Source: Cyanobium sp. FGCU6 (GTDB lineage Bacteria > Cyanobacteriota > Cyanobacteriia > PCC-6307 > Cyanobiaceae). Taken from it: 64,000 bases of DNA. The notes beneath the pieces are model-generated. The model did not search any database. It was not told where the DNA came from and saw only the letters and a list, made by a program, of their open reading frames with translations. Position 1 is the stretch's first letter; every line of letters begins with the position of its first letter. This document shows, piece after piece, positions 1 to 64,000 of this stretch. The translations under genes were made by a program, and so were the position numbers. The stretch is from contig JANWUR010000010.1 of assembly GCA_024958655.1 (NCBI GenBank), positions 1 to 64,000 on the forward strand. The letters run 5' to 3'.

Positions 1-12
1 CGTCGATCCTTC

Positions 13-40
13 AGGGCCCCTCACTGGGGCCCTTTTTTTT
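13..40 (+). terminator. Rho-independent terminator of an upstream gene
   Basis: An 8-bp GC-rich stem (AGGGCCCC / GGGGCCCT) with a 5-nt loop is followed directly by eight T. It ends a plus-strand transcript that enters from outside the window. Because cpcE and cpcF follow, the upstream unit may be a phycocyanin operon, but that is inference. Confidence 0.85.
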
Positions 41-118
41 CGTGTCGCTCCTTCCGCTCAGCTTCCGGAATGCAGGGGGCGTGGTGGCACGATCGATGGC
101 CACGCTGTCGAACGGGCC

Positions 119-952
119 ATGGCCCCCTCCGATCACGATGCCTCGATCCCGCTGACCGACGCCGGTGAGCCGATCAGCGAGGCAGAGGCCCTGCGCCGTC
201 TGCGCCAGAGCGAAGACCTGTCGCTGCAGTACTACGCCGCCTGGTGGCTGGGTCGGATGCGCAGCACCCATCCCGAGGCGGTGCCGCTGCTGCGCACAGC
301 CCTGGGCCAGCGGCAGAGCGAGGATCCCAGCATCGGCGTGGGCACCAACGCCGTGGCACGTAACGCGGCACGCGCCCTCGGCAAGCTGGGCCGGCCGGAG
401 GCCATCCCCGACCTGCTGAAGGCCCTCGAGGACGAGGATGACGGCCTGCGGGAAGCGGCTGCCCGTGCCCTGGGGCAGCTGGGGGCCGTGGAGGCCGTGG
501 AGCCGATCTGCAACCGGCTGGCCAGTGGACCGGAAGGGGCCGGGGCGCCACGGGAGAACAGCCCGAAACTGCGGGAGCCCTGCGAGGCCCTCATCGAGGC
601 CCTTGGCGACATCGGCAGCGCTCATTCCGCCGTGGTGGAGGTGATCGTTCCCTTCCACCGCCATGAGCGGCCGATCATCAAGGCCGCCGCCGCCCGCGCC
701 CTGCTGCAGCTCACCGGCGAGCGCCGCTGGGGGGAGAGTCTGCTGGAGCTGCTCGTTCATCCCTCGCTGCAGGTGCGGAGGGCGGCCCTGATGGATCTGG
801 GGGCGGTGGGCTGGCGGCCGGCGCTCGAACCGATCCGTGGCACCCTGGCCGAGAACAGCCTCAAGCTGATCGCCCTGCGGGGCCTGGTGGAGCAGGGGCA
901 GGGCGAACCCAACGCCGAGGCGGTGTTGGCGGTGATGGACGAGCTCCTGTGA
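119..952 (+). CDS. cpcE: Phycocyanobilin lyase subunit CpcE (HEAT-repeat protein)
   Basis: This is a 277-residue all-helical HEAT/PBS-lyase repeat protein. The N-terminal part carries a YYAAWWLGRMR stretch and then an RNAARALGKLG repeat, as in the alpha-phycocyanin lyase subunit CpcE. CpcE pairs with CpcF to attach phycocyanobilin to a cysteine of the phycocyanin alpha subunit. The gene immediately downstream is a CpcF-type protein, which strongly supports the pairing. Other E/F-type lyases (PecE, CpeY) share the fold, so the exact bilin and target subunit are inferred. The ATG lies 78 bp after a terminator, so a promoter should lie in that gap. Confidence 0.85.
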   Translation: MAPSDHDASIPLTDAGEPISEAEALRRLRQSEDLSLQYYAAWWLGRMRSTHPEAVPLLRTALGQRQSEDPSIGVGTNAVARNAARALGKLGRPEAIPDLLKALEDEDDGLREAAARALGQLGAVEAVEPICNRLASGPEGAGAPRENSPKLREPCEALIEALGDIGSAHSAVVEVIVPFHRHERPIIKAAAARALLQLTGERRWGESLLELLVHPSLQVRRAALMDLGAVGWRPALEPIRGTLAENSLKLIALRGLVEQGQGEPNAEAVLAVMDELL

Positions 953-989
953 CCTGGATGCTGTTGCCCGAATCCTGAACCATGACGCT

Positions 990-1661
990 GTGATGACGAG
1001 CGCGATGACGAGGACGACCCTGATCGAAGCGGTCCAGCGGGCGAGCACCTCCCAGGAGCTGCTCGCGGCAGCCCAGGCCCTGGCGGCTGCCGCCGCTCCA
1101 GACATGGAGCCGGAAGCCGTGAGCTGCCTGGTCGATCTGCTGGGATACAACAATCCAGGTGCAGCCGTGGCGGCGGTCGACGGATTGATCGCGATCGGGC
1201 CCGCGGCCGTTGCTCCTCTGCTGGAGGGCCTGGACGAGCACAACTACGGCGCCCGTGCCTGGGCGGTGCGCGCCCTGGCCGGCATCGGCGACGTGCGCGG
1301 CCTCGCGCTGCTGGAGTCGGCCCTGGGCAACGACATCGGCCCCAGTGTGCGGCGGGCGGCGGCCCGCGGGCTCGGGCAGCTGCGCTGCGAGAGTCTCCCC
1401 CCCGGCGAGCAGGAGGCCATCCGCCAGCGTGCCCTGGCGGCCCTCGAACGCAGCCTGGCCGATGGGGAGTGGGTGGTGCGTTACGCCGTGGCGGTGGCGC
1501 TGGAAGGTCTCGCCCTGCCGCTGGCAGGCGCTTCACTCCACGCCAGGATCCGCACGGCCCTGGAGCGGCTGGCCGATCCTGCCAGCGAGGACACACCGGT
1601 GGTGCGCCAGCGTGGGCAGCTGGCCCTGCAGCGGCTGAACACTTCCGCCCCCACCCCATGA
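990..1661 (+). CDS. cpcF: Phycocyanobilin lyase subunit CpcF (HEAT-repeat protein)
   Basis: A 223-residue HEAT-repeat protein with repeated ALxxIG and RALAGIGD motifs, matching the smaller partner of an E/F-type bilin lyase. It should form a heterodimer with the preceding CpcE and chromophorylate alpha-phycocyanin. The first two codons are both ATG, so the start may be 3 bp later. Its stop overlaps the start of the next gene (ATGA), which suggests translational coupling with the phosphatase. Confidence 0.85.
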   Translation: MMTSAMTRTTLIEAVQRASTSQELLAAAQALAAAAAPDMEPEAVSCLVDLLGYNNPGAAVAAVDGLIAIGPAAVAPLLEGLDEHNYGARAWAVRALAGIGDVRGLALLESALGNDIGPSVRRAAARGLGQLRCESLPPGEQEAIRQRALAALERSLADGEWVVRYAVAVALEGLALPLAGASLHARIRTALERLADPASEDTPVVRQRGQLALQRLNTSAPTP

Positions 1662-2167
1662 CCCCTTCCCCCCAGCCCGTCCGGGTGCTGTTCGTCTGCC
1701 TCGGCAACATCTGCCGCTCGCCGGCTGCCGAAGGCGTGTTCCTCGATCTGCTCGCCCGCGAGGGGCTGGAGGAGGCCTTCGTGGTGGATTCCGCGGGAAC
1801 CGGCGGCTGGCACACCGGCAAGCGGGCCGACACCCGGATGCGGGCGGCGGCATCCCGCCGGGGCATCCACCTGCCCAGCCGGGCCCGTCAACTGCAAGCC
1901 GCCGACCTGGAGACCTTCGATCATGTGCTCACGATGGACGCAGACAACCTCGCCGCGGTGCACCGGATCGCCGCCGCCCACGGGCTGGAGGCCGGCCACG
2001 TCCGCCCTCTGCTGACCCACGGCAGCCAGGAGGGGATCGACGAGGTGCCCGACCCCTACTACGGCGGTGCGGAGGGCTTCGAACACGTGCTCGATCTGCT
2101 CGAGGATGCCTGCCGAGGCCTGCTGGAGGAGCTGCGACCCCATTCCGCTCAGGCGGATTCCGGCTGA
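1658..2167 (+). CDS. Low-molecular-weight protein-tyrosine phosphatase
   Basis: A 169-residue cytoplasmic LMW-PTP. The P-loop FVCLGNICRSP lies near residue 11 with the nucleophilic Cys and the phosphate-binding Arg, and the general-acid loop DPYYGG lies near residue 130. The family dephosphorylates phosphotyrosine or similar substrates; the substrate here is unknown. The ATG overlaps the cpcF stop. An in-frame upstream extension exists but lies inside cpcF and lacks family similarity. The 3' end overlaps the convergent panC/cmk gene by 19 bp. Confidence 0.9.
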   Translation: MTPSPQPVRVLFVCLGNICRSPAAEGVFLDLLAREGLEEAFVVDSAGTGGWHTGKRADTRMRAAASRRGIHLPSRARQLQAADLETFDHVLTMDADNLAAVHRIAAAHGLEAGHVRPLLTHGSQEGIDEVPDPYYGGAEGFEHVLDLLEDACRGLLEELRPHSAQADSG

Positions 2168-3753
2168 AGGCCGGGCCAGGCCTCCTCGGGAACCCGTTCG
2201 CGGAACAGGGCCACCAGGGCGTCGATCACCGCCTCGATCGCCATGCCGTCGGTGACCAGTTCGGACGCATCCTCCGCCTGACGCAGGGGCGCCACCTCCC
2301 TGGTGGAATCGAGCCGATCGCGCTCGGCGATCTGCTCCTCCAGCTCCGCCAGGGAGGGCACCGGGAAGCCCCGCTCGGCCAGATCCCGGGCGCGGCGCCG
2401 GGCCCGCTCGGCCACGGTGGCGGTGAGAAAGACCTTGCACTCGGCGTCGGGAAACACGGCCGTGCCGATGTCACGGCCTTCGGCCACCAGCCCGCCTCGC
2501 AGGCCCAGGGCCTGCTGCTGGCGTGTGAGGGCCTCCCGCACGCAGGCATGGGCGGCAACGGCCGAGACCGCGACCGTGACCTCGAGGCTGCGGATCGCAG
2601 CGGTGACCTCATGGCCGTTCACCCACACCCGCTGCTCGCCGTCAGGACCCGCCTCCAGACGGAGATCGATGCCCTCGAGCCAGGAGGCCACGGCGGCCGG
2701 ATCAGCCGGGTCGGCCCCCTGGCGCTGCACCCACCAGGTGAGAGCCCGGTACATGGCTCCGGTATCGAGATACACCAGGCCCAGCTGCCGAGCCAAGGCA
2801 CGCGTCACGGTGCTCTTGCCGGCACCGGCGGGGCCGTCGATGGCGACGATCGGGGGACGGGACATCAGGAACACATGATCGATCAGGCGGCTGGGGCCGC
2901 ACTGCACCGCCGCGGCCAGGAGGGCGAGGCCCTGAGCCCGGTGCAGCGGCTTCAAAGTATGCGCCTCCACCAGCTGCACGTAATCCACGCAGAGACCGGC
3001 ACGCTCCAGGGCTGCGCGCACCCCGCCGAGCAGAGGCTCAGCCTCCCGCTCGCCGCGGCCATGGACCGCCTGGGCAGCCTGCAGGGCCCGGGGCAGTGCC
3101 ACGGCCCCGCGGCGTTGCTCTGCGGACAGGTAACGGTTGCGGGAACTGCGGGCCAGGCCGTCGGCCTCGCGGACCGTGGCGACTCCCCGCAGAGCCACGG
3201 GAAGGCCGAGGTCGGCCACCACCCGGCGCAGGATCAGCAGCTGTTGCCAGTCCTTCTCGCCGAAGAAGGCCCGATCGGGCCGAACCAGGGCGAACAGCCG
3301 GCACACCACCGTGGCCACGCCGTCGAAGTGACCGGGGCGGGAGCTGCCGCAGAGGGATTGCTGGAGGGCCCGGGGTGGCTGCACCCGGGTGAGACCCTCC
3401 GCCCCCTGCGGAACCATCTCCCCCACCGACGGAGCGAACAGGGCATCGGCGCCAGCGGCAGCGGCCAGCGCGGCATCGGCCTCAAGATCGCGGGGGTAGC
3501 GCTCAAAATCCTCGTGGGGACCGAACTGCAGCGGATTCACGAAGACGCTCACCAGCACCCTCGGCGCCAGGCTGCCTGCCATGGACAGGGCAGCCCGTTC
3601 GATAAGCCGGGCATGGCCTGCGTGCAGGGCACCCATCGTGGGCACAAAGTGCAGCGACGAGCCGGCGATGCGGCGACGCCACGCGGCAAGGGCAACCCGG
3701 GAGTGCAGCAGCTCCACCGTCGATCGACTCTCCCGGAACGTGAAAAGGCCCAT
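2149..3753 (-). CDS. panC/cmk: Bifunctional pantoate-beta-alanine ligase / cytidylate kinase
   Basis: A 534-residue fusion typical of cyanobacteria. The N-terminal part (about 1-290) is pantothenate synthetase with the nucleotide-binding PTMGALHAGH segment, joining pantoate and beta-alanine for coenzyme A synthesis. The C-terminal part, beginning near MSRPPIVAIDGPAGAGKST, is cytidylate kinase with a P-loop and the LDTGAMYRAL segment, phosphorylating CMP/dCMP. The two domains run through one continuous frame with no stop. The gene converges on the LMW-PTP gene and overlaps it by 19 bp. Confidence 0.95.
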   Translation of the reverse strand: MGLFTFRESRSTVELLHSRVALAAWRRRIAGSSLHFVPTMGALHAGHARLIERAALSMAGSLAPRVLVSVFVNPLQFGPHEDFERYPRDLEADAALAAAAGADALFAPSVGEMVPQGAEGLTRVQPPRALQQSLCGSSRPGHFDGVATVVCRLFALVRPDRAFFGEKDWQQLLILRRVVADLGLPVALRGVATVREADGLARSSRNRYLSAEQRRGAVALPRALQAAQAVHGRGEREAEPLLGGVRAALERAGLCVDYVQLVEAHTLKPLHRAQGLALLAAAVQCGPSRLIDHVFLMSRPPIVAIDGPAGAGKSTVTRALARQLGLVYLDTGAMYRALTWWVQRQGADPADPAAVASWLEGIDLRLEAGPDGEQRVWVNGHEVTAAIRSLEVTVAVSAVAAHACVREALTRQQQALGLRGGLVAEGRDIGTAVFPDAECKVFLTATVAERARRRARDLAERGFPVPSLAELEEQIAERDRLDSTREVAPLRQAEDASELVTDGMAIEAVIDALVALFRERVPEEAWPGLQPESA

Positions 3754-3805
3754 CCGCCAATCTGACGGATGGGCCCGAAGGGAACGGATCCCGATGGGAT
3801 GGAAA

Positions 3806-4312
3806 TCAGTTCAGAACTTCAAGGCGGACCTGGGCGACGCCGCTGGAGGTGACGCCCAGCTCGGTGGCTGCACCATGGGCCAGGTCGATGATGCGACCTC
3901 CATGGAAGGGGCCGCGATCGTTGATGCGGACCACTGCGGAACGACCGTTGTAGAGGTTGGTCACGCGCACGCGGGTTCCGAAGGGCAGCGAGCGATGGGC
4001 AGCGGTAAGGGTGCCGGGACGGAACACCTCACCACTGGCGGTGCGGTTGCCGTAGAAGCCTGGCCCGTACCAGCTGGCCTGACCGCTCATCACCTGACCC
4101 GCCGAGGCGATCATCTGACCCTGGGCCAGGGGGGTGGGAGGAATCTGGCGAAGGAATTTCTCATCCCAGCTCGGTGCGACATCGGAGTCGAGAATGGCCA
4201 CTTGGCCATCTGTTGAGGAGGCGGGGGAGAAAGAACCGGCCAGGGCAGGGGCGGTAAGACCGCTGCCGGCAATCAGGAGGGCGGCGGTGCCCAGCAGTTG
4301 AAGGGAACGCAT
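3806..4312 (-). CDS. rlpA: RlpA-like double-psi beta-barrel protein (septal/cell-wall lytic transglycosylase family)
   Basis: A 168-residue exported protein. The ATG chosen gives a clean signal peptide (MRSLQLLGTAALLIAGSGL...APALAG); a further ATG 42 bp upstream is possible. The C-terminal domain has the RlpA hallmark segments GQASWYG, NRTASGE and VRINDRGPF. E. coli RlpA cleaves peptidoglycan strands lacking stem peptides. No SPOR domain is present, so septal targeting by that route is not supported. It is divergent from purM across a roughly 390-bp gap. Confidence 0.82.
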   Translation of the reverse strand: MRSLQLLGTAALLIAGSGLTAPALAGSFSPASSTDGQVAILDSDVAPSWDEKFLRQIPPTPLAQGQMIASAGQVMSGQASWYGPGFYGNRTASGEVFRPGTLTAAHRSLPFGTRVRVTNLYNGRSAVVRINDRGPFHGGRIIDLAHGAATELGVTSSGVAQVRLEVLN

Positions 4313-4704
4313 GACGATCGAAACAAGCTGGCTGAGAAGCCGGGCCTGGACCATGGCCCAGAGCTCGGATTGAATTCATTCGCAGCGCCAGGTCGGTAAA
4401 GACAGGCAGCGATAAAAATTGGCCGAACGAGTTCCTTACAGAAATTGACGACCCGGCAAAGTTAACGGCTGTCGACAGGAGAGAAAGTCGATGGAGCAGC
4501 GGACTTAAACGATCAGAATTCATCATGATTTGCCCCGATCCTCGGCCCCACAGGCCTGGCCACCCATCAGCCGTCAGTCCAAAGATCAGCAGATTTGATC
4601 TTTCAGATCAGTCGATCTGATCGATGCCTGTGCCGATTCTCCTGGCGTCCACCGACTGTTGGCCCCGCCGTTGCAGGATCGGTTCAGAACCACCCCAGCA
4701 GGCC
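4313..4704. other. Divergent intergenic region rlpA/purM
   Basis: This roughly 390-bp AT-richer region should hold the promoters of both divergent genes. The only structure I can see is a GATC-rich cluster of overlapping inverted repeats at 4596-4619, about 90 bp before the purM start. I found no convincing ORF. Confidence 0.5.
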
Positions 4705-5772
4705 ATGGACTACCGCACAGCAGGCGTCGATGTGGTGGCCGGCCGCGCCTTCGTGCAGCGGATCCGCTCGAGCGTGGAGGCGACCCGCCGGCCGGAGGTG
4801 GTGGGCGGGCTTGGCGGCTTCGGTGGTCTCTTTCGCCTGCCGGGGGGGATGCGCCGCCCACTGCTGGTCGCCGGCACCGATGGGGTGGGCACGAAGCTCG
4901 AGCTGGCACAGGCCCACGGCCGCCATCACGACGTGGGCATCGATCTGGTGGCGATGTGCGTCAACGATGTGATCACCAGCGGGGCCGAACCGCTGTTCTT
5001 CCTCGACTACATCGCCACCGGCAAGCTCAGCACCGAGGCGATGGCAACGGTGGTGGAAGGCATTGCCGAGGGCTGCCGCCGCAGCGGCTGCGCCCTGCTG
5101 GGGGGAGAAACCGCCGAGATGCCGGGGTTCTACGAGCCGGGGCGCTACGACCTTGCCGGCTTCTGCGTGGCGGTGGTGGAGGAGGACGAGCTGATCGACG
5201 GATCGGCCATCAGGGACGGCGACCGGATCGTGGCCGTGGCCAGCAGCGGGGTGCACAGCAACGGCTTCAGCCTGGTGCGACGCATCCTTGCGTCCTCCCC
5301 CACCGCCGCCGCCGCCAGGCTCGAACCGGAGCTGACGCCCCTGATCGATCGGCTGCTCACCCCCACGGCGCTCTATGGCTCGCTCGTGCGCGCCCTGCGG
5401 CAGGCGGCCCTGCCGGTGCGGGGAATGGCCCACATCACCGGAGGCGGCCTGCCGGAGAACCTGCCCCGCTGCCTGCCTCCCGGCCTCCACGCGCTCATCG
5501 ATCCCGGCAGCTGGGAGCGGCCCGCCCTGTTCCGCTGGCTGCAGCAGGAGGGGGGAGTGCCCGAGCCGGACATGTGGAACACCTTCAACCTCGGTGTCGG
5601 ATTCTGTGTCGTGGTGCCCGAGGAGGCTGAAGCCGCAGTGCTGGCCCTCTGCCGCGACCTGGGACATCAGGCCTGGAGACTCGGCAGCGTGCTCGCAGGT
5701 GAGGCCCCAGCCGCGGGCCTGGCGGGATTGCCGTACGACGCCTCCGGCGGCGGCGGAAACGACACTGCCTAG
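4705..5772 (+). CDS. purM: Phosphoribosylformylglycinamidine cyclo-ligase (AIR synthetase)
   Basis: A 355-residue PurM that closes the imidazole ring in step five of purine synthesis (FGAM + ATP to AIR). MDYRTAGVD at the N terminus, [30 protein letters not shown] and [11 protein letters not shown] are characteristic of the family. The ATG before DYRTAG is chosen because the longer ORF has a non-homologous 27-residue lead. Its length matches the usual 340-350 residues. Confidence 0.96.
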
Positions 5773-5853
5773 GCTCCGGCCATGCAGCACAGGGCGGATC
5801 CGCCATCACCGCCCGGCCCTGCTTCTCCTTACCCATACGTCGTCCGAACCGGA

Positions 5854-6504
5854 ATGTTCACCAGCTCCAACCGCATCACCCGCCGCCGCAGTTCCGCCGG
5901 GCCGGTGCCGCCCCAGCGCCCCCAGCAACCGCGGCCGCGGTTCCGGGAAGGTGGCGCCCGTGAGGGAGGCGGCCAGCGTCCAACCTTCCTGACCCTGAGG
6001 GACCACGGCAAGGTGTACGTGGCGGATCTGCCCCGGCTCTCCGACGGCCAGCTCAGCCAGATCGCCCGGGAGGCGCAGGAGGTGCTCGACAGCCTCAACC
6101 GACGCCTGCAGGAGCTTGAGGTCCAGCTCCAGCTCAGCGAACTGGAGCAGGACACACGCATCCGGGCCACCACCAAACGTGATGTGACCGAACGCTTCCT
6201 GACGGCAATCGCCCAGGAGCAGGAGCTGCGCCGCAGCAATCCCTCCCTGCGGGCGGCCGCCGGCGAATCGCTGGCCCGAGCCTTCCTGGAGCTGGCCCGC
6301 CACCGGCTGCCAGGCTCCACCTTTGATTCCCTGCTGCAGGAGGCCCTGGCCGCCTGCGGACCGAGGGCGGATGGGGGCAGCCCCCCTGAGGAGGATCCTC
6401 AGGTGATGCAGATGCTTGAGCGCCAGGAGGAACCCCAGCCGCGGCCGGAGGTTCTGCCGGTGGTGCTCACGCCCGATCCTGCCGCCGCGGCTCGCGCCTG
6501 CTGA
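5854..6504 (+). CDS. Conserved hypothetical protein with coiled-coil region
   Basis: A 216-residue soluble protein I cannot assign to a function. A basic, proline-rich N terminus (about 1-45) is followed by a compact segment (RDHGKVYVADLPRLSDGQ) and a predicted coiled coil (about residues 75-115, rich in Q, E and L). The C terminus is acidic and proline-rich. The chosen ATG drops 24 weakly coding residues. It lies 81 bp downstream of purM on the same strand and may be cotranscribed. Confidence 0.7.
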   Translation: MFTSSNRITRRRSSAGPVPPQRPQQPRPRFREGGAREGGGQRPTFLTLRDHGKVYVADLPRLSDGQLSQIAREAQEVLDSLNRRLQELEVQLQLSELEQDTRIRATTKRDVTERFLTAIAQEQELRRSNPSLRAAAGESLARAFLELARHRLPGSTFDSLLQEALAACGPRADGGSPPEEDPQVMQMLERQEEPQPRPEVLPVVLTPDPAAAARAC

Positions 6505-6542
6505 CGGCGCCCGGAACCTCTGCTCCCTCCGGGAAAGGATGC

Positions 6543-7520
6543 TCAGGCGCTCTGGAAGGGATTGGCGGGCATGCGGGCCCGGCAGGCGAACGCCAGTCGA
6601 TCGAGCTTCTCGCACAGGTCGTCGCTGAGCTGCCACGCCAGAGCGGCAGCAGCAGCTTCCGCCTGGTCCGCCGTGCGCAGGCCGACGATCGGCAGCGCCC
6701 GGTGGGATCGACACCAGTTGAGCGCCACGGCGGCAGAGGTGGTTCCATGGGCCCGTGCGATGTGATCCAGGGCTTGCAGCAGGGGCTGCACCCGCGTCCA
6801 CAACCGGCGGAACAGCAGGCCACGCGGGCCGGCGGGAGCCTCCAGCGACCCAGGGGAGCGGGCCAGAAGCCCAAGGGCCAGGGGGCTGTAGGCGATCACC
6901 TCGATGCCCAGGTCGCGGCAGACGTCGACCGCCCCGCCGGGGAGCAGCGCCTCGGGAGCCAGCAGCGATAGCTGGATCTGCAGGCTGCGCAGCGGCACCC
7001 CCCGTTCGGCCAGGCGGCGGTGCAGGGCCCTCAGCCGGCGGGGCCCGAGGTTCGACACCCCAAGCTCGCGCACCTCACCCCGCAGCACACGTTCCGCCAG
7101 GCCATCCACGAGCGGCCCCTCCTGCCAGGGGGCGTAGCGGGCCGTGCTCCAGTGCAGCTGCACACGATCGAGTTTGCCCTGCAACCGCTGACGCGAGGCC
7201 GCCAGTGCCCTCTCGAAGCCGTTCCGCCCCAGCCGCCAGGGGAAAGGCGCCAGCTTGGTGGCGACGATGAGACGCTGCCGCTCCGCTGGCGGAAGGGAAG
7301 CGCAAAAGCGGCCCAGAAGGGCCTCGCTGCGACCATCAAAGCGTCCGGTGCCGTAGGAATCTGCCGTGTCGAAGACGGTGAGTCCGCGCTCGACCGCCCG
7401 CCGGAACGTCGCCTCCAGCTGGTCGTCCCGGGCAGGGTCGTAGCCCCAGAGGAACTGGTTACCCCAGGCCCAGGTGCCCACGCCGATGCCGGGGACAGGG
7501 CCACGGGGGGCGATGGGCAT
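6543..7520 (-). CDS. Aldo/keto reductase family protein
   Basis: A 325-residue TIM-barrel oxidoreductase. The catalytic tetrad is visible: Asp and Tyr in FDTADSYGTG, Lys in VATKLAPFPW and His in VQLHWS. The C-terminal ALNWCRSH and PIVGLRTADQ segments form the NADP-binding site. These enzymes reduce aldehydes or ketones with NADPH; the substrate is unknown. Plant/cyanobacterial members resemble the pyridoxal-reductase-like subgroup, but I cannot assign a reaction. The gene is divergent from the next small zinc-finger-like gene. Confidence 0.88.
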   Translation of the reverse strand: MPIAPRGPVPGIGVGTWAWGNQFLWGYDPARDDQLEATFRRAVERGLTVFDTADSYGTGRFDGRSEALLGRFCASLPPAERQRLIVATKLAPFPWRLGRNGFERALAASRQRLQGKLDRVQLHWSTARYAPWQEGPLVDGLAERVLRGEVRELGVSNLGPRRLRALHRRLAERGVPLRSLQIQLSLLAPEALLPGGAVDVCRDLGIEVIAYSPLALGLLARSPGSLEAPAGPRGLLFRRLWTRVQPLLQALDHIARAHGTTSAAVALNWCRSHRALPIVGLRTADQAEAAAAALAWQLSDDLCEKLDRLAFACRARMPANPFQSA

Positions 7521-7546
7521 GACGCGGCACCGGGAGGTCTGACGCC

Positions 7547-7771
7547 ATGATCAACCCTGCCCCGATACCGCCGCCGGCCGTGCCCGTCCCCCAGCCCCCG
7601 TGCCGCGAACAGGCCTCCCCAGCGGCCCCCAGCCTGAGCGAAGCCCCCGGCCCCAGCCCCTCCATCCACCAGCCGACCTCCCGAGAACCCGTTCTCTGCG
7701 GTCACTGCGGCCGCACCGCCGGCAATGGCATCACCTGCCAGGGCATGTGCGTGGCCGACTCGGGCTACTGA
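7547..7771 (+). CDS. Small Cys-motif protein, picocyanobacterial type
   Basis: A 74-residue protein with a proline-rich, low-complexity first half. The compact C terminus CGHCGRTAGNGITCQGMC ends in ADSGY. The four cysteines (CxxC plus CxxxC) look like a zinc-binding knuckle. I recognise this ending as one recurring in marine Synechococcus/Cyanobium small proteins, from memory rather than a search. Function unknown. It lies 26 bp from the divergent reductase start and 6 bp before the next ORF. Confidence 0.6.
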   Translation: MINPAPIPPPAVPVPQPPCREQASPAAPSLSEAPGPSPSIHQPTSREPVLCGHCGRTAGNGITCQGMCVADSGY

Positions 7772-7777
7772 AGCGCG

Positions 7778-8371
7778 GTGGCAGCGGGCCACCCTGCCGA
7801 TGGGTTGGGCACCACGAGGCTCGCCCGGAACGCGGCGAGACTCGCCGTCCTCACCGCGCTTGTTGTCGGCATCGGCGGGCCGCCTCCCTGGGCACGGGCC
7901 CAGGGCGAGGTGGATGGCTTCGGCCGCTGGGAGCAGGGCCTGCGCCGCTGTCGGATCGAGCGCTTCCCGCCCGGAGGTGCCGCCGTGTCCGGAGCGCCGC
8001 CGGGAGCGAATGCCGCTCAGAACTGCCAGCGCCTGCGCCTGGATCAGCAGCTCGAGGGACTGCTGGTGGTGCGCTGGGTGAGCGGCGCCGCCGGCGGCCG
8101 CTTTGCCAGTCGTCAGCTCGTGTTCGCCGGCCTGCTCGATCAGGCCAGTCCGCCCCTGCGCTGCAACCCGGAGGGTGCGTGCCGGCCGGTCGGGGCGATG
8201 GCGGTATGGGTGAGCCTGGTGGCCGAATCCGGTTTCGACCCCCGCGGGCTGGCCCTCGGTCTGCCGAGCTCCCGCAGGGTGCAGGGATTGTGCCGGCTGG
8301 AGGCCCGGCACTTTCACTGTGAGGCCTCGGCCACGGACGGCATCCGCTGGCGGGCCGAGGGCAGCCTCTGA
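7778..8371 (+). CDS. Hypothetical exported protein
   Basis: A 197-residue ORF starting at GTG. A hydrophobic stretch near residues 18-38 (ARLAVLTALVVGIGG) followed by ARAQG looks like a signal peptide. The mature part has several cysteines (CRIERF, NCQRL, RCNPEGAC, LCRL, FHCEA) that could form disulfides in the periplasm. I recognise no domain. It follows the Cys-motif gene by 6 bp and is convergent with another exported hypothetical gene 24 bp downstream. Confidence 0.55.
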   Translation: MAAGHPADGLGTTRLARNAARLAVLTALVVGIGGPPPWARAQGEVDGFGRWEQGLRRCRIERFPPGGAAVSGAPPGANAAQNCQRLRLDQQLEGLLVVRWVSGAAGGRFASRQLVFAGLLDQASPPLRCNPEGACRPVGAMAVWVSLVAESGFDPRGLALGLPSSRRVQGLCRLEARHFHCEASATDGIRWRAEGSL

Positions 8372-8395
8372 AGAGAGCGGAAGGGCACCGGCGGC

Positions 8396-8806
8396 TCAGG
8401 GGATCGGAAACCAGGTGTTCAAGCGGCCCGGATCCCCTCCGGGATCGCCTCCCGTGGTGATCACCGCATGGGGAACGCCCAGGGGGGAGGTCCACTCGAA
8501 GCGGCAGAAACCGGGGCCGGTCTGGGAGCAGCTCTGGAGTTCGGGATACAGATGGCAGCGGCGATCCAGCAGGAGTGTGGAGCACACCTTGCTGCCGACA
8601 CGGGGACGGGGCTTCCAACCCGCCATCCTCAGGGCGAGCCTGGCTTCGCCGTAGGCCTGACCCGCGCGCATGGGGGGATCGGCGGGGGCTGCGCGGCCAC
8701 GACCCGCCTCCGGTACCGCGGCAAAGGAGAGGCTGCCGGCCAAGGCGCATGCGGCGAGGGGTCGCAGGACCAGGCTGGGGGGTGCACCGGCCCCGGGAAT
8801 GGGCAT
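8396..8806 (-). CDS. Hypothetical exported Cys-containing protein
   Basis: A 136-residue ORF with a likely signal peptide (LRPLAACALAGSLSFAAVPEAG). The mature region has four closely placed cysteines (KVCSTL, RRCHLY, QSCSQ, GFCRF), suggesting a small disulfide-bonded periplasmic protein. No known domain is recognised. It sits 6 bp downstream of the zinc-ribbon gene on the same strand. Confidence 0.55.
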   Translation of the reverse strand: MPIPGAGAPPSLVLRPLAACALAGSLSFAAVPEAGRGRAAPADPPMRAGQAYGEARLALRMAGWKPRPRVGSKVCSTLLLDRRCHLYPELQSCSQTGPGFCRFEWTSPLGVPHAVITTGGDPGGDPGRLNTWFPIP

Positions 8807-8812
8807 CGGCCG

Positions 8813-9112
8813 TCAGCCTGGAATCCGCACGGTGGGAGCCGGCAGATCGGGGCGGGGGGCAAGCGTGTCGCTGAGGGCGAGGCCACGCTCGAGCAGGCGG
8901 ATCCGAGACTCCTTGAGGCAGTACTTGCATCCGCCCGTGGTCTGAAGATGGCGCTCCGGAGTGATGCTGATCAGCTTCACCGGATGGCGTCGACAGCGGA
9001 TGCGGATCGGCGTCTTGAAGCTTTTGTAGACGATGTCGGTGTAGTCGTAGTGGTCGCCGAAACGGGACAGGGCCCGGGCCAGGAAGATCTCTCGGCTGAT
9101 CGGACTTCCCAT
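8813..9112 (-). CDS. Small zinc-ribbon protein resembling DUF723
   Basis: A 99-residue protein. The pattern RFGDHYDYTDIVYKSFKTPIRIRC...H...GGCKYC resembles the repeat (FGxxYDYSxxxYxxxxxxxxIxCxxHG...GCxxC) seen in phage and bacterial endonuclease-associated proteins grouped as DUF723. The Cys, His and CxxC residues would bind zinc. No nuclease domain is attached. An alternative ATG lies 21 bp upstream. It may be cotranscribed with the exported protein gene that follows. Confidence 0.55.
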   Translation of the reverse strand: MGSPISREIFLARALSRFGDHYDYTDIVYKSFKTPIRIRCRRHPVKLISITPERHLQTTGGCKYCLKESRIRLLERGLALSDTLAPRPDLPAPTVRIPG

Positions 9113-9243
9113 GACGTGAATCCGGCCAGGCAACGTTAGACAGGGTCAAGCAGCTGGCACTCAGGGTTCGGTTTTCGTTACTTGGACCGAACCGACGCCC
9201 GGGCGGCCCGAGGTCCTACAGAGGATCAAGCCGCATCCGGCAC

Positions 9244-9474
9244 ATGAAGGTCACCCATCTCGACGACGAGCATCTGCTGCGTCTTTCCTCCGAGGAAGTG
9301 GCCCTGCTGGTGGATCTTTGCCACGCCGCCGCCTTTTCCGATGAACTGGCAGCCGGCGAAGATACCCGCCGCCAGCTGCAGCGCTTCATGGGGGACGTCC
9401 AGACGTCCCTGTTCGACACCGCCCAGAACGTGTGGCGCCGGCAGCGGGCAGCGGCCCTCAGAAGCGGCGGCTGA
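9244..9474 (+). CDS. Conserved small hypothetical protein
   Basis: A 76-residue, mostly helical and acidic protein (VTHLDDEHLLRLSSEEVALL...). No membrane segment, metal motif or known domain is visible. It stands between two minus-strand genes and its last 17 bp overlap the convergent DUF2721 gene. Function unknown. Confidence 0.55.
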   Translation: MKVTHLDDEHLLRLSSEEVALLVDLCHAAAFSDELAAGEDTRRQLQRFMGDVQTSLFDTAQNVWRRQRAAALRSGG

Positions 9475-9961
9475 GCTGGGCAGTGGCGATCTGGGTCTCC
9501 CGCAGCAACAGCAGCAGGGCCACCATCAGCGCCAACATCGCCACCACGAACAGGGGAACGACGATCGCCGCCAGGTCGATGGCCGCGACCGCACTCACGA
9601 ACATCACCGCCACCACCGCTGCCACCAGCACACCCGTGAGGGTGGCTGACTGGATCGCCCGCATCAGCAGGCGGCTACGGCGCCGCAGGAAATCAAAGGA
9701 CTCGACGGCGATCGGGGAGCGCTCCTCCGGCAACGTGGTGGCGTTCAGGCGGGCCACCAGCTGATCGGCACGGTCCATCACCCGTGACAGCCGATGGGTG
9801 AGCACTCCGATGAGGGCGGACACGCCGGTGAGCAGGAACACCGGCGCCACGGACAACTGGATCGCCCGAGCAAGACCCTGGACGGGCGCCTGATCGCCGG
9901 GCACCGGGATGAAGGCCTGCAGGGGCACCATCAGCAGCGGCTGCCAGGAGAGGTGGGCCAT
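9458..9961 (-). CDS. DUF2721 membrane protein
   Basis: A 167-residue integral membrane protein with three likely membrane segments (near residues 25-50, 100-125 and 130-155). The RLSRVMDRADQL and LPEERSP segments between the first two helices fit the DUF2721 family. Function unknown. The start is placed at MAHLSWQPLLMVPLQ; a second ATG 30 bp downstream is equally possible. The longer upstream frame runs through tRNA-Cys and is not real. Confidence 0.65.
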   Translation of the reverse strand: MAHLSWQPLLMVPLQAFIPVPGDQAPVQGLARAIQLSVAPVFLLTGVSALIGVLTHRLSRVMDRADQLVARLNATTLPEERSPIAVESFDFLRRRSRLLMRAIQSATLTGVLVAAVVAVMFVSAVAAIDLAAIVVPLFVVAMLALMVALLLLLRETQIATAQLSRRF

Positions 9962-10027
9962 CAGGGAAGAGGAGCACTCGACCGGGGAAGCCGACACGAG
10001 CGGAAGCCACAGGGAGGGCTGGATTGA

Positions 10028-10098
10028 AGGCGGCACCCAGATTCGAACTGGGGGTAAAGGATTTGCAATCCTCTGCCTTACCACTTGGCCATGCCGCC
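10028..10098 (-). tRNA. trnC: tRNA-Cys (anticodon GCA)
   Basis: The reverse strand folds as a cloverleaf: acceptor stem GGCGGCA paired with TGCCGCC, a D-arm with AAGTGGTAA, an anticodon loop reading TTGCAAA (anticodon GCA) and a T-arm with TTCGAAT. The discriminator base is T, as expected for Cys. CCA is not encoded. Confidence 0.95.
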
Positions 10099-10143
10099 GG
10101 CCGGGGAACCAGACTCCCCGCAGCGGATCGTATCAGCCATGGC

Positions 10144-11382
10144 ATGTCCTCCCGTCTGTTGATCCTGAGCAACGGGCACGGGGAGGATCTGATCGCCCTG
10201 CGGGTGCTGGAGGCCCTCCAGCGGCGCACGGTGCTCCAGGAGGTTACGGTGCTGCCGCTGGTCGGACTGGGCACGGCCTTCGCCGCGGCCGAACAGCAGG
10301 GTCTGCTGCGGCACATCGGGCCCCGGGGCCAGCTGCCCAGCGGCGGCTTCAGCAATCAGAGCCTGGGAGGGTTGCTGGCTGACCTCAGGGCAGGCCTGCC
10401 GGTGCTAAGCCTGCAGCAGTGGCGGCAGGTGCGGGACTGGGGGCGCGGGGGCGACCCGGTGCTGGCGGTGGGCGATCTGCTCCCTCTGCTGCTGGCCTGG
10501 AGTGGCGGCGGCCCCTTCGGCTTCATCGGCACCCCAAAGAGCGACTGGACCTGGTCGAGCCCGCCGCCGCCGGGCTGGGGCACGTCTCCCCTGGCGGACG
10601 CCTATCACCGGGCAAAGGGCAGCGAGTGGGATCCATGGGAATGGGCCCTGATGGGTGCACGTCGCTGCCGGCTGGTGGCCGTGCGGGACCGGCTCACCGC
10701 CCGCGGACTGCGGCGCCATGGCATCGGAGCCGTGGCCCCCGGCAATCCGATGATGGATGGCCTCGAGGCGCCGCCCCTCCCCGCTGCCCTCGCGCTGCGG
10801 CGTCGGCTGCTGCTGCTGCCGGGCAGCCGGATACCAGAGGCCCTGGGCAACCTGCGTCGGCTGCTGCCGGCCCTGCCGGACCCCATGGAGCCCACCACCG
10901 TGCTGGTGGCCACCGGGGCCCGGCCCGATGCCAGCGACCTGGCCCCCCTGCTGGAGGCCGAGGGCTTCCGCCCGGCTCCAGCGGGAATGGATGGCACCCC
11001 TGCCTGGGAACGGAGGAAGCTTCAGCTGCTGGTGGGCGCGGGCTGCTTTGCGGCCTGGGCCTCCTGGGCTGAGCTGGGGATCGCCACCGCCGGCACAGCC
11101 ACCGAGCAGCTGGTGGGGCTGGGGGTGCCGGCGCTGTCGCTGCCAGGACCAGGCCCCCAGTTCAAGGCCGGCTTCGCCCGGCGCCAGAGTCGCCTGCTGG
11201 GCGGGGCGGTGCAACCCTGCCGGACTGGGGAGGAGCTGGCGGCGCGCCTGGTCCAGCTGCTGGCGGATGGGAGCGAGCGAAGACGGCTTGGGGGGATCGG
11301 CCGGAGCCGCATGGGTCCGAGCGGCGGCAGCGACCGTCTGGCGGCCCTGATCCACGAGCGGCTGCTGAGGCCTGCCGCCTGA
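10144..11382 (+). CDS. Lipid-A-disaccharide synthase-related protein
   Basis: A 412-residue protein starting at MSSRLLILSNGHGEDL, resembling the cyanobacterial lipid-A-disaccharide-synthase-related family (GT-B fold). The N-terminal SNGHGED motif and the C-terminal GIATAGTATEQLVGLGVPALSLPG segment fit a nucleotide-sugar-binding glycosyltransferase. Whether it glycosylates a lipid is unknown. The longer frame is discarded because it overlaps tRNA-Cys. No other lipid A gene is adjacent. Confidence 0.78.
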   Translation: MSSRLLILSNGHGEDLIALRVLEALQRRTVLQEVTVLPLVGLGTAFAAAEQQGLLRHIGPRGQLPSGGFSNQSLGGLLADLRAGLPVLSLQQWRQVRDWGRGGDPVLAVGDLLPLLLAWSGGGPFGFIGTPKSDWTWSSPPPPGWGTSPLADAYHRAKGSEWDPWEWALMGARRCRLVAVRDRLTARGLRRHGIGAVAPGNPMMDGLEAPPLPAALALRRRLLLLPGSRIPEALGNLRRLLPALPDPMEPTTVLVATGARPDASDLAPLLEAEGFRPAPAGMDGTPAWERRKLQLLVGAGCFAAWASWAELGIATAGTATEQLVGLGVPALSLPGPGPQFKAGFARRQSRLLGGAVQPCRTGEELAARLVQLLADGSERRRLGGIGRSRMGPSGGSDRLAALIHERLLRPAA

Positions 11383-11434
11383 GAGCGGGCCCTCCTCGAC
11401 CGCCAGGGATGATGGGGGCCGTCGCTTCCCTCCC

Positions 11435-11692
11435 ATGGCCGGCATCACGGACCGGGCCTACAACGCCGCCTGCAGCCGGCTGGCCACGCGCCTGGGCATC
11501 AGCCAGGCTGCGGCCCGCCGCAAGGTGGACATCCGTGCGGCGGCGGAGGGCCTCAAGGAGGCCGACGCCAAACGGGAGCTGGCGGAAAAGATGCTGGCGG
11601 AGGCCGACAGCGCCGGGGTGGACAACGGCCCTCTGCTCACCTCGATGCTCGAAGCCGTCGGCAACGACGAGAACTTCATGACCGAAGACTGA
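11435..11692 (+). CDS. Small helical conserved hypothetical protein
   Basis: An 85-residue soluble protein beginning MAGITDRAYNAACSRLA. It is predicted to be almost entirely helical, with a charged middle (AAAEGLKEADAKRELAEK). No known domain. It lies 52 bp downstream of the glycosyltransferase-like gene on the same strand and converges on the exonuclease gene. Confidence 0.6.
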   Translation: MAGITDRAYNAACSRLATRLGISQAAARRKVDIRAAAEGLKEADAKRELAEKMLAEADSAGVDNGPLLTSMLEAVGNDENFMTED

Positions 11693-11728
11693 GACGCCGC
11701 GCCCGCGGGGCCAACCTGGGGCAGGGCC

Positions 11729-12379
11729 TCAGTGCTCGAAGGTGCGCTCGAAGCGGAGGCGATCCAGGTCGGCGAACACCGGGATGCAGGCGAAGCAGCG
11801 GAGCGCCAGCTCCCAACGCTCCTCCCGGCGCAGCATCGTCTCCAGCCGGTCGCGGGCGGCCAGGAGCCAGCGCACGTCACCGGCGGCATAGGCCAGCTGG
11901 GCCTCGCTGAGTTCCTCGACCCTGCCCCAGTCAGAGCTCTGGGCCTGCTTGTCGAGTTCCACCCCCACCAGCTCGTTGACCACGTCCTTGAGGCCGTGGC
12001 GCGGCGCATAGGTGCGGGCCAGCCGGCTGGCGATCTTGGTGCAGAACACGGGCGCCACCGCGATCGAGAGGTTCTCCGCCAGGGCCGCCACATCAAAGCG
12101 GGCGAAGTGGAACACCTTCTCGATCGCCGGGCTCTCCATCAGGGCCCTGAGGTTGGGTGCCTCGCTCTGGCCGCGGGCCAGCCGCAGGCAGCAGACATGG
12201 TCGGCTTCGTCGGCGATCTGCACCAGGCAGAGCCGGTCGCGGCCATGGACCAGCCCCATGGCCTCGGTATCCACCGCCAGGGCCCGGGCCCCCTGGTACA
12301 GGGCCAGCCATTCCGCATCCAGATCCCCGTCGAACACGGCGAAACGGGCGGGGGGAGCCGCAGCGGGGGCCTGGGTCAT
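11729..12379 (-). CDS. Ribonuclease D-type 3'-5' exonuclease
   Basis: A 216-residue DEDD-family exonuclease domain. Exo I is LAVDTEAMGL, Exo II is HFARFDVAAL and Exo III is YAAGDVRWL, so the four acidic metal ligands are present. No HRDC domains follow, so it is a short RNase D-like protein as seen in cyanobacteria. It probably trims RNA 3' ends. The start at MTQAPAAAPP is chosen; the upstream frame has no family similarity. Confidence 0.88.
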   Translation of the reverse strand: MTQAPAAAPPARFAVFDGDLDAEWLALYQGARALAVDTEAMGLVHGRDRLCLVQIADEADHVCCLRLARGQSEAPNLRALMESPAIEKVFHFARFDVAALAENLSIAVAPVFCTKIASRLARTYAPRHGLKDVVNELVGVELDKQAQSSDWGRVEELSEAQLAYAAGDVRWLLAARDRLETMLRREERWELALRCFACIPVFADLDRLRFERTFEH

Positions 12380-12466
12380 CAGCAGCGAACGGGGTGACGG
12401 ATCCCATCGTGGCCCACGGCCGCTGGCCAGGGGTGAGAATGGGCCCCGATCGCCGCGGCCCCGCCG

Positions 12467-13018
12467 ATGCCCACCCTGGGGTCCACCCTTCTGCTCACCC
12501 TGCTGCTGGCCATCGGCCTCGTTTTCTTCCTGCGGGCCGCCAGCAAGGACCGCACCACGGTGGTGGAAGTTCATTCGCCGAAGCCGCCTGTGGAGGTGCT
12601 TGAGGGACTGAGCGGCTGGCTCACGCAGCGGGGCTGGACACCTGAGACCACCGATCCCGAGCGCCGGCTGCTGCAGTTCAGCGGACAGGTGAGGGCCAGT
12701 GGCCCCCTGGCCCTGCTCCTGTCGGTGCTGGGGGCCGTGGGCGCCGCCTGCCTGGGGCTGGTGCTGCGCCAGCTGATGCCTGCCCTGGGCGGATGGCCCC
12801 TGCTGCTGGCCCTGCTGGGGCCCGTCGCCGGCCTGATCTACCGCCGCCGGGCCGCCCGAGCGGAGAGCGTGGAGCTCCGCCTGGTGAGCGACGAGGCGGC
12901 CGAGGGCAGCACCCTGCGCCTGCGGGCCCACCGCGACGAACTGATCGCCATCGAGCGCGACCTGGGCCCGGTGCTCCAGCTCGCCAGCGACGGCTCCCTG
13001 CTCCATTCCCCGATCTGA
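12467..13018 (+). CDS. CCB2/CCB4-like protein (DUF2930), cytochrome b6 haem c(n) assembly candidate
   Basis: A 183-residue membrane protein. An N-terminal helix (STLLLTLLLAIGLVFFLRA) is followed by SKDRTTVVEVHSPKPP and two further hydrophobic segments near residues 80-125. This matches my memory of cyanobacterial proteins named cofactor assembly of complex C subunit B, which help attach haem c(n) to cytochrome b6. Recognition is by pattern memory, so the role is tentative. Confidence 0.6.
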   Translation: MPTLGSTLLLTLLLAIGLVFFLRAASKDRTTVVEVHSPKPPVEVLEGLSGWLTQRGWTPETTDPERRLLQFSGQVRASGPLALLLSVLGAVGAACLGLVLRQLMPALGGWPLLLALLGPVAGLIYRRRAARAESVELRLVSDEAAEGSTLRLRAHRDELIAIERDLGPVLQLASDGSLLHSPI

Positions 13019-13031
13019 CACGAGGCCGTCG

Positions 13032-13925
13032 ATGTCCCCCTTCCCACGCCGCCACGGCCGTCTGTCCGCGCTGGTGATCACCTCCCTGCTCCTGGGAGGC
13101 CCCGCCGCCGAGGCTCAGCAGCTCGCCAACCGCGGCATGCCCGCCAGCGTGGCGCCCATGGCGCCTGGAACCGTCGATCCTCTGCTGGGAGTCCGCAGCC
13201 CCCTGCCCAAGGACTGGATCGGCCTGCGCCAGCTGGCCCCCAGCACACCGATCCTGGTGATGGCGGGCCACGCTGATTCCCAGGGCATCAGCGGCTCGGG
13301 CACCAGCGGAGCCGCCGTGGCGGCCGGTGCAGCGCCGATGTATCCCGGCATCACCGACGAGCACTACTGGAACCTGGTGATCGCCCATGCGGTGGCCACC
13401 CTGGGCCAGCAGCGGGGGCTGAACATCCGCTTCCACAAGCCGCCGGTGCGCACCATCGTCGATGGCGACGCCCCCGGCACCAACTGGAGCGTGGGCCGCG
13501 ACCACGCCGCCGATGGCGGCTATGCGCTGGAAATCCATTTCGATGCCTGGGGCCCGTCCGGCGTGGGTTCGGGCCTGATCCCGCCCCTGCACACCGCCTT
13601 CAGCACGATCGACGAGCAGCTCGCCCGGGAGTTCGGCGCCTATCCGATGACCTTCCGCGACCGGCTCGGCGGCCCCAAACGGGGCATCGCCCTGCTCGAA
13701 GTGGGCAAGCTGGAAGGAAGGCTTGAGGCCTCACTGCGCGATCCCCGCACCCGCCCCCGCACAGTGAACGCCATCGCCAGCCGCATCGTCGACGCGATCG
13801 AGCGGGGACTGGGCAGGACCGGCCGGGCCAATGTGGCCGATCGCGAGAATCTCAGGCCACGGCGTGGTGCGGGGCGCACCGCTCGGCCAGGTTCGAATCC
13901 CCCAGCCAGTTCTGGGGACGGGTGA
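13032..13925 (+). CDS. Exported N-acetylmuramoyl-L-alanine amidase-like protein
   Basis: A 297-residue protein with a signal peptide ([19 protein letters not shown]). Segments [23 protein letters not shown] and [12 protein letters not shown] appear to supply the His/His/Glu residues of a zinc amidase (Amidase_3-like), and [14 protein letters not shown] fits the helix between them. It would act on peptidoglycan, but key ligands should be checked by alignment. The last 74 bp overlap the convergent hemF gene, giving an Arg/Pro-rich tail that may not belong to the domain. Confidence 0.6.
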
Positions 13926-14877
13926 AGACCTCGGTGAGCAGGGCCTCGCGGCTGCCGGGCTCCACCGCGTAGCCATACTCCCAGCGCACCAGCGGCGGCA
14001 GCGACATCAGGATCGACTCGGTGCGGCCGTTGGTCTGAAGGCCGAAGATCGTGCCGCGATCGAACACCAGGTTGAACTCCACGTAGCGTCCGCGCCGGTA
14101 CAGCTGGAACTGGCGCTCCCGCTCTCCCCATGGCAACCCCTGGCGCCGTTCCACGATCGGCACATAGCTGGGCAGGAAGGCGTTGCCGCAGGCCGAGGCG
14201 AGGGAGAACAGCTTCTCCCAGTTCTGCTCGATCGGCCCCACGGCGTTGCTGGCGGCCGCGGCCGGCCCCTGGGGGTCCTGGCCCTTGTAGAGCACACCGC
14301 CCGGGTCCTGGTAGTCGTAGAAGATGCCGCCCACCCCGCGGGTCTCGCCGCGGTGCCGCAGGAAGAAGTACTCGTCGCACCACGGCTTAAACACCGTGTA
14401 ATACGCGGGATCCACGCGATCGCAGGCGGCCTTGAGGGAGGCATGGAAGTGGCGCGCGTCGTCGAGGAACGGGTAGTAGGGGGTGAGGTCGGCACCGCCG
14501 CCGAACCACCACACCGGACCGGCCTCGAAGTAGCGGTAGTTGAGGTGGACCGTGGGGATGTAGGGACTGCGGGGGTGCAGCACCATCGAGGTGCCGGTGG
14601 CGAACCAGCGCTGGCCCTCGGCTTCAGGGCGCTGACTGAGGATCGAGGGCGGCAGCCGGTCGCCCTCCACCTCGGAGAAGTTCACGCCGCCCTGCTCGAA
14701 CACCCGGCCGGCCTTCATCACGCGGGAGCGGCCGCCGCCGCCTTCGGGCCGCTCCCAGCTCTCCTCCTGGAAATGGCCCTCGCCGTCGAGCTGCTCCAGG
14801 CCGGCGCAGATCGAATCCTGCAGCCCCATCAGCAGGGCCCGGGCACGGGCACGGGAATCGGCGGGGGGCATCTCCAT
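13852..14877 (-). CDS. hemF: Oxygen-dependent coproporphyrinogen III oxidase
   Basis: A 341-residue HemF that converts coproporphyrinogen III to protoporphyrinogen IX with O2, feeding haem, chlorophyll and bilins. Family segments are clear: [40 protein letters not shown] and [10 protein letters not shown]. Length is normal. The start [12 protein letters not shown] is the first ATG. The 3' end overlaps the convergent amidase-like gene. Confidence 0.96.
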
Positions 14878-15001
14878 GGAGCGTCGGGGCGGGCCATGAT
14901 CACCTTTTCAGGCCGGGGGGCCCGGGCACAAGCGCCCGAGAGCCTCTGTCATGGGCAAGGCTTCTAGGATCCCGGACCGACACTCAGGGATGCAGCGCCG
15001 G

Positions 15002-16108
15002 ATGGCCAGCGACGACCAGGCCCACGCCGCCCTCGCGGCCGTTCGGGATGCCGGCAGCGGCCGCGGTCTGCTCGAGCTCGGCTGGATCCAGGCCGTTCGG
15101 GTCCAGGGGAAACGGGCTCTGTTCCGCCTGGCCCTGCCGGGCTACGCCAATGCCCAGCGCGAGCGCATCGCCACCGAAGCCCGCGCCGCCCTGCTCGCCG
15201 TGGAGGGCATCGACGACGTGCAGATCGAGCTGGCCCAGCCTCAGGCGCCGCCATCTTCGGGAGCGATCGGAGCCGCGGGCCATGGAACGGCGCCCGGCCA
15301 GCTGCCGGAACGGCAGGGAATCCCCGGCGTGGCGCGGGTGATCGCCGTGAGCAGCGGCAAAGGGGGCGTGGGCAAGAGCACCGTGGCCGTGAATCTGGCC
15401 TGCGCCCTCGCCGATTCCGGCCTGCGGGTAGGCCTCCTCGACGCCGATATCTACGGGCCCAATGCCCCCACCATGCTCGGGGTGGCCGATCGGACGCCGG
15501 AGGTGCGCGGCAGCGGCAACGACCAGATCCTCAGGCCGATCGACACCTGCGGCATCGCCACGGTGTCGATGGGGTTGCTGATCCAGGAGAACCAGCCGGT
15601 GATCTGGAGAGGCCCGATGCTCAACGGCATCATCCGCCAGTTCCTCTACCAGGTGGACTGGGGCGAGCGAGATGTTCTGGTGGTGGATCTTCCCCCTGGC
15701 ACCGGCGACGCCCAGCTGAGCCTGGCCCAGGCCGTGCCGATGGCCGGCGTGATCATTGTCACCACTCCCCAGCAGGTGTCGCTGCAGGATGCCCGCCGCG
15801 GCCTGGCGATGTTCCTGCAGATGGGGGTACCGGTGCTCGGAGTGGTGGAGAACATGACGGCGTTCGTCCCCCCCGATGCGCCGGACAAGCGCTATGAGCT
15901 GTTCGGCTCCGGCGGCGGACAGCGGCTGGCCGAGGAAGCCGAGGTGCCGCTGCTGGCCCAGCTGCCGATGGAGTTGCCCGTGGTGCAGGGGGGCGACAGC
16001 GGTCGGCCGGTGGTCCTGGCCAGCCCCCAGTCGGCCAGCGCCGCCGCCTTCCGCGCCCTGGCCCGGGAGCTCTCCACCCGCTGCGCCCTCCGGCCGCTGC
16101 CCGCCTGA
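15002..16108 (+). CDS. apbC: Mrp/ApbC P-loop Fe-S cluster carrier
   Basis: A 368-residue Mrp/NBP35-type ATPase. The N-terminal MIP18-like (DUF59) domain covers about residues 1-80, followed by the deviant Walker A SSGKGGVGKSTVAVNLA and DADIYGPNAPTMLG. It loads Fe-S clusters into apoproteins. The C-terminal CxxC seen in many members is not evident here. ATGs at 14990 and 14951 are alternative starts. It is followed 4 bp later by rodA. Confidence 0.9.
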   Translation: MASDDQAHAALAAVRDAGSGRGLLELGWIQAVRVQGKRALFRLALPGYANAQRERIATEARAALLAVEGIDDVQIELAQPQAPPSSGAIGAAGHGTAPGQLPERQGIPGVARVIAVSSGKGGVGKSTVAVNLACALADSGLRVGLLDADIYGPNAPTMLGVADRTPEVRGSGNDQILRPIDTCGIATVSMGLLIQENQPVIWRGPMLNGIIRQFLYQVDWGERDVLVVDLPPGTGDAQLSLAQAVPMAGVIIVTTPQQVSLQDARRGLAMFLQMGVPVLGVVENMTAFVPPDAPDKRYELFGSGGGQRLAEEAEVPLLAQLPMELPVVQGGDSGRPVVLASPQSASAAAFRALARELSTRCALRPLPA

Positions 16109-16112
16109 TCCG

Positions 16113-17387
16113 GTGGTGGCCCTGAGCGCCCGCGGGCGGATGGGGGCGGCGGAGGGCCGCCTGCTGCGCCGTAACCGTCAGCAGATCGACTGGATTCTCT
16201 GGGGGGTTCCCCTCGGGCTCACCTTCGTGGCGGGCATCCTCATCGCCAGCACCCAGCGCCAGGCCGAGTACGCCGACTGGTACCAGCACTGGATCACAGC
16301 AGCCCTCGGCATGGTTCTGGCGCTGGCCGTGGCCCGGCTGCGGCTGGAGCGGCTGCGCAGCCTGCAGTGGCCGATCTACGGCCTCACGATCCTCAGCCTG
16401 GTGGCGGTGCGGCTGGTGGGCACCTCGGCGCTGGGGGCCCAGCGCTGGATCAGCATCGGCGGCTTCCACGTGCAGCCCTCGGAGTTCGCCAAGGTGGCCG
16501 CGATCCTGTTGCTGGCCGGCGTTCTCTCCCGCTTCCCGGTCGAGCGACCGGTGGATCTGCTGCGACCGATCGCCCTGATCACCCTGCCCTGGGCCCTGGT
16601 GTTCATCCAGCCCGACCTGGGCACCTCCCTGGTATTCGGGGCCGTGCTGCTGGTGATGCTGTTCTGGGCGGGCATGCCCCTGGCCTGGCTGGTGCTGCTG
16701 CTCTCCCCCTTGATGGCGGCGATCCTGGCGGGGGTGTTGCCCTGGAGCCTGGCCCTCTGGATTCCGCTGATGGGCCTGCTGGCCTGGCAGTCGCTTCCCT
16801 GGAAAAGGATCGGCCTGGCGGCGGTGGTGGCGATCCAGGGGCTGTTCGCCGTGCTCACCCCCTATCTCTGGCTGCATGGACTGAAGGACTACCAGCGCGA
16901 CCGGCTGGTGTTGTTCCTCGATCCCTCCAAGGATCCGCTGGGCGGGGGCTATCACCTGCTGCAGAGCAAGGTGGGCATCGGCTCGGGAGGCCTCTGGGGC
17001 ACGGGGCTGATGCACGGCCTGCTCACCAAGCTGCGCTTCATCCCGGAGCAGCACACCGACTTCATCTTCAGTGCGGTGGGCGAGGAGACCGGCTTCATCG
17101 GCTCCACCCTCATGGTGCTGGCCTATGCCCTGCTCTGCCATCGGCTGCTGCAGATCGCCAGCCGCGCCCGCACCGACGTGGAGTCGCTGGTGGTGGTGGG
17201 CGTGGGTGCGATGCTGATGTTTCAGGTGGTGGTCAACATCTTCATGACCATCGGGCTCGGGCCGGTCACCGGCATCCCCCTTCCCTGGGTGAGCTACGGA
17301 CGTTCCGCCATGCTGGTCAACTTCCTCTGCCTCGGCTTCTGTGCCTCGGTGGCACGCCGCGGCAGGGAGACCCAGCGCTGGTGGTGA
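16113..17387 (+). CDS. rodA: Rod shape-determining protein RodA (SEDS glycosyltransferase)
   Basis: A roughly 424-residue polytopic SEDS-family protein that polymerises lipid II during lateral wall growth with a partner PBP2. Motifs include LGAQRWISIGGFHVQPSEFAK, FIQPDLGTS, FIPEQHTDFIFSAVGEE and the C-terminal GLGPVTGIPLPWVSYG. The GTG chosen lies 4 bp after the apbC stop; a second GTG at 16116 or the ATG at 16140 could be the true start. Its stop overlaps the next start (GTGA). Confidence 0.93.
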   Translation: MVALSARGRMGAAEGRLLRRNRQQIDWILWGVPLGLTFVAGILIASTQRQAEYADWYQHWITAALGMVLALAVARLRLERLRSLQWPIYGLTILSLVAVRLVGTSALGAQRWISIGGFHVQPSEFAKVAAILLLAGVLSRFPVERPVDLLRPIALITLPWALVFIQPDLGTSLVFGAVLLVMLFWAGMPLAWLVLLLSPLMAAILAGVLPWSLALWIPLMGLLAWQSLPWKRIGLAAVVAIQGLFAVLTPYLWLHGLKDYQRDRLVLFLDPSKDPLGGGYHLLQSKVGIGSGGLWGTGLMHGLLTKLRFIPEQHTDFIFSAVGEETGFIGSTLMVLAYALLCHRLLQIASRARTDVESLVVVGVGAMLMFQVVVNIFMTIGLGPVTGIPLPWVSYGRSAMLVNFLCLGFCASVARRGRETQRWW

Positions 17388-18781
17388 GCCTGCACGACCT
17401 GCGTCGCCTGCTGGCCGCCGGAGTTCCGGCCGGCCGCTGCGACGAGGATGCGGTACGCCGGCAGTGGTGGGCGGGCCTCGCCACCCTGCAGGACGACCTC
17501 CTTCCCGCCACGGGCATGGCGGCTGGGAGCGGAGAGCACCGGGGCATCTGGCTGGCGGCTCCCCTGCCGGCGCTCTACGAGCCCTCGCTGCTGGCGGTTC
17601 TGCAGGGGTGGGTGTGGGCGCCGGAGGCGATCGAGCGCCTGCTGCCGGGCGGCGCTCCCCTGCTGCCCGTGAGCCATCCCGGCCGGCAGGCGGACCAGGC
17701 CGCCGCCTTCCATCGCCTGCCGCTGCAGGCGGACGACGGCACCGATCCCCTGCTGCTGCTGATCACGCCGGGCCTGCAGGTGGCCCTCGCCCTCGATGGG
17801 CCTGCGCAGGCCCGCCGGCTGGTGGCGCGCTTCGACGCCGACGTGCTCTCCTCCGCCCTCGACCTGCTGGATCGGCGGCTGCAGAAGGAGGCACCGGCCC
17901 AGGCCCAGCGCCTGCGCCAGCACCTGCAGGCGCTGGGGCCGCTGCACAACGATGCGGCCCAGGGCCTGCGGTTCTGGCCATTGGTGGCCGAGCGCCTGGC
18001 TGCCATGGCACCCAGCGTGACGCTGCAGCCGCTGGTGCCGGCGAGCGAGGCCGGGGGCGGGGCCGTGGAGCCCGGCGACGACGCCGCCGCCCGCAGCGAG
18101 CTGGCCCTGCTGGAGGCCCTCACCCATGAGGTGCGCACGCCGCTGGCCACGATTCGCACCCTGATCCGCTCGCTGCTGCGCCGCCGTGATCTGCCGCCGG
18201 TGGTGCGCCAGCGCCTGGAGCAGATCGACGGCGAATGCAGCGAGCAGATCGACCGCTTCGGTCTGATCTTCCTGGCGGCGGAACAGCAGCGGCAGCCCGG
18301 ACCGGGCCAGCCCCTGGCCGCCAGCGATCTGGCCCGCACCGACCTGAGCGCCCTGCTGCTCCAGCTCGAAGTGCTGTGGCAGCGGCAGCTGGCCCGCCGG
18401 GATCTTGGGCTGGAGCTGGTGATCGCCCCGGATCTGCCGCCGGTCCTCAGCGACCCCTCCCGGCTGGAGACGATGCTCGGCGGCCTGATGGACCGTTTCG
18501 GCCGCAGCCTCCCCGCCGGCAGCCGCGTACGCCTGAGCCTCCAGCCCGCCGGCCCTCGCCTCAAACTGCAGCTCACCAGCGACGACCCCCCCAGCGCTGA
18601 CGGCGGCAGGCCCGAGCGCGGCCCGGCGGGGAAGAGGGTGGGGCCGGTGCTGAGCTGGAACCCAGGCACCGGCAGCCTTCAGCTCAGCCGGCAGGCCACC
18701 CGCCAGCTGTTCCATCGCCTGGGCGGCCGCCTCACCGAGCGCGGAGGCAGCAGCCTCACGGTGTTCTTCCCGCTGGCCTAG
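17384..18781 (+). CDS. Sensor histidine kinase-like protein with degenerate ATPase domain
   Basis: A 465-residue soluble protein. Residues 1-230 form a cyanobacteria-type N-terminal domain with no membrane helix. The H-box LTHEVRTPLATIRTL (His248) and a DHp helix pair follow. The C-terminal region aligns in order with HATPase_c, but the N-box Asn and the DxGxG G1 box are not visible; the corresponding stretches read LETMLGGLMDRFGRSLP and LTSDDPPSADG. It starts at GTG overlapping the rodA stop, so it is translationally coupled to rodA. It may be a pseudokinase or phosphotransfer scaffold. Confidence 0.8.
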   Translation: MSLHDLRRLLAAGVPAGRCDEDAVRRQWWAGLATLQDDLLPATGMAAGSGEHRGIWLAAPLPALYEPSLLAVLQGWVWAPEAIERLLPGGAPLLPVSHPGRQADQAAAFHRLPLQADDGTDPLLLLITPGLQVALALDGPAQARRLVARFDADVLSSALDLLDRRLQKEAPAQAQRLRQHLQALGPLHNDAAQGLRFWPLVAERLAAMAPSVTLQPLVPASEAGGGAVEPGDDAAARSELALLEALTHEVRTPLATIRTLIRSLLRRRDLPPVVRQRLEQIDGECSEQIDRFGLIFLAAEQQRQPGPGQPLAASDLARTDLSALLLQLEVLWQRQLARRDLGLELVIAPDLPPVLSDPSRLETMLGGLMDRFGRSLPAGSRVRLSLQPAGPRLKLQLTSDDPPSADGGRPERGPAGKRVGPVLSWNPGTGSLQLSRQATRQLFHRLGGRLTERGGSSLTVFFPLA

Positions 18782-18874
18782 GTCCTTTGTTGACGGGTGT
18801 GAAGAGTGCTCGAAGGAGCCGCAAAGCCCCTGAATCACGGTGCTAGTTTCCGCCTGAAACGGTCTGCACGAGCC

Positions 18875-19306
18875 ATGCCTGCAACGGCGCTGAGCGGTCA
18901 ACTTCCGAAGTACATCGGCAGCACCGGTGGGCTGCTGAACTCCGCGGAAACCGAGGAGAAATACGCCATCACCTGGACCAGCCCCTCCGTCCAGGTGTTT
19001 GAGCTGCCCACCGGCGGCGCCGCCGAGATGAATGCCGGCGAAAACCTCATGTATTTCGCCCGCAAGGAGCAGTGCCTGGCTCTGGGCACCCAGCTCCGCA
19101 CCAAGTTCAAGCCCCGGATCGAGGACTACAAGATTTACCGCATCTATCCCGGTGGAGACACTGAGTACCTCCATCCCAAGGATGGTGTGTTCCCCGAGAA
19201 GGTGAACGAAGGTCGTCCGATGGTGGGGCATAACCCCCGTCGCATCGGCGAGAATCCCGATCCCTCCAGCCTCAAGTTCAGCGGCAAGGCCACCTACGAC
19301 GCCTGA
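18875..19306 (+). CDS. psaD: Photosystem I reaction centre subunit II (PsaD)
   Basis: A 143-residue extrinsic PSI subunit on the cytoplasmic face that docks ferredoxin. [47 protein letters not shown] and [27 protein letters not shown]-type segments are diagnostic. The ATG before PATALSG is chosen; the longer ORF adds 23 non-homologous residues. A terminator follows 44 bp downstream, so it is probably monocistronic. Confidence 0.98.
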
Positions 19307-19349
19307 AGGCACACCGCTGCGGAGCCGGTACGACCGGCACGTATAACTA

Positions 19350-19374
19350 CGGGGCTTGGTGCCCCGTTTTTTTT
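19350..19374 (+). terminator. Rho-independent terminator of psaD
   Basis: The stem CGGGGC / GCCCCG with a 5-nt loop is followed by eight T. It stands between psaD and the trpE start. Confidence 0.9.
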
Positions 19375-19391
19375 GCCTGCCCAACAATGCG

Positions 19392-20981
19392 ATGACGGGT
19401 GCCGACCGCAGCCCTGACCGGGCCTCCTTCCTCGACCTTGCCACCCGCGAGCGGGAGCGGCCCGGGGGATGCAACCTGATCCCCCTCTGGAAACGCTGGC
19501 CAGCGGACCTGGAGACCCCGCTCACCACCTGGCTGAAGGTGGGCCAGGGCCGCGGCCACGGCGTGCTGCTGGAATCGGTGGAGGGCGGGGAACAGCTGGG
19601 ACGCTGGAGCTTTGTGGTGAGCGATCCGCGCTGGATCCTCACCTGCCGCGGGGCCCTGGCCGCGCGCCGCTGGCGCCATGGACGCCATGACGACCTGGAG
19701 GGCAACCCCTTCCAGCTGCTGCGCCAGTGCCTGGCCCCACTGCGGCCCGCTCCGGTCCCCGGGCTTCCTCCCCTCGGGCAGCTGTTCGGGTTCTGGGGCT
19801 ACGAGCTGATCCGCTGGATCGAGCCCACGGTGCCGGTCCACCCCACCGATCCGGCGGGACCGCCTGATGGCTGCTGGATGCTTGCCGACAGCCTGCTGGT
19901 GTTCGACCAGGTGAAACGCCAGATCACTGCGGTGGCCTACGCCGACATCGATCCCGACGGGGAGGCCGGCGGCGATGCCGATCGGGCCTGGCTGCAGGCG
20001 GCCGAGCGCATCGCCGTGCTGGAGGGTCGCATGCATGCCCCCCTCGACCCCCAGGTGAAGCCCCTCGACTGGCATGACGCCCAGCAGCTCGACCTGCCCA
20101 CCCGCAGCAACCGCGACCGGAGCGACTTCGAGCAGGCGGTCAGCGCCGGCCGTGAGCACATCGCCGCCGGCGACGTGTTCCAACTGGTGCTCAGTCAGCG
20201 GCTGGAGGCCACGATCGAGCGGGATCCCTTCTCCCTCTACCGCAGCCTGCGGATGGTGAACCCCTCGCCCTACATGGCGTTCTTCGACTTCGGCAACTGG
20301 TATCTCATCGGCTCCAGCCCCGAGGTGATGGTGAAGGCCGAACCGGGCGAAGGGGGAGCGGTGCGCGCCTCGCTGCGGCCGATCGCCGGCACCCGCCCCC
20401 GCGGCAGCGACGAGGCGGAGGACCGGCAGATGGAGGCCGAACTGCTGGCCGACCCCAAGGAGCGGGCCGAGCACGTGATGCTGGTGGATCTCGGCCGCAA
20501 CGACCTCGGCCGTGTGTGCCAACCCGGCAGTGTGCGCGTGGAGGAGCTGATGGTGATCGAGCGCTACTCCCATGTGATGCACATCGTCAGCCAGGTGGAG
20601 GGGGAGCTGGATCCGGCGCGTGACGTCTGGGACCTGCTGATGGCCTGCTTCCCCGCCGGCACCGTCAGCGGCGCCCCCAAGATCCGGGCGATGCAGTTGA
20701 TCCACACCCTGGAGCCCGATGCCCGGGGGCCCTATTCCGGGGTTTACGGCGCCGTGGATCTGAACGGCTCGCTGAACACCGCCATCACCATCCGCACGAT
20801 GGTGGTGCAGCCCACCGGCGACGGCTGCTGGCGTGTGCAGGTGCAGGCCGGCGCAGGGATCGTGGCCGATTCACGCCCGGAGGCCGAGTATCAGGAAACC
20901 CTCAACAAGGCCCGCGGAATGCTGAAGGCCCTGGCCTGCCTGCAGGACATCCCCGAACTCACCGTGGGTGTCCCCCGATGA
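19392..20981 (+). CDS. trpE: Anthranilate synthase component I
   Basis: A 529-residue chorismate-using enzyme making anthranilate for tryptophan. The C-terminal chorismate-binding domain is clear: DVFQLVLSQRLE, IAGTRPRG, ELLADPKERAEHVMLVDLGRNDLGR, FPAGTVSGAPKIRAM and GAGIVADS. The N-terminal LLESVEGGEQLGRWSFV fits TrpE rather than an isochorismate or aminodeoxychorismate synthase. The start is the ATG 18 bp after the psaD terminator T-run. The stop overlaps the gshA start (ATGA). Confidence 0.95.
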   Translation: MTGADRSPDRASFLDLATRERERPGGCNLIPLWKRWPADLETPLTTWLKVGQGRGHGVLLESVEGGEQLGRWSFVVSDPRWILTCRGALAARRWRHGRHDDLEGNPFQLLRQCLAPLRPAPVPGLPPLGQLFGFWGYELIRWIEPTVPVHPTDPAGPPDGCWMLADSLLVFDQVKRQITAVAYADIDPDGEAGGDADRAWLQAAERIAVLEGRMHAPLDPQVKPLDWHDAQQLDLPTRSNRDRSDFEQAVSAGREHIAAGDVFQLVLSQRLEATIERDPFSLYRSLRMVNPSPYMAFFDFGNWYLIGSSPEVMVKAEPGEGGAVRASLRPIAGTRPRGSDEAEDRQMEAELLADPKERAEHVMLVDLGRNDLGRVCQPGSVRVEELMVIERYSHVMHIVSQVEGELDPARDVWDLLMACFPAGTVSGAPKIRAMQLIHTLEPDARGPYSGVYGAVDLNGSLNTAITIRTMVVQPTGDGCWRVQVQAGAGIVADSRPEAEYQETLNKARGMLKALACLQDIPELTVGVPR

Positions 20982-22135
20982 GCCCGTCCCTGATGCTCAA
21001 GGGCTTCGAGGTGGAGATGTACACCGGCCGTCCCGACGGCACGGTGCTGGGTTGCGCGGCCGAGGCCGCGGCCGCGCTGGAGGGCTTCGTGACCGAGCCC
21101 GACAACCGCAATCTGGAGTACACCACGGCTCCTGATGCCAGCTACGGCCGCCAGCTCGCGCTACTGCTCGAACCCCGGCGCCGGCTGCGTCGCTGGCTGG
21201 CCCCCCGCGGCCTCACCCTTCTGCCGGGCAGCGTGCTGAGCACGGGCGGCAGCGACACCTTCGTGCGCTCCGATCCCTCCAACCCCTACCACGCCTACAT
21301 CGAGGCCACCTACGGCACCCGTGTGGTCACGGCGAGCGTGCACATCAACCTGGGGCTGACAGCCATGGAACCACTGTTCGCCGGACTGCGTCTGCTCCGC
21401 TGCGAAGGGGCCCTGCTGCTGGCCCTGAGCGCCAGCTCGCCCTTCCTCGATGGCATCGTCACCGGGGCCCATTCCCAGCGCTGGCTGCAGTTTCCGCTCA
21501 CCCCGCCCCAGGTTCCCCTGTTCACGGGCCACGCCCACTACATCCGCTGGATGGAGGAGCAGCTGGCCGCGGGATCGATGCACAACGTGCGTCACCTCTG
21601 GACCTCCGTGCGGCCCAACGGCGACGACCGTCCGCACGACCTCAACCGGCTGGAGATCCGCATCTGCGACCTGATCAGCGATCCGGCGCTGCTGCTGGCG
21701 GTCACCGCCTTCGCCGAGCTGCGTCTGCACCGGATGCTGGCCGATCCCAGGGCGCACGATCCCCTCCACGCCAGCCGGCTCACGCCGGCGGAACTGGCCC
21801 AGCTGGCCGATGCCAACGATCGGGCCGCCGCCGCCGCGAGCCTGGACGCCACCCTCAGCGACTGGCGCACGGGGGAGGCCATCGGTGCCCGCGGCTGGAT
21901 CGGCCGCGAACTGGACGACCTGGAGCCCCTGGCGGCCGAACTCGGTCTGAACGCCACCCTCGCTCCGCTCGCCGACGTGCTGGCACGGGGGAACGAAGCG
22001 ATGGTCTGGCTGGCCCGCCACCGCAACGGCGAGAGCGTGAACGCGATCGTGGCGGGCGAGGCGGCGGCCCTGGCGGAGCGGGAACAGGCCCTTGAGGCAT
22101 GGCTTGCGACAGACACCACCCACGCTTTGGGATGA
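20978..22135 (+). CDS. gshA: Glutamate-cysteine ligase, cyanobacterial type
   Basis: A 385-residue GCS2-like ligase that makes gamma-glutamylcysteine, the first step to glutathione. [44 protein letters not shown] and [11 protein letters not shown] match the cyanobacterial family. Both ends overlap neighbours by 4 bp (ATGA): trpE upstream and ppc downstream. That gives tight translational coupling of an amino acid gene, a thiol gene and an anaplerotic gene. Confidence 0.92.
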
Positions 22136-25100
22136 TCATGGGCAGCCCTCCCCCTTCCACCGCCCCCATGCGGCAGCCCCTCACCGCGCCCGCTGCCGCC
22201 AGCGCCGGACCCCCACCGGAAACCCCCGCAGGCGTGATCCGCCTGCTGGGCGAGCGGCTCGAGCTGGTGGAAGACCTTTGGGAAACGGTGCTGCGCAGCG
22301 AGTGCCCTCCCCCCCAGGCCGAGCGCCTGCTGCGCCTCAAGCAGCTGGCGGGTCCGATCAATGCCGAGGAGCTGGCCTCCGCCGAGGAGGAGGCCACCCT
22401 CCAGCAGGACACCAGCGAAGCGATCGTGGCGGTGATCCGCGAGATGGATCTGTCCGATGGCATCGCCGCGGCCCGGGCCTTCTCCCTCTACTTTCAGCTG
22501 GTCAACATCCTCGAGCAGCACATCGAGGAGGACAGCTACCTCGAGAGCCTCAAGACAGCCCCCCAGACCACGAGCAGCGACCCGTTCCTGCCCGCCCTCG
22601 CCAGCCAGAGCGATCCGGCCACCTTCCGCCAGCTGTTCGAGCGGCTGCGGGCCCTGAACGTGCCCCCCGCCAGGCTGGAGAGCCTGCTGGCGGAACTGGA
22701 CATCCGCCTGGTGTTCACGGCCCACCCCACGGAGATCGTGCGGCACACGGTGCGTCACAAGCAGCGGCGGGTCGCGGCGCTGATCCAGAAGCTCCAGCTG
22801 GAGCGCCAGGCCAACCTCGACGACCAGCAGCGGCTGCGCCAGCAGCTGGAGGAGGAGATCCGGCTGTGGTGGCGCACCGACGAGCTGCACCAGTTCAAGC
22901 CCTCGGTGCTGGATGAGGTGGATTACGCGCTGCACTACTTCCAGCAGGTGCTGTTCGATGCGATGCCCCAGCTGCAGCAGCGCATCCGCTCAGCTCTGGT
23001 CGCGAGCTACCCCGACGTGGTGCCCCCGCGCGAGGCCTTCTGCACCTTCGGCTCCTGGGTGGGTGCCGACCGGGACGGCAACCCCTCGGTGACACCGGAG
23101 ATCACCTGGCGCACCGCCTGCTATCAGCGCCAGCTGATGCTCGAGCGCTATGTGCGCTCGGTGTCGGCACTGCGCGATCAGCTGAGCATCTCGATGCAGT
23201 GGAGCCAGGTGAATCCGGCGCTGCTCGAATCGCTCGAGATGGATCGGCTCCGCTTTCCCGAGATCTACGAGGAGCGGGCGGCCCGCTACCGGCTTGAGCC
23301 CTACCGCCTCAAGCTGAGCTACGTGCTCGAGCGCCTCAGGCTCACCCTGCTGCGCAATCAGCAGCAGGCCGACGGTGGCTGGGAATCCCCCAGCGAAGCG
23401 CCGACCCCCGTGGTGGAGCCGGGGTTCGCCAACCTCACCACGATGCCAGGGCCGGAACTTCACTACGGATCCCACGAGGAGTTCCGCAGCGATCTCGAAC
23501 TGATCAAAGGCAGTCTTGAGGCCACCGGACTCGGCTGCGAGGCCCTGGCCGACCTGCTGAGCCAGGTGCACATCTTCGCGTTCTGCCTGGCCAGTCTTGA
23601 CATCCGCCAGGAGAGCACCCGCCACAGCGATGCCATCGACGAGCTGACGCGCTATCTGCAGCTGCCGGTCCCCTACGCCGAGATGGACGAGCCGCAGCGA
23701 GTGGCGTGGCTGCTGGAGGAACTGCAGACCCGCCGGCCCCTCCTGCCGCCGGCAGCCCGCTGGAGTGACGCCACAGGGGAGACCATCGCTGTGTTCCGCA
23801 TGCTGCAGCGGCTGCAGCAGGAGTTCGGCTCACGCATCTGCCGCACCTACGTGATCTCGATGAATCACACGGTGTCCGACCTGCTGGAGGTGCTGCTGCT
23901 GGCGAAGGAAGCGGGCCTGGTGGATCCGAAGGCCCGCCGCTCCGCCCTGCTGGTGATTCCCCTGTTCGAAACGGTGGAGGACCTGCAGCGGGCGCCGGCG
24001 GTGATGGACCGTCTGTTCCGTGAACCCTTCTACCGCGAACTGCTCACCGGCAACACCGACACCGCTCAGCCCCTGCAGGAGGTGATGCTCGGGTACTCCG
24101 ACAGCAACAAGGACTCGGGCTTCCTCTCCAGCAACTGGGAGATCCACCGGGCGCAGATCGCGCTGCAGCAGCTTGCCGATGCCCATGGGGTGGCCCTGCG
24201 CATCTTCCACGGCCGCGGCGGATCGGTGGGACGGGGCGGCGGGCCGGCCTACCAGGCGATCCTGGCCCAGCCCAGCGGCACCCTTCAGGGCCGCATCAAG
24301 ATCACTGAGCAGGGCGAGGTGCTGGCCTCCAAGTACTCCCTGCCTGAGCTGGCTCTCTACAACCTGGAGACGGTCACCACCGCGGTGCTGCAGAACAGCA
24401 TGATCAGTGCCCCGGTGGATGACACCCCCACCTGGAACACCCTGATGGAGCGCCTCGCCGCCCGCTCCCGCGACCACTACCGGGCCCTGATCCACGACAA
24501 CCCCGATCTGGTGGCCTTCTTCCAGCAGGTCACGCCGATCGAGGAGATCAGCAAGCTGCAGATCTCCAGCAGGCCTGCCCGTCGTCGCAGCGGCGCCCGT
24601 GATCTCTCCAGCCTGCGGGCCATCCCCTGGGTATTCGGCTGGACCCAGAGCCGCTTCCTGCTGCCCAGCTGGTACGGCGTCGGCCACGCCCTTCAGGTGG
24701 AACTGGAGAACGACCCGGAGCAGATGGAACTGCTGCAGCTGCTCTATCAGCGCTGGCCGTTCTTCCGCATGCTGATCTCCAAGGTGGAGATGACCCTCTC
24801 GAAGGTGGATCTGCAGCTGGCCCGCCACTATGTGGAATCGCTCGGCCGGCCGGAAAACCGCGAAGCGTTCGACCGCATCTTCGAGGCGATCGCCAGCGAG
24901 TTCGTGCTCACCCGCGACCTGGTGCTGCGCATCAGCAACCACGGCCGCCTGCTCGACGGCGACCCGGCCCTGCAGCTGTCTGTCGATCTGCGCAACCGCA
25001 CGATCATCCCCCTCGGGTTCCTGCAGGTTGCCCTGCTGCGGCGGCTGCGGGACCAGAACCGCCAGCCACCCATGAGCGAGGGCAGCCTTGGCACCACCGA

Positions 25101-25194
25101 CGGCGACGGCCGCACCTACAGCCGCAGTGAACTGCTGCGCGGAGCCCTGCTCACCATCAACGGCATCGCCGCCGGCATGCGCAATACGGGCTGA
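22132..25194 (+). CDS. ppc: Phosphoenolpyruvate carboxylase
   Basis: A roughly 1020-residue enzyme fixing bicarbonate onto PEP to form oxaloacetate. Active-site segments are present: [43 protein letters not shown] and [13 protein letters not shown], plus the C-terminal [27 protein letters not shown], which ends in the conserved NTG. The start overlaps the gshA stop; ATGs 6 and 36 bp later are alternatives, because the first 40 residues are low-complexity. Confidence 0.97.
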
Positions 25195-25199
25195 AGCCC

Positions 25200-25688
25200 C
25201 TGAACACCATCGCTTCCCTCCTGATTCCGTTCCGCGGCCAGTCGCCACCCCCCCGCCTGCGTGAGGGGTACAACCTGCTGAGCCAGGCGGAACCGCCGGT
25301 GGCGGAGCTCAACCGGCTGCTGGAAAAGGCTGGCGACAGCCGCCGCCCTCCCGAGCTGTGGCAGCGGGTGCTCACCTGCAGCGCCTGGCACCTGAGCGTG
25401 ATCAACCCCGAGCAGCGGATGGTTGGATTCGTGCGGGCCACCAGCGACCAGGCCCTCAACGCCAACCTCTGGGACCTGATGGCCGATCCGGAGGATCCGG
25501 CACGCGACGAGGTGCTGCTGGCGCTGGTACAGGCTGCCCTCAGCCGGCTGCGGCGTGAACTGGCGGGCTGCAGCGTGTCGCTGTCGGCGCCGCCGGAGGC
25601 GCTGGCGGCGCTGGAGCACTGCGGGTTCCTGGTGGATCCGGGCGGCATCCGCGCCATGGGCCTGCGCCTGGAAGGCCCCGGCGCCTGA
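25200..25688 (+). CDS. GNAT-like acetyltransferase family protein
   Basis: A protein of about 162 residues. Coding-like sequence (LLIPFRGQSPPPRLREGYNLL) continues upstream of the first standard start, a GTG at 25299. I therefore place the start at a CTG 5 bp after the ppc stop; this is uncertain. The core QRMVGFVRATSDQ followed by ARDEVLLALVQAALSRLRR and the end ALEHCGFLVDPGGIRAM fit the GNAT fold. Substrate unknown. It lies directly behind ppc on the same strand. Confidence 0.65.
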   Translation: MNTIASLLIPFRGQSPPPRLREGYNLLSQAEPPVAELNRLLEKAGDSRRPPELWQRVLTCSAWHLSVINPEQRMVGFVRATSDQALNANLWDLMADPEDPARDEVLLALVQAALSRLRRELAGCSVSLSAPPEALAALEHCGFLVDPGGIRAMGLRLEGPGA

Positions 25689-25718
25689 AACGGCGCACCC
25701 GCAGTCAGGGGGGGCAAG

Positions 25719-25740
25719 AAAAAACCCTCCTGGCGGAGGG
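25719..25740 (-). terminator. Rho-independent terminator of tRNA-Arg
   Basis: Read on the minus strand, the stem CCCTCC / GGAGGG with a 4-nt loop is followed by six T. It lies 11 bp beyond the tRNA-Arg 3' end. The same stem lies just after the plus-strand GNAT stop. Confidence 0.8.
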
Positions 25741-25751
25741 CTGTGCAATCA

Positions 25752-25825
25752 CGAGCATGGAGGGATTCGAACCCCCGACCCTCAGAACCGGAATCTGATG
25801 CTCTATCCAGCTGAGCTACATGCCC
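25752..25825 (-). tRNA. trnR: tRNA-Arg (anticodon CCG)
   Basis: The reverse strand folds as a cloverleaf: acceptor GGGCATG with CATGCTC (one G-U pair), D-arm GCTCAGCTGGATAGAGC, anticodon loop TTCCGGT reading CCG, and T-loop TTCGAAT. CCA is not encoded. Confidence 0.95.
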
Positions 25826-25830
25826 ATCTC

Positions 25831-25872
25831 CAGCCCTGCGCCCTCCCCCAGGAGCAGGAGGGCGCAGGGCTG
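25831..25872. repeat. 16-bp perfect inverted repeat between tRNA-Arg and recF
   Basis: Arms at 25831-25846 and 25857-25872 (CAGCCCTGCGCCCTCC and its complement) enclose a 10-nt loop. The hairpin is very stable but has no T-run on either side, so it is not a standard terminator. It lies 5 bp from the tRNA 5' end and about 40 bp before recF. Confidence 0.8.
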
Positions 25873-25913
25873 ATGGAGCTACCTTAGCCGCCGACCGCCC
25901 CAGACCCATCCGG

Positions 25914-27014
25914 CTGCATCGCCTGGAACTGCTCCAGTTCCGCAACATCGCCGCACTCAACCTGGAGCTCACGGCACCGCGGCTGCTGGTGGTGGGCCGC
26001 AACGGCGAGGGCAAGTCGAATCTGCTGGAAGGCGTGGAGCTGCTCACGGGCCTGCGCTCCCATCGCTGCGCCAGCGACCGCGACATGATCGCCCACGACC
26101 AACCGGCTGCCCGGCTGCGGGCCATCACCGGAGAGGGGGACCTGCTGGAACTGGAGCTGAGGCGCCGGGGCGGACGTCAGGCGCGGCGCAACGGCCGCCT
26201 GCTGGAACGCCAGGTCGATCTGATCGGCCCGCTGCGCTGCGTGGGCTTCAGTGCCCTCGACCTCGAGCTGGTGCGGGGCGAGCCGGCCCTGCGGCGGCAG
26301 TGGCTCGACCGGGTGGTTCTCCAGCTCGAGCCGCTCTACGGCGAGTTGCTCAGCCGCTACGGACGCCTGCTGCGGCAGCGCAGCCAGCTGCTGCGACGGG
26401 GCCTGGCTCCTGACCAGCGGCAGGCGCTGCTGGATGCCTTCGACTGGCAGATGGCCGTGGTGGGCACCCGGCTGCACCGTCGTCGCGGCCGGGCCCTGCG
26501 GCGGCTGGAGCCCCTGGCCCTGGGCTGGCAGCAGCGTCTGGGGGGCGGCGGCGAGCCGCTGCAGCTGGCTTACCGCAGCGGCACCGTGCTGGAGGGGGAG
26601 GAGGCCGAGGAGCCCTGGCGCGACCAGATGGTCAGCCAGCTGAAGGAGCAGCGCTCGGAGGAGGAGCGACTGGGCCAGTGCCTGGTGGGGCCGCAGCGCG
26701 ATGAGATCGAGTTCCGGCTCTCGCAGCAGCCCGCCCGACGCTACGGCTCGGCGGGCCAGCAGCGCACGCTGGTGCTGGCGCTGAAGCTGGCGGAACTGGA
26801 ACTGGTGCACCAGGTGGTGGGGGCCCCGCCCCTGCTGCTGCTCGACGACGTGCTGGCGGAACTGGATCCGGGACGCCAGGGGCTGCTGCTGGAGGCGGTG
26901 GGGGAGGGTCACCAGTGCCTGGTGAGCGCCACTCACCTCGATGCCTTCGGCGGCGGCTGGCGGGAGGCCGCCCAGGTGGTGGAGATGAGGGCCGGCACGC
27001 TGGCGGCCGGCTGA
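25914..27014 (+). CDS. recF: DNA replication and repair protein RecF
   Basis: A roughly 366-residue SMC-like ATPase that helps load RecA at single-strand gaps. [18 protein letters not shown] is the standard RecF N terminus, followed by the Walker [13 protein letters not shown], signature-region QRDEIEF and SAGQQRTL-like [18 protein letters not shown], and Walker [17 protein letters not shown]. No in-frame ATG, GTG or TTG precedes the conserved N terminus; a CTG is used here as the apparent start. The first GTG (25989) would delete the first beta-strands. Confidence 0.9.
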
Positions 27015-27095
27015 AGCGGGGCAACGGGGAGAGCCGAACCGTGGTCAGGGGCAATCTGCACGTATGGTGTGGAACTGTCTTCGCCTGGACCCCTG

Positions 27096-27575
27096 ATGAA
27101 CCAGAGCCTGCCCTGCCTCCACCCCAACCCGGGATGGACTGGAGCTGCACCCCTGCAAGCCACCTCCGCAATCCCCTCCACCACCGATACGGTCGGGAAG
27201 CACTGCATCCTCGAGCTGTACAGCTGCGACAGCGCCAAGCTCGATGACGAAGCCTTCCTCAGGGACACCATCACGACGGCAGCGAAACGTGCCGGTGCCA
27301 CCCTGCTCAACCTGATCACCCACCGTTTCGATCCCCAGGGCGTCACGGGGCTTGCCCTGCTGGCCGAATCCCATCTCTCGATCCACACCTGGCCCGAGTC
27401 GGGCTACGCCGCAGTCGATGTGTTCACCTGCGGGGATCACACCATGCCCGAGAAAGCCTGCCAGGTGCTGTGGGAGGAACTGGGAGCCGGGCACCACAAG
27501 CTCACCAGCTTCCGCCGCGAAACTCCGGCCGCGCTCGGCGACATCGACCGGGATCCCCTGCTGGCCGCCGCCTGA
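27096..27575 (+). CDS. speD: S-adenosylmethionine decarboxylase proenzyme
   Basis: A 159-residue bacterial-type SpeD. Self-cleavage should occur between Glu91 and Ser92 in [13 protein letters not shown], turning Ser92 into the pyruvoyl cofactor. The product, decarboxylated AdoMet, is the aminopropyl donor for spermidine. The N terminus is about 30 residues longer than the usual start at GKHCILELY, so translation may begin differently. A Cys/His pair typical of the family lies in [11 protein letters not shown]. Confidence 0.92.
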
Positions 27576-27633
27576 GACCCGTGCTCCGGGTTGATCCCTG
27601 AAGCAGCCTGCGGCTGGGCCCTCCAACAGGGCC

Positions 27634-28506
27634 TCAGCGCGTTCGGAGATCGCGGTTGAGCTTGCCACTGACCAGTCCCTCCAGATCCAGGGCCACAGCG
27701 CTGAAGCCCATCGCCAGGAACGCCGTTACCAGATCCTGACGGAGATCTCCCGCCAGGAGATCCAGCGCGCGATCCAGCGCGGCGGCCGACAATTCGATGC
27801 GGGCGGTTTCCCCCTGACTGCGCACCCGAAGCTCGGCAAATCCCCGCTGCCTCAGCCAGTGCTCGGCGGCGGCCACCCGCCGCAGCCGGCCGGCCGTGAT
27901 CGGTTCGCCGTAGGGGAAGCGGGACGCCAGACAGGGCTGGGCCGGCTTATCCCACCAGGGAAGGCCGAGGGCGCGCGAAAGGCGGCGCACACCCTCCTTG
28001 TCGATGCCCGCTTCCGCCAGGGGGGAGATCACTCCGTGTTCGCGGGCGGCGCGGATGCCGGGGCGGTGATCGCCGAGATCATCGCGGTTCACCCCGTCGA
28101 GAACGCAGGCCTGACCGGCAGCGGCGGCGATCGGGGCCAGCAGGCTGTGCAGTTCGCGCTTGCAGGAATAGCAGCGGTCGTCGGGATTGGTGGCGTAGGC
28201 CGGATCGGCCAGTTCCGCCGTGGCGATCTCCCGGTGGCGCACCCCGAGCCAGGCGGCCTGGTCCCGTGCCTCCTCCCGCAGATGGGGCGCCAGGGCGGGG
28301 GAGATGCCGGTGATGGCCTCCGCTCGCTCCCCAAGCCGCTCGACCGCCAGGGCCGCCACCAGGGCGCTGTCCACCCCGCCCGAGTAGGCCACCACCACCC
28401 GCTCAAAGCCATCGAGCTGCTCGCGCACCTGGCCCAGGGCCCGCTCCAGGAGCGGGGGCAGGCTGTCGAGCAGGGTGAGCGGGGGCCGGGCATCCATGGG
28501 GGCCAT
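27634..28506 (-). CDS. larE: LarE-type ATP-dependent sulfur transferase / PP-loop protein
   Basis: A 290-residue PP-loop enzyme. VVVAYSGGVDSALVAALA is the ATP pyrophosphatase loop, and KPAQPCLASRFPYGEPI is the LarE family segment with the conserved Cys. An additional CxxC lies in DDRCYSCKREL. LarE activates the pyridinium dithiocarboxylate precursor of the lactate racemase nickel cofactor; no larA, larB or larC is in the window, so the cyanobacterial role may differ. A start 9 bp downstream is possible. The gene is divergent from the CobO-like gene. Confidence 0.85.
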   Translation of the reverse strand: MAPMDARPPLTLLDSLPPLLERALGQVREQLDGFERVVVAYSGGVDSALVAALAVERLGERAEAITGISPALAPHLREEARDQAAWLGVRHREIATAELADPAYATNPDDRCYSCKRELHSLLAPIAAAAGQACVLDGVNRDDLGDHRPGIRAAREHGVISPLAEAGIDKEGVRRLSRALGLPWWDKPAQPCLASRFPYGEPITAGRLRRVAAAEHWLRQRGFAELRVRSQGETARIELSAAALDRALDLLAGDLRQDLVTAFLAMGFSAVALDLEGLVSGKLNRDLRTR

Positions 28507-28560
28507 CCTGGCGGGAGAACGGGCCGGCCTGGGTAGCATCCGGATCCGCCCTCCTCCCCG

Positions 28561-29769
28561 ATGACCCCGCCCACCGGCTCCACCCAGACTCCCCAGCGGG
28601 GCACCGGACGGGGCATCGGCATCCGCACCGCCGCCGGCAGCGACGAGCGCGCCCATGGCCAGTTGCACGTGTACGACGGCGACGGCAAGGGCAAGAGCCA
28701 GGCCGCCCTCGGCGTGGTGCTGCGCACCATCGGCCTGGGGATCTGCGAGCGCAAGCGCACCCGGGTGTTGCTGCTGCGCTTTCTCAAGGGTCCGGGCCGC
28801 TCCTACGACGAGGACGCAGCGATCGAGGCCCTGCAGCAGGGTTTTCCGCATCTGATCGACCAGGTGCGCACCGGGCGCGGCGACTACTTCAGCGCCGCGG
28901 AGGCCACGCCCTTCGACCGGCAGGAGGCGCAGCGGGGATGGGACATCGCCAAGGGGGCCATCGCCAGCGATCTCTACTCGGTGGTGGTGCTCGACGAACT
29001 GAACCCGGTGCTCGACCTCGGCCTGCTCGACACCGCCGAGGTGGTGCGCACCCTGGCCGGCCGGCCGGCCGGCACCGAGGTGATCTGCACCGGGCGCGGT
29101 GCGCCGCGGGAGCTGGTGCAGCTGGCCGACCTCCACTCGGAGATGCGCGCCCACCGGCGCCGTCTGCCGGAGGGCGAAGGCCAGGACGTGCCGATGGAGG
29201 CGCGGGGTGATCGCGGCCTCGACGGCATCGAGATCTACACGGGCGAGGGCAAGGGCAAGAGCACCAGCGCCCTGGGCAAGGCCCTGCAGGCGATCGGGCG
29301 CGGCATCAGCCAGGACAAGAGCCACCGGGTGCTGATCCTGCAGTGGCTCAAGGGCGGCAGCGGCTACACCGAGGACGCCGCCATCGCCGCCCTGCGGGAG
29401 AGCTACCCCCATCTGGTGGATCACCTGCGCTCCGGACGCGATGCGATCGTGTGGCGCGGCCAGCAGCAGCCGATCGACTACGTGGAGGCGGAACGCGCCT
29501 GGGAGATCGCCCGTGCCGCGATCCAGAGCGGCCTCTACAAGACCCTGATCCTCGATGAGCTCAACCCCACGGTGGACCTGGAACTATTGCCGGTGGAGCC
29601 GATCGTGCAGACCCTGCTGCGCAAGCCGGCGGAAACCGAGGTGATCATCACCGGTCGCTGCAAGACGCGGCCCGCCTACTTCGACCTGGCGAGCGTGCAC
29701 TCCGAGATGGTGTGCCACAAGCACTACGCCGAACGGGGCGTGGACCTCAAGCGCGGCGTCGACTACTGA
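28561..29769 (+). CDS. Tandem-domain CobO/BtuR-like corrinoid adenosyltransferase
   Basis: A 402-residue cytoplasmic protein made of two similar P-loop domains. Domain 1 has Walker A GDGKGKS (residues 40-46) and domain 2 has GEGKGKS (228-234). Each then has a conserved acidic helix (YDEDAAIEAL / YTEDAAIAAL), a VVLDELNPVLDL / LILDELNPTVDL Walker B-like strand, and a TEVICTGRG / TEVIITGRC segment. CobO transfers adenosyl from ATP to cob(I)alamin precursors as a homodimer of about 200-residue subunits, so this may be a fused dimer. Both Walker A motifs look intact. Confidence 0.85.
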   Translation: MTPPTGSTQTPQRGTGRGIGIRTAAGSDERAHGQLHVYDGDGKGKSQAALGVVLRTIGLGICERKRTRVLLLRFLKGPGRSYDEDAAIEALQQGFPHLIDQVRTGRGDYFSAAEATPFDRQEAQRGWDIAKGAIASDLYSVVVLDELNPVLDLGLLDTAEVVRTLAGRPAGTEVICTGRGAPRELVQLADLHSEMRAHRRRLPEGEGQDVPMEARGDRGLDGIEIYTGEGKGKSTSALGKALQAIGRGISQDKSHRVLILQWLKGGSGYTEDAAIAALRESYPHLVDHLRSGRDAIVWRGQQQPIDYVEAERAWEIARAAIQSGLYKTLILDELNPTVDLELLPVEPIVQTLLRKPAETEVIITGRCKTRPAYFDLASVHSEMVCHKHYAERGVDLKRGVDY

Positions 29770-29812
29770 GGACAGGGAGCGAAGCTTCCCGCGAGCCTGC
29801 ACACTGATCTGA

Positions 29813-30373
29813 TCAGTCGCGCGGGTGGTCGCGGCGGATGCGGGCCGACACCTGCGCTTCCGGATCCACCCCTTCAAAGGTGGGGGGCAACCACACCCGC
29901 ACCACCAGCAACAGCGCCGCCGTGGCCAGAAACAAACAGACGGCGATCATCTGCTGCCAGGCCGTTTCGAGCACGCCGTTGACGATCACCTCACGCAGCA
30001 CCGACACGATCGCAATCTCAACCGACACCCCGATCGACACACGTTGCTCCTGCAGATAGATGATCAGCAGGCGAAACAACTCAACCAGAATCAGGATGAA
30101 CAGGATATCGGCCGTGATCGCATGAAACTGCGGCGTGGATAGCAGCGAGGCGAAGATGGCCCTGAGCTGCAGCAACATCACACAGAACAGACCCATGCAA
30201 AGGGAAACGGCAATCAGATCCTGTACAGCCTCCAGCGACTGCACGATCTGCGGCTTGCGAAACACCTGATGCCAGGGAACGGTCGACATCGCAGCGGCAT
30301 CATGATCGCTCATACCTCCCTGCACCTGGGCAGGCGGGCTGATCATCGGCGGGCTCAGGGGCTGGCTGGACAT
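29813..30373 (-). CDS. PsiE-like membrane protein (copy 1)
   Basis: A 186-residue integral membrane protein with four hydrophobic segments: DLIAVSLCMGLFCVMLLQL, ADILFILILVELFRLLIIYL, SVEIAIVSVLREVIV and IAVCLFLATAALLLVVRVW. The ELFRLLIIYL...RVSIGVSVEIAIVSVLREVI pattern fits the PsiE (phosphate-starvation-inducible) family, whose biochemical role is unknown. It follows nrtD on the same strand, separated by the likely nrt terminator. A second PsiE-like protein lies about 8.3 kb away in the same orientation. Confidence 0.72.
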   Translation of the reverse strand: MSSQPLSPPMISPPAQVQGGMSDHDAAAMSTVPWHQVFRKPQIVQSLEAVQDLIAVSLCMGLFCVMLLQLRAIFASLLSTPQFHAITADILFILILVELFRLLIIYLQEQRVSIGVSVEIAIVSVLREVIVNGVLETAWQQMIAVCLFLATAALLLVVRVWLPPTFEGVDPEAQVSARIRRDHPRD

Positions 30374-30484
30374 GGCCTGCAATCGAATGGTGAAAGAGTA
30401 GAGACCAGGCCCTGAACCTGGGCGATCGCAATGATCGCCTCTACTGATCCCTGTGATTAGATCCATGGCACGACCGACGCGACG

Positions 30485-30516
30485 AAAACCCCTGCCGCCG
30501 GTTCGGAGCAGGGGTT
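30485..30516 (-). terminator. Probable terminator of the nrt operon
   Basis: On the minus strand, the stem AACCCCTG / CAGGGGTT with a 14-nt loop (itself partly self-complementary) is followed by TTTTCG. It lies about 20 bp downstream of the nrtD stop. The T-run is short, so efficiency is uncertain. Confidence 0.6.
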
Positions 30517-30536
30517 GCAGGCGGCCTTGAGCGGGC

Positions 30537-31385
30537 TCAGGCCTTCTCGTCTTCGTCGTGGGCGAAGCGGTTGTAGAGGAAATCCAGGGCCTGATTGCGC
30601 AGCTCGTAGTAGCGGGGATCCTCCATGATGTCCTCACGGCTGCGGGGCCGGATAAAATCAATCGAGAGGATCTCGCCGATGCCGGCGGCGGGGCCGTTGG
30701 TCATCATCACCAGCCGATCGGCGAGGAACAGGGCCTCGTCGATGTCGTGGGTGATCATCAGCACCGTGCACTTCTGGGTGTTCCAGATGGAGAGCAGCTC
30801 CTCCTGCAGCTCCTCCTTGGTGATCGCATCAAGAGCCCCGAAGGGTTCGTCGAGGATCAGCACCTCCGGCCGGATCGCCAGGGCCCGGGCGATCGCCACG
30901 CGTTGCTTCATGCCGCCGGAGATCTGGGTGATCTTCTTCTCGGCCGCCGCGGTCAGGCCCACCATCTCGAGGTGTTCCATGGCGATCTCGCGCTTCTCGT
31001 GCTCGGGCAGCTTCGGCTTGACCGAATCCACGCCGAGGTACACGTTTTCGTAGGCGGTCATCCAGGGCAGCAGGGCGTAGCCCTGGAACACCACCATGCG
31101 GTCAGGGCCGGGCTTCTCGATCGGCCTGCCGTTGAGCAGCACCTGGCCGGAGGTCGGCTTGGCGAAGCCCGAGACCATGTTTAACAATGTGCTCTTGCCG
31201 CAACCGGAGTGGCCGATCACGCAGACGAATTCACCCTGATTGACCGTGAAGCTGATGTTCTCCAGCACCGGATAGGGGCCGGCGGGAGTGGGGTAGACCT
31301 TTCCCAGCTGCTCGAAGCGCAGCAGGGGGCCGCCCCCCGCTGAAGCGGGGGAGGCGCTGGGATGGTGCAAGACGGAGGCAGACAT
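30537..31385 (-). CDS. nrtD: Nitrate ABC transporter ATP-binding protein NrtD
   Basis: A 282-residue ABC ATPase: Walker A GHSGCGKST, signature ISGGMKQRVAIARAL, Walker B EVLILDEPFGALD, and H-loop MITHDIDEAL. It is closely similar to the N-terminal half of the neighbouring NrtC, with which it should form the ATPase pair of the NrtABCD nitrate/nitrite importer. It begins 30 bp after nrtC. A stretch at 31176-31202 is identical at DNA level to the same place in nrtC. Confidence 0.93.
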   Translation of the reverse strand: MSASVLHHPSASPASAGGGPLLRFEQLGKVYPTPAGPYPVLENISFTVNQGEFVCVIGHSGCGKSTLLNMVSGFAKPTSGQVLLNGRPIEKPGPDRMVVFQGYALLPWMTAYENVYLGVDSVKPKLPEHEKREIAMEHLEMVGLTAAAEKKITQISGGMKQRVAIARALAIRPEVLILDEPFGALDAITKEELQEELLSIWNTQKCTVLMITHDIDEALFLADRLVMMTNGPAAGIGEILSIDFIRPRSREDIMEDPRYYELRNQALDFLYNRFAHDEDEKA

Positions 31386-31415
31386 GCGGTTCTCGCGAAG
31401 TGATCTCTGCAGGGT

Positions 31416-33419
31416 TCAGGCCGCCAGGGGGCGGGGAACACCGAGGGGGATTTCGGCAACGCTGAAGTCGCGGTGCACGCTGACGTGGTTGAGGTAGCTG
31501 ATCGGGTCGTTGCCATCGAAGGGACGGCCGTCGAACAGTTCGATGGCGCCGCGCTGATAGCTGACGTCGTCGAGGCCGAGTTCGCGGGCGGCGGTGCTGA
31601 ACACCGAGATGTTGCAGATTCGCTCGAGGATCTCCACGTAGTTGCGCGGGAAGGGAATCTCCGCCCAGCGGGCCAGCTGGGTGAGGATCCAGAGGTGCTC
31701 GGTGCGGCTGGGGCGGTTGACGCCGCGGCCGAAGAACAGGTGGTGGGGTTCACCGTGGGGAGCGAACTCGCCCTTGCTGCCCTTGCGGGCGCCGAAGCTG
31801 ATCAGCTCCTTCTTCATGCCGAGGTAGCGGCGATCGGCGAGCAGCTCGGCCATCTCGTCCCAGTGGGCCGGATCGGCGCAGAACTGGCAGGCCTCCAGCA
31901 GCGCCTTGGTGAGCGCCACATGGGTGTTGGGATAGGCCAGGGCCCAGGCCTCGCGGACGCCCAGCACCTTGCCGGGGTGGCCGTTCCAGATCTCCAGATC
32001 ACCCACGATCGGTACGCCATGACCCTCGCGGCTGGCGCGCAGGTTCCAGGGTTCACCGATGCAGTAGCCGTCGATCGAACCGTCCTTGAGGTCGGCCAGC
32101 ATCTGGGCTGGGGGCAGGGTCTGCAGGTGGACGTCCCTGTCGGGGTCGATGCCGCTGGCCGCCAGCCAGTAGCGCAGCAGCAGGTTGTGCATCGAGGCCG
32201 GATGCACGATGCCCAGGGTGTGGGGCTCGCGGTTGTGGCTCTGCAGCCAGGCGCGGTAGTCGTCGACAGAGTTCACACCCTGCTCGGCCAGGCGTTTCGC
32301 CAGGGTGACCTCGTTGCCGTTGCGGCTGATCGTCAGCGCCGTGACGATCGGGGTGGGAGTACCGCCGTGACCGCCGGCGGTCATCCAGACGGGCATACCC
32401 GAAGGCATGAGCGCAGCGTCGAGGGTGCCGTCGAGGAAGCCATCGGTGACGCCGCGCCAGCTGGTTTCGCGCACCAGGTGCACCTGATCGAGGCCATGCT
32501 TGGCGAAAAATCCCTTGGCCTCGGCGATCGCCAGCGGCGCGCAGGCGGCGAGCGGGATGAAGCCAAGATCGAGATTCACCTTCTCGAGCCCGTGGGCGGC
32601 CTGCACCTTGTGGGGCTTGGCCTGCCACTGCTTCACCCGCTTCTGGCGGTTGAGGAAGTAGATGATCTCGGAGCGCAGGCTGTAGTAGCTGGGGTGGTGC
32701 ACCACGGTCATGCGCTGGCGCGGCCGCGGGATGTCCACCTCGAGAATGTTGCCGATCTTCGAACCGGGGCCGTTGGTGAGGCAGACGATGCGGTCGGAGA
32801 GCAGCACCGCTTCATCGACGTCGTGGGTGACCATCACGGCGGTGAGCTGGTGCTCGTTGCAGATCTGCATGAGCTTCTCCTGCAGATTGCCGCGCGTGAG
32901 GGCATCGAGCGCCCCGAACGGTTCATCGAGCAGCAGCAGCTTCGGCTTGATCGCCAGGGCGCGGGCAATCGCCACCCGCTGGCGCATGCCGCCGGAGAGT
33001 TCGCGCGGCAACTTGTGGCCAGCGTGGCCCAGGCCCACCATGTCGATGTGCTCCTGGATCAATGCGGTGCGTTCCCTGGCGGCAAGGCCGGGATAGACCT
33101 CATCGATCGCCAGGGCGATGTTCTGCTCAACGGTGAGCCAGGGCAGCAGCGAGTAGTTCTGGAACACCACCATCTTGTCCGGCCCGGGGCGCTTCACTGT
33201 CTCGCCGTCGACGAGCACGGTGCCGCCCGTGGGCAGATCGAGACCGGCGATCATGTTTAACAATGTGCTCTTGCCGCAGCCGGAGTGGCCGATCAGGGAG
33301 ATGAACTCGCCTTTGCGGATCTCGAGATCGATGCCCTTGAGGGCCAGGTAGTTGCCGCCGCCGCTGAGCGGGAAATTCTTCTCCAGCTCTTGGACGTCAA
33401 CGAGTGTCGCGGGTGTCAT
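31416..33419 (-). CDS. nrtC: Nitrate ABC transporter NrtC: ATPase fused to an NrtA-like domain
   Basis: A 667-residue fusion as in other cyanobacterial NrtC proteins. Residues 1-about 260 are an ABC ATPase (GHSGCGKST, LSGGMRQRVAIARAL, LLLLDEPFGALDA). Residues from about 280 (VNLDLGFIPLAACAPLAIAEAKGFFAKHGL) to the end resemble the substrate-binding NrtA. In Synechococcus elongatus this C-terminal domain mediates ammonium-triggered inhibition of nitrate uptake (established knowledge). It contacts NrtB and NrtD at the inner membrane face. Confidence 0.95.
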   Translation of the reverse strand: MTPATLVDVQELEKNFPLSGGGNYLALKGIDLEIRKGEFISLIGHSGCGKSTLLNMIAGLDLPTGGTVLVDGETVKRPGPDKMVVFQNYSLLPWLTVEQNIALAIDEVYPGLAARERTALIQEHIDMVGLGHAGHKLPRELSGGMRQRVAIARALAIKPKLLLLDEPFGALDALTRGNLQEKLMQICNEHQLTAVMVTHDVDEAVLLSDRIVCLTNGPGSKIGNILEVDIPRPRQRMTVVHHPSYYSLRSEIIYFLNRQKRVKQWQAKPHKVQAAHGLEKVNLDLGFIPLAACAPLAIAEAKGFFAKHGLDQVHLVRETSWRGVTDGFLDGTLDAALMPSGMPVWMTAGGHGGTPTPIVTALTISRNGNEVTLAKRLAEQGVNSVDDYRAWLQSHNREPHTLGIVHPASMHNLLLRYWLAASGIDPDRDVHLQTLPPAQMLADLKDGSIDGYCIGEPWNLRASREGHGVPIVGDLEIWNGHPGKVLGVREAWALAYPNTHVALTKALLEACQFCADPAHWDEMAELLADRRYLGMKKELISFGARKGSKGEFAPHGEPHHLFFGRGVNRPSRTEHLWILTQLARWAEIPFPRNYVEILERICNISVFSTAARELGLDDVSYQRGAIELFDGRPFDGNDPISYLNHVSVHRDFSVAEIPLGVPRPLAA

Positions 33420-33439
33420 GGTTGCTCAGGAAAAGGGGA

Positions 33440-33604
33440 TCAGGGAGACAGATGAAGGGCCCACCAGCTGAAGCCGACCACCATGCCGCTCATCAGCACG
33501 AAGCGAATCAGGAGGAAGGAGAGGACGTTCTCACGCCGGGTGATGGCGCGATCCACGGATCGCAGGCGGTTATGGAGTGGGACGAGAAAATCAGGCGTCT
33601 GCAT
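33440..33604 (-). CDS. 54-residue single-pass membrane ORF inside the nrt operon
   Basis: An ORF below usual length cut-offs fills the 220-bp gap between nrtB and nrtC. It begins MQTPDFLVPLHNRLRS, continues with a basic stretch (DRAITRRENV), then one hydrophobic helix (FLLIRFVLMSGMVVGF) and ends WWALHLSP. It starts 35 bp after the nrtB stop and ends 20 bp before the nrtC start, spacing typical of operon genes. No strong Shine-Dalgarno is seen. The basic N terminus predicts a cytoplasmic N terminus. Function unknown; an NrtB accessory is a guess. Confidence 0.6.
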   Translation of the reverse strand: MQTPDFLVPLHNRLRSVDRAITRRENVLSFLLIRFVLMSGMVVGFSWWALHLSP

Positions 33605-33639
33605 GGCTCAGCATGGGAAAGGAGATGGACCGTTGCGGA

Positions 33640-34488
33640 TCACTGACCCGGGGAGATGCGCTGCTGCAGCCAGGCCATCAAGCGATCGAGGATCAGACCG
33701 ATGGCCCCGATCCAGACGACGCCGAGCACGATGTCGGAGACATAGCTGTTCTGATAGGCGTCCCAGATGAAGAAGCCGATGCCGGGGGTGCCGGGCATCA
33801 CGATTTCGGCGGCGATGATCGCCAGCCAGGCCAGACCGATCGAAATGCGCAGGCCGGTGAAGATGTAGAGAAGCGCCGAGGGGATCAGCACCTTGGTGAA
33901 GAAGCGGCCGCTGGACATCTGCAGCACCAGTGCCACGTTGCGGTAGTCCTGGGGGATCTGACGCACACCTTCAGCCGTGTTGATCAGGATCGGCCAGATC
34001 GAGATGATGAAGATCACGAAGATGGCGGCCGGCTGGTTGTTCTGGAACAGCACCAGGGCGATCGGCACCCAGGCCAGCGGCGCCACCATGCGCAGGAATT
34101 GGAACAGCGGGTCGAAGGCACGATCGAGGCCTTTGTTCAGACCGACAGCGATGCCCGCTGCGATACCGACGATGGCGGCCAGGGTATAGCCAAGAGCCAC
34201 CCGGCTGAGGCTGCTCATTGAATGCAGGAACAGGCCCTTGTCGAGGCCGCCTCGATCGAAGAAGGGATAGAACAGCAGCTCGCGGGTGCGCTCTTCGGTG
34301 AACAGGCTGAGCGGGCCGGCCAGCTTGGTGAGGCCAAGGCTTGCACTCAGCTGCCAGAACAGCAGGAAGCCACCAATGCCCAGAATCGGAGGGACGATCA
34401 GTTTGCGGTTGTTTTTCCACCACAGCGCCAGGCCGGTGGGGGGCGTGCGATCCCCACGGCTGGTGGTGGGAGCAGAGCTGGTTGTCAT
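33640..34488 (-). CDS. nrtB: Nitrate ABC transporter permease NrtB
   Basis: A 282-residue polytopic BPD_transp_1 permease. The EAA-type coupling loop appears around AEGVRQIPQDYRNVALVLQMSSG, and GLRISIGLAWLAIIAAEIV is the downstream conserved segment. It forms the membrane channel for nitrate/nitrite delivered by NrtA and powered by NrtC/NrtD. It lies about 125 bp downstream of nrtA. Confidence 0.93.
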   Translation of the reverse strand: MTTSSAPTTSRGDRTPPTGLALWWKNNRKLIVPPILGIGGFLLFWQLSASLGLTKLAGPLSLFTEERTRELLFYPFFDRGGLDKGLFLHSMSSLSRVALGYTLAAIVGIAAGIAVGLNKGLDRAFDPLFQFLRMVAPLAWVPIALVLFQNNQPAAIFVIFIISIWPILINTAEGVRQIPQDYRNVALVLQMSSGRFFTKVLIPSALLYIFTGLRISIGLAWLAIIAAEIVMPGTPGIGFFIWDAYQNSYVSDIVLGVVWIGAIGLILDRLMAWLQQRISPGQ

Positions 34489-34613
34489 GGGAACGGTCCT
34501 GGAGAGTGGAAGGAGAGAGTGGAGTGGAATGCCATCGGGTCGTCGTCACCCGGGCGATGGAGCCATCAGGCGGTGGGCCCGCCGCCGGCCTGGAAGGTGG
34601 CGAGCCCCGCGGA

Positions 34614-35960
34614 TCACTTCTTGATCTTCAGCGAGTCGAGATAGGCCTGAGGATTCTCAGGGTCATAGACAATGCCATTGAAGAAGGTCTCCTTGCCGCG
34701 GCTGGAGCCGCTGGGGACGTCCTTGCCGGAGAGGCCGAGTTCGGTGGCGGCCTGCTTCCAGAGATCCTCGCGGGTCACCTTGTCGGTGATCGCCTTGGCC
34801 TGCTCAATCGTGTCAACAGTGCCGGGATAGAACTTCCAGCGCAGCGCTTCGATCAGGAACCAGTTGGTGAGGCTCTTGTAGGGATAGGAGATGTTGCCCC
34901 GATCGCTGTTCCAGTACAGCGGACCCAGCTTGGGATCATTGACCGGCGTACCCTGAGCGCCGATCTTGTACTGGCCCTTCAGCGATTCGAGCAGCACCTC
35001 CTTGGGCACGTTGTACCACTTGCGCGAGCTCAGGATGGTGGCGGCTTCCTCCTTGTTTTCTGGCTTGTCAAGCCACATCTGAGCTTCGATCAGACCCTTG
35101 AGCAGCGCCACGGAAGCCTTGGGATTCTTATCCACCCAGTCGGCACGCACGGCGAGATATTCCTCTGGGTGCACCGGCCAGATCTGGGAGGTGGTAGCGG
35201 CCAGATAACCGATCTTGTCGCGGGCGATGCGCGAAGGCCAGGGATCGCCCGTGGAGAAGGCCTCCATCGTGCCGTTCTTCATCCCCTGCAGCGTTTCCGG
35301 GGTGGGAACGGTGAGCAGCTCAACCTGCTTGTCTGGATCGACCCCACCAGCCGCAAGCCACCAGCGGATCCAGAACTCCTGGTTGGCCTTGGGGAAGGTG
35401 TAGGCAGCCCGGAACTTGCGACCCTCCTTCTGGTTGAACTTGTCGAAGAACCCAGGCGACGATGTCGCCAGGTCGACGGTCAGATTGCCGTCTTTGACTG
35501 CGTCAGCAGCGGCGATGCCGTTCCCCTGGCTCATCAGCATCGCCAGGATGTACATCGGCACCTTCTTACCGTTGGTGATGGCGCCTTCACCGATCATCTG
35601 GGGCATCGGCAGCTGCCACTGGCCGCCATCAATGCCGCCGCCACTGGAGCCAAGCACCACATTGTCGCGGGCGGCCCCCCAGTTGGCCTGCTTGGAGAGC
35701 TTCACATCGAGGCCATGCTTGGCGAAGAAGCCCTTCTCAACGCCGACCACCAGGGGAGCAGCTTCAAGGATGGGAATGAAGCCGAGGCTGATCGTCTGGG
35801 TTTCGAGATTGGTGTTGCTGGCTGCCGGGGCTGGAGTGGAAGATCCCCCGCCCGCTGCCCCCGGGGAACTGCTGGGAGGATTACCGAAGCAACCGGCCAG
35901 AACCACCGTGCTGGCGAGGCTACCGCTGAGCAGAGCGAGAAAACGACGACGCTTGGCCAT
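34614..35960 (-). CDS. nrtA: Nitrate-binding lipoprotein NrtA
   Basis: A 448-residue substrate-binding protein. The ATG chosen gives a basic MAKRRRF start, a hydrophobic stretch and the lipobox VLAGC with Cys24 as the lipidated residue, followed by a Ser/Pro/Gly linker. The mature domain has LGFIPILEAAPLVVGVEKGFFAKHGLDV and GSSGGGIDGGQWQLPMP, as in NrtA/CmpA. Gene order nrtABCD supports nitrate/nitrite rather than bicarbonate (Cmp). Regulation by nitrogen status is expected from family knowledge; I found no perfect NtcA site directly upstream. Confidence 0.93.
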   Translation of the reverse strand: MAKRRRFLALLSGSLASTVVLAGCFGNPPSSSPGAAGGGSSTPAPAASNTNLETQTISLGFIPILEAAPLVVGVEKGFFAKHGLDVKLSKQANWGAARDNVVLGSSGGGIDGGQWQLPMPQMIGEGAITNGKKVPMYILAMLMSQGNGIAAADAVKDGNLTVDLATSSPGFFDKFNQKEGRKFRAAYTFPKANQEFWIRWWLAAGGVDPDKQVELLTVPTPETLQGMKNGTMEAFSTGDPWPSRIARDKIGYLAATTSQIWPVHPEEYLAVRADWVDKNPKASVALLKGLIEAQMWLDKPENKEEAATILSSRKWYNVPKEVLLESLKGQYKIGAQGTPVNDPKLGPLYWNSDRGNISYPYKSLTNWFLIEALRWKFYPGTVDTIEQAKAITDKVTREDLWKQAATELGLSGKDVPSGSSRGKETFFNGIVYDPENPQAYLDSLKIKK

Positions 35961-36111
35961 GGTGTGGATGGAAGGGAGATTGCGTGAAGTTGACGAGCAG
36001 ACAGGTGATGAAGGCGAAATCCAGCGAGGGGCAACCATGGCTGCACCCTGGAGTCTCTGGATGGAGGACTCTGACTACACTCGCGCTCCCATCAGATCGG
36101 GAGAGCTGGTT

Positions 36112-36117
36112 CTAATA
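36112..36117 (-). promoter_or_regulatory. Candidate -10 box for nrtA
   Basis: The minus strand reads TATTAG within an AT-rich patch (TTTTTAGCGACTTATTAG) about 150 bp before the nrtA ATG. The patch contrasts with the GC-rich surroundings. No matching NtcA box or clear -35 was found at the proper distance, so this is tentative. Confidence 0.3.
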
Positions 36118-36232
36118 AGTCGCTAAAAACCGGATTGGGGGTGATTGCTTTGGGTCTGTGCTGTGTATGGCCCTTGCGACGGCGCAGAACCTGTCGGTCC
36201 CCCAGGCGGACCGCGCTTGTTGGTGAATCGGA

Positions 36233-36826
36233 TCACGGGGCGGCACCTCCTTTCCCCTGGCGTTGCAGCTGAGGCAGTGCCTCGCGCAGCAGCAGCTCAT
36301 CGGCACCGTCCTTGAGCAGATAGCCCTCCTGCCGGAAATGGGAGAGCGCCTTGGTGACGGTCACCCGGGTCAGCCCCGAGATCTCCGCCAGTTGCCGATG
36401 GGTGAGGTTCATGTCCTCGAAGGACAGGCTGACGCCGCGGCTGCTGACCCGGCCGAAGCGCTCGCCGATCCACAGCAGCAGCTGAAACAGGCGTGATTCC
36501 GCCGGGCGTGTGCGACTGAGGCGCAGCAGCGTGGAGGTCTGCAGGCATTGGTCCAGCAGAAAGGTCTCGCGTTCCTCCGGGCTGGGATTCCTCTCTTCGA
36601 TTCGTGTCGCGGACAGCGCCAGCAGCTGCAACGGCGTCACGGTGATCAGCGAGGGAATCACCAGCTCGCCGGGGCCCCAGAGGCCGAAGGTACAGGCTTC
36701 GCCACAGTCGCTCCAGCTGGCCACCCGCAGATAGCCGTCTTCGATCCGCCAGTTGAGATTGGAAGGGACGGCCGCACCGGCCTGGAGGCTCAGGTGCAGA
36801 TCACGGGCTGTCATGGCAGTCGGCAT
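36233..36826 (-). CDS. Crp/Fnr-family transcription regulator next to nrtA (copy 1)
   Basis: About 197 residues. A divergent effector domain (CTFGLWGPGELVIPSLI) lacks the usual cAMP-binding RExxxxS pocket. The C-terminal winged helix reads MNLTHRQLAEISGLTRVTVTKALSHFR, close to the NtcA recognition helix (TRVTVTR). The ATG at 36826 is preferred over an upstream TTG (36868) because a GTA-N8-TAC site at 36896-36909 would place transcription start between them. It lies upstream of nrtA in the same direction. A close paralogue precedes sbtA. Confidence 0.85.
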   Translation of the reverse strand: MPTAMTARDLHLSLQAGAAVPSNLNWRIEDGYLRVASWSDCGEACTFGLWGPGELVIPSLITVTPLQLLALSATRIEERNPSPEERETFLLDQCLQTSTLLRLSRTRPAESRLFQLLLWIGERFGRVSSRGVSLSFEDMNLTHRQLAEISGLTRVTVTKALSHFRQEGYLLKDGADELLLREALPQLQRQGKGGAAP

Positions 36827-36895
36827 GGCAGGAATAGCGGGCAATGGTGAGATCAACGAATCGATCAACCGGGAGTCATTGACTGTGTCCGGCTA

Positions 36896-36909
36896 GTAGT
36901 CACAAATAC
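36896..36909 (-). promoter_or_regulatory. Perfect NtcA-type box (GTA-N8-TAC)
   Basis: The sequence is GTAGTCACAAATAC, centred about 76 bp before the regulator ATG. NtcA activates cyanobacterial nitrogen genes from GTAN8TAC sites centred near -41. A start near 36861 would fit, although a good TAN3T -10 is not visible. A few chance matches of this motif are expected in 64 kb, so position is the main support. Confidence 0.45.
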
Positions 36910-37303
36910 GCAAGCGAACCTGACTCCAGAGCCTGGCAATTCAGGCTGGAGATGAATCGAACTCGGTCAACCTCGAAGGGCTGCCGAACTGGCTTCAGGC
37001 AGGTGACAGCGAAAGCTGCAGGAGTTGCCACTGCCCTGGGCCCGTTGTTGGAAGCCCTGGCCAGTGGCTAAGGATGGCCAGATGTCATGCGGAAGTGGTG
37101 TCCCATGAAGTTGGCAAACCATAGGGAGTGCTTGGCGCAACCTGGGGCGGCTGACGCGAACCATCGCTCATTGCCTCGATAAGCCTGCCTGATCGCATCC
37201 TCCAGGATGCCCAGAACCCTTGTGATCACTGCACTCCCTTGTGCGTTTGACTCCACTCAACAATTCTGCGCAACTGGAATTGATGGCCACGACTTGCTGC
37301 CAG

Positions 37304-37317
37304 GTTGTCTAGACAAC
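37304..37317. promoter_or_regulatory. 14-bp perfect palindrome
   Basis: GTTGTCTAGACAAC is a perfect dyad in a non-coding, AT-richer stretch, resembling an operator half-site pair. No known regulator consensus was matched. Confidence 0.4.
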
Positions 37318-37388
37318 AAGGGGTAGTGTGCTGTTCTCGTCCCGTTGCCATCGTTTCCCCGCTTGCATCTGCGTTCCTGCAGATCTGA

Positions 37389-37414
37389 ATCCGCTGCGTG
37401 GCAACGCAGCGGAT
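37389..37414. other. Stable hairpin downstream of the sigma factor gene
   Basis: Arms ATCCGCTGCG and CGCAGCGGAT enclose a 6-nt loop. There is no strong T-run on the minus strand, so it is at best a weak terminator for the sigma gene, whose stop lies about 115 bp away. It could instead be an RNA structure. Confidence 0.4.
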
Positions 37415-37527
37415 GTTCTTCCCATGGCCAAGGCCCTAAGCTCCGCCCGCTCGGCCAACCCGACCGGATAGCAGGGATGGTCCGGCGTTGGCGAGCCCCT
37501 GTTCAGGCTTCAGCTCTGCTGATCAGT

Positions 37528-38499
37528 TCAGGCCTCGAGGTAGTCGGTATACCCCTGCGACAGTTCGCGGATGGCCGCGTTGGCCCGCCGCTCGAGCCCG
37601 CGGGCGCTGTCGCGGGTGATGCCCATACGCCGTGCGGTGGCACTCAGGCTCAGGGGTTGTTCCGCCGTGAGTCCATAGCGGAAGCGCAGCAGGGTGGCCT
37701 CCTGGTCAGGCAGATCATTGAGCAGCCGTTCGATGTCCTGCTGCATCAGGGCCGTGGCGACCTGTTCCTGCGGGTTGGTGCTGCGGCAGGCCAGGGTGTC
37801 CTGCAGGCGCAGGTCGCTGTTTGCGCCGTGCTGAGCATCGAGGCTCAGCGGCTCCTGGGCGCGGAAGAGCACCTCGCGGATGTCAAGCGCCTTGAGCCCC
37901 GTGGCGGCAGCAAGTTCCGCCAGGCTGGGATCACGGCCCAGTTGCTGGCCCAGGCTCTGTTGGCATTGCCGGAGCCGCTGCAGTTGCTCCACCATCGTGG
38001 AGGGGAGGCGGATCGTGCGGCCCCGGCTGATCAGGGCGCTGCCGATGCCATCGCGGATCCACCAGGTGGCATAGGTGGAGAAGCGATAGCCACGGCTCGG
38101 GTCAAAGCGCTCGACAGCCTTGATCAGACCGATGGTGCCTTCCTGGATCAGATCCTCCAGATCAGCGGGGCGATGTTGATAGCGTTTGGCCATGCTGATC
38201 ACCAGCCGCAGGTTGGCCACCACCATGCGGCTGCGCGCCCGTTCGGCGCGATGCAGATCGCGCTGAAGCTTTCTGAGCGTCAGGCCCGCTTCCAGGGCCC
38301 AGGCCTCGTGACAGGGGGCCGAGCCTCCGGCTCGGATCGTCATCTCCTCCTTCACCTCCAGCAACTGGCGGCCTTTCTGAACTTGGCGGGCCAGAGAGAT
38401 CTCGTCGCACGCTGTGAGCAGAGGGACTCGTGAAATGGCACGGATGTGCAGACTGAGTGCGTCGCAGCGGCCCGTAGGGCGCTTCTGTGGCGCAGGCAT
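37528..38499 (-). CDS. Divergent group-2-like RNA polymerase sigma factor
   Basis: A 323-residue sigma-70 family protein. Region 2 is clear (NLRLVISMAKRYQHR, DLIQEGTIGLIKAVERFDPSRGYRFSTYATWWIR), region 3 follows, and region 4 ends the protein (LPDQEATLLRFRYGL). Two promoter-contact segments differ from housekeeping sigma: region 2.4 reads WWIRDGIGSALISRGRTIRLP-type instead of WWIRQAITRAI, and region 4.2 reads MGITRDSARGLERRANAAI. This suggests an alternative promoter specificity. It stands between the nitrogen and bicarbonate uptake operons on the same strand. Confidence 0.88.
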   Translation of the reverse strand: MPAPQKRPTGRCDALSLHIRAISRVPLLTACDEISLARQVQKGRQLLEVKEEMTIRAGGSAPCHEAWALEAGLTLRKLQRDLHRAERARSRMVVANLRLVISMAKRYQHRPADLEDLIQEGTIGLIKAVERFDPSRGYRFSTYATWWIRDGIGSALISRGRTIRLPSTMVEQLQRLRQCQQSLGQQLGRDPSLAELAAATGLKALDIREVLFRAQEPLSLDAQHGANSDLRLQDTLACRSTNPQEQVATALMQQDIERLLNDLPDQEATLLRFRYGLTAEQPLSLSATARRMGITRDSARGLERRANAAIRELSQGYTDYLEA

Positions 38500-38654
38500 C
38501 GGAGGGATGTCTGAGGGGTGAGTCGTGTAACTTTAATGACCGGGATTGGGCCGTGGGTGTGGAACGGGATCAGCCGAGGAGCAGTAGCTCAAATTGCTGC
38601 GATCAGAGTGGCTGATCAGTCATTCCTGGATCAGTCAGTTCGGCCGCTGTTGCG

Positions 38655-39128
38655 CTAGGGCTGACGCGGTGGAAGATCCTCGACATCCAGTGATCGGTTG
38701 GCGCCCTGTCCCGCCTTGCGGATCAGCCAGTACGCCGCCGCCAGGCCCACCACAATCAGGCCGAAGCCTGCCATCAGCGGCGCCTTGTTGTCCGTGCCCG
38801 GTGGCAGCACGATCACCTTTCGGGCCACGGCGGTGAGGGCGGTGAGCAGCACAAGTTCGATCTGCACCACCTGATCGCGCAGATAGGCCGTCACGTTCTG
38901 CAGCACCTCCAGGGCAATGAAGATGAGCAGCAGGCGATCGAGCAGCTTGATCAGGCTGCCATCGAACCAGTCGGTCTGCCACTGGACCACCTTGACGCCG
39001 GACTGCAACAGCAATTCAAAGGTGGCAAACCCGATCACCACGGCCAGCAACAGGGCCAGAATCTTGGCCAGCTGACGCTCATAGCTGTGAATGACTCTGA
39101 GAAATCGTTTGTCGCTGAACAGTTCCAT
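38655..39128 (-). CDS. PsiE-like membrane protein (copy 2)
   Basis: A 157-residue protein with an amphipathic N terminus and four membrane segments (ILALLLAVVIGFATFELLL, LLDRLLLIFIALEVL, VQIELVLLTALTAVARKVIVL, GFGLIVVGLAAAYWLI). The ALEVLQNVTAYLRDQVVQIELVLLTALTAVAR pattern matches the PsiE family better than copy 1 does. Role unknown. It lies upstream of the sigma gene in the same direction, about 155 bp away. Confidence 0.78.
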   Translation of the reverse strand: MELFSDKRFLRVIHSYERQLAKILALLLAVVIGFATFELLLQSGVKVVQWQTDWFDGSLIKLLDRLLLIFIALEVLQNVTAYLRDQVVQIELVLLTALTAVARKVIVLPPGTDNKAPLMAGFGLIVVGLAAAYWLIRKAGQGANRSLDVEDLPPRQP

Positions 39129-39455
39129 GGCACAGCAGAGCGAATGTCGTTGTTATCCTTCCAGGCCCTGATGGGGCACGGGTCAAGGGCGGACCCGTGC
39201 CACCCTCATCTGCGCTGGCGCAAAAAGCCAAGTCTGGGTCTGCGCAGTCGGCTCCGGCATCCTATGAAATGGCACCAGGGCTTGGGGGGGGGGGAGATTT
39301 CCTGCGCGTCTATGTCCGTTGGCACGTCCGGAAGCAGCCCTGCCTCGGAGGGGGTAAAAAAAAGACCCCAGCTGATGGGCTGGGGTCTGTGGAGGTGTGT
39401 AGGTCAGCGCCGGTTCCCGGATGGCATGCCCCCATCGCAAAAAGGTCGCCAGAGA
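39129..39455. other. Intergenic region between sbtB and the PsiE-like gene
   Basis: This region contains the sbtB terminator and an uninterrupted run of eleven G at 39284-39294, which is prone to slippage. No convincing ORF or RNA gene is seen. The promoter of the PsiE-like gene should lie at its left edge, where the minus strand reads GATAAC. Confidence 0.5.
39356..39388 (-). terminator. Rho-independent terminator of sbtA-sbtB
   Basis: On the minus strand, a 10-bp stem (AGACCCCAGC / GCTGGGGTCT, 6-nt loop) is followed by eight T. It lies about 70 bp downstream of the sbtB stop. Confidence 0.92.
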
Positions 39456-39770
39456 TCAGAACTTGTGATCGCGCAGAGCCTCGACCTGGTAGATGTAGGT
39501 GATGATCGAGAAGTCGGCGTAGTATTTCTTTTCAATCTCGCGTGTGATCTTGTCGGCCAGTTCGCGCGTGCCGGTGAGCACCTCGATCTTCACGTTGGAG
39601 AGCGTGTGTGACACGCTCGGCTCCCCGGTGGAGCGCACGTTACGGCTGCCTTCGCCGCCGGCGGCGTTGACGGTGTAGCCGGTGGCCCCGGCTTCCTTGA
39701 TCAGCTTGGTGAGTTTCTTGGAGAGGACCTCCTCGGCGACGATCACCAGCTTCCAGACCTGTTGACTCAT
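39456..39770 (-). CDS. sbtB: PII-like bicarbonate-transport regulator SbtB
   Basis: A 104-residue PII-like trimer subunit beginning [16 protein letters not shown], with the flexible T-loop region around [16 protein letters not shown]. SbtB binds adenyl nucleotides (cAMP, AMP, ADP, ATP) and gates SbtA. The sequence has no cysteine at all and ends EALRDHKF, so the C-terminal redox Cys pair known from Synechocystis SbtB is absent. It follows sbtA by 40 bp. Confidence 0.95.
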
Positions 39771-39810
39771 GGCTATGAACCCAGTTTGGTGGAAAAACGA
39801 TAGTTTAGTG

Positions 39811-40812
39811 TCAGTTTATCCGGCCGAGCATCATCTCCGCGATCCCGATGAACAGCGGGATGCAGATGGCGATCGCCACGGGCGTGCCGATGGCCGTGGA
39901 AGCGCCGATGTAGGCCGAGGGGTTGGCGGAGGGGATGCCGGCACGAAGGGTAGGCGGGCCGGAGATGTCGGAACTGGAGGCGGCGATCACGGCAAGCACC
40001 ACCGCACCGCCGATGCTGAAGCCTGTGAGCTTGTGGATGATCAGGCCAAGGCCGAAAGCCAGGAAGCCATGCACGATCGGGGCGATGAAGGCATAGATCG
40101 CAAACCACTGAGCAACCTTGCGAAGCTCGTTCATGCGCTGGGCCGCTTCCATCCCCATGATGATCATCAGGATGGACAGGAAGCCTTTGAACAGGGGGTT
40201 GAAGAAGCTCTCATAAACTGGTTCAGGCTTGGTGAGGATGCCGAGGGCCACACCCATCAGCAGGGCCGTGACGGCCGAGCTCTGCAGACTTTCCTTGATG
40301 ATCGGCCAGATCTCCACTTTCTCGGCCTGGCCGGTTTTTTTGCTGATGTACACGCTGGCCACCACGATCGCCGTCACCAGCGCCGGGATGTCCATAAATG
40401 GGTAGAGAGCCGCCGTCCAGGCCTCATAAGGCACCTTCGCGGCATCCAGGCCAGGCAGCACAGCGGCCAGCGTGGAGCCGCTCACCGCGCCGAAAAGGCC
40501 GCCGGTGGCCACCGCATCCGGCACCTTGATGCCAGGCATCCGGCCAAGCGTCCAGCGGCTGATGAACACGATCACGATGCCGATCAACACAGCCGCAAGC
40601 GCCGGCAGGAAGATCTCGGAGGGATTGGAGTTGCGGATGGCGATGCCACCTGTGAGGCCAATCTTCATCAGCAGGAAGAAGCTGATGAATTTGTAGATCG
40701 AATCGGGGATGGCCAGCTGGCTGCCAAGGGAGGCAACCACGATGCCGCCGATCAGGAATCCGAGTGTCGGCGACTGGAGTTGCTGAAGAAAAAGTGTTAG
40801 AAATTCGTTCAC
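39811..40812 (-). CDS. sbtA: Sodium-dependent bicarbonate transporter SbtA
   Basis: A 333-residue polytopic protein. [23 protein letters not shown] at the N terminus, [21 protein letters not shown] mid-protein and [28 protein letters not shown] near the C terminus match SbtA. It imports HCO3- with Na+ at high affinity in the plasma membrane, as part of the CO2-concentrating mechanism. It lies between a Crp/Fnr gene upstream and sbtB downstream on one strand. It is shorter than the roughly 374 residues of Synechocystis SbtA. Confidence 0.95.
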
Positions 40813-40908
40813 TTCTGTTCTTGGGAGAATGACTGAAACAAGCTGTTGATCGCTGGAAACGATCTCAGTGGGGGATCTCTGCTGGTCAGCTTTCTGAACT
40901 CCATCGAC

Positions 40909-41484
40909 TCAGCTCTCCCTCTGGAAGAGGTTAATCGCCTCTGCCGACAACATGTCCGTGTCGCCAATCCGCAGCAGCCAACCCTGCAGGCGAAATTGTC
41001 CGAGGGACTTGGTCACGGTGACCCTCGATACGCTCGCCATCTCTGCCAGCTGACGGTGGGTCAGATTCATAGCCTCCAGAGGCACGGACCGTCCCTGCTC
41101 ATCGCCTGAACCGAATCGCTCGCTGAGCCAGATCAGCAGATTGAACAGTCGTGTTTCAACCGGCCGGACACGCGTGAGTTGCAGCAGCATGCCCATCTGC
41201 TTGATCTGGGTCCTGGAACAGTGTTGTTGCTCGTCAGGACTGGGACTCCATTCATGGACCGTTGCTCGGGAGAGGGCACGCAATTCCACAGGTTGCAGAC
41301 TTAGAAGCTGTGGCATCACGATCTCCCCCGGGCCCCAGATTCCCAGGGTGTAGGTCTCCGCGAGATCGGTTTGGCCTATGGCCCTGACATAGCCATGATT
41401 CACGCGCCAGCAGAGGTGAACTGGCAGCAACTGACCCGCGTCCAGAGTAAACTGTAGGCCTTGTTCAGGCATGGTTAAGTGCAT
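40909..41484 (-). CDS. Crp/Fnr-family transcription regulator next to sbtA (copy 2)
   Basis: A 191-residue paralogue of the regulator beside nrtA. Shared segments include TLGIWGPGEIVMPQLL, VRPVETRLFNLLIWLSERFG and the winged helix MNLTHRQLAEMASVSRVTVTKSL. The effector domain lacks a recognisable cAMP pocket. It lies 96 bp upstream of sbtA in the same direction, so it could be cotranscribed with sbtA-sbtB or regulate it. Confidence 0.85.
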   Translation of the reverse strand: MHLTMPEQGLQFTLDAGQLLPVHLCWRVNHGYVRAIGQTDLAETYTLGIWGPGEIVMPQLLSLQPVELRALSRATVHEWSPSPDEQQHCSRTQIKQMGMLLQLTRVRPVETRLFNLLIWLSERFGSGDEQGRSVPLEAMNLTHRQLAEMASVSRVTVTKSLGQFRLQGWLLRIGDTDMLSAEAINLFQRES

Positions 41485-41904
41485 TGCCGCAGCATGTCAG
41501 TGATGGGACCTTCATCGGTGCCTGCTGACACCTGCATGTGTTGCCGTGCAACAGTAGGTACCGGTTGATCCGGATTGGGTCGACGATCCCGCAGCAGGCC
41601 CGATGCCAATCATCAGCTTTCCTAATCCAGCTGAGGCACCGATGTTCGTGGATTACACGACTAAGTTCCCTGGCTACATTGCGGCGTTTTCCATGAAAAT
41701 GCGGCCCTGGAAGGCCGCTTGTTCGTTGCTTCGCGCTCCTTGTCTGGGGCGTTGCGCTCTCATCGGACCTCGCTCCGGATCATCCGGATGACGGCATGCG
41801 CACGGTGTCTGAGGCCGCCCTCGATGGACCATCAGATGTGGAGTTGCTTCTCAAAAAAATGGACATGGCCATGCCATGTCCCCTGGGCTGCACCGCGGAA
41901 GGCC
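41485..41904. other. Intergenic region between bicA and the second Crp/Fnr gene
   Basis: This 420-bp region carries the bicA terminator at its right side and should carry the promoter of the crp-sbtA-sbtB unit. A second small hairpin (GCGGCC / GGCCGC) lies at 41701-41718. No credible ORF was found. Confidence 0.5.
41853..41881 (-). terminator. Rho-independent terminator of bicA
   Basis: On the minus strand, the stem GGACATGGC / GCCATGTCC with a 3-nt loop is followed by A and seven T. It lies just downstream of the bicA stop. Confidence 0.9.
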
Positions 41905-43590
41905 TCAGGCCAGGCCGGCGACGGCCTGCTGCAGCGCATCGAAGCGGCTGAGGCTGGTGCGTTCGGCAGGCAGTTTCTTGTAGAGACCCAGTTTTTCAAG
42001 CCGTCGCTGGGTGGTGCCTGCAGCACCCACCACGAACACCTGGCGACCCTTCTCGATCGCCTCCTCCACGGCATTCTCCACCGCGAGAGCTGCCGTGACC
42101 CCGAGGTGTGACACCTCTGAGAGATCAAAGATCACCGCCTTGCAGTCGCTGATCGCGTTGTGCTCTCGGCCGATCGCCTTGGCCACCCCGAAGATCATGG
42201 CGCCAGTGAGCTGGAACAGCAGCACCTGCCCCTTGCCCTGGTCCAGAAGGGCTTTTTCATCCTCCGAAAGCATCAGATCACCATCACCGGTGCTGATCGA
42301 CTTGACCGATTTCGCCTGCAGCGAACTCATCTTGTCGATCGTCAGGATGTTGGCGATGAACACGCCGATGCCCACGGCGGCGATCAGATCCACCAGCACG
42401 GTGAGGGCGATCACCAGATACATGATCAGGGCGCCCTTGATGGAGATCAGATGGGCGCGCTTCAGGAAGCCCCAGTCGACGATGTCCACACCCACCTTGA
42501 GGGCGATGCCGGCCAACACGGCCTGGGGAATCTGGGAGGCCAGATCCTTGAAGGCGAGAATCACCAGCATCAGGATCAGGGCCCGGCTGATGCCGGAGAG
42601 GGCGCTGAGCCCGCCCGCCTGGATGTTCACCACCGTGCCCATCGTGGCGCCGGCACCCGGCAGTCCGCCGAACAGGCCGGAGACCAGGTTGCCGAGCCCC
42701 TGACCGATCAGCTCCTTGTTGGAATCATGTTCGGTGCGGGTGATGCTGTCGGCGATCACGGCCGTGAGCAAGGCATCGATGCAACCGAGCATGCCGAGCA
42801 CGGCAGCATCCACAAGCATGATCCGCAGATCGTCCAGCTCGAAATAGGGGACCCGCAGCTGGGGAAAACCGGAGGCAAGTTCGCCGATGCGGCGGATCCC
42901 TTCACCGCCACCTGTGAGCAGCGTGAGCGACAGCAGGGTGCCCACCACCAGGGCGATCAGCTGGGGCGGGGCGATCTTCTTCACTGCAGCGGGTGTGAGC
43001 CACAGAATGGCCAGGGTGATCACCGCCAGGATCACTTCACCGGGGCGGGCGTTGGCAACCAGCTGGGGCAGGGCATTGAGCGTGCCCATGACGCCACCTT
43101 TTGGGATGGCCTGGCCCAGGAATGGACCGATCTGCAGCACCACCAGGATGATGCCGATGCCGCTCATGAAGCCCGAGATCACCGTGTAGGGCATCTGGGT
43201 GATGTAGCGGCCCAGCTTCAGGAAACCGAAGAGGATCTGGAACACACCGGCCAGCATCACCACCGTGAAGGCCATGGCCAGGCCGGTCTCGGGGTTGCGG
43301 GCCGTGAGGCTGGCGATCACTGCCGTGATCACCACCGTCATCGGACCGGTGGGTTCGGAGATCAGTGCCGGCGTGCCACCGAACAGAGCGGCGAACAGGC
43401 CCACCAGCACGGCCCCCCAGAGGCCGGCGGAGGCACCGGCTCCGGAGGCCACGCCGAAGGCCAGGGCCAGGGGCAGGGCCACGATGGCGGCGGTGACGCC
43501 GCCGAACAGATCCCCCTTGATGTTCGTGGTGCTGATGTGGTTCAGCACCCGCAGACCCGGGCGCCGTGGCGGCGCCGATGAGGTTGTCAT
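41905..43590 (-). CDS. bicA: SulP-family sodium-dependent bicarbonate transporter BicA
   Basis: A 561-residue SulP transporter very close to cyanobacterial BicA throughout. Segments include NIKGDLFGGVTAAIVALPLALAFGVASGAGA, ISEPTGPMTVV, MPYTVISGFMSGIGII and TRTEHDSNKELIGQGLGN. The C-terminal STAS domain (from about residue 440) has LFQLTGAMIFGVAKAIGREHNA. BicA imports bicarbonate with Na+ at low affinity and high flux. The ATG at MTTSSAPP is chosen over a longer frame. It follows the Mrp operon by 71 bp and may be cotranscribed with it. Confidence 0.95.
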   Translation of the reverse strand: MTTSSAPPRRPGLRVLNHISTTNIKGDLFGGVTAAIVALPLALAFGVASGAGASAGLWGAVLVGLFAALFGGTPALISEPTGPMTVVITAVIASLTARNPETGLAMAFTVVMLAGVFQILFGFLKLGRYITQMPYTVISGFMSGIGIILVVLQIGPFLGQAIPKGGVMGTLNALPQLVANARPGEVILAVITLAILWLTPAAVKKIAPPQLIALVVGTLLSLTLLTGGGEGIRRIGELASGFPQLRVPYFELDDLRIMLVDAAVLGMLGCIDALLTAVIADSITRTEHDSNKELIGQGLGNLVSGLFGGLPGAGATMGTVVNIQAGGLSALSGISRALILMLVILAFKDLASQIPQAVLAGIALKVGVDIVDWGFLKRAHLISIKGALIMYLVIALTVLVDLIAAVGIGVFIANILTIDKMSSLQAKSVKSISTGDGDLMLSEDEKALLDQGKGQVLLFQLTGAMIFGVAKAIGREHNAISDCKAVIFDLSEVSHLGVTAALAVENAVEEAIEKGRQVFVVGAAGTTQRRLEKLGLYKKLPAERTSLSRFDALQQAVAGLA

Positions 43591-43661
43591 CGCTACAGGC
43601 GAGGGTTGGCGCGGAACCTTAGGCAGTGCGTACGGAACCTGGGTCGCGCCCCGGCTGCAAC

Positions 43662-44321
43662 TCACAGCAGGCCGCGATGGCGCACCAGCCGTTGCACCAT
43701 CGCCCAGGAGCCCAGCGTCACCTTGACGCCCACCAGCAGGTTGAGCAGCGGGATCCAGCCGCCGCTGAGCAGCGTGCCGAATTGCCCCCCTGCCGGCGTC
43801 AGCTCCAGCAGCGCCAGCAGGGCCAGCAGCAGAAAGCCGAGCACCGCCGCCTTCTCGAGCAGATCGGCCCGGTAGCGGCGAAACAGCCTTTCACTGCGCT
43901 CGGCGCCGCCGCTGATCAGCTGCAGGCCGATCGCCGTGCCGCCCGCCACCCCTGCCGCGAAACCGCCGCCGGGGCTGAGATGGCCGCGCAGGGCCAGCTC
44001 CACCGCCACCAGGGCGGCGATGGTGGAGCCCAGCTCGCACAGCACCTGGGAGGGCGGGTCCTCAAGTCCGCGAATCCGCTGGCGTGTCGGTTCGCCGGCC
44101 AGCACCATCCTCACGCCGATGGCCGCCAGGGTGAACACCACCACCTCCGCCACCGTGTCGAACAGGCGCGTGTGCAGGATCACGCCCGACACCAGGTTGG
44201 GCACCTGGGTCTGCTGGGCCAGGGCCGCGATCAGCGGTTCGATGGAGGTGGCCGTGGGCAGGGTGCTGGCCAGCGGAGCGGCGAACAGGGCGATGGCGGC
44301 CAGGAGATACAGCCAGGTCAT
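43662..44321 (-). CDS. mrpB: Mrp antiporter subunit B-like protein
   Basis: A 219-residue membrane protein of the MnhB family. An N-terminal segment (LYLLAAIALFAAPLASTLP) is followed by VSGVILHTRLFDTVAEVVVFTLAAIGVRMV, and the second half has GHLSPGGGFAAGVAGGTAIGLQLI, the MnhB signature. It belongs to a multi-subunit Na+(K+)/H+ antiporter. It overlaps the preceding gene by 4 bp and is the last mrp gene before bicA. Confidence 0.88.
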   Translation of the reverse strand: MTWLYLLAAIALFAAPLASTLPTATSIEPLIAALAQQTQVPNLVSGVILHTRLFDTVAEVVVFTLAAIGVRMVLAGEPTRQRIRGLEDPPSQVLCELGSTIAALVAVELALRGHLSPGGGFAAGVAGGTAIGLQLISGGAERSERLFRRYRADLLEKAAVLGFLLLALLALLELTPAGGQFGTLLSGGWIPLLNLLVGVKVTLGSWAMVQRLVRHRGLL

Positions 44322-44860
44322 GCCTGAACTCCCGGATCGAGACGCAGGGCATCGAGACGCAGGGCACCGCCGGCTTCCCGCCAGGGCCCATAGCCGGGGC
44401 TCTGTTGCAGCCGTTTCAGCAGGGCGCCGCGGCGCAGCACCAGCTGGCCACCGTCCTCCAGCCAGCCATGGCTGTCCCTTGTCGTGCTGTGCTCCTCAAT
44501 CAGGCGCAGCCGCAGATGCAGCGGGCCGAGCCACTGGTTCAGGCGTGCCTCCGCTGCAGGATCAGCCTGCGAGCGACGGTCCTCCAGGCGCAGCGCCATC
44601 GAGGAGCGCAACGCCACTGCATAGAGCGTCGTGGACAGCAGGGTGCCCACCAGCGCCTCGGTGATCGCCACATCGGGCGCGCCCAGCAAGGCGTAGAGCA
44701 GCGTCGCCACCGAGCCGAGGATGCCGCGCAGCACCAGGGTCTGATAGGGATTGTTCTGGCTGACCAGCAGCACGGCGGTCAACGGCAGCAGGGCCGTGAT
44801 CGGCAGCAGCAGATCCAGCTGAGCTTCGAGCGTGAGAGCGTCGGACATGACGACAGACAT
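44318..44860 (-). CDS. MrpA C-terminal-like subunit (DUF4040/MbhD type)
   Basis: A 180-residue protein whose first 95 residues carry three membrane segments and the motif YQTLVLRGILGSVATLLYALLGAPDVAITEALVG, typical of DUF4040, the small domain at the C terminus of large MrpA. Here it stands alone; the ND5-like part of MrpA is absent from the operon. The remaining C-terminal part is soluble. It overlaps mrpB by 4 bp. Confidence 0.8.
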   Translation of the reverse strand: MSVVMSDALTLEAQLDLLLPITALLPLTAVLLVSQNNPYQTLVLRGILGSVATLLYALLGAPDVAITEALVGTLLSTTLYAVALRSSMALRLEDRRSQADPAAEARLNQWLGPLHLRLRLIEEHSTTRDSHGWLEDGGQLVLRRGALLKRLQQSPGYGPWREAGGALRLDALRLDPGVQA

Positions 44861-44873
44861 GACGGTGGCGTGA

Positions 44874-45224
44874 TCAACGACTTCTGTCTGATCTGTGGGG
44901 GGCTGTTCGTTCGCGAGGCGGTTCGTGCGGCGGCGGCAGTGAGCAGCTGGCCAGCACGTAGCCGAAGATCGTGTTCCAGACGATCAGGCCCAGCAGCGCC
45001 AGGGCAAGCAGCGGCCACTGGCCCGGAATGCGCAGCAGCAGGCCCAGCAGCATCAGGGCCGAGCCGAGCGTGTCGGACACCGACAGCTTGTGCAGGCGGC
45101 CGAGGTAGCTGCCCCCCTCCAGCAGCGGCCAGGTTCCCCAGAACCAGAGCAGCAGGCCCGCCCCCAGCAGCAGCAGGCTGACGTGGCCGCTCAGAGCCTG
45201 AATCGCCGGCAGAAGAGGGCTCAT
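44874..45224 (-). CDS. mrpG: Mrp antiporter subunit G-like protein
   Basis: A 116-residue membrane protein with three helices. LLLLGAGLLLWFWGTWPLLEGGSYLGRLHKLSVSDTLGSALMLLGLLL fits MnhG (gRLH...aDTLG pattern). The C-terminal tail is basic and proline-rich. It overlaps mrpF by 4 bp. Confidence 0.85.
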   Translation of the reverse strand: MSPLLPAIQALSGHVSLLLLGAGLLLWFWGTWPLLEGGSYLGRLHKLSVSDTLGSALMLLGLLLRIPGQWPLLALALLGLIVWNTIFGYVLASCSLPPPHEPPRERTAPHRSDRSR

Positions 45225-45469
45225 CGCTCCACCTCCCGCAACAGATTGGCGAGCAGCAACATCCCTGAGTTGCCGGCGCTGAGGCTGATCGCCCCCACCA
45301 GGCCCAGCATCCAGTCGTCGCGGATCACCGCCACCACCATCATGATCAGCGCCACCTTCGAGGCGATGCTGCTGAAGGCGGCCATCCGATCCCAGACGCT
45401 GCAGGGCCGGCAGACCACGGCGATCGGAATCAGCAGGGCCAGCAGCATTCCCCAGATCAACACGGTCAT
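45221..45469 (-). CDS. mrpF: Mrp antiporter subunit F-like protein
   Basis: An 82-residue membrane protein with three helices and the RPCSVWDRMAAFSSIASKVALIM segment, equivalent to the GP(s/t)xxDRvxaxdxi motif of MnhF. Position between E and G supports the call. It lies 4 bp after mrpE. Confidence 0.82.
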   Translation of the reverse strand: MTVLIWGMLLALLIPIAVVCRPCSVWDRMAAFSSIASKVALIMMVVAVIRDDWMLGLVGAISLSAGNSGMLLLANLLREVER

Positions 45470-45473
45470 GGCA

Positions 45474-45914
45474 TCAGTCCTCGCTGGATGGGGTGGTGCC
45501 TTTTGGTGCGGTTCGGCTGTGCCTCGGCATCGGCCGCAGCTGATGAATGCGATAGATCGGCCGGCCGTCCACCCGGCTCAGGCCGAGCACCAGCGTGAAC
45601 GGCGTGAGCGTGATCGCCAGCACCTCCAGGAAGATCACCAGCCGCTGGCTGGGAGCGCTGGCCGGCAGCTCCAGCCAGCGCTCCTGCTCGCGTCCGCCGC
45701 CGATCAGGGCCAGCGCCTCGCCGTAGGCCTGGGGCACCGCCACCAGCGCCTGCCAAAGCGCACGCAGCAGCGGACCCAGCGGCTGGCGCGGACCCTCGGC
45801 ATGGGGCAGCAGCAGGGCCAGCGCCACGCCGATCAGCAGATTCACTGCGCTGCTGTCGGCGGTGAGCAGGTACCAGAGCAGCAGCCGCAGCAGGCAGCTG
45901 AGCAGGAATCCCAT
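45474..45914 (-). CDS. mrpE: Mrp antiporter subunit E-like protein
   Basis: A 146-residue protein. Two N-terminal helices (LLSCLLRLLLWYLLTADSSAVNLLIGVALALLLP) and the later FLEVLAITLTPFTLVLGLSRVDGRPIYRIHQL fit MnhE, which has a TPGT-like motif at this place. It overlaps mrpD by 1 bp. Confidence 0.82.
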   Translation of the reverse strand: MGFLLSCLLRLLLWYLLTADSSAVNLLIGVALALLLPHAEGPRQPLGPLLRALWQALVAVPQAYGEALALIGGGREQERWLELPASAPSQRLVIFLEVLAITLTPFTLVLGLSRVDGRPIYRIHQLRPMPRHSRTAPKGTTPSSED

Positions 45915-47401
45915 CAGCCCGCCCCCCCGGTGAGCAGGGGCTGGCCGCCGCCGGCCATCGCCAACAGCAGGCCCGCCCCCACCACGCCCAGGCCGCCCAG
46001 CAGGTCGCTCAGGCGATCCAGCTGAGGGAGCTCAGGGCCGCCGCCGGCACGCAGTCGCTCCAGGCCGAGATGCAGCAGCAACCCCAGTCCCAGCACTGCC
46101 AGGGCCTGCAGCAGGTCGGGAATGTCGGCCTGGCGAGAGCTCACCGCCAGACCGACGAGCAGCAGCGGCAGCATCAACAGCAGCGCCCCCCAGCAGAGTG
46201 GTGGCCGCGGACTCCAGCGCCAGGGCGCCTGCCACAGGCGGGCGTAGACCGCCACGCTGCCAATCGAGAGCAGTAGCACCAGCCAGCCCAGCTCCGGACT
46301 GAGCGCTGCCTGCAGCTGCTTCTTGGCGGTGAAGCCCAGCAGCGGCGGCAGGGCGGCGATCGAGAGGCTCCCCAGCCAGAGGGGCAGCAGAAGACTCCAG
46401 ACCAGCGGCCGCTTTCGCCAGTCCTGCAGAGAGAGTCCGGGCCAGTGACGCGCCGTAAGGAACAGGCCGGCCTTGGCCAGGCCATGGGAGAGGGCCATCA
46501 GACCTCCGGCTGCCGGCGTGAGAACCACCAGGCCCATCTGGGCCAGGGTGCTCCAGGCCAGCAGTCGCTTGGCATCGCTGGCCGTGAGGGCATAGACCAG
46601 GCCCAGGGCGGCGCTGGCCAGCCCGATCGGGGCGACCAGGCCGGTGAAGGCGCCATTGAGCTGCTGGAGGCGCAGCAGCGGCAGGGCTCCGGCGCTCACC
46701 ACCACACCCGAGAGCAGCGCCGATACCTCGGCAGGGGCCTCGGCATGGGTGCGCGGCAGCCACAGGCCATTGAGGAAGACGCCCGATTTGGTCAGCAGCC
46801 CCACAAGCACCAGGGCCAGCGGCGCACCGGGCGCCAGGGCGGCGAGGGCCTCGAAGCGGAAGCTGCCGCTCTGGGCGTAGACCAGGGCCGCACCGATCAG
46901 ATACAGGCCCATCGCCGTGTTGCTGACCAGCAGATAGCGCAGGGCGATCCAGCCGGCGTTGGCGGTCGCCCCCCGCAGGATCAGCAGGAAGGCGCTGATC
47001 GCCACCACCTCCAGGCTCACGTACAGGCTGACCAGATCGGTGGTGAGAAAGCTGGTGTTGAGGGCCCCCAGCAGTACCAGCAGCTGCAGCCAGCCGCTGC
47101 GGTCCCAGCCCTGGCGCCGCGCCTCGAGCCACACACCCAGGCAGACCAGGCCGGCCAGCAGCAGGAACCAGCCGGCGAGAGGATCGAGGCTGAGGCTCAC
47201 CCCGTACTCCTGCAGCAGCTGCAGCTCCAGGCGGTTGCCCCCCAGAACGGCCCAGCCGCCCAGAAAGGCCGTGGCCAGGCTGCACAGCAGGATCAGCGCT
47301 GGGCTGAGGGCCGGCAGCAGCGCCACCACGAAGGCGGCCAGGTAGGGCCCCAGCAGCCAGATCACCAGCGGCGGGGCGCTCAGGCTCCAGAGGTCGCTCA
47401 T
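45914..47401 (-). CDS. mrpD: Mrp antiporter subunit D-like protein (NuoL/M/N family)
   Basis: A 495-residue polytopic protein of the proton-conducting antiporter family. Conserved charged and polar residues appear in VSLYVSLEVVAISAFLLIL, LVGLLTKSGVFLNGLWLPRTHAEAPAEVSALLSG and KRLLAWSTLAQMGLVVL. It is the only large ion-translocating subunit in this operon; canonical Mrp complexes also need a large MrpA. It overlaps mrpC by 4 bp. Confidence 0.9.
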   Translation of the reverse strand: MSDLWSLSAPPLVIWLLGPYLAAFVVALLPALSPALILLCSLATAFLGGWAVLGGNRLELQLLQEYGVSLSLDPLAGWFLLLAGLVCLGVWLEARRQGWDRSGWLQLLVLLGALNTSFLTTDLVSLYVSLEVVAISAFLLILRGATANAGWIALRYLLVSNTAMGLYLIGAALVYAQSGSFRFEALAALAPGAPLALVLVGLLTKSGVFLNGLWLPRTHAEAPAEVSALLSGVVVSAGALPLLRLQQLNGAFTGLVAPIGLASAALGLVYALTASDAKRLLAWSTLAQMGLVVLTPAAGGLMALSHGLAKAGLFLTARHWPGLSLQDWRKRPLVWSLLLPLWLGSLSIAALPPLLGFTAKKQLQAALSPELGWLVLLLSIGSVAVYARLWQAPWRWSPRPPLCWGALLLMLPLLLVGLAVSSRQADIPDLLQALAVLGLGLLLHLGLERLRAGGGPELPQLDRLSDLLGGLGVVGAGLLLAMAGGGQPLLTGGAG

Positions 47402-47772
47402 GGGCGATCAGAGGGCTCGAAGCTGGACGCATCAAGGCTGGGATCGATCCGCGCCAGCTGGGTGATCACCACCAGCAGCAGCGCCTGGATCGACAGGCCG
47501 ATGACGATGGCGGTGAGGATCACGGCCTGGGGAATCGGATCGGCCAGATCGCCGCCGGCCTGACCCAGGGCGGCGGGATCGGCCAGACGGGAGAGGATCG
47601 GGCTGCGCAGGCCGGAGCGTGCGGCGAACAGCACGAACAGCGCCACCACGGCACTGCCGGTGACGTCCATGGCCAGCACCTTGAGGAACAGGTTGCGCCG
47701 CAGCAACAGACCGGCGAAGCCGGCAAGTGCCGCCAGCAGGATCAGCAGCTCCAGCAGTCGGATCGCCGTCAT
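47398..47772 (-). CDS. mrpC: Mrp antiporter subunit C-like protein (NuoK family)
   Basis: A 124-residue protein with three membrane segments. LLLRRNLFLKVLAMDVTGSAVVALFVL and DPIPQAVILTAIVIGLSIQALLL are the MnhC/NuoK hallmarks. It is the first gene of the mrp operon. The ATG at MTAIRLLELL is used because the longer frame is non-homologous. It is divergent from nhaS3 with a 165-bp shared promoter region. Confidence 0.9.
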   Translation of the reverse strand: MTAIRLLELLILLAALAGFAGLLLRRNLFLKVLAMDVTGSAVVALFVLFAARSGLRSPILSRLADPAALGQAGGDLADPIPQAVILTAIVIGLSIQALLLVVITQLARIDPSLDASSFEPSDRP

Positions 47773-47908
47773 GGGGTCTGCCCCGCTATCGCAGTGACGG
47801 GCGGGACGGTAGCGAGCGAAACCGTCAGCGGACGGCTCGGGGGGCTGGCCAGGCGAGCCTCCCCTGTCGCTGCGCGGCTGCATTCCCCAGACCGCCGGGT
47901 CCCATCCC

Positions 47909-47914
47909 TATAAC
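47909..47914 (+). promoter_or_regulatory. Candidate -10 box for the NhaS3-like gene
   Basis: TATAAC lies 23 bp before the start codon. A start site about 7 bp downstream would fall inside the adjacent inverted repeat, giving a very short leader. No clear -35 was found. Confidence 0.4.
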
Positions 47915-47917
47915 CCC

Positions 47918-47935
47918 GTGACCTTTTCAGGTCAC
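47918..47935. promoter_or_regulatory. Inverted repeat abutting the NhaS3-like start codon
   Basis: GTGACC, six bases (TTTTCA), then GGTCAC; the dyad ends 2 bp before the ATG and follows a TATAAC by 3 bp. It could be a repressor operator or an mRNA hairpin masking translation. Confidence 0.5.
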
Positions 47936-47937
47936 TG

Positions 47938-49299
47938 ATGCCTCCCCTCCCCCCGCTGCTGATGGAGTTCAGCTCCCATCAGCTTGAAACGGCCGAAACC
48001 CTGCTCCAGGTGGGCCGCTTCCTGGTGATCTTCATCGCCGCGCGGGCGATCGCCGAGCTGATGGTGCGTCTGCAGCTGCCGACGATCCTCGGCGAACTGG
48101 TCGCCGGTGTGGTGATCGGCGTCTCCGGTCTGCACCTGATCGTGCCGCCCGGCGCCCAGGCGGAACTGAGCGCCGCCGCCTCCGGCCTGGTGGCCAACCT
48201 TTCGGAGATCACGCCCGAAGCGGTGCGCCACGTCTACGACGAAACCTTCCCCAGCCTGCAGACCGTGTCGCAGCTGGGGCTGTTCGCGCTCCTGTTCCTC
48301 ACCGGCCTGGAGAGCGAGCTCGATGAACTGGTGGCCGTGGGGGTGCAGGCCGGCACGGTGGCGGTGACGGGCGTGGTGTTGCCCTTCGCGCTCGGCACGG
48401 CGGGCCTCTACTACCTCTTCCATGTGCCGCTGATCCCGGCGGTGTTCGCCGGCGCGGCGATGACGGCCACCTCAATCGGCATCACCGCCAGCGTGTTCGG
48501 TGAGCTGAAGTGGCTCAAGCGCAGCGAGGGCCAGATCGTGATCGGTGCCGCCGTGCTCGATGACATCCTCGGCATCGTGATCCTGGCGGTGGTGGTGGCG
48601 GTGGTCGGCGGCGGCGCCTTCACGGTCGGCCCGGTGGTGCGGCTCTGCCTGGCGGCGGCGGCCTTCGTGGCGGTGGCCCTGTTTCTCAGCCGCACGGCTG
48701 CACCCCTGTTCGACTGGGTGGTGGATCGGCTCAAGGCTCCCGGGGATGTGGCCGTGGCCAGCTTCGTGGTGCTCACGCTCTGCTGCTTCGCCGCCCAGGC
48801 GATCGGCCTGGAGGCGGCCCTCGGTGCCTTCGCTGCCGGCCTGATCCTCAGCGCCTCGAAGCACACCCACGACATCGATGCGGCGGTCAAGCCGCTGGTG
48901 GCCCTGTTCGCCACGGTGTTCTTCGTGCTGATCGGCACCGGCATGGACCTCTCGGTGCTCAACCCCCTCGACCCCGCCAACCGCGAGGGCCTGATCGTGG
49001 CGGCCTTCCTGCTGGTGGTCGCCATCATCGGCAAGATCGCCGCCGGCTGGAGCTACGTGAGCAAGGAGCCCACCAATCGCCTGGTGGTGGGCCTCGGGAT
49101 GATGCCCCGCGGCGAGGTGGGCCTGATCTTCCTGGGTCTCGGCCGCCAGGCCGGCATCCTCACGCCGGCGCTGGAAGCCGCCATCCTGCTGATGGTGATC
49201 GGCACCACCTTCCTGGCACCGATCCTGCTGCGGCTGGTGATCCCCGCCGAGCCTGTTCCGGAGGTCGTTGCCGCCGCTCAGCCCACGCCGGCTCAGTAG
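47938..49299 (+). CDS. nhaS3: NhaS3-like Na+/H+ (cation:proton) antiporter
   Basis: A 453-residue CPA2-type antiporter with about a dozen membrane segments. LQLPTILGELVAGVVIGVSGL, LLFLTGLESEL, TATSIGITASVFGEL, IGAAVLDDILGIVILA (the DD pair) and GLGMMPRGEVGLIFLGLG match the family. Cyanobacterial NhaS3 is an essential thylakoid Na+/H+ antiporter. Its place beside mrp-bicA suggests sodium-gradient support for bicarbonate uptake. The last 7 bp overlap the convergent moeB-like gene. Confidence 0.88.
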   Translation: MPPLPPLLMEFSSHQLETAETLLQVGRFLVIFIAARAIAELMVRLQLPTILGELVAGVVIGVSGLHLIVPPGAQAELSAAASGLVANLSEITPEAVRHVYDETFPSLQTVSQLGLFALLFLTGLESELDELVAVGVQAGTVAVTGVVLPFALGTAGLYYLFHVPLIPAVFAGAAMTATSIGITASVFGELKWLKRSEGQIVIGAAVLDDILGIVILAVVVAVVGGGAFTVGPVVRLCLAAAAFVAVALFLSRTAAPLFDWVVDRLKAPGDVAVASFVVLTLCCFAAQAIGLEAALGAFAAGLILSASKHTHDIDAAVKPLVALFATVFFVLIGTGMDLSVLNPLDPANREGLIVAAFLLVVAIIGKIAAGWSYVSKEPTNRLVVGLGMMPRGEVGLIFLGLGRQAGILTPALEAAILLMVIGTTFLAPILLRLVIPAEPVPEVVAAAQPTPAQ

Positions 49300-50465
49300 C
49301 GCGGGACCGCCGGATCCACCTCCTGGCTCCAGGCATCGATGCCGCCGGCCACGTTGACGCCCTCGATGCCATGGCGGCCGAGGGCGATCAGCGCCTTGGC
49401 CGAACGCCCGCCCAGCTTGCAGTGCACATAGAGCTTCTTGCCCAGCGCCAGCTGGCGAACATCCTCGATCGCCTCGCCGCTCTCGATCCGGTCGAGAGGC
49501 ATCAGCACCGAGCCCGGAATCACGGCGATCTCGGCCTCCTGGGGGTTGCGCACATCGAGCAGCAGCACCTCCTCGAGCCGGCCGTCGATCACGGTCTTGA
49601 GTTCGGCCACGGTGATGGTGGGCACCGCACCGGCCTCCTCCTGGCCGGGGGCGGTGCCGCCCACGCCGCAGAACTCCTGATAATCCACAAGCTCCTCGAT
49701 CACGGGCCGCTCGGGGCTGGGGCGCAGCCTGAGCTCGCGGAAGCTCATCTTCAGGGCATCGAACAACAGCAGCCGGCCGCTGAGGGTGGTGCCGATGCCG
49801 GTGATGATCTTCACCGCTTCGGTGGCCTGAATCACACCGATGATCCCGGGCAGCACGCCCACGACACCGCCTTCGGCGCAGGAGGGGACCATGCCCGGCG
49901 GCGGCGGCTCGGGGAACAGATCCCGGTAATTCGGGCTTTCAGCATCGAGGTTGAACACGGTGGCCTGGCCCTCGAATCGGAAGATCGAGCCGTACACATT
50001 CGGCTTGCCCAGCAGCACGCAGGCGTCGTTCACCAGGTAGCGGGTGGGGAAGTTATCCGTGCCGTCGCAGACGATGTCGTAAGGGCGGATGATCTCGAGG
50101 GCGTTGTCGCTGGTGAGCGCCGTTTCATAGAGGTCCACCTGACAGTGGGGGTTGATCTCAAGAATGCGGGCCTTGGCGGATTCGATCTTGGGCTTGCCCA
50201 CCCAGCTGGTGCCATGGATCACCTGCCGCTGCAGGTTGCTGGTATCCACCACGTCGAAGTCGACGATGCCGATCCGGCCCACACCGGCGGCCGCCAGATA
50301 GAGCAGCAGGGGTGAACCCAGACCGCCGGTACCCACACACAGCACCGAGGCGGCCTTGAGCCGCTTCTGCCCCTCCATGCCCACCTCGGGGAGGATCAGG
50401 TGGCGGGAGAAGCGAGCCACCTCGTCGGGACTGAGCTGAACGCCGCTGGTGTCGGGAGGGAGCAT
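49293..50465 (-). CDS. moeB: MoeB/ThiF-like adenylyltransferase fused to rhodanese
   Basis: A 390-residue E1-like enzyme. The ATP-binding VLCVGTGGLGSPLLLYLAAAGVG and DFDVVDTSNLQRQ are clear, the crossover Cys lies in GMVPSCAEGGVVGVLPG, and the C-terminal rhodanese domain has the catalytic loop VHCKLGGRSAKA. It adenylates the C terminus of a MoaD- or ThiS-like sulfur carrier and can transfer sulfur from a persulfide. The start ATG at MLPPDTSGVQLSPDE is chosen. A JAMM peptidase gene lies 43 bp upstream on the same strand. Confidence 0.92.
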   Translation of the reverse strand: MLPPDTSGVQLSPDEVARFSRHLILPEVGMEGQKRLKAASVLCVGTGGLGSPLLLYLAAAGVGRIGIVDFDVVDTSNLQRQVIHGTSWVGKPKIESAKARILEINPHCQVDLYETALTSDNALEIIRPYDIVCDGTDNFPTRYLVNDACVLLGKPNVYGSIFRFEGQATVFNLDAESPNYRDLFPEPPPPGMVPSCAEGGVVGVLPGIIGVIQATEAVKIITGIGTTLSGRLLLFDALKMSFRELRLRPSPERPVIEELVDYQEFCGVGGTAPGQEEAGAVPTITVAELKTVIDGRLEEVLLLDVRNPQEAEIAVIPGSVLMPLDRIESGEAIEDVRQLALGKKLYVHCKLGGRSAKALIALGRHGIEGVNVAGGIDAWSQEVDPAVPRY

Positions 50466-50508
50466 GGGATCGGTGGGCAACCCGGCGCCTCCGGCCAACG
50501 GAGGCGCC

Positions 50509-50955
50509 TCAATCCTCCATTCTCCACGGCAGCGGCCGTGGCGGGCCGTCCTCGGGCAACCACCAGCAGGCAAGCTCCGGTCGGCCCGTGGCCAGCCTGC
50601 CGCGGATCAGCATCAGGGCCGGAGCCACCGTGAGGGCCCGGTCGGTGGCGGAGGGCACCGGCTCCGCTACGGGGTGGCTGTGGGCCGAGCCGAGCAGCAG
50701 CAACCCCAGGCCGCGCCCCCACTTCTGGGCGTGCAGCTGCTCCCGCGGATCCACAGCGAAACGGCCATGCCGTTCCGAAGCTGGTTCCCACACATTCAGA
50801 CAGGGCCAGATCCGCTCGATCCTCCACTCCGCCCCGTGGCGCCGGCCCAACACCAGGGCGCAGCCTTCCTCCGGTGCCGGCAACGCCAGCAGATGGTGGA
50901 GCAGCGTCAGCGCGTGCGGACGGAGGTGAATCGCCTCTGGCGTGATCTCAACCAC
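50509..50955 (-). CDS. Mov34/MPN (JAMM) metallopeptidase family protein
   Basis: A roughly 148-residue protein. The JAMM+ signature is complete: HSHPVAEPVPSATD (HxHx7SxxD), with an upstream Glu in APEEGCALVLG. A GTG start at VVEITPEAIHLRP is preferred; no suitable ATG exists within the domain. Bacterial JAMM enzymes beside ThiF/MoeB genes remove C-terminal extensions from ubiquitin-like sulfur carriers. It is divergent from the CAAD gene. Confidence 0.85.
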   Translation of the reverse strand: MVEITPEAIHLRPHALTLLHHLLALPAPEEGCALVLGRRHGAEWRIERIWPCLNVWEPASERHGRFAVDPREQLHAQKWGRGLGLLLLGSAHSHPVAEPVPSATDRALTVAPALMLIRGRLATGRPELACWWLPEDGPPRPLPWRMED

Positions 50956-50995
50956 AGCGGGTACCTTAGGCTCCGATTCCGATCCCGCCTTCTCC

Positions 50996-51370
50996 ATGAG
51001 CGATGTCAGCACCGAAGCCCAGGAGGCGGTGGACCAGGCCACTGAGGCCGTGAATGATGCCGGCTTCGACTTCCAGCAGCGCTACGGCGAGGTGATCGGC
51101 AAGGTCAATGAAACCCTCGACAAGGTCGACTGGGGCCAGATGGGCAAGGTGGGCAAGGCCGCCGGCATTCTGCTGGCGGTGATCGTGGCCCAGATCCTGA
51201 TCAAGGGTGTGCTCGACACCATCAATCTTCTACCGATCGTGCCGGGCCTGCTCGAGCTGCTCGGTCTGGTGGTGGTCGGCAAGTGGAGCTGGGACAACCT
51301 CACCACCAGCGAGAAGCGCGCTGCCGTGGTTGACAAGGTGCAGACCCTCAAGAAGGAGTACCTCGGCTGA
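50996..51370 (+). CDS. CAAD-domain (CURT1-like) membrane protein
   Basis: A 124-residue protein. A soluble helical N terminus precedes two membrane segments (AAGILLAVIVAQILIKGVLDTI and LLPIVPGLLELLGLVVVGKWSW), followed by an amphipathic C-terminal helix. This is the CAAD layout shared with plant CURT1 proteins that bend thylakoid membranes. A terminator follows directly. Confidence 0.85.
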   Translation: MSDVSTEAQEAVDQATEAVNDAGFDFQQRYGEVIGKVNETLDKVDWGQMGKVGKAAGILLAVIVAQILIKGVLDTINLLPIVPGLLELLGLVVVGKWSWDNLTTSEKRAAVVDKVQTLKKEYLG

Positions 51371-51394
51371 TCGGGGGGCCCTTGTCCAACCGTG

Positions 51395-51419
51395 CCGCCC
51401 CTGCAGGGGCGGTTTTTTT
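51395..51419 (+). terminator. Rho-independent terminator of the CAAD gene
   Basis: CCGCCCC / GGGGCGG with a 4-nt loop (TGCA) and seven T follow the CAAD stop by about 25 bp. Confidence 0.92.
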
Positions 51420-51450
51420 GTCGGCGCCGTTCCTGCCGTTGCGAGCGCGA

Positions 51451-52383
51451 TCAGCAGGGCGGCTCCCTGAGCAGGCCGGCGATGCAGGCCCGGGAGCGGC
51501 CCACATAACCGCCCCCGAACAGCTGGGCGTGGTTGAGCAGGTGATATAGGTTGTAAAGATCCACCCGGGCGCGGTGGCCTTGCGGCAGGGGCCATTCGCG
51601 TTCGTAGCCGGCGAAGAAGGCTTCCGGGAACCCCCCGAACAGGCGGGCCATCGCCAGATCCACCTCCCGGTCGGCCCGATGCACGGCCGGATCGAACACT
51701 GTGCCGGCGGCCCCCGCCAGCAGGGAGGCATTGCCGCTCCAGAGATCGCCGTGCACCAGGCAGGCTTCGGGCTGGTGGCCCGCCAGCCAGCCGGGCACCA
51801 GCTCCAGAAGCTGCTGGGCATCGGCCAGCTCGATCCCGCGGCGGCCCAGCTCCTCCAGCTGGGGGGCCAGGCGGCGGCTGGCGAAGAACGCACCCCAGGC
51901 ATCGCTCCAGGTATTGACCTGGGACGTGGAGCCGATGAAGTTGGCGCGCTCCCAGCCGAAGGCGGCCGGCCGGTCCTGCGGGGCCAGCGGTCCGGCGAGG
52001 CTGGAGCGGTGCAGACGGGCCAGGGAGGCCCCCAGGGCACCCCAGCCGCCACCACCACCGCCCTCAAGGTTCAGCCAGGGAAGCACCAGCACCGCCAGGC
52101 CGCCGGTGAGCTCAAGGGCCAGCGGTTCCGGCACCACCAGACCGCTGCCGGCCGCCGCCGCCGCCAGGGCGCGCAGACCCTCGGCCTCCGCCTCCAGCAG
52201 CGGCAGCCCTTCGGGGGGGCTGGTCTTGGCGAACAGCCGCGAAGGCCCCCCCGCGCGTGGGGCGACCAGCTCCAGGCACCAGGCCTGGTGGATGCAGCCG
52301 CCGCCCACGGGCCGACGCCGGACAAGCGCGGCGCCCAGGCGCTCCTGCAGCCAGGCGGCAAGGGGATCGGCGGCAGGCGGCAT
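51451..52383 (-). CDS. Fructosamine kinase family protein
   Basis: A 310-residue APH-like kinase. The VGGGCIHQAWCLEL N terminus, FAKTSPPEGLPLLEAEAEGL (ATP Lys), catalytic LVHGDLWSGNA and FDPAVHRADREVDLAMARLFGGF match fructosamine/ketosamine-3-kinase family members. They phosphorylate glycated lysines, which then decompose, repairing protein damage. The bacterial substrate is unproven here. Divergent from crtD. Confidence 0.9.
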   Translation of the reverse strand: MPPAADPLAAWLQERLGAALVRRRPVGGGCIHQAWCLELVAPRAGGPSRLFAKTSPPEGLPLLEAEAEGLRALAAAAAGSGLVVPEPLALELTGGLAVLVLPWLNLEGGGGGGWGALGASLARLHRSSLAGPLAPQDRPAAFGWERANFIGSTSQVNTWSDAWGAFFASRRLAPQLEELGRRGIELADAQQLLELVPGWLAGHQPEACLVHGDLWSGNASLLAGAAGTVFDPAVHRADREVDLAMARLFGGFPEAFFAGYEREWPLPQGHRARVDLYNLYHLLNHAQLFGGGYVGRSRACIAGLLREPPC

Positions 52384-52453
52384 CACACGGGGATCGGACC
52401 CGCCCCAGCCTGAAGCCTCGCGGTGGCCGCGGGCCGGTTGCCAGCATGCGCCC

Positions 52454-53992
52454 ATGGCTGCGGACCCGCTTCTCGACGTGGCCGTGGTGGGCGCCGGAAT
52501 CGCCGGCCTCACCGCTGCTGCCCTGCTGGCCCGGGAAGGGCTGGGGGTGGATCTGCTGGAGGCCCACAGCCAGAGCGGCGGCTGCGCTGGCACCTTCCGC
52601 CGCGGGCCCTACGTCTTTGATGTGGGGGCCACCCAGGTGGCCGGCCTGGAGCCAGGCGGGGTGCACGAGCGGCTGTTCCGCCATTTCGGCGTGCCGGCGC
52701 CGGCGGCGACACCGCTTGATCCCGGCTGCGTCGTCGATCTGGCCGATGGCCAGGCGCCGGTGCGGCTGCACCGCAACCCCGAGGCCTGGCGGGAGGAGCG
52801 GGAGCGGCAGTTTCCCGGCAGCGGCCGCTTCTGGGACCTGTGCGCCGCGATTCACCGAGCCAGCTGGGCCTTCGCCGGCCGCGATCCGGTGCTGCCGCCC
52901 CGCTCGCTCTGGGACCTGGGCCAGCTGCTGGCGGCCCTGCGGCCGGACAGCCTGGCCAGCGGCCTGTTCACCACCGCCACCATCGCCGACCTGCAGCGCC
53001 TCTGCGGCTGCGCCGACGGTCCGGACGGCGCGCGGCTGCGCCACTTCCTTGATCTGCAACTGCGCCTCTACTCCCAGGAACCTGCCAACCGCACGGCCGC
53101 CCTCTACGGCGCCACCGTGCTGCAGATGGCCCAGGAGCCGCTGGGCCTGTGGCATCTCGAGGGCTCGATGCAGGCCCTCAGCACCACCCTGGAGCAGGCC
53201 CTTGCCCAGGCGGGCGGCCAGCTGCGGCGACGGCACCGGCTGGAACGGCTGCACCCCCCGGAGCGGCCGGGCGCCCCCTGGCGGCTGGAGGGCCAGGCCG
53301 CCGGCGGCCGTCCCTTCCTGCTCCAGGCGCGGGAGGTGGTGCTCACCCTGCCCCCCCAGAGCCTGCCCACCCTGCTGGGAGACACCTTGCCGGCGGGCTA
53401 CCGGGCGCGGCTGGAGGGCCTGAGCGATCCCAGCGGAGCCCTGGTGTTCTACGGGGCGGTGGAGCGCAGACGGCTGCCGGCGGACGTGGCGCCCCACCTG
53501 CAGCGCCACTGGCACGATCCGGGGCCGCTGTTCGTGTCGGTGAGCCGTGAAGGGGATGGACGGGCGCCGGCGGGGCAGGCGACGGTGATCGCCAGCGTCT
53601 TCACGGCCGCCCGGCCCTGGTTCGGCCTGGAGAACGCCGCCTATCTGGAACGCAAGCGAGCGGCCGAGGCCGGCATCCGCCTGGGCCTGCAGCGGTTGCT
53701 TGGCGTGAACCCGGCGGACTGGAGCCATGGGGAGCTGGCCACGCCGCGGGGCTTCGCCCGCTGGACCGGCCGGCCCTATGGCTTCGTGGGGGGGCTGGGG
53801 CAGCATCCGAGCCGCTTCGGGCCCTTCGGCCTCGCCAGCCGCACCCCCCTGGCCGGCCTCTGGCTGTGCGGCGATGCGATCCACCCCGGCGAAGGCACCG
53901 CCGGCGTGAGCCTCTCAGCCCTGATGGCCTGCCGCCAGCTCCTGCAGGGGCGGGGAGCAACCTGGTGCTGGCGGGACGCGGCCGCCACCTGA
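52454..53992 (+). CDS. crtD: CrtD-like carotenoid C-3',4'-desaturase
   Basis: A 512-residue FAD-dependent phytoene-desaturase-family enzyme. The N-terminal DVAVVGAGIAGLTAAALLAREG with LLEAHSQSGGCAGTF binds FAD. FDVGATQVAGLEPGG and the C-terminal GLWLCGDAIHPGEGTAGVSLS follow the cyanobacterial CrtD pattern for myxoxanthophyll synthesis. CrtH or another isomerase-type paralogue is possible, so the exact step is inferred. Confidence 0.82.
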   Translation: MAADPLLDVAVVGAGIAGLTAAALLAREGLGVDLLEAHSQSGGCAGTFRRGPYVFDVGATQVAGLEPGGVHERLFRHFGVPAPAATPLDPGCVVDLADGQAPVRLHRNPEAWREERERQFPGSGRFWDLCAAIHRASWAFAGRDPVLPPRSLWDLGQLLAALRPDSLASGLFTTATIADLQRLCGCADGPDGARLRHFLDLQLRLYSQEPANRTAALYGATVLQMAQEPLGLWHLEGSMQALSTTLEQALAQAGGQLRRRHRLERLHPPERPGAPWRLEGQAAGGRPFLLQAREVVLTLPPQSLPTLLGDTLPAGYRARLEGLSDPSGALVFYGAVERRRLPADVAPHLQRHWHDPGPLFVSVSREGDGRAPAGQATVIASVFTAARPWFGLENAAYLERKRAAEAGIRLGLQRLLGVNPADWSHGELATPRGFARWTGRPYGFVGGLGQHPSRFGPFGLASRTPLAGLWLCGDAIHPGEGTAGVSLSALMACRQLLQGRGATWCWRDAAAT

Positions 53993-54020
53993 GAGGCTGG
54001 GGTCACCGATCCGTGCTCCG

Positions 54021-54413
54021 ATGTCTCCCACCGCCCGTGCCCTGGTGGCACCCCCGGCCACCCCATCAGACCGTCGGCGCCGCCCCCCCGAGGCCGACGC
54101 TGGAGGCCGTGGATTCGGAGCCGGCGGGCGACGGGAGAAGGCCCCAGCCCAGGGCAAGGGGCGCAAGCGACGCGGGTCGGGCCTGAGTGCCGCCGACCGC
54201 TCCCCCCTGGGCCGCAGCCCGGATCTGGCGGCGCTGGAGGCCCGCGCCAGATTGGGGCTGGCGCTGGCGGGGCGCCTGAGCGAGGGCGACGTGAACCGGG
54301 CCTGGAAGCGGGCCGCCAGCGAACACCACCCCGATCGCGGGGGTCTGCACGACACGATGCAGGCGATCAATGCTGCCCGCGACCTGCTGCTCGGCCGCGG
54401 GATCGAGACCTGA
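54021..54413 (+). CDS. J-domain protein with basic N terminus
   Basis: A 130-residue protein. The first 55 residues are basic and disordered (RREKAPAQGKGRKRRGS). The C-terminal half is a J-domain-like fold with the HPD motif in ASEHHPDRGGLHDTMQAINAARD. It may stimulate a DnaK partner. It ends 1 bp before the convergent transglycosylase stop. Confidence 0.8.
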   Translation: MSPTARALVAPPATPSDRRRRPPEADAGGRGFGAGGRREKAPAQGKGRKRRGSGLSAADRSPLGRSPDLAALEARARLGLALAGRLSEGDVNRAWKRAASEHHPDRGGLHDTMQAINAARDLLLGRGIET

Positions 54414-54414
54414 C

Positions 54415-55455
54415 TCAGCCCCCGGCCAGCACCGGCGGCGGCGCACTGGCGGGGAAGCGCCCCAGGTAGGTGGCCACGGCGATCGGGCGAGGCTGGTCGT
54501 AGCCCACCGGCAGCCAGAGATCGCCGGCGGCGGAGACGAAGTGAACCTCCCAGTGGTACAGACCGCGGAAGGCCCGCGGATCCTCCTTCAGGAGGTCGGC
54601 ATAGAGCAGCACCGCCTTGCCGTAGTTGTCGCTGTTGTTGTAACCCCACAACCCCTTGCGGATGTCCCTGAGGCCACCGCGGCGCACCAGGTAACGGGCG
54701 GCGGCATGGATCGCGGTGCGGGGATCGCGGATGTCACCCCCGTTGCCGATGCCAGGCTCAGCCCAGGTGGTGGGCAGGAACTGCATCGGCCCGCGAGCAT
54801 CGGCCACCGACACGCCGTCGATGCGGCCCATGCCCGTTTCCACCAGGTTCACCGCCGCCAGCACCTCCCAGGCGATGCCGGTGGCTGCGGCTGCTTCCTT
54901 GTAGTAGCGGAGAAGATTTTCAGGAGGCTCGGGGGGAATGATCCGCCACGCCGGCAGCACGGCCGCCTTCTGGCCGCGGTGCATCGCCAGGAAGGCGCGC
55001 CGGGCGGCAAGGTGTCGGTCGAAGACCGGCCGCCACGACTCGTCGAGTTCCCGGCGCACCTCGGCGGCAAGCTCGGGCCGCCGCGAAAGGGTGCGGTAGA
55101 TCACCTGCTGCTGATGCCCCAGTGCCGGCAGATCCGCTTCCGGCGTGCCCGAGGCCCGGATCAGCTGCTCCACCTGGGCCAGAAGGGCCGCGATCCCGGC
55201 CGGATCCGTGGGCAGCAGGGGATAGTGGCGGCCGTTGGCCGCCCGGGGCAGGGCCGGATCGGTGGGCAGCAGGGCGGCCGCCGGTGGCGGCGGCAGGGGC
55301 TCGGCGGTCGCCGATCCTGGTGGCGGCGGCAGCGTCGACTCCGCCGCCGTGGCACCGGACCCGCCCCGATACTCCCCGCAGCCCACCAGCGCCGGACCCA
55401 GCAGCAGGGCCAGACCGCCGGAGAGAGCCAACAGCGGACGGAGGGAGCGGCGCAT
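54415..55455 (-). CDS. Lytic transglycosylase-like lipoprotein
   Basis: A 346-residue exported lipoprotein with a signal ending in ALVGC (Cys26 lipidated), then a Pro/Ala/Gly linker. The C-terminal SLT-like domain has LAAVNLVETGMG (catalytic Glu candidate), ARGPMQFLPTTW and a GLWGYNNSDNYGKAVLLYADLL tail. It would cleave peptidoglycan glycan strands in the periplasm. Confidence 0.85.
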   Translation of the reverse strand: MRRSLRPLLALSGGLALLLGPALVGCGEYRGGSGATAAESTLPPPPGSATAEPLPPPPAAALLPTDPALPRAANGRHYPLLPTDPAGIAALLAQVEQLIRASGTPEADLPALGHQQQVIYRTLSRRPELAAEVRRELDESWRPVFDRHLAARRAFLAMHRGQKAAVLPAWRIIPPEPPENLLRYYKEAAAATGIAWEVLAAVNLVETGMGRIDGVSVADARGPMQFLPTTWAEPGIGNGGDIRDPRTAIHAAARYLVRRGGLRDIRKGLWGYNNSDNYGKAVLLYADLLKEDPRAFRGLYHWEVHFVSAAGDLWLPVGYDQPRPIAVATYLGRFPASAPPPVLAGG

Positions 55456-55512
55456 CGGCACGAAGGAGAATCCGGTCGACGTTAGGCGTCCTGCCTGGGG
55501 TTTCCCCACCGT

Positions 55513-56481
55513 TCAGGGTTCGGACGGAAGGAGCTGGATGCGGTACAGCACCTCCTCGAGGGCATGGGCTGCCGTGATCCCCGGCCAGCGCTGGGGATTT
55601 TCCGCCGTGCAGCAGGAGGGAACCGGCGCCAGCACGGTCCAGGGCCGGGCATGGCAGAACTGCACCACGCTGTGGCGCTCGCCGCTGCTGCCCGCCGGGG
55701 CGACCACCCGGTGCCAGCCCGCGGGGATCATGCCGTTGCTGAGCCGCTCCAGCATCAGACCGCTGTTGATGATCACCCGTCCCTCCGGCGGAACGGCGTC
55801 GATCCACTCGCCCTCCACCAGCACCTGCAGTCCCGGAGCCGTGGCCCGGGGCAGGGCTGTGATCAGGTTGATGTCGCCATGGGGCGCGGCCCAGACGTGA
55901 CCGCCCGCCGGCGCCTCGGGCATCGGCGGGTAGCGCAGGGCCCGGCTGAGGGTGGGCGCCTCCGTGGTCATCTCGTCGAAGAACGTATCGGCGCAACCCA
56001 TCGCCACCGCGATCACCCGCAGGAAGCGGCGCTGCAGCTCGGCCAGGGCCGTGTGGAAGGCGAGCAGCACCTCGGTGATCCCGGGCAGCTCGCCCTCGGG
56101 CAGCAGCAGCTCGGGGTAGAGCAGCGGATGGTGCCGCCGCAGGGGGTGGGCCGCCGGCAGCGGCGCCGACCAGTTGAGCATCTCCTTCCAGTCGGCCCTG
56201 GCCTGGCCCGCCGCGGTCTCCACAAGCAGACCGGTGTAGCCGCTCTGGCCCGCGCTCTCCGGGGCGTGGAAGGTCTGCTTCCGCTCCGCCGACAGGGCGA
56301 AGAAACGGCCCAGCAGGCCGTAGGCCTCATCGAGCAGGGCCTCCGGCAGATCGCTGCGGATGTAGACGAACCCTGTAGCCAGGCTGCGGCGCACCCCATC
56401 CACCACCGCGTCCCGCGCGAAAGAGCTGCCGCGCTCGAAGGCGAGCAGATCCACATCGAGGATGGAGGAACGACGGCCCAT
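55513..56481 (-). CDS. Isopenicillin N synthase-like 2OG-Fe(II) oxygenase
   Basis: A 322-residue non-haem iron enzyme. The iron ligands are PHGDINLIT (HxD) and the later His in AGWHRVVAP, with the 2OG-binding ERHSVVQF (RxS). The N-terminal DIOX_N region (VDLLAFERGSS...) fits the family. Substrate unknown. The start MGRRSSILDVDLL is chosen. Confidence 0.85.
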   Translation of the reverse strand: MGRRSSILDVDLLAFERGSSFARDAVVDGVRRSLATGFVYIRSDLPEALLDEAYGLLGRFFALSAERKQTFHAPESAGQSGYTGLLVETAAGQARADWKEMLNWSAPLPAAHPLRRHHPLLYPELLLPEGELPGITEVLLAFHTALAELQRRFLRVIAVAMGCADTFFDEMTTEAPTLSRALRYPPMPEAPAGGHVWAAPHGDINLITALPRATAPGLQVLVEGEWIDAVPPEGRVIINSGLMLERLSNGMIPAGWHRVVAPAGSSGERHSVVQFCHARPWTVLAPVPSCCTAENPQRWPGITAAHALEEVLYRIQLLPSEP

Positions 56482-56506
56482 CAGCGCCCTGGCCCTGCAG
56501 GGCTGC

Positions 56507-56737
56507 TCATGACAGGTGGGCGAGCTCCTGGTGGAGCGATTCCGTGAAACCGCGCCGCTGGGCAGGATCACCCACCACCATCAGCGTTCCATTCGCGGGC
56601 CACCAATTCAGGCGGAGATTGGAGACGCTGTCCTCGACGACAAACATCTCGAAATCGCCCTCGTGCACCCAGCGGCCGGAGTTGCCGGTGCGGGCCACCA
56701 GAGCCCTGAGCTCATCCGGCGATCCCCGGAACTCCAC
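56507..56737 (-). CDS. Small conserved hypothetical protein
   Basis: A 76-residue soluble protein starting MEFRGSPDELRALVARTG, with an alternating strand pattern (FEMFVVEDSVSNLRLNWWP, GTLMVVGD). This looks like a compact alpha/beta fold conserved in picocyanobacteria, judged from memory. It lies between tyrA and the oxygenase on the same strand, so all three may form an operon. Function unknown. Confidence 0.62.
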   Translation of the reverse strand: MEFRGSPDELRALVARTGNSGRWVHEGDFEMFVVEDSVSNLRLNWWPANGTLMVVGDPAQRRGFTESLHQELAHLS

Positions 56738-56803
56738 CGGCCCGCTGCATTTGACAGGATTTTAGTCAGAACCGACAGCCCTGCCCTGCCGGCAAGCGGG
56801 AGG

Positions 56804-57754
56804 TCAATCCGGCAGCCCCTGGGGAGCCTGTTCAGGTGGGGCCAGGAAAGCCGGCCGCAGGTCGTGGGTGCGGGCCAGAAAACAGTGCAGCTCCGGCCAG
56901 TCCCCGGCCCGCACGAGCTGCTCAAGCGCGGCGATCTCCCGGCGGTAGAGCGCAAGGGCCGTCAGCAGGGCCTCCCGGTTGTGGCAGGCCATCAGGGTGC
57001 CGAGGTCGGGGTTGCCGCCGCCCACCCGCGTGGTGTCGGCGAAACCGCTGGAGGCCAGGCCGCGCATCAGGGCCGCCATGGCCCCCTCCCCACCCCGGTC
57101 GGCGGTCCCCAGCAGCGCGGCACTCACCAGCACCGGCAGGTGGGAGATCAGCGCCACGGCCCGGTCGTGCTGGTCCGGGGCACAGGTGAGCCAGCGACCT
57201 CCCACCGCCACCGCCAGCTCCCGCACCGCCGCCAGAGCACCGGGATCGGTATCAGCCACTGGAGTCGCCACCCAGGGGCGATCGCGGAACAGCCCAGCCT
57301 CGCCGGCCTCCACCCCCGCCGCCGCCGTGCCGGCCATCGGATGAGAAGCCACGAAGCGGATTCCGGGCTGCCGCTCCCAGGCCGCCAGCACCGGCCCCTT
57401 CACCGAGCCCACATCGGTGACGACCGCCTCCGCGGGCAGGGCGGCGAGCAGGGCCGGATCCGGAGTGAGCAGGCGATCCAGCGGCAGGGCGAGCACCACC
57501 AGCCCGCAGTCGGTGAGCACCGCCGGGTCGGTGGACACCGCCCCCGCCAGGCCCCGCTGCCGGGCGCGCACGGCGGTGGCCTGCCGGTGCACCAGAGCGC
57601 GCACGTCGGCACCGAGCGCCTGCAGATCGAGTCCCAGCGAGCCGCCGATCAGCCCCAGTCCCACCAGTCCCACCGGCCGCTGCCGCCACAGGGGCAACGC
57701 ACCCTCCCCGTGTCGCTGGTTCGCCATCCCCACCGCCTCGCGCCTGAACTCCAT
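56804..57754 (-). CDS. tyrA: Prephenate/arogenate dehydrogenase
   Basis: A 316-residue NAD(P)-dependent enzyme of tyrosine synthesis. GLVGLGLIGGSLGLDLQALG is the Rossmann motif, followed by VTDVGSVKGPVL and FVASHPMAGTAAAGVEAG, which are typical of TyrA. Cyanobacterial enzymes generally use arogenate with NADP+. Start at 57754 or at the ATG at 57727. Confidence 0.92.
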   Translation of the reverse strand: MEFRREAVGMANQRHGEGALPLWRQRPVGLVGLGLIGGSLGLDLQALGADVRALVHRQATAVRARQRGLAGAVSTDPAVLTDCGLVVLALPLDRLLTPDPALLAALPAEAVVTDVGSVKGPVLAAWERQPGIRFVASHPMAGTAAAGVEAGEAGLFRDRPWVATPVADTDPGALAAVRELAVAVGGRWLTCAPDQHDRAVALISHLPVLVSAALLGTADRGGEGAMAALMRGLASSGFADTTRVGGGNPDLGTLMACHNREALLTALALYRREIAALEQLVRAGDWPELHCFLARTHDLRPAFLAPPEQAPQGLPD

Positions 57755-57845
57755 CGTCCCCGATTCGCCGGGACCCGCTCTGTCGCCGGGGGACGCTGTC
57801 GCCGCTGCTGCGATCCCGCCCGAGGCCGCTGCCTACGATCCGCCG

Positions 57846-59309
57846 ATGTTGGAAGCCCGCGCCCACCACCAGCTCAAGGCCCTGCTGGCGGGGGAAGGGG
57901 CACGCCGCTGGCCGCACCATCTCACCTTGAGCCGCCTGGTCGCCCGCAGTCTGCGCCGGGCCGATCACACCCTGGTGCGGCTGGCTCCCGGGACCGATCC
58001 CAGCTGGTGGATCAGCCTGCTGGTTCCGCTGGTGCTGGGGGAAACACGACTGGCCCTGGTGGTGGGCGACGCGCTGCGCCAGCGGCTGCTCCAGGTGGAG
58101 TGGCCCCGGCTACGCGCAGTGGGTCTCTCCCTTTCGTGCTGGGAGGGCCCGGAGGCCCCGCCCGAGGCCCGTCTGTGGCTGCTCAATCACCGGGAGCTGC
58201 TCGAAGCCTGGCGCCACGGCCGACTGGGCGATCGCCAGCTCGTGATCCCCGAGGCCGAAACGCTGGAGGCAGCCCTGCGGGAGGCGCTGGCGGTGCGGAT
58301 CGCCCCCGCCGACTGGGACCGGCTGCGCCGCGCCCTGCCGGCGGCGGAGGAGAGCCTGCTCAACCTGCACGGCCGGCTGGGGCGGCGCCTGCTGCGCCAC
58401 CCCCGCACCCCCCACGGCCTGGTGGCTCTGGCCGACGACGACGAGGCGCCGCTGCGACATCTGCTGGCCCTGCTCAAGCCGCTCCCCGATCCGTGGCGAG
58501 CCTGGCTGGACGCGGCAGGCGCCGGCTGGTGCAGCTGGGCCCACGTGGATGCCGACCAGCTGATGTGGCAGCTCCATCGTCAGCCGCTTGAGCCGCTGGC
58601 GGAACTGGGGGGGCTGCTCCAGGGCCGAGGCGCCGTGCTCACGGGTGAACTGGCGATCTCCCGGGGCGGTGGCGAGGTGGCGCCGGGGGCTGGAATCACG
58701 GGCCTCGGCCTCACCCCGGAGGTGGCGGTGGAGCTGGGCGATCCGCCGCTCGCCGATCCCCTGCCCCTTTACGCGCCGCTACGCCAGCCCCTTCCGAACA
58801 GCCCCCACTACGGCGAGCATCTGCTCGACCAGGCCCGCCGCCTGGTGCTTGCCCAGGGCAGCCTCACGGTGGTACTGATCGATGACCCGGCCCTGCGCCG
58901 CGGCCTGGCCAGCGGCCTGGCCGCCGAGTTCGGCAGCCGCGTGTCCGAGGAGTGCACGGCCCCAGAAAGCAATGGCGTGCTCTGCTGCCGCTGGAGCTGG
59001 TGGCTGGAGAACCAGGCCCGCCTTCCCTTGCCCTGCCAGGTGGTGGTGGCCCTGCTCCCGATCGCCAGCCTGGAGGATCCCCTCACCGCCGCCCGGGTGG
59101 CGCGCCTGCGCCAGCAGGGCCGCGACTGGTTCCGGGAACGGCTGCTGCCCGATGCCCTCAACCGACTGCAACGCGGGGTTGCGGGTCTCCGCCGAAGCGG
59201 CGGCCGCCTCGCGGTGCTCGACGGCCGCCTGCGGGCCCGGAGCTGGGGCCGGCAGGTCTTCGCCGCCCTCGAACCCTGGGTGCAGCTCACACGTCTGCTG
59301 CCGGACTGA
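57846..59309 (+). CDS. DinG-like helicase homologue lacking Walker motifs
   Basis: A 487-residue protein whose order of segments follows DinG/Rad3 helicases. The expected Walker A position reads RLAPGTDPSWWISLLVPLVL with no GKT. A segment at the NHALL position reads LLNHRELLEAW. The DEAH position reads VIPEAETLEAAL instead of VIDEAHNLE. The C terminus keeps the DinG pattern FRERLLPDALNRLQRGVAGLRRSGGRLAVLDGRL. It is probably a non-catalytic derivative conserved in picocyanobacteria. The start ATG follows the divergent tyrA by 91 bp. Confidence 0.7.
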   Translation: MLEARAHHQLKALLAGEGARRWPHHLTLSRLVARSLRRADHTLVRLAPGTDPSWWISLLVPLVLGETRLALVVGDALRQRLLQVEWPRLRAVGLSLSCWEGPEAPPEARLWLLNHRELLEAWRHGRLGDRQLVIPEAETLEAALREALAVRIAPADWDRLRRALPAAEESLLNLHGRLGRRLLRHPRTPHGLVALADDDEAPLRHLLALLKPLPDPWRAWLDAAGAGWCSWAHVDADQLMWQLHRQPLEPLAELGGLLQGRGAVLTGELAISRGGGEVAPGAGITGLGLTPEVAVELGDPPLADPLPLYAPLRQPLPNSPHYGEHLLDQARRLVLAQGSLTVVLIDDPALRRGLASGLAAEFGSRVSEECTAPESNGVLCCRWSWWLENQARLPLPCQVVVALLPIASLEDPLTAARVARLRQQGRDWFRERLLPDALNRLQRGVAGLRRSGGRLAVLDGRLRARSWGRQVFAALEPWVQLTRLLPD

Positions 59310-59371
59310 TGGCCCAGCCAGCCGACGGCGTGCCTGGCCCCTAGCCTCGTGCCACCCGCAACCAAGCTCCG

Positions 59372-59623
59372 ATGGGGGAAGCCAAGCGCCGTGCCGCCCA
59401 GGGCCTACCGCCCCGCCAGATCAAAGCCACCAAACCTGCCCCTGGTGCCGACACCTCCTCACGCCTGATTCCCTGGCTGCCGTTCACCCGCAACCAGGCG
59501 GATCGCTTCGTGGCCCTCAGCACCCGTGGGGCCTGGATCGGGATCGCTGCCCTGGTGGCGCTCTGGGTGACCGTGCGCTTCATCGGGCCGGCAGCAGGCT
59601 GGTGGACCCTGGCCGATGGCTGA
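59372..59623 (+). CDS. DUF2839 small membrane protein
   Basis: An 83-residue protein with the DUF2839 N terminus MGEAKRRAAQGLPPRQ and one or two C-terminal membrane segments (AWIGIAALVALWVTVRFIGPAAGW). The family is cyanobacterial, function unknown. Confidence 0.82.
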   Translation: MGEAKRRAAQGLPPRQIKATKPAPGADTSSRLIPWLPFTRNQADRFVALSTRGAWIGIAALVALWVTVRFIGPAAGWWTLADG

Positions 59624-59727
59624 AGCCGACAAGCTCCTGCCCGTGAGCGGTTGCCCACCGGCCACGGGGCCGTCACGACAAATCGGAAGAAAACATTAGG
59701 ATTGTCGGACTGCTCTCCAGGGGCCCC

Positions 59728-60093
59728 GTGTTCTCACGACTCGCCAGCCAATACCGCTCGGTGGTTCACGATCTGGTGTTGAGTCTCCAGGCACTGGCCG
59801 ACTGCCTCGACCAGCGGGGCCAGAGCGCCAGTTGCTACGTCTGCGGCGACGGTGAAGACAACCATGGCGCGTCGTTTGTGGCCGAACTGGACGACCGCCA
59901 CATGGTGCGCTTCCTCGTTTCCGACTTCGGGATCAGCTGGGTGGAATCACGCGATGGCCGTGAGCTGGTGAAGCTGGAAGGCGCCGAAGCGATCCAGGAA
60001 CTGCAGCGGGTGGCGGCGGTACTGCAAAGCGGACCCGCCAGCCGCTGGCCCCGACCTGCCACCGCCGCCCTCGCCACCACGGACCCCACCTGA
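59728..60093 (+). CDS. DUF1815 protein
   Basis: A 121-residue protein starting at GTG. LASQYRSVVHDLVLSLQALADCL and SCYVCGDGEDNHGASFVAEL match DUF1815, a family restricted to cyanobacteria. Soluble; function unknown. It converges on recA. Confidence 0.82.
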   Translation: MFSRLASQYRSVVHDLVLSLQALADCLDQRGQSASCYVCGDGEDNHGASFVAELDDRHMVRFLVSDFGISWVESRDGRELVKLEGAEAIQELQRVAAVLQSGPASRWPRPATAALATTDPT

Positions 60094-60111
60094 GTCCCGC
60101 GCCGCCGGCCC

Positions 60112-61284
60112 TCAGGCCGCCGGTACCTCCTCCCGTTCCACAGCCAGGTCGATTGAAGGCGCCTCGGCGGCCTGCTTTGCTGCCCCGCGGGCAGCCGCTT
60201 GACGGGCTGCAGCGGCCAGGGGCTTCATCGAGTTGGCCGTGACCTCGGAGCCTTCGGTGAGCCGGCGGCGGGTGAGCTGCTCGATCACCTCAGCCTGCTC
60301 AGGGTTCTGCTCCAGCCAGGTGATCGTGTTGTCGCGACCCTGGCCGATGTTGTCGCCCTCGTAGCTGTACCAGGCGCCCTTGCGCGTCACCACGCCCGTT
60401 TCCTCCGCCAGGTCGAGCAGACAGCCCAGGGTGCTGATGCCGCGGCCGAAGAGGATGTCGAACTCGGCGATGCGGAACGGAGGGGCCACCTTGTTCTTGG
60501 CCACCTTCACCTTGGCGCGGATGCCGTACTCCTCGGTGCCGCGCTTGAGGGTCTGGATGCGGCGGATGTCGAGGCGCACCGAGGCGTAGAACTTCAGCGC
60601 GTTGCCGCCGGTGGTGGTTTCCGGGTTGCCGTAGGTGACGCCGATCTTCTGGCGGAGCTGGTTGAGGAAGATCACCGTGCAGCCCGACTTGCCGATGTTG
60701 CCGGTGATCTTGCGCATCGCCTGGCTCATCAGCCGGGCCTGGCTGCCCACCGCCAGATCCCCCATCTCGCCCTCGATCTCCGCCCGGGGCGTGAGGGCCG
60801 CCACCGAGTCGATCACCACGATGTCGACGGCGGCGGAGCGCACCAGCTGATCCACGATCTCCAGGGCCATCTCGCCGGTGTCCGGCTGGGAGACGAGCAG
60901 ATTCTCGATGTCGACCCCGAGGGAGGCGGCATAGACGGGATCGAGGGCATGCTCCGCATCCACAAAGGCGGCCACGCCGCCGCGCTTCTGAACCTCGGCG
61001 ATGGCGTGGAGGGTGAGGGTGGTCTTGCCTGAGCTCTCCGGCCCGTAGACCTCCACCACCCGGCCCTTGGGATAGCCGCCACCCAGGGCGAGATCCAGGG
61101 TGAGGGCGCCGGTGTTGATCGTTTCCACCCGCATGCGGGAGGCATCGCCCAGGCGCATGATCGAGCCTTTGCCGAAGTTGCGCTCGATCTGGTTGAGCAC
61201 CAGGCCGAGGGCCTTGTCACGCTCGGCGCTGGAAGCGCCGGCGGCACCGGCGGGGGAAGCGGCGGCCTTGGGATCGAGGGGCAT
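60112..61284 (-). CDS. recA: Recombinase RecA
   Basis: A 390-residue RecA. Walker A is GPESSGKT (residues 81-88), and [21 protein letters not shown] and the [11 protein letters not shown] segment are diagnostic. It catalyses strand exchange and LexA cleavage where SOS exists. The C terminus has an Ala-rich tail longer than usual. A LexA-like palindrome lies 157 bp upstream. Confidence 0.98.
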
Positions 61285-61441
61285 GGAACGGATCAGCGAG
61301 GGGACAGGCCGCGACGGACGGACACCGGACGGGTACCGAACAGGCACCGGACGGGCAGGGAAGCAGACCCGGAGCCGGGGGCCATCCTGCGACCTCTGGG
61401 AAGCAAGTGCCACCGCAGAGGGCCGGCGTATCAATTGCGTT

Positions 61442-61455
61442 AGTACGGGCGTACT
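61442..61455 (-). promoter_or_regulatory. LexA-like box upstream of recA
   Basis: AGTACGGGCGTACT is a perfect AGTAC-N4-GTACT dyad, close to the cyanobacterial LexA consensus RGTACNNNDGTWCB with one spacer mismatch (C where D is expected). It lies in the recA upstream region, 8 bp from the HAD gene stop. Confidence 0.6.
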
Positions 61456-61463
61456 GTAGCGTG

Positions 61464-62231
61464 TCAGGGCCAGGACGCCAGGGGGGCAGCGAAGGCGGTG
61501 GGGGTCAGCCAGCGGATGCGCTCCGCCGCCAGTCCGTCCCCGTCCAGCCCCTCCCCATCCCCAGGGGCCAGATAGCCCCAGGAGGCGAGGTAGCAGCGCA
61601 CCTGCTCCAGGCCAGGAGTGGCGCGCACCAGCTCCAGGGTGGGACGGCGATCCTCCACGAACCACAGGGGACGCCCCTCGGTGCGGAGCTGAAGCAGAAC
61701 GTCCGGCTTGCTGCCCCGCTCATGGCCGTAGAGCGCCCAGGGAGAGAGGCCGGCGGCAGCCAGGAGGCGAGCGGCGAAGGCTCCGCCCTTGGTGGTGAGA
61801 ACCGCCCAGTCGGCCCCCTCGGCCGCCAGGGCCCGGAGGCGATCCGGCACGCCGGGATAGAAGCGGTGGAGGGCCAGCCAGGCCTCCGGCTCCTCGGCGA
61901 TCGCCGTGCGGCGCACGACCTCAAGGGCCTCCTGCAGCTGATCGGGGCGCCAGTCCCGGGCCGCCAGGGCCGCGGGCATGACCCGGTCGTAATCGGCGGC
62001 GGCCGCGACGGGGTCGAAGCCCGGTCGCCCCAGTTCGGCGGCCATCAGCACCATCTCCCAGCCCTTGTGGATGCGGGGGCGGAGCAGGGAGAAGCCCGGG
62101 GGCGCCAGCTCCGGCAGGATCAGCGCGGCATCGAGCCGCAGAGCGGCATGACGCGCCGACCACCAGTACTCGGCCATGCCGTCCATCAGCACGCCATCGA
62201 AGTCGAAGACCAGCAGCGGCGCCGCAGCCAA
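61464..62231 (-). CDS. HAD-superfamily hydrolase
   Basis: A 255-residue HAD phosphatase-like protein. Motif I is [10 protein letters not shown] (nucleophile Asp), motif II is VLTTKGG, motif III Lys is in GSKPDVL and motif IV is FVEDRRPTL. Substrate unknown. The gene lies directly upstream of recA on the same strand, with the recA LexA-like box immediately after its stop. Confidence 0.85.
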
Positions 62232-62249
62232 GGGGTTAAAGATATAAAA

Positions 62250-62321
62250 CTGGGCCGCTAGGATTCGAACCTAGGAATGGCGGGACCAAAACCCGCTGCC
62301 TTACCGCTTGGCGACGGCCCA
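62250..62321 (-). tRNA. trnQ: tRNA-Gln (anticodon TTG)
   Basis: Cloverleaf on the minus strand: acceptor TGGGCCG / CGGCCCA, D-arm with AAGCGGTAA, anticodon loop TTTTGGT (anticodon TTG) and T-loop TTCGAAT. CCA not encoded. Confidence 0.95.
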
Positions 62322-62400
62322 ATACGCCGGCTCTGCCGGTGCCTGAATAGTTACCCACAGCGCCGGTGCCTTCGTCAACCGCAGGCGACGCGCCTGACCG

Positions 62401-64000
62401 TCACGGTGGGAACACCCGCAGCCGCTGCTGCGGCCCCCGCCCGAACACCGAGCAGCGGAGCCGGTAGCGGCCCACCAGTTCGCTCTGCATCTGCCGCACC
62501 CGTTCGCTGCGGGGAAGCAGTTCGACCGGCCGTCCCTGGGGCAGCACCACCTGCTCCACCGCCAGGCGGCACTCCTCCAGGGCGGCATGATCGTCATCGA
62601 GGCCGCCGGCGGGATCGCTGGCGTCCGGCTCCGCGGGCGCCCCTCGATCCACCAGCCGCTCCAGCGCCCTCTGGAGCTGGTGGGGGGAGTCGGACTTGAT
62701 CACCAGGATCGGCACGCCCCGGAGCCGTGCCCGGCGCCGCAGGTCGGGATCCCGTCCCAGCTGACCGCGGAGACTCAGCAGCACGTCCGCCGCCTCCGGC
62801 TCCTCCACCACCTCCACCGGCAGGGCCCGACCCCGCACCGCCTCCCGCAGCAGCTGGGGAGCCATGCCGACACCGCACACCCGCAGGGGGGTCGCGGGCG
62901 GTCGGGAGGACGCCTCAGGAGACGCGGTAGGCGCGGCGGAAACCACCCGAGGGCCCGCGGCCATCGGACTCGGCAGAGGCGGAGCCACAAGGGCCCGGCC
63001 CCCACGCGGAACGGTGGGAGCGTGGGCTCCCCGGGGGCTCGACAGCGAGGGTGGCGGTAGCGGGGTCGCATCCTGAAACAGCAGCCGTCCGTCGGCGGCG
63101 AGCTCCCGGATCTGCGGACGGGCCTGCTGACCCCGCAGCAGAGCATCCACGGTGCCGGCCACGTCGCGATGCACCAGCCAGCGGTGGCGGCTGTGCATCT
63201 CCACCGCCAGTGGGAACGTGGGTTCGGCGGCCCGCTCCAGCACCGTCTTCTGGGTGCGGCGCCGGCGAGCTTCTTCGTCACCGAGGGTCACCGACTGGAT
63301 CCCCCCCACCAGGTCGCTGAGGGTGGGGTTGCGGATCAGGTTCTCGAGGGCATTGCCGTGGGCGGTGGCCACCAGCATCACGCCCCGCTCGGCGATCGTG
63401 CGGGCCGCCTGGGCCTCGAGTTCGGTGCCGATCTCATCGATGACGATGACCTCGGGCATGTGGTTCTCCACCGCCTCGATCATCACCTGGTGCTGCAGCT
63501 CCGGGCGGGCCACCTGCATGCGCCGGGCCCTGCCGATGGCGGGATGGGGGATATCGCCATCGCCGGCGATCTCATTGCTGGTGTCGATCACCACCACACG
63601 CCGCTCCAGTTCGTCGGCGAGCACGCGGGCGATCTCGCGCAGGGCGGTGGTCTTGCCGACCCCCGGCCGCCCCATCAGCAGCAGCGACAGGCCCGAATCC
63701 AGCAGATCGCGCACCATCGCCACCGTGCCGAACACGGCCCGGCCCACCCGGCAGGTGAGGCCCACCACCTCGCCGGTGCGGTTGCGGATCGCGCTGATGC
63801 GGTGGAGCGTGCGCTCGATCCCGGCCCGGTTGTCACCGCCGAACGGACCGAGCCGCTCGAGCACGGCCGCCAGATCCGCCCGCTCCACCGGCGCCTCACC
63901 GAGGGCCACGGCCCGGCCGGGGTAACGGGCCTCCGGGACACGGCCGAGGTCGAGCACCACCTCCAGCAGCTGCTCACGCCGCTCGGCCCGCTCCAGGGCC
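62401..64000 (-). CDS. Ycf45-like AAA ATPase with C-terminal R3H domain (5' truncated by window edge)
   Basis: At least 533 residues; the frame stays open to the window edge, so the N terminus is missing. An ATPase core has [22 protein letters not shown] (Walker A) and [26 protein letters not shown] (Walker B), as in Ycf45/GspE-like stage III sporulation AA-type ATPases. After a Pro-rich linker, the C terminus ([20 protein letters not shown]) looks like an R3H nucleic-acid-binding domain. The GTG at 63960 is not the true start, since coding sequence continues upstream. Confidence 0.88.

Follow-up and report, generated by a model that had tools for sequence, protein, structure and literature searches.

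The window analyzed here is a 64,000-nucleotide stretch of DNA from Cyanobium sp. FGCU6. On its minus strand, nrtA, nrtB, a small ORF, nrtC, and nrtD follow one another in that order (Table 1). NrtB scored 304.1 bits with the curated model TIGR01183, which has a cutoff of 209.05, and NrtC and NrtD scored 397.8 and 400.2 bits with TIGR01184, which has a cutoff of 291.8. The permease and the ATP-binding proteins thus pass nitrate transporter models, and the host operon of the small gene is NrtABCD. The window has the four genes of that system in the same order and on one strand, and it differs by the extra small gene between nrtB and nrtC. An earlier note on this DNA had named these two neighbors and had placed a 54-residue ORF in a 220-bp gap between them, with spacings of 35 and 20 bp. 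The model scores bear out the names, and the coordinates of nrtB and nrtC agree with the gap and its parts (35 + 165 + 20 bp, with an ORF of 165 bp).

Table 1. Features of the nrt operon in the window
Feature	Position	Strand	Basis
nrtA, substrate-binding protein, 448 aa	34614..35960	(-)	Pfam NMT1_2
nrtB, nitrate ABC transporter permease, 282 aa	33640..34488	(-)	TIGR01183 above cutoff
Spacer, nrtB stop to small gene, 35 bp	33605..33639	(-)	
Small membrane-protein gene, 54 aa, ATG start	33440..33604	(-)	ORF list, homologues, selection tests, AlphaFold2
Spacer, small gene to nrtC, 20 bp	33420..33439	(-)	
nrtC, ATP-binding, NrtA-like C-terminal domain (Pfam NMT1_2), 667 aa	31416..33419	(-)	TIGR01184 above cutoff
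nrtD, ATP-binding protein, 282 aa	30537..31385	(-)	TIGR01184 above cutoff

The small gene reads from its ATG at 33604 to a stop codon ending at 33440, and its product is MQTPDFLVPLHNRLRSVDRAITRRENVLSFLLIRFVLMSGMVVGFSWWALHLSP. It is a conserved small gene in an operon of well-known layout, and no Pfam or NCBIfam model fits it. The window's product had no match in Pfam at an E value of 1, and its lone match in NCBIfam was SepX/GlpR (E = 0.091; 12.7 bits against a cutoff of 150). When 19 relatives were scanned singly against Pfam, the best E value was only 0.059. A profile search of the PDB with the window's product returned designed or synthetic helices as the best matches (E = 0.83). The sole named relative found was from Cyanobium sp. 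FGCU52, with 67% identity across residues 10 to 54. The portions of the open-license literature available to us held no description of such a small gene for NrtABCD, and we know of no one-helix small partner described for this transporter. As far as we have found, therefore, the small nrt-cluster gene is undescribed.

Other genes flank the operon. Upstream of nrtA is a gene for a Crp-family regulator (36233-36868, minus strand), with a weak likeness to PtrA and NtcA that is far below both cutoffs. The NtcA-type sequence GTAN8TAC occurs once in the window, at 36896, just before this regulator gene. We dropped it as evidence for an NtcA-type site because 23 of 100 shuffles also hold one. The same sequence was absent from the first 3500 bases of four g8 nrt clusters as oriented. 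Directly after nrtD lies a gene for a PsiE-domain protein (PF06146; 29813-30661, minus strand). Its ORF as listed overlaps the end of nrtD, and the true start is probably further in. A 402-aa ORF on the plus strand (28561-29769) has two similar halves with a GKGKS motif in each, and it resembles a doubled CobO/BtuR-type adenosyltransferase.

Conservation and selection

The length of the small ORF alone is weak evidence for a gene, because an ORF of at least 54 codons was present in 13.0% of 5000 shuffled gaps (dinucleotide shuffling). This is what a chance ORF in a GC-rich spacer has in its favor. However, conservation and selection both refute that explanation, which we now give next to no probability. 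We searched 42 genomes of the genus, the window's included, and found a full-length nrtB at 73% identity or more in 22, one of which (G010) has an internal TGA in nrtB. All 22 have a homologous ORF in the nrtB-nrtC gap. Two of the remaining 20 genomes have a fragmentary nrtB: the G235 contig stops inside the gene, and G251 lacks everything from NrtB residue 241 through NrtC residue 320. One more, G208, has a C-terminal stub, and 17 have no such nrtB among the matches listed.

The earlier note had singled out stops or frameshifts in orthologous gaps as evidence against a gene. Within the genus, the ORF is intact in every genome with a full-length nrtB, an outcome in favor of a gene. Beyond it, a break does occur in G608 (g10), where the reading frame in the nrtB-nrtC gap is open for just a 33-residue second half and the profile match crosses a TAA. 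The internal TGA of the G010 nrtB (L053) has a counterpart in the nrtB of G551 (L138). Each gene has one such codon, from sequencing error or decay, and the small ORF is intact beside both.

Selection was tested by two sets of close relatives. The first set had 14 disjoint, hand-chosen pairs that used 28 of 31 sequences. Their pooled differences were 202.4 synonymous and 256.6 nonsynonymous, and they fell at the three codon positions as 148/90/221. When the same mutations were placed at random positions, 321.2 ± 8.2 were nonsynonymous, and none of 2000 runs gave a count as low as 256.6. Furthermore, every one of these runs had at least one stop codon. The second set was stricter, with 11 pairs whose tree paths did not overlap. 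It had 174.9 nonsynonymous differences, compared to 224.0 ± 7.0 in simulation. Again, 0 of 2000 runs were as low, and 6 of 2000 were free of stops.

Over the 26 pairs with a dS below 0.5, the median dN/dS was 0.33, with 17 pairs below 0.4 and 7 above 0.5. Values above 0.5 included those of the closest pair, G186-G148 (0.72, from 10 changes), and of G145-G208 (1.09). Three pairs involving G183 ranged from 0.53 to 0.83. Values near 1 in distant pairs were put down to saturation. As judged from these substitution patterns, the small ORF is shown to be under purifying selection on its amino acids. Conservation and the selection tests make the small ORF more than a chance reading frame, and on the strength of these comparisons it is almost certainly a real gene.

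The membrane helix and its conserved face

The window's protein has a single hydrophobic stretch that peaks at residues 27 to 45 (mean Kyte-Doolittle value, 2.20). Five basic and three acidic residues precede it, and no charges follow it. The earlier description of one membrane helix after a basic N terminus therefore holds, although it left unmentioned an arginine, R34, that lies within the stretch. AlphaFold2 predicted helices at residues 7 to 23 and 25 to 52. The mean pLDDT was 74.3, with 93 at residues 31 to 40, 89 at residues 41 to 50, and lower values elsewhere. The 31 intact sequences are 48 to 63 aa long, and each has one strong hydrophobic stretch. The charge before the helix is net positive in 26 of them, balanced in four (G162, G185, G551, and G566), and negative in one (G247). 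Judging from this charge, the N terminus is likely in the cytoplasm.

With G208 set aside, all 30 sequences scored have F30, L31, R34, and M41, and the weighted conservation is 0.95 for L37, 0.91 for F45, and 0.83 for M38. The conservation moment at 100 degrees had permutation p values of 0.0003 to 0.0010 over four residue ranges, and 100 degrees was the best angle in each. These p values are a guide, because the 30 sequences are related. A lone helix in lipid needs no single fixed face, so this pattern suggests that the helix probably packs on a partner. The N-terminal part is less conserved than the membrane helix, and all invariant residues besides M1 are in the latter. Among 11 of the sequences, 4 had a significantly amphipathic N-terminal segment (p = 0.151 for the window's protein).

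A single helix with basic residues in a product of about 50 aa would also suit a small hydrophobic type I toxin. However, the gene is bound to a metabolic operon, and a search of phage and plasmid records with the window's protein found no match. We consider a toxin hardly conceivable.

Distribution, moved copies, and history

To follow the gene through the family, we used a profile built from 19 relatives with an E value threshold of 0.01. It matched in 32 of 400 family genomes, with at most 16 candidates scored per genome, such that a divergent copy elsewhere might escape. NrtB, counted at 73% identity or more with fragments included, was present in 51 of the 400. The small gene was in 31 of these 51 genomes (counting the broken copy in G608), compared to 1 of the 349 without nrtB (Fisher p = 1e-31, with phylogeny ignored). 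The sole carrier among the 349, G208, is itself an nrt operon remnant. Outside the window's genus, the small gene is also in the nrtB-nrtC gap in genera g27 (G185 and G551) and g34 (G247 and G566). G566 has two matches near contig ends beside nrt genes (G566:C94 7486-7635 and G566:C124 6404-6514; L126 and L127), which are probably one split locus or come from two strains.

Twenty genomes with nrtB were without the small gene. Three are not judgeable, because G235 and G580 end inside nrtB and G251 is deleted there. The other 17 have a visible nrtB-nrtC spacer. In these operons, with both nrtB and nrtC in view, the spacer contained no homologous ORF, and the profile matched nowhere in the genome. 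Their empty spacers are 22 to 118 bp, measured from the end of the NrtB match. Therefore, NrtABCD presumably works without the small protein.

For other families, we took the best 28 nrtB loci (L062-L089) of a longer list, 25 of which have nrtC downstream. With nrtB and nrtC both visible, these 25 have gaps of 7 to 254 bp that contain no homologous ORF, only some short unrelated ones, and the small-gene profile matched none of the 28 loci at an E value of 1. The earlier note had suggested a search for homologues in other nrt clusters. They do exist in 31 of the 51 family genomes with nrtB but in 0 of these 25 loci. A class-wide profile scan of 291 genomes matched only the window genome, its congener G010, and G495. 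The G495 match (E = 0.0086) was judged to be chance, and it has an internal TAG. Weak single-sequence matches in other genera (L017, L020, L021, and L025-L030) were also rejected. None was backed by the profile, which gave E values of 0.29 for L020 and L021 and 0.82 for L029 and did not list L017, L025-L028, or L030 at an E value of 1. The L017 match overlaps a 492-aa ORF in a different frame. We also looked at seven loci with a 50%-identical NrtB paralogue (L055-L061). At six of them an NrtC-like gene follows the paralogue immediately, without a gap, and no NrtC-like gene was seen at the seventh. A role for the small gene as a general part of NrtABCD was rejected, given the 17 family operons and 25 other-family loci that are without it.

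The gene is not always found in the spacer. In four g8 genomes (G162, G216, G609, and G614) it precedes nrtA instead, and 38 to 162 bp separate nrtB from nrtC. Between the small gene and nrtA, G609 has a gene that looks Crp-like by eye and resembles the Crp-family gene of the window. A DUF6671 gene adjoins the small gene on the opposite strand in three g8 genomes (L006 1833-2705, L005 1711-2586, and L123 7298-8251, all on the plus strand); it was profile tested in L006, and those in L005 and L123 are alike by eye.

G162 has two copies (L121, G162:C9:12000-21500), an intact one of the g8 type upstream of nrtA and a decayed one in the nrtB-nrtC spacer. The end of this spacer can be aligned to the final portion of the window's small gene, and most of the first portion does not align. 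Identity to the window's lineage (G000 and G226) is 88.5 to 88.7% for NrtC and 91.8 to 92.6% for NrtD, compared to 79 to 81% and 84 to 88%, respectively, for five other g8 genomes. NrtB is about equidistant (88.6% to the window's lineage and 86 to 88% to g8), and NrtA is slightly nearer to g8 (77 to 80%, compared to 75 to 77% for the window's lineage). The upstream small protein is g8-like (60 to 63%, compared to 47% to the window's protein). The simplest reading of these identities is a chimeric operon, in which part was replaced, the incoming small gene decayed, and the resident one was kept. If so, one copy at either site would suffice, which fits a protein product rather than a cis element, an argument that comes from one genome.

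The cis element in question would be a leader or coupling ORF, acting on the translation of nrtC or the stability of the message, whose product has no role. The stop codon 20 bp before nrtC is consistent with it, and so is the opening of the frame in several relatives, at a GTG that overlaps the stop of nrtB. However, selection acts on the amino acids, one helix face is conserved, and in the four g8 genomes the gene is far from nrtC. Together with the decayed spacer copy beside an intact upstream copy in G162, this makes a cis element very improbable.

G208 has an orphan copy (L129, G208:C109; L022 1486-1711, minus strand). The last 20 residues of NrtB are followed by an intact small ORF of 49 residues, and no NrtC was seen at this locus. 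The frame is open and most motif residues are kept, with isoleucine at the position of F45. This is possibly a gene in early decay, and the orphan could mean either another role or a recent loss of the operon. Its persistence, and the fact that operon membership is no proof of binding, would suit an operon passenger, a small membrane protein for growth on nitrate or nitrogen stress that has another partner and shares only regulation with nrtABCD. However, the only carrier among the genomes without nrtB is this operon remnant, and the small gene remains in the nrt cluster when relocated. A passenger is therefore unlikely.

A tree of NrtB plus NrtC with 53 rows bears on the history of the gene. 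Twelve of the 17 empty operons form one group (100/100), which adjoins G247 (94/99) and lies within carrier rows (84/99). This placement inside the carriers suggests loss. The other five branch close to or amid the g8-g10-g13 rows or from the open base. At least six gains or losses are needed on this tree, in which 12 of the 50 inner branches are open and the deep forks are weak.

A possible optional component of NrtABCD

The earlier note had proposed that the small protein could be an accessory subunit of the nitrate transporter. Several observations are in favor of this. The gene is encoded almost exclusively with nrtABCD and is kept in the cluster even when moved, and the putative helix has a conserved face. 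However, the gene is not present wherever the transporter is, as the 17 operons without it make clear, and the proposal does not extend to NrtABCD in general. We consider it probable that the small protein is an optional accessory subunit. NrtB would be the likeliest partner, because of where the small gene occurs.

The small gene would encode a single-pass inner-membrane protein, made in the nrt cluster, with its N terminus in the cytoplasm. The conserved face (F30, L31, R34, L37/M38, M41, and F45) would pack on the membrane part of the transporter, most likely NrtB, and the N-terminal helix would sit next to NrtC/NrtD on the cytoplasmic side. From its place toward the cytoplasmic end of the membrane helix, R34 might extend to the interface or form a pair with an acidic residue of the partner. 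In this way, the protein might act as a fifth, optional component that stabilizes or tunes NrtABCD. We infer all of this, from translation of the gene and topology of its product to NrtB binding and an effect on uptake.

Small membrane proteins have been linked with nitrate in another way. NrtS, a bacterial transporter of nitrate, reportedly consists of small transmembrane proteins and transports by itself. The closest parallels to the window's protein concern the way of working only, and one-helix small partners are already known for transporters. AcrZ of AcrAB-TolC (49 aa) is, according to the part of a review available to us, a single helix that binds around transporter transmembrane domains (PMC10710835). 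The window's protein is like AcrZ in having about 50 residues and a single predicted transmembrane helix, and this helix has a conserved face. AcrZ belongs to an RND exporter, whereas the small gene is with an ABC importer. An ABC importer is the setting of LucB, described in the accessible text of a preprint as a small membrane protein that was found by structure to be a formerly unknown subunit of mycobacterial Mce1 (PMC9882608). LucB spans the membrane with several helices (that text names TM2, TM3, and TM4; PMC9882608), compared to one here.

If the small protein does have a partner in the transporter, then partner residues might track its presence. We scanned some 720 columns of NrtB and NrtC in 29 carriers and 17 noncarriers, an exploratory comparison without correction for the number of columns. 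No NrtB column clearly tracked the small gene. The best discriminating columns were in NrtC, and they mostly marked one 12-genome group. Two of them reach slightly past this group. At NrtC 324, valine is in 27 of 29 carriers, and isoleucine is in 15 of the 16 noncarriers that have the column and in 6 of 6 outgroup rows. At NrtC 336, alanine is in 29 of 29 carriers and 3 of 16 noncarriers. Both are mild changes in the NrtA-like domain, and we set them aside as a partner signal.

The small protein might instead be a regulator of uptake rather than a structural component, with its N-terminal helix touching NrtC/NrtD or PII in the shutoff induced by ammonium or darkness. NrtABCD is named as a PII target in the part of a review on small proteins in cyanobacterial regulation that we could consult (PMC7760959). 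In the accessible text of another source, NrtC and NrtD are the components on which PII acts, and the mechanism of inhibition is unsettled and awaits explanation (PMC6603209). The basic N-terminal segment would be on the NrtC/NrtD side, presence of the small gene varies by lineage, and columns 324 and 336, the two that best separate carriers (uncorrected), are in the C-terminal domain of NrtC. Against this, the N-terminal part that would make the contact is the less conserved one, and apart from M1 every invariant residue lies in the membrane helix. We regard a regulator as a minor possibility.

Returning to an optional subunit, a fuller picture falls a little short of an even chance. Some picocyanobacteria may have a five-component importer, in which a helix with a membrane arginine docks on NrtB and alters assembly, gating, or PII shutoff. 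Sequence comparison suggests that the helix gene can sit either ahead of nrtA or in the nrtB-nrtC gap, that it was lost in some lineages, and that in one genome the resident copy may have outlived a second copy from a foreign part of the operon. An optional, conserved small component would be a handle on NrtABCD assembly and control. Lineages that have, lack, or have moved the small gene, or that keep a broken one, are ready natural comparisons. These comparisons can be set beside what has been noted on nitrate transporters in the group. According to the text available from one study, freshwater picocyanobacterial isolates have the nrt ABC transporter and are without the nrtP that strains from marine and brackish water carry (PMC9361551), and in the accessible part of another, a freshwater strain with nrtP is named (PMC10161378).
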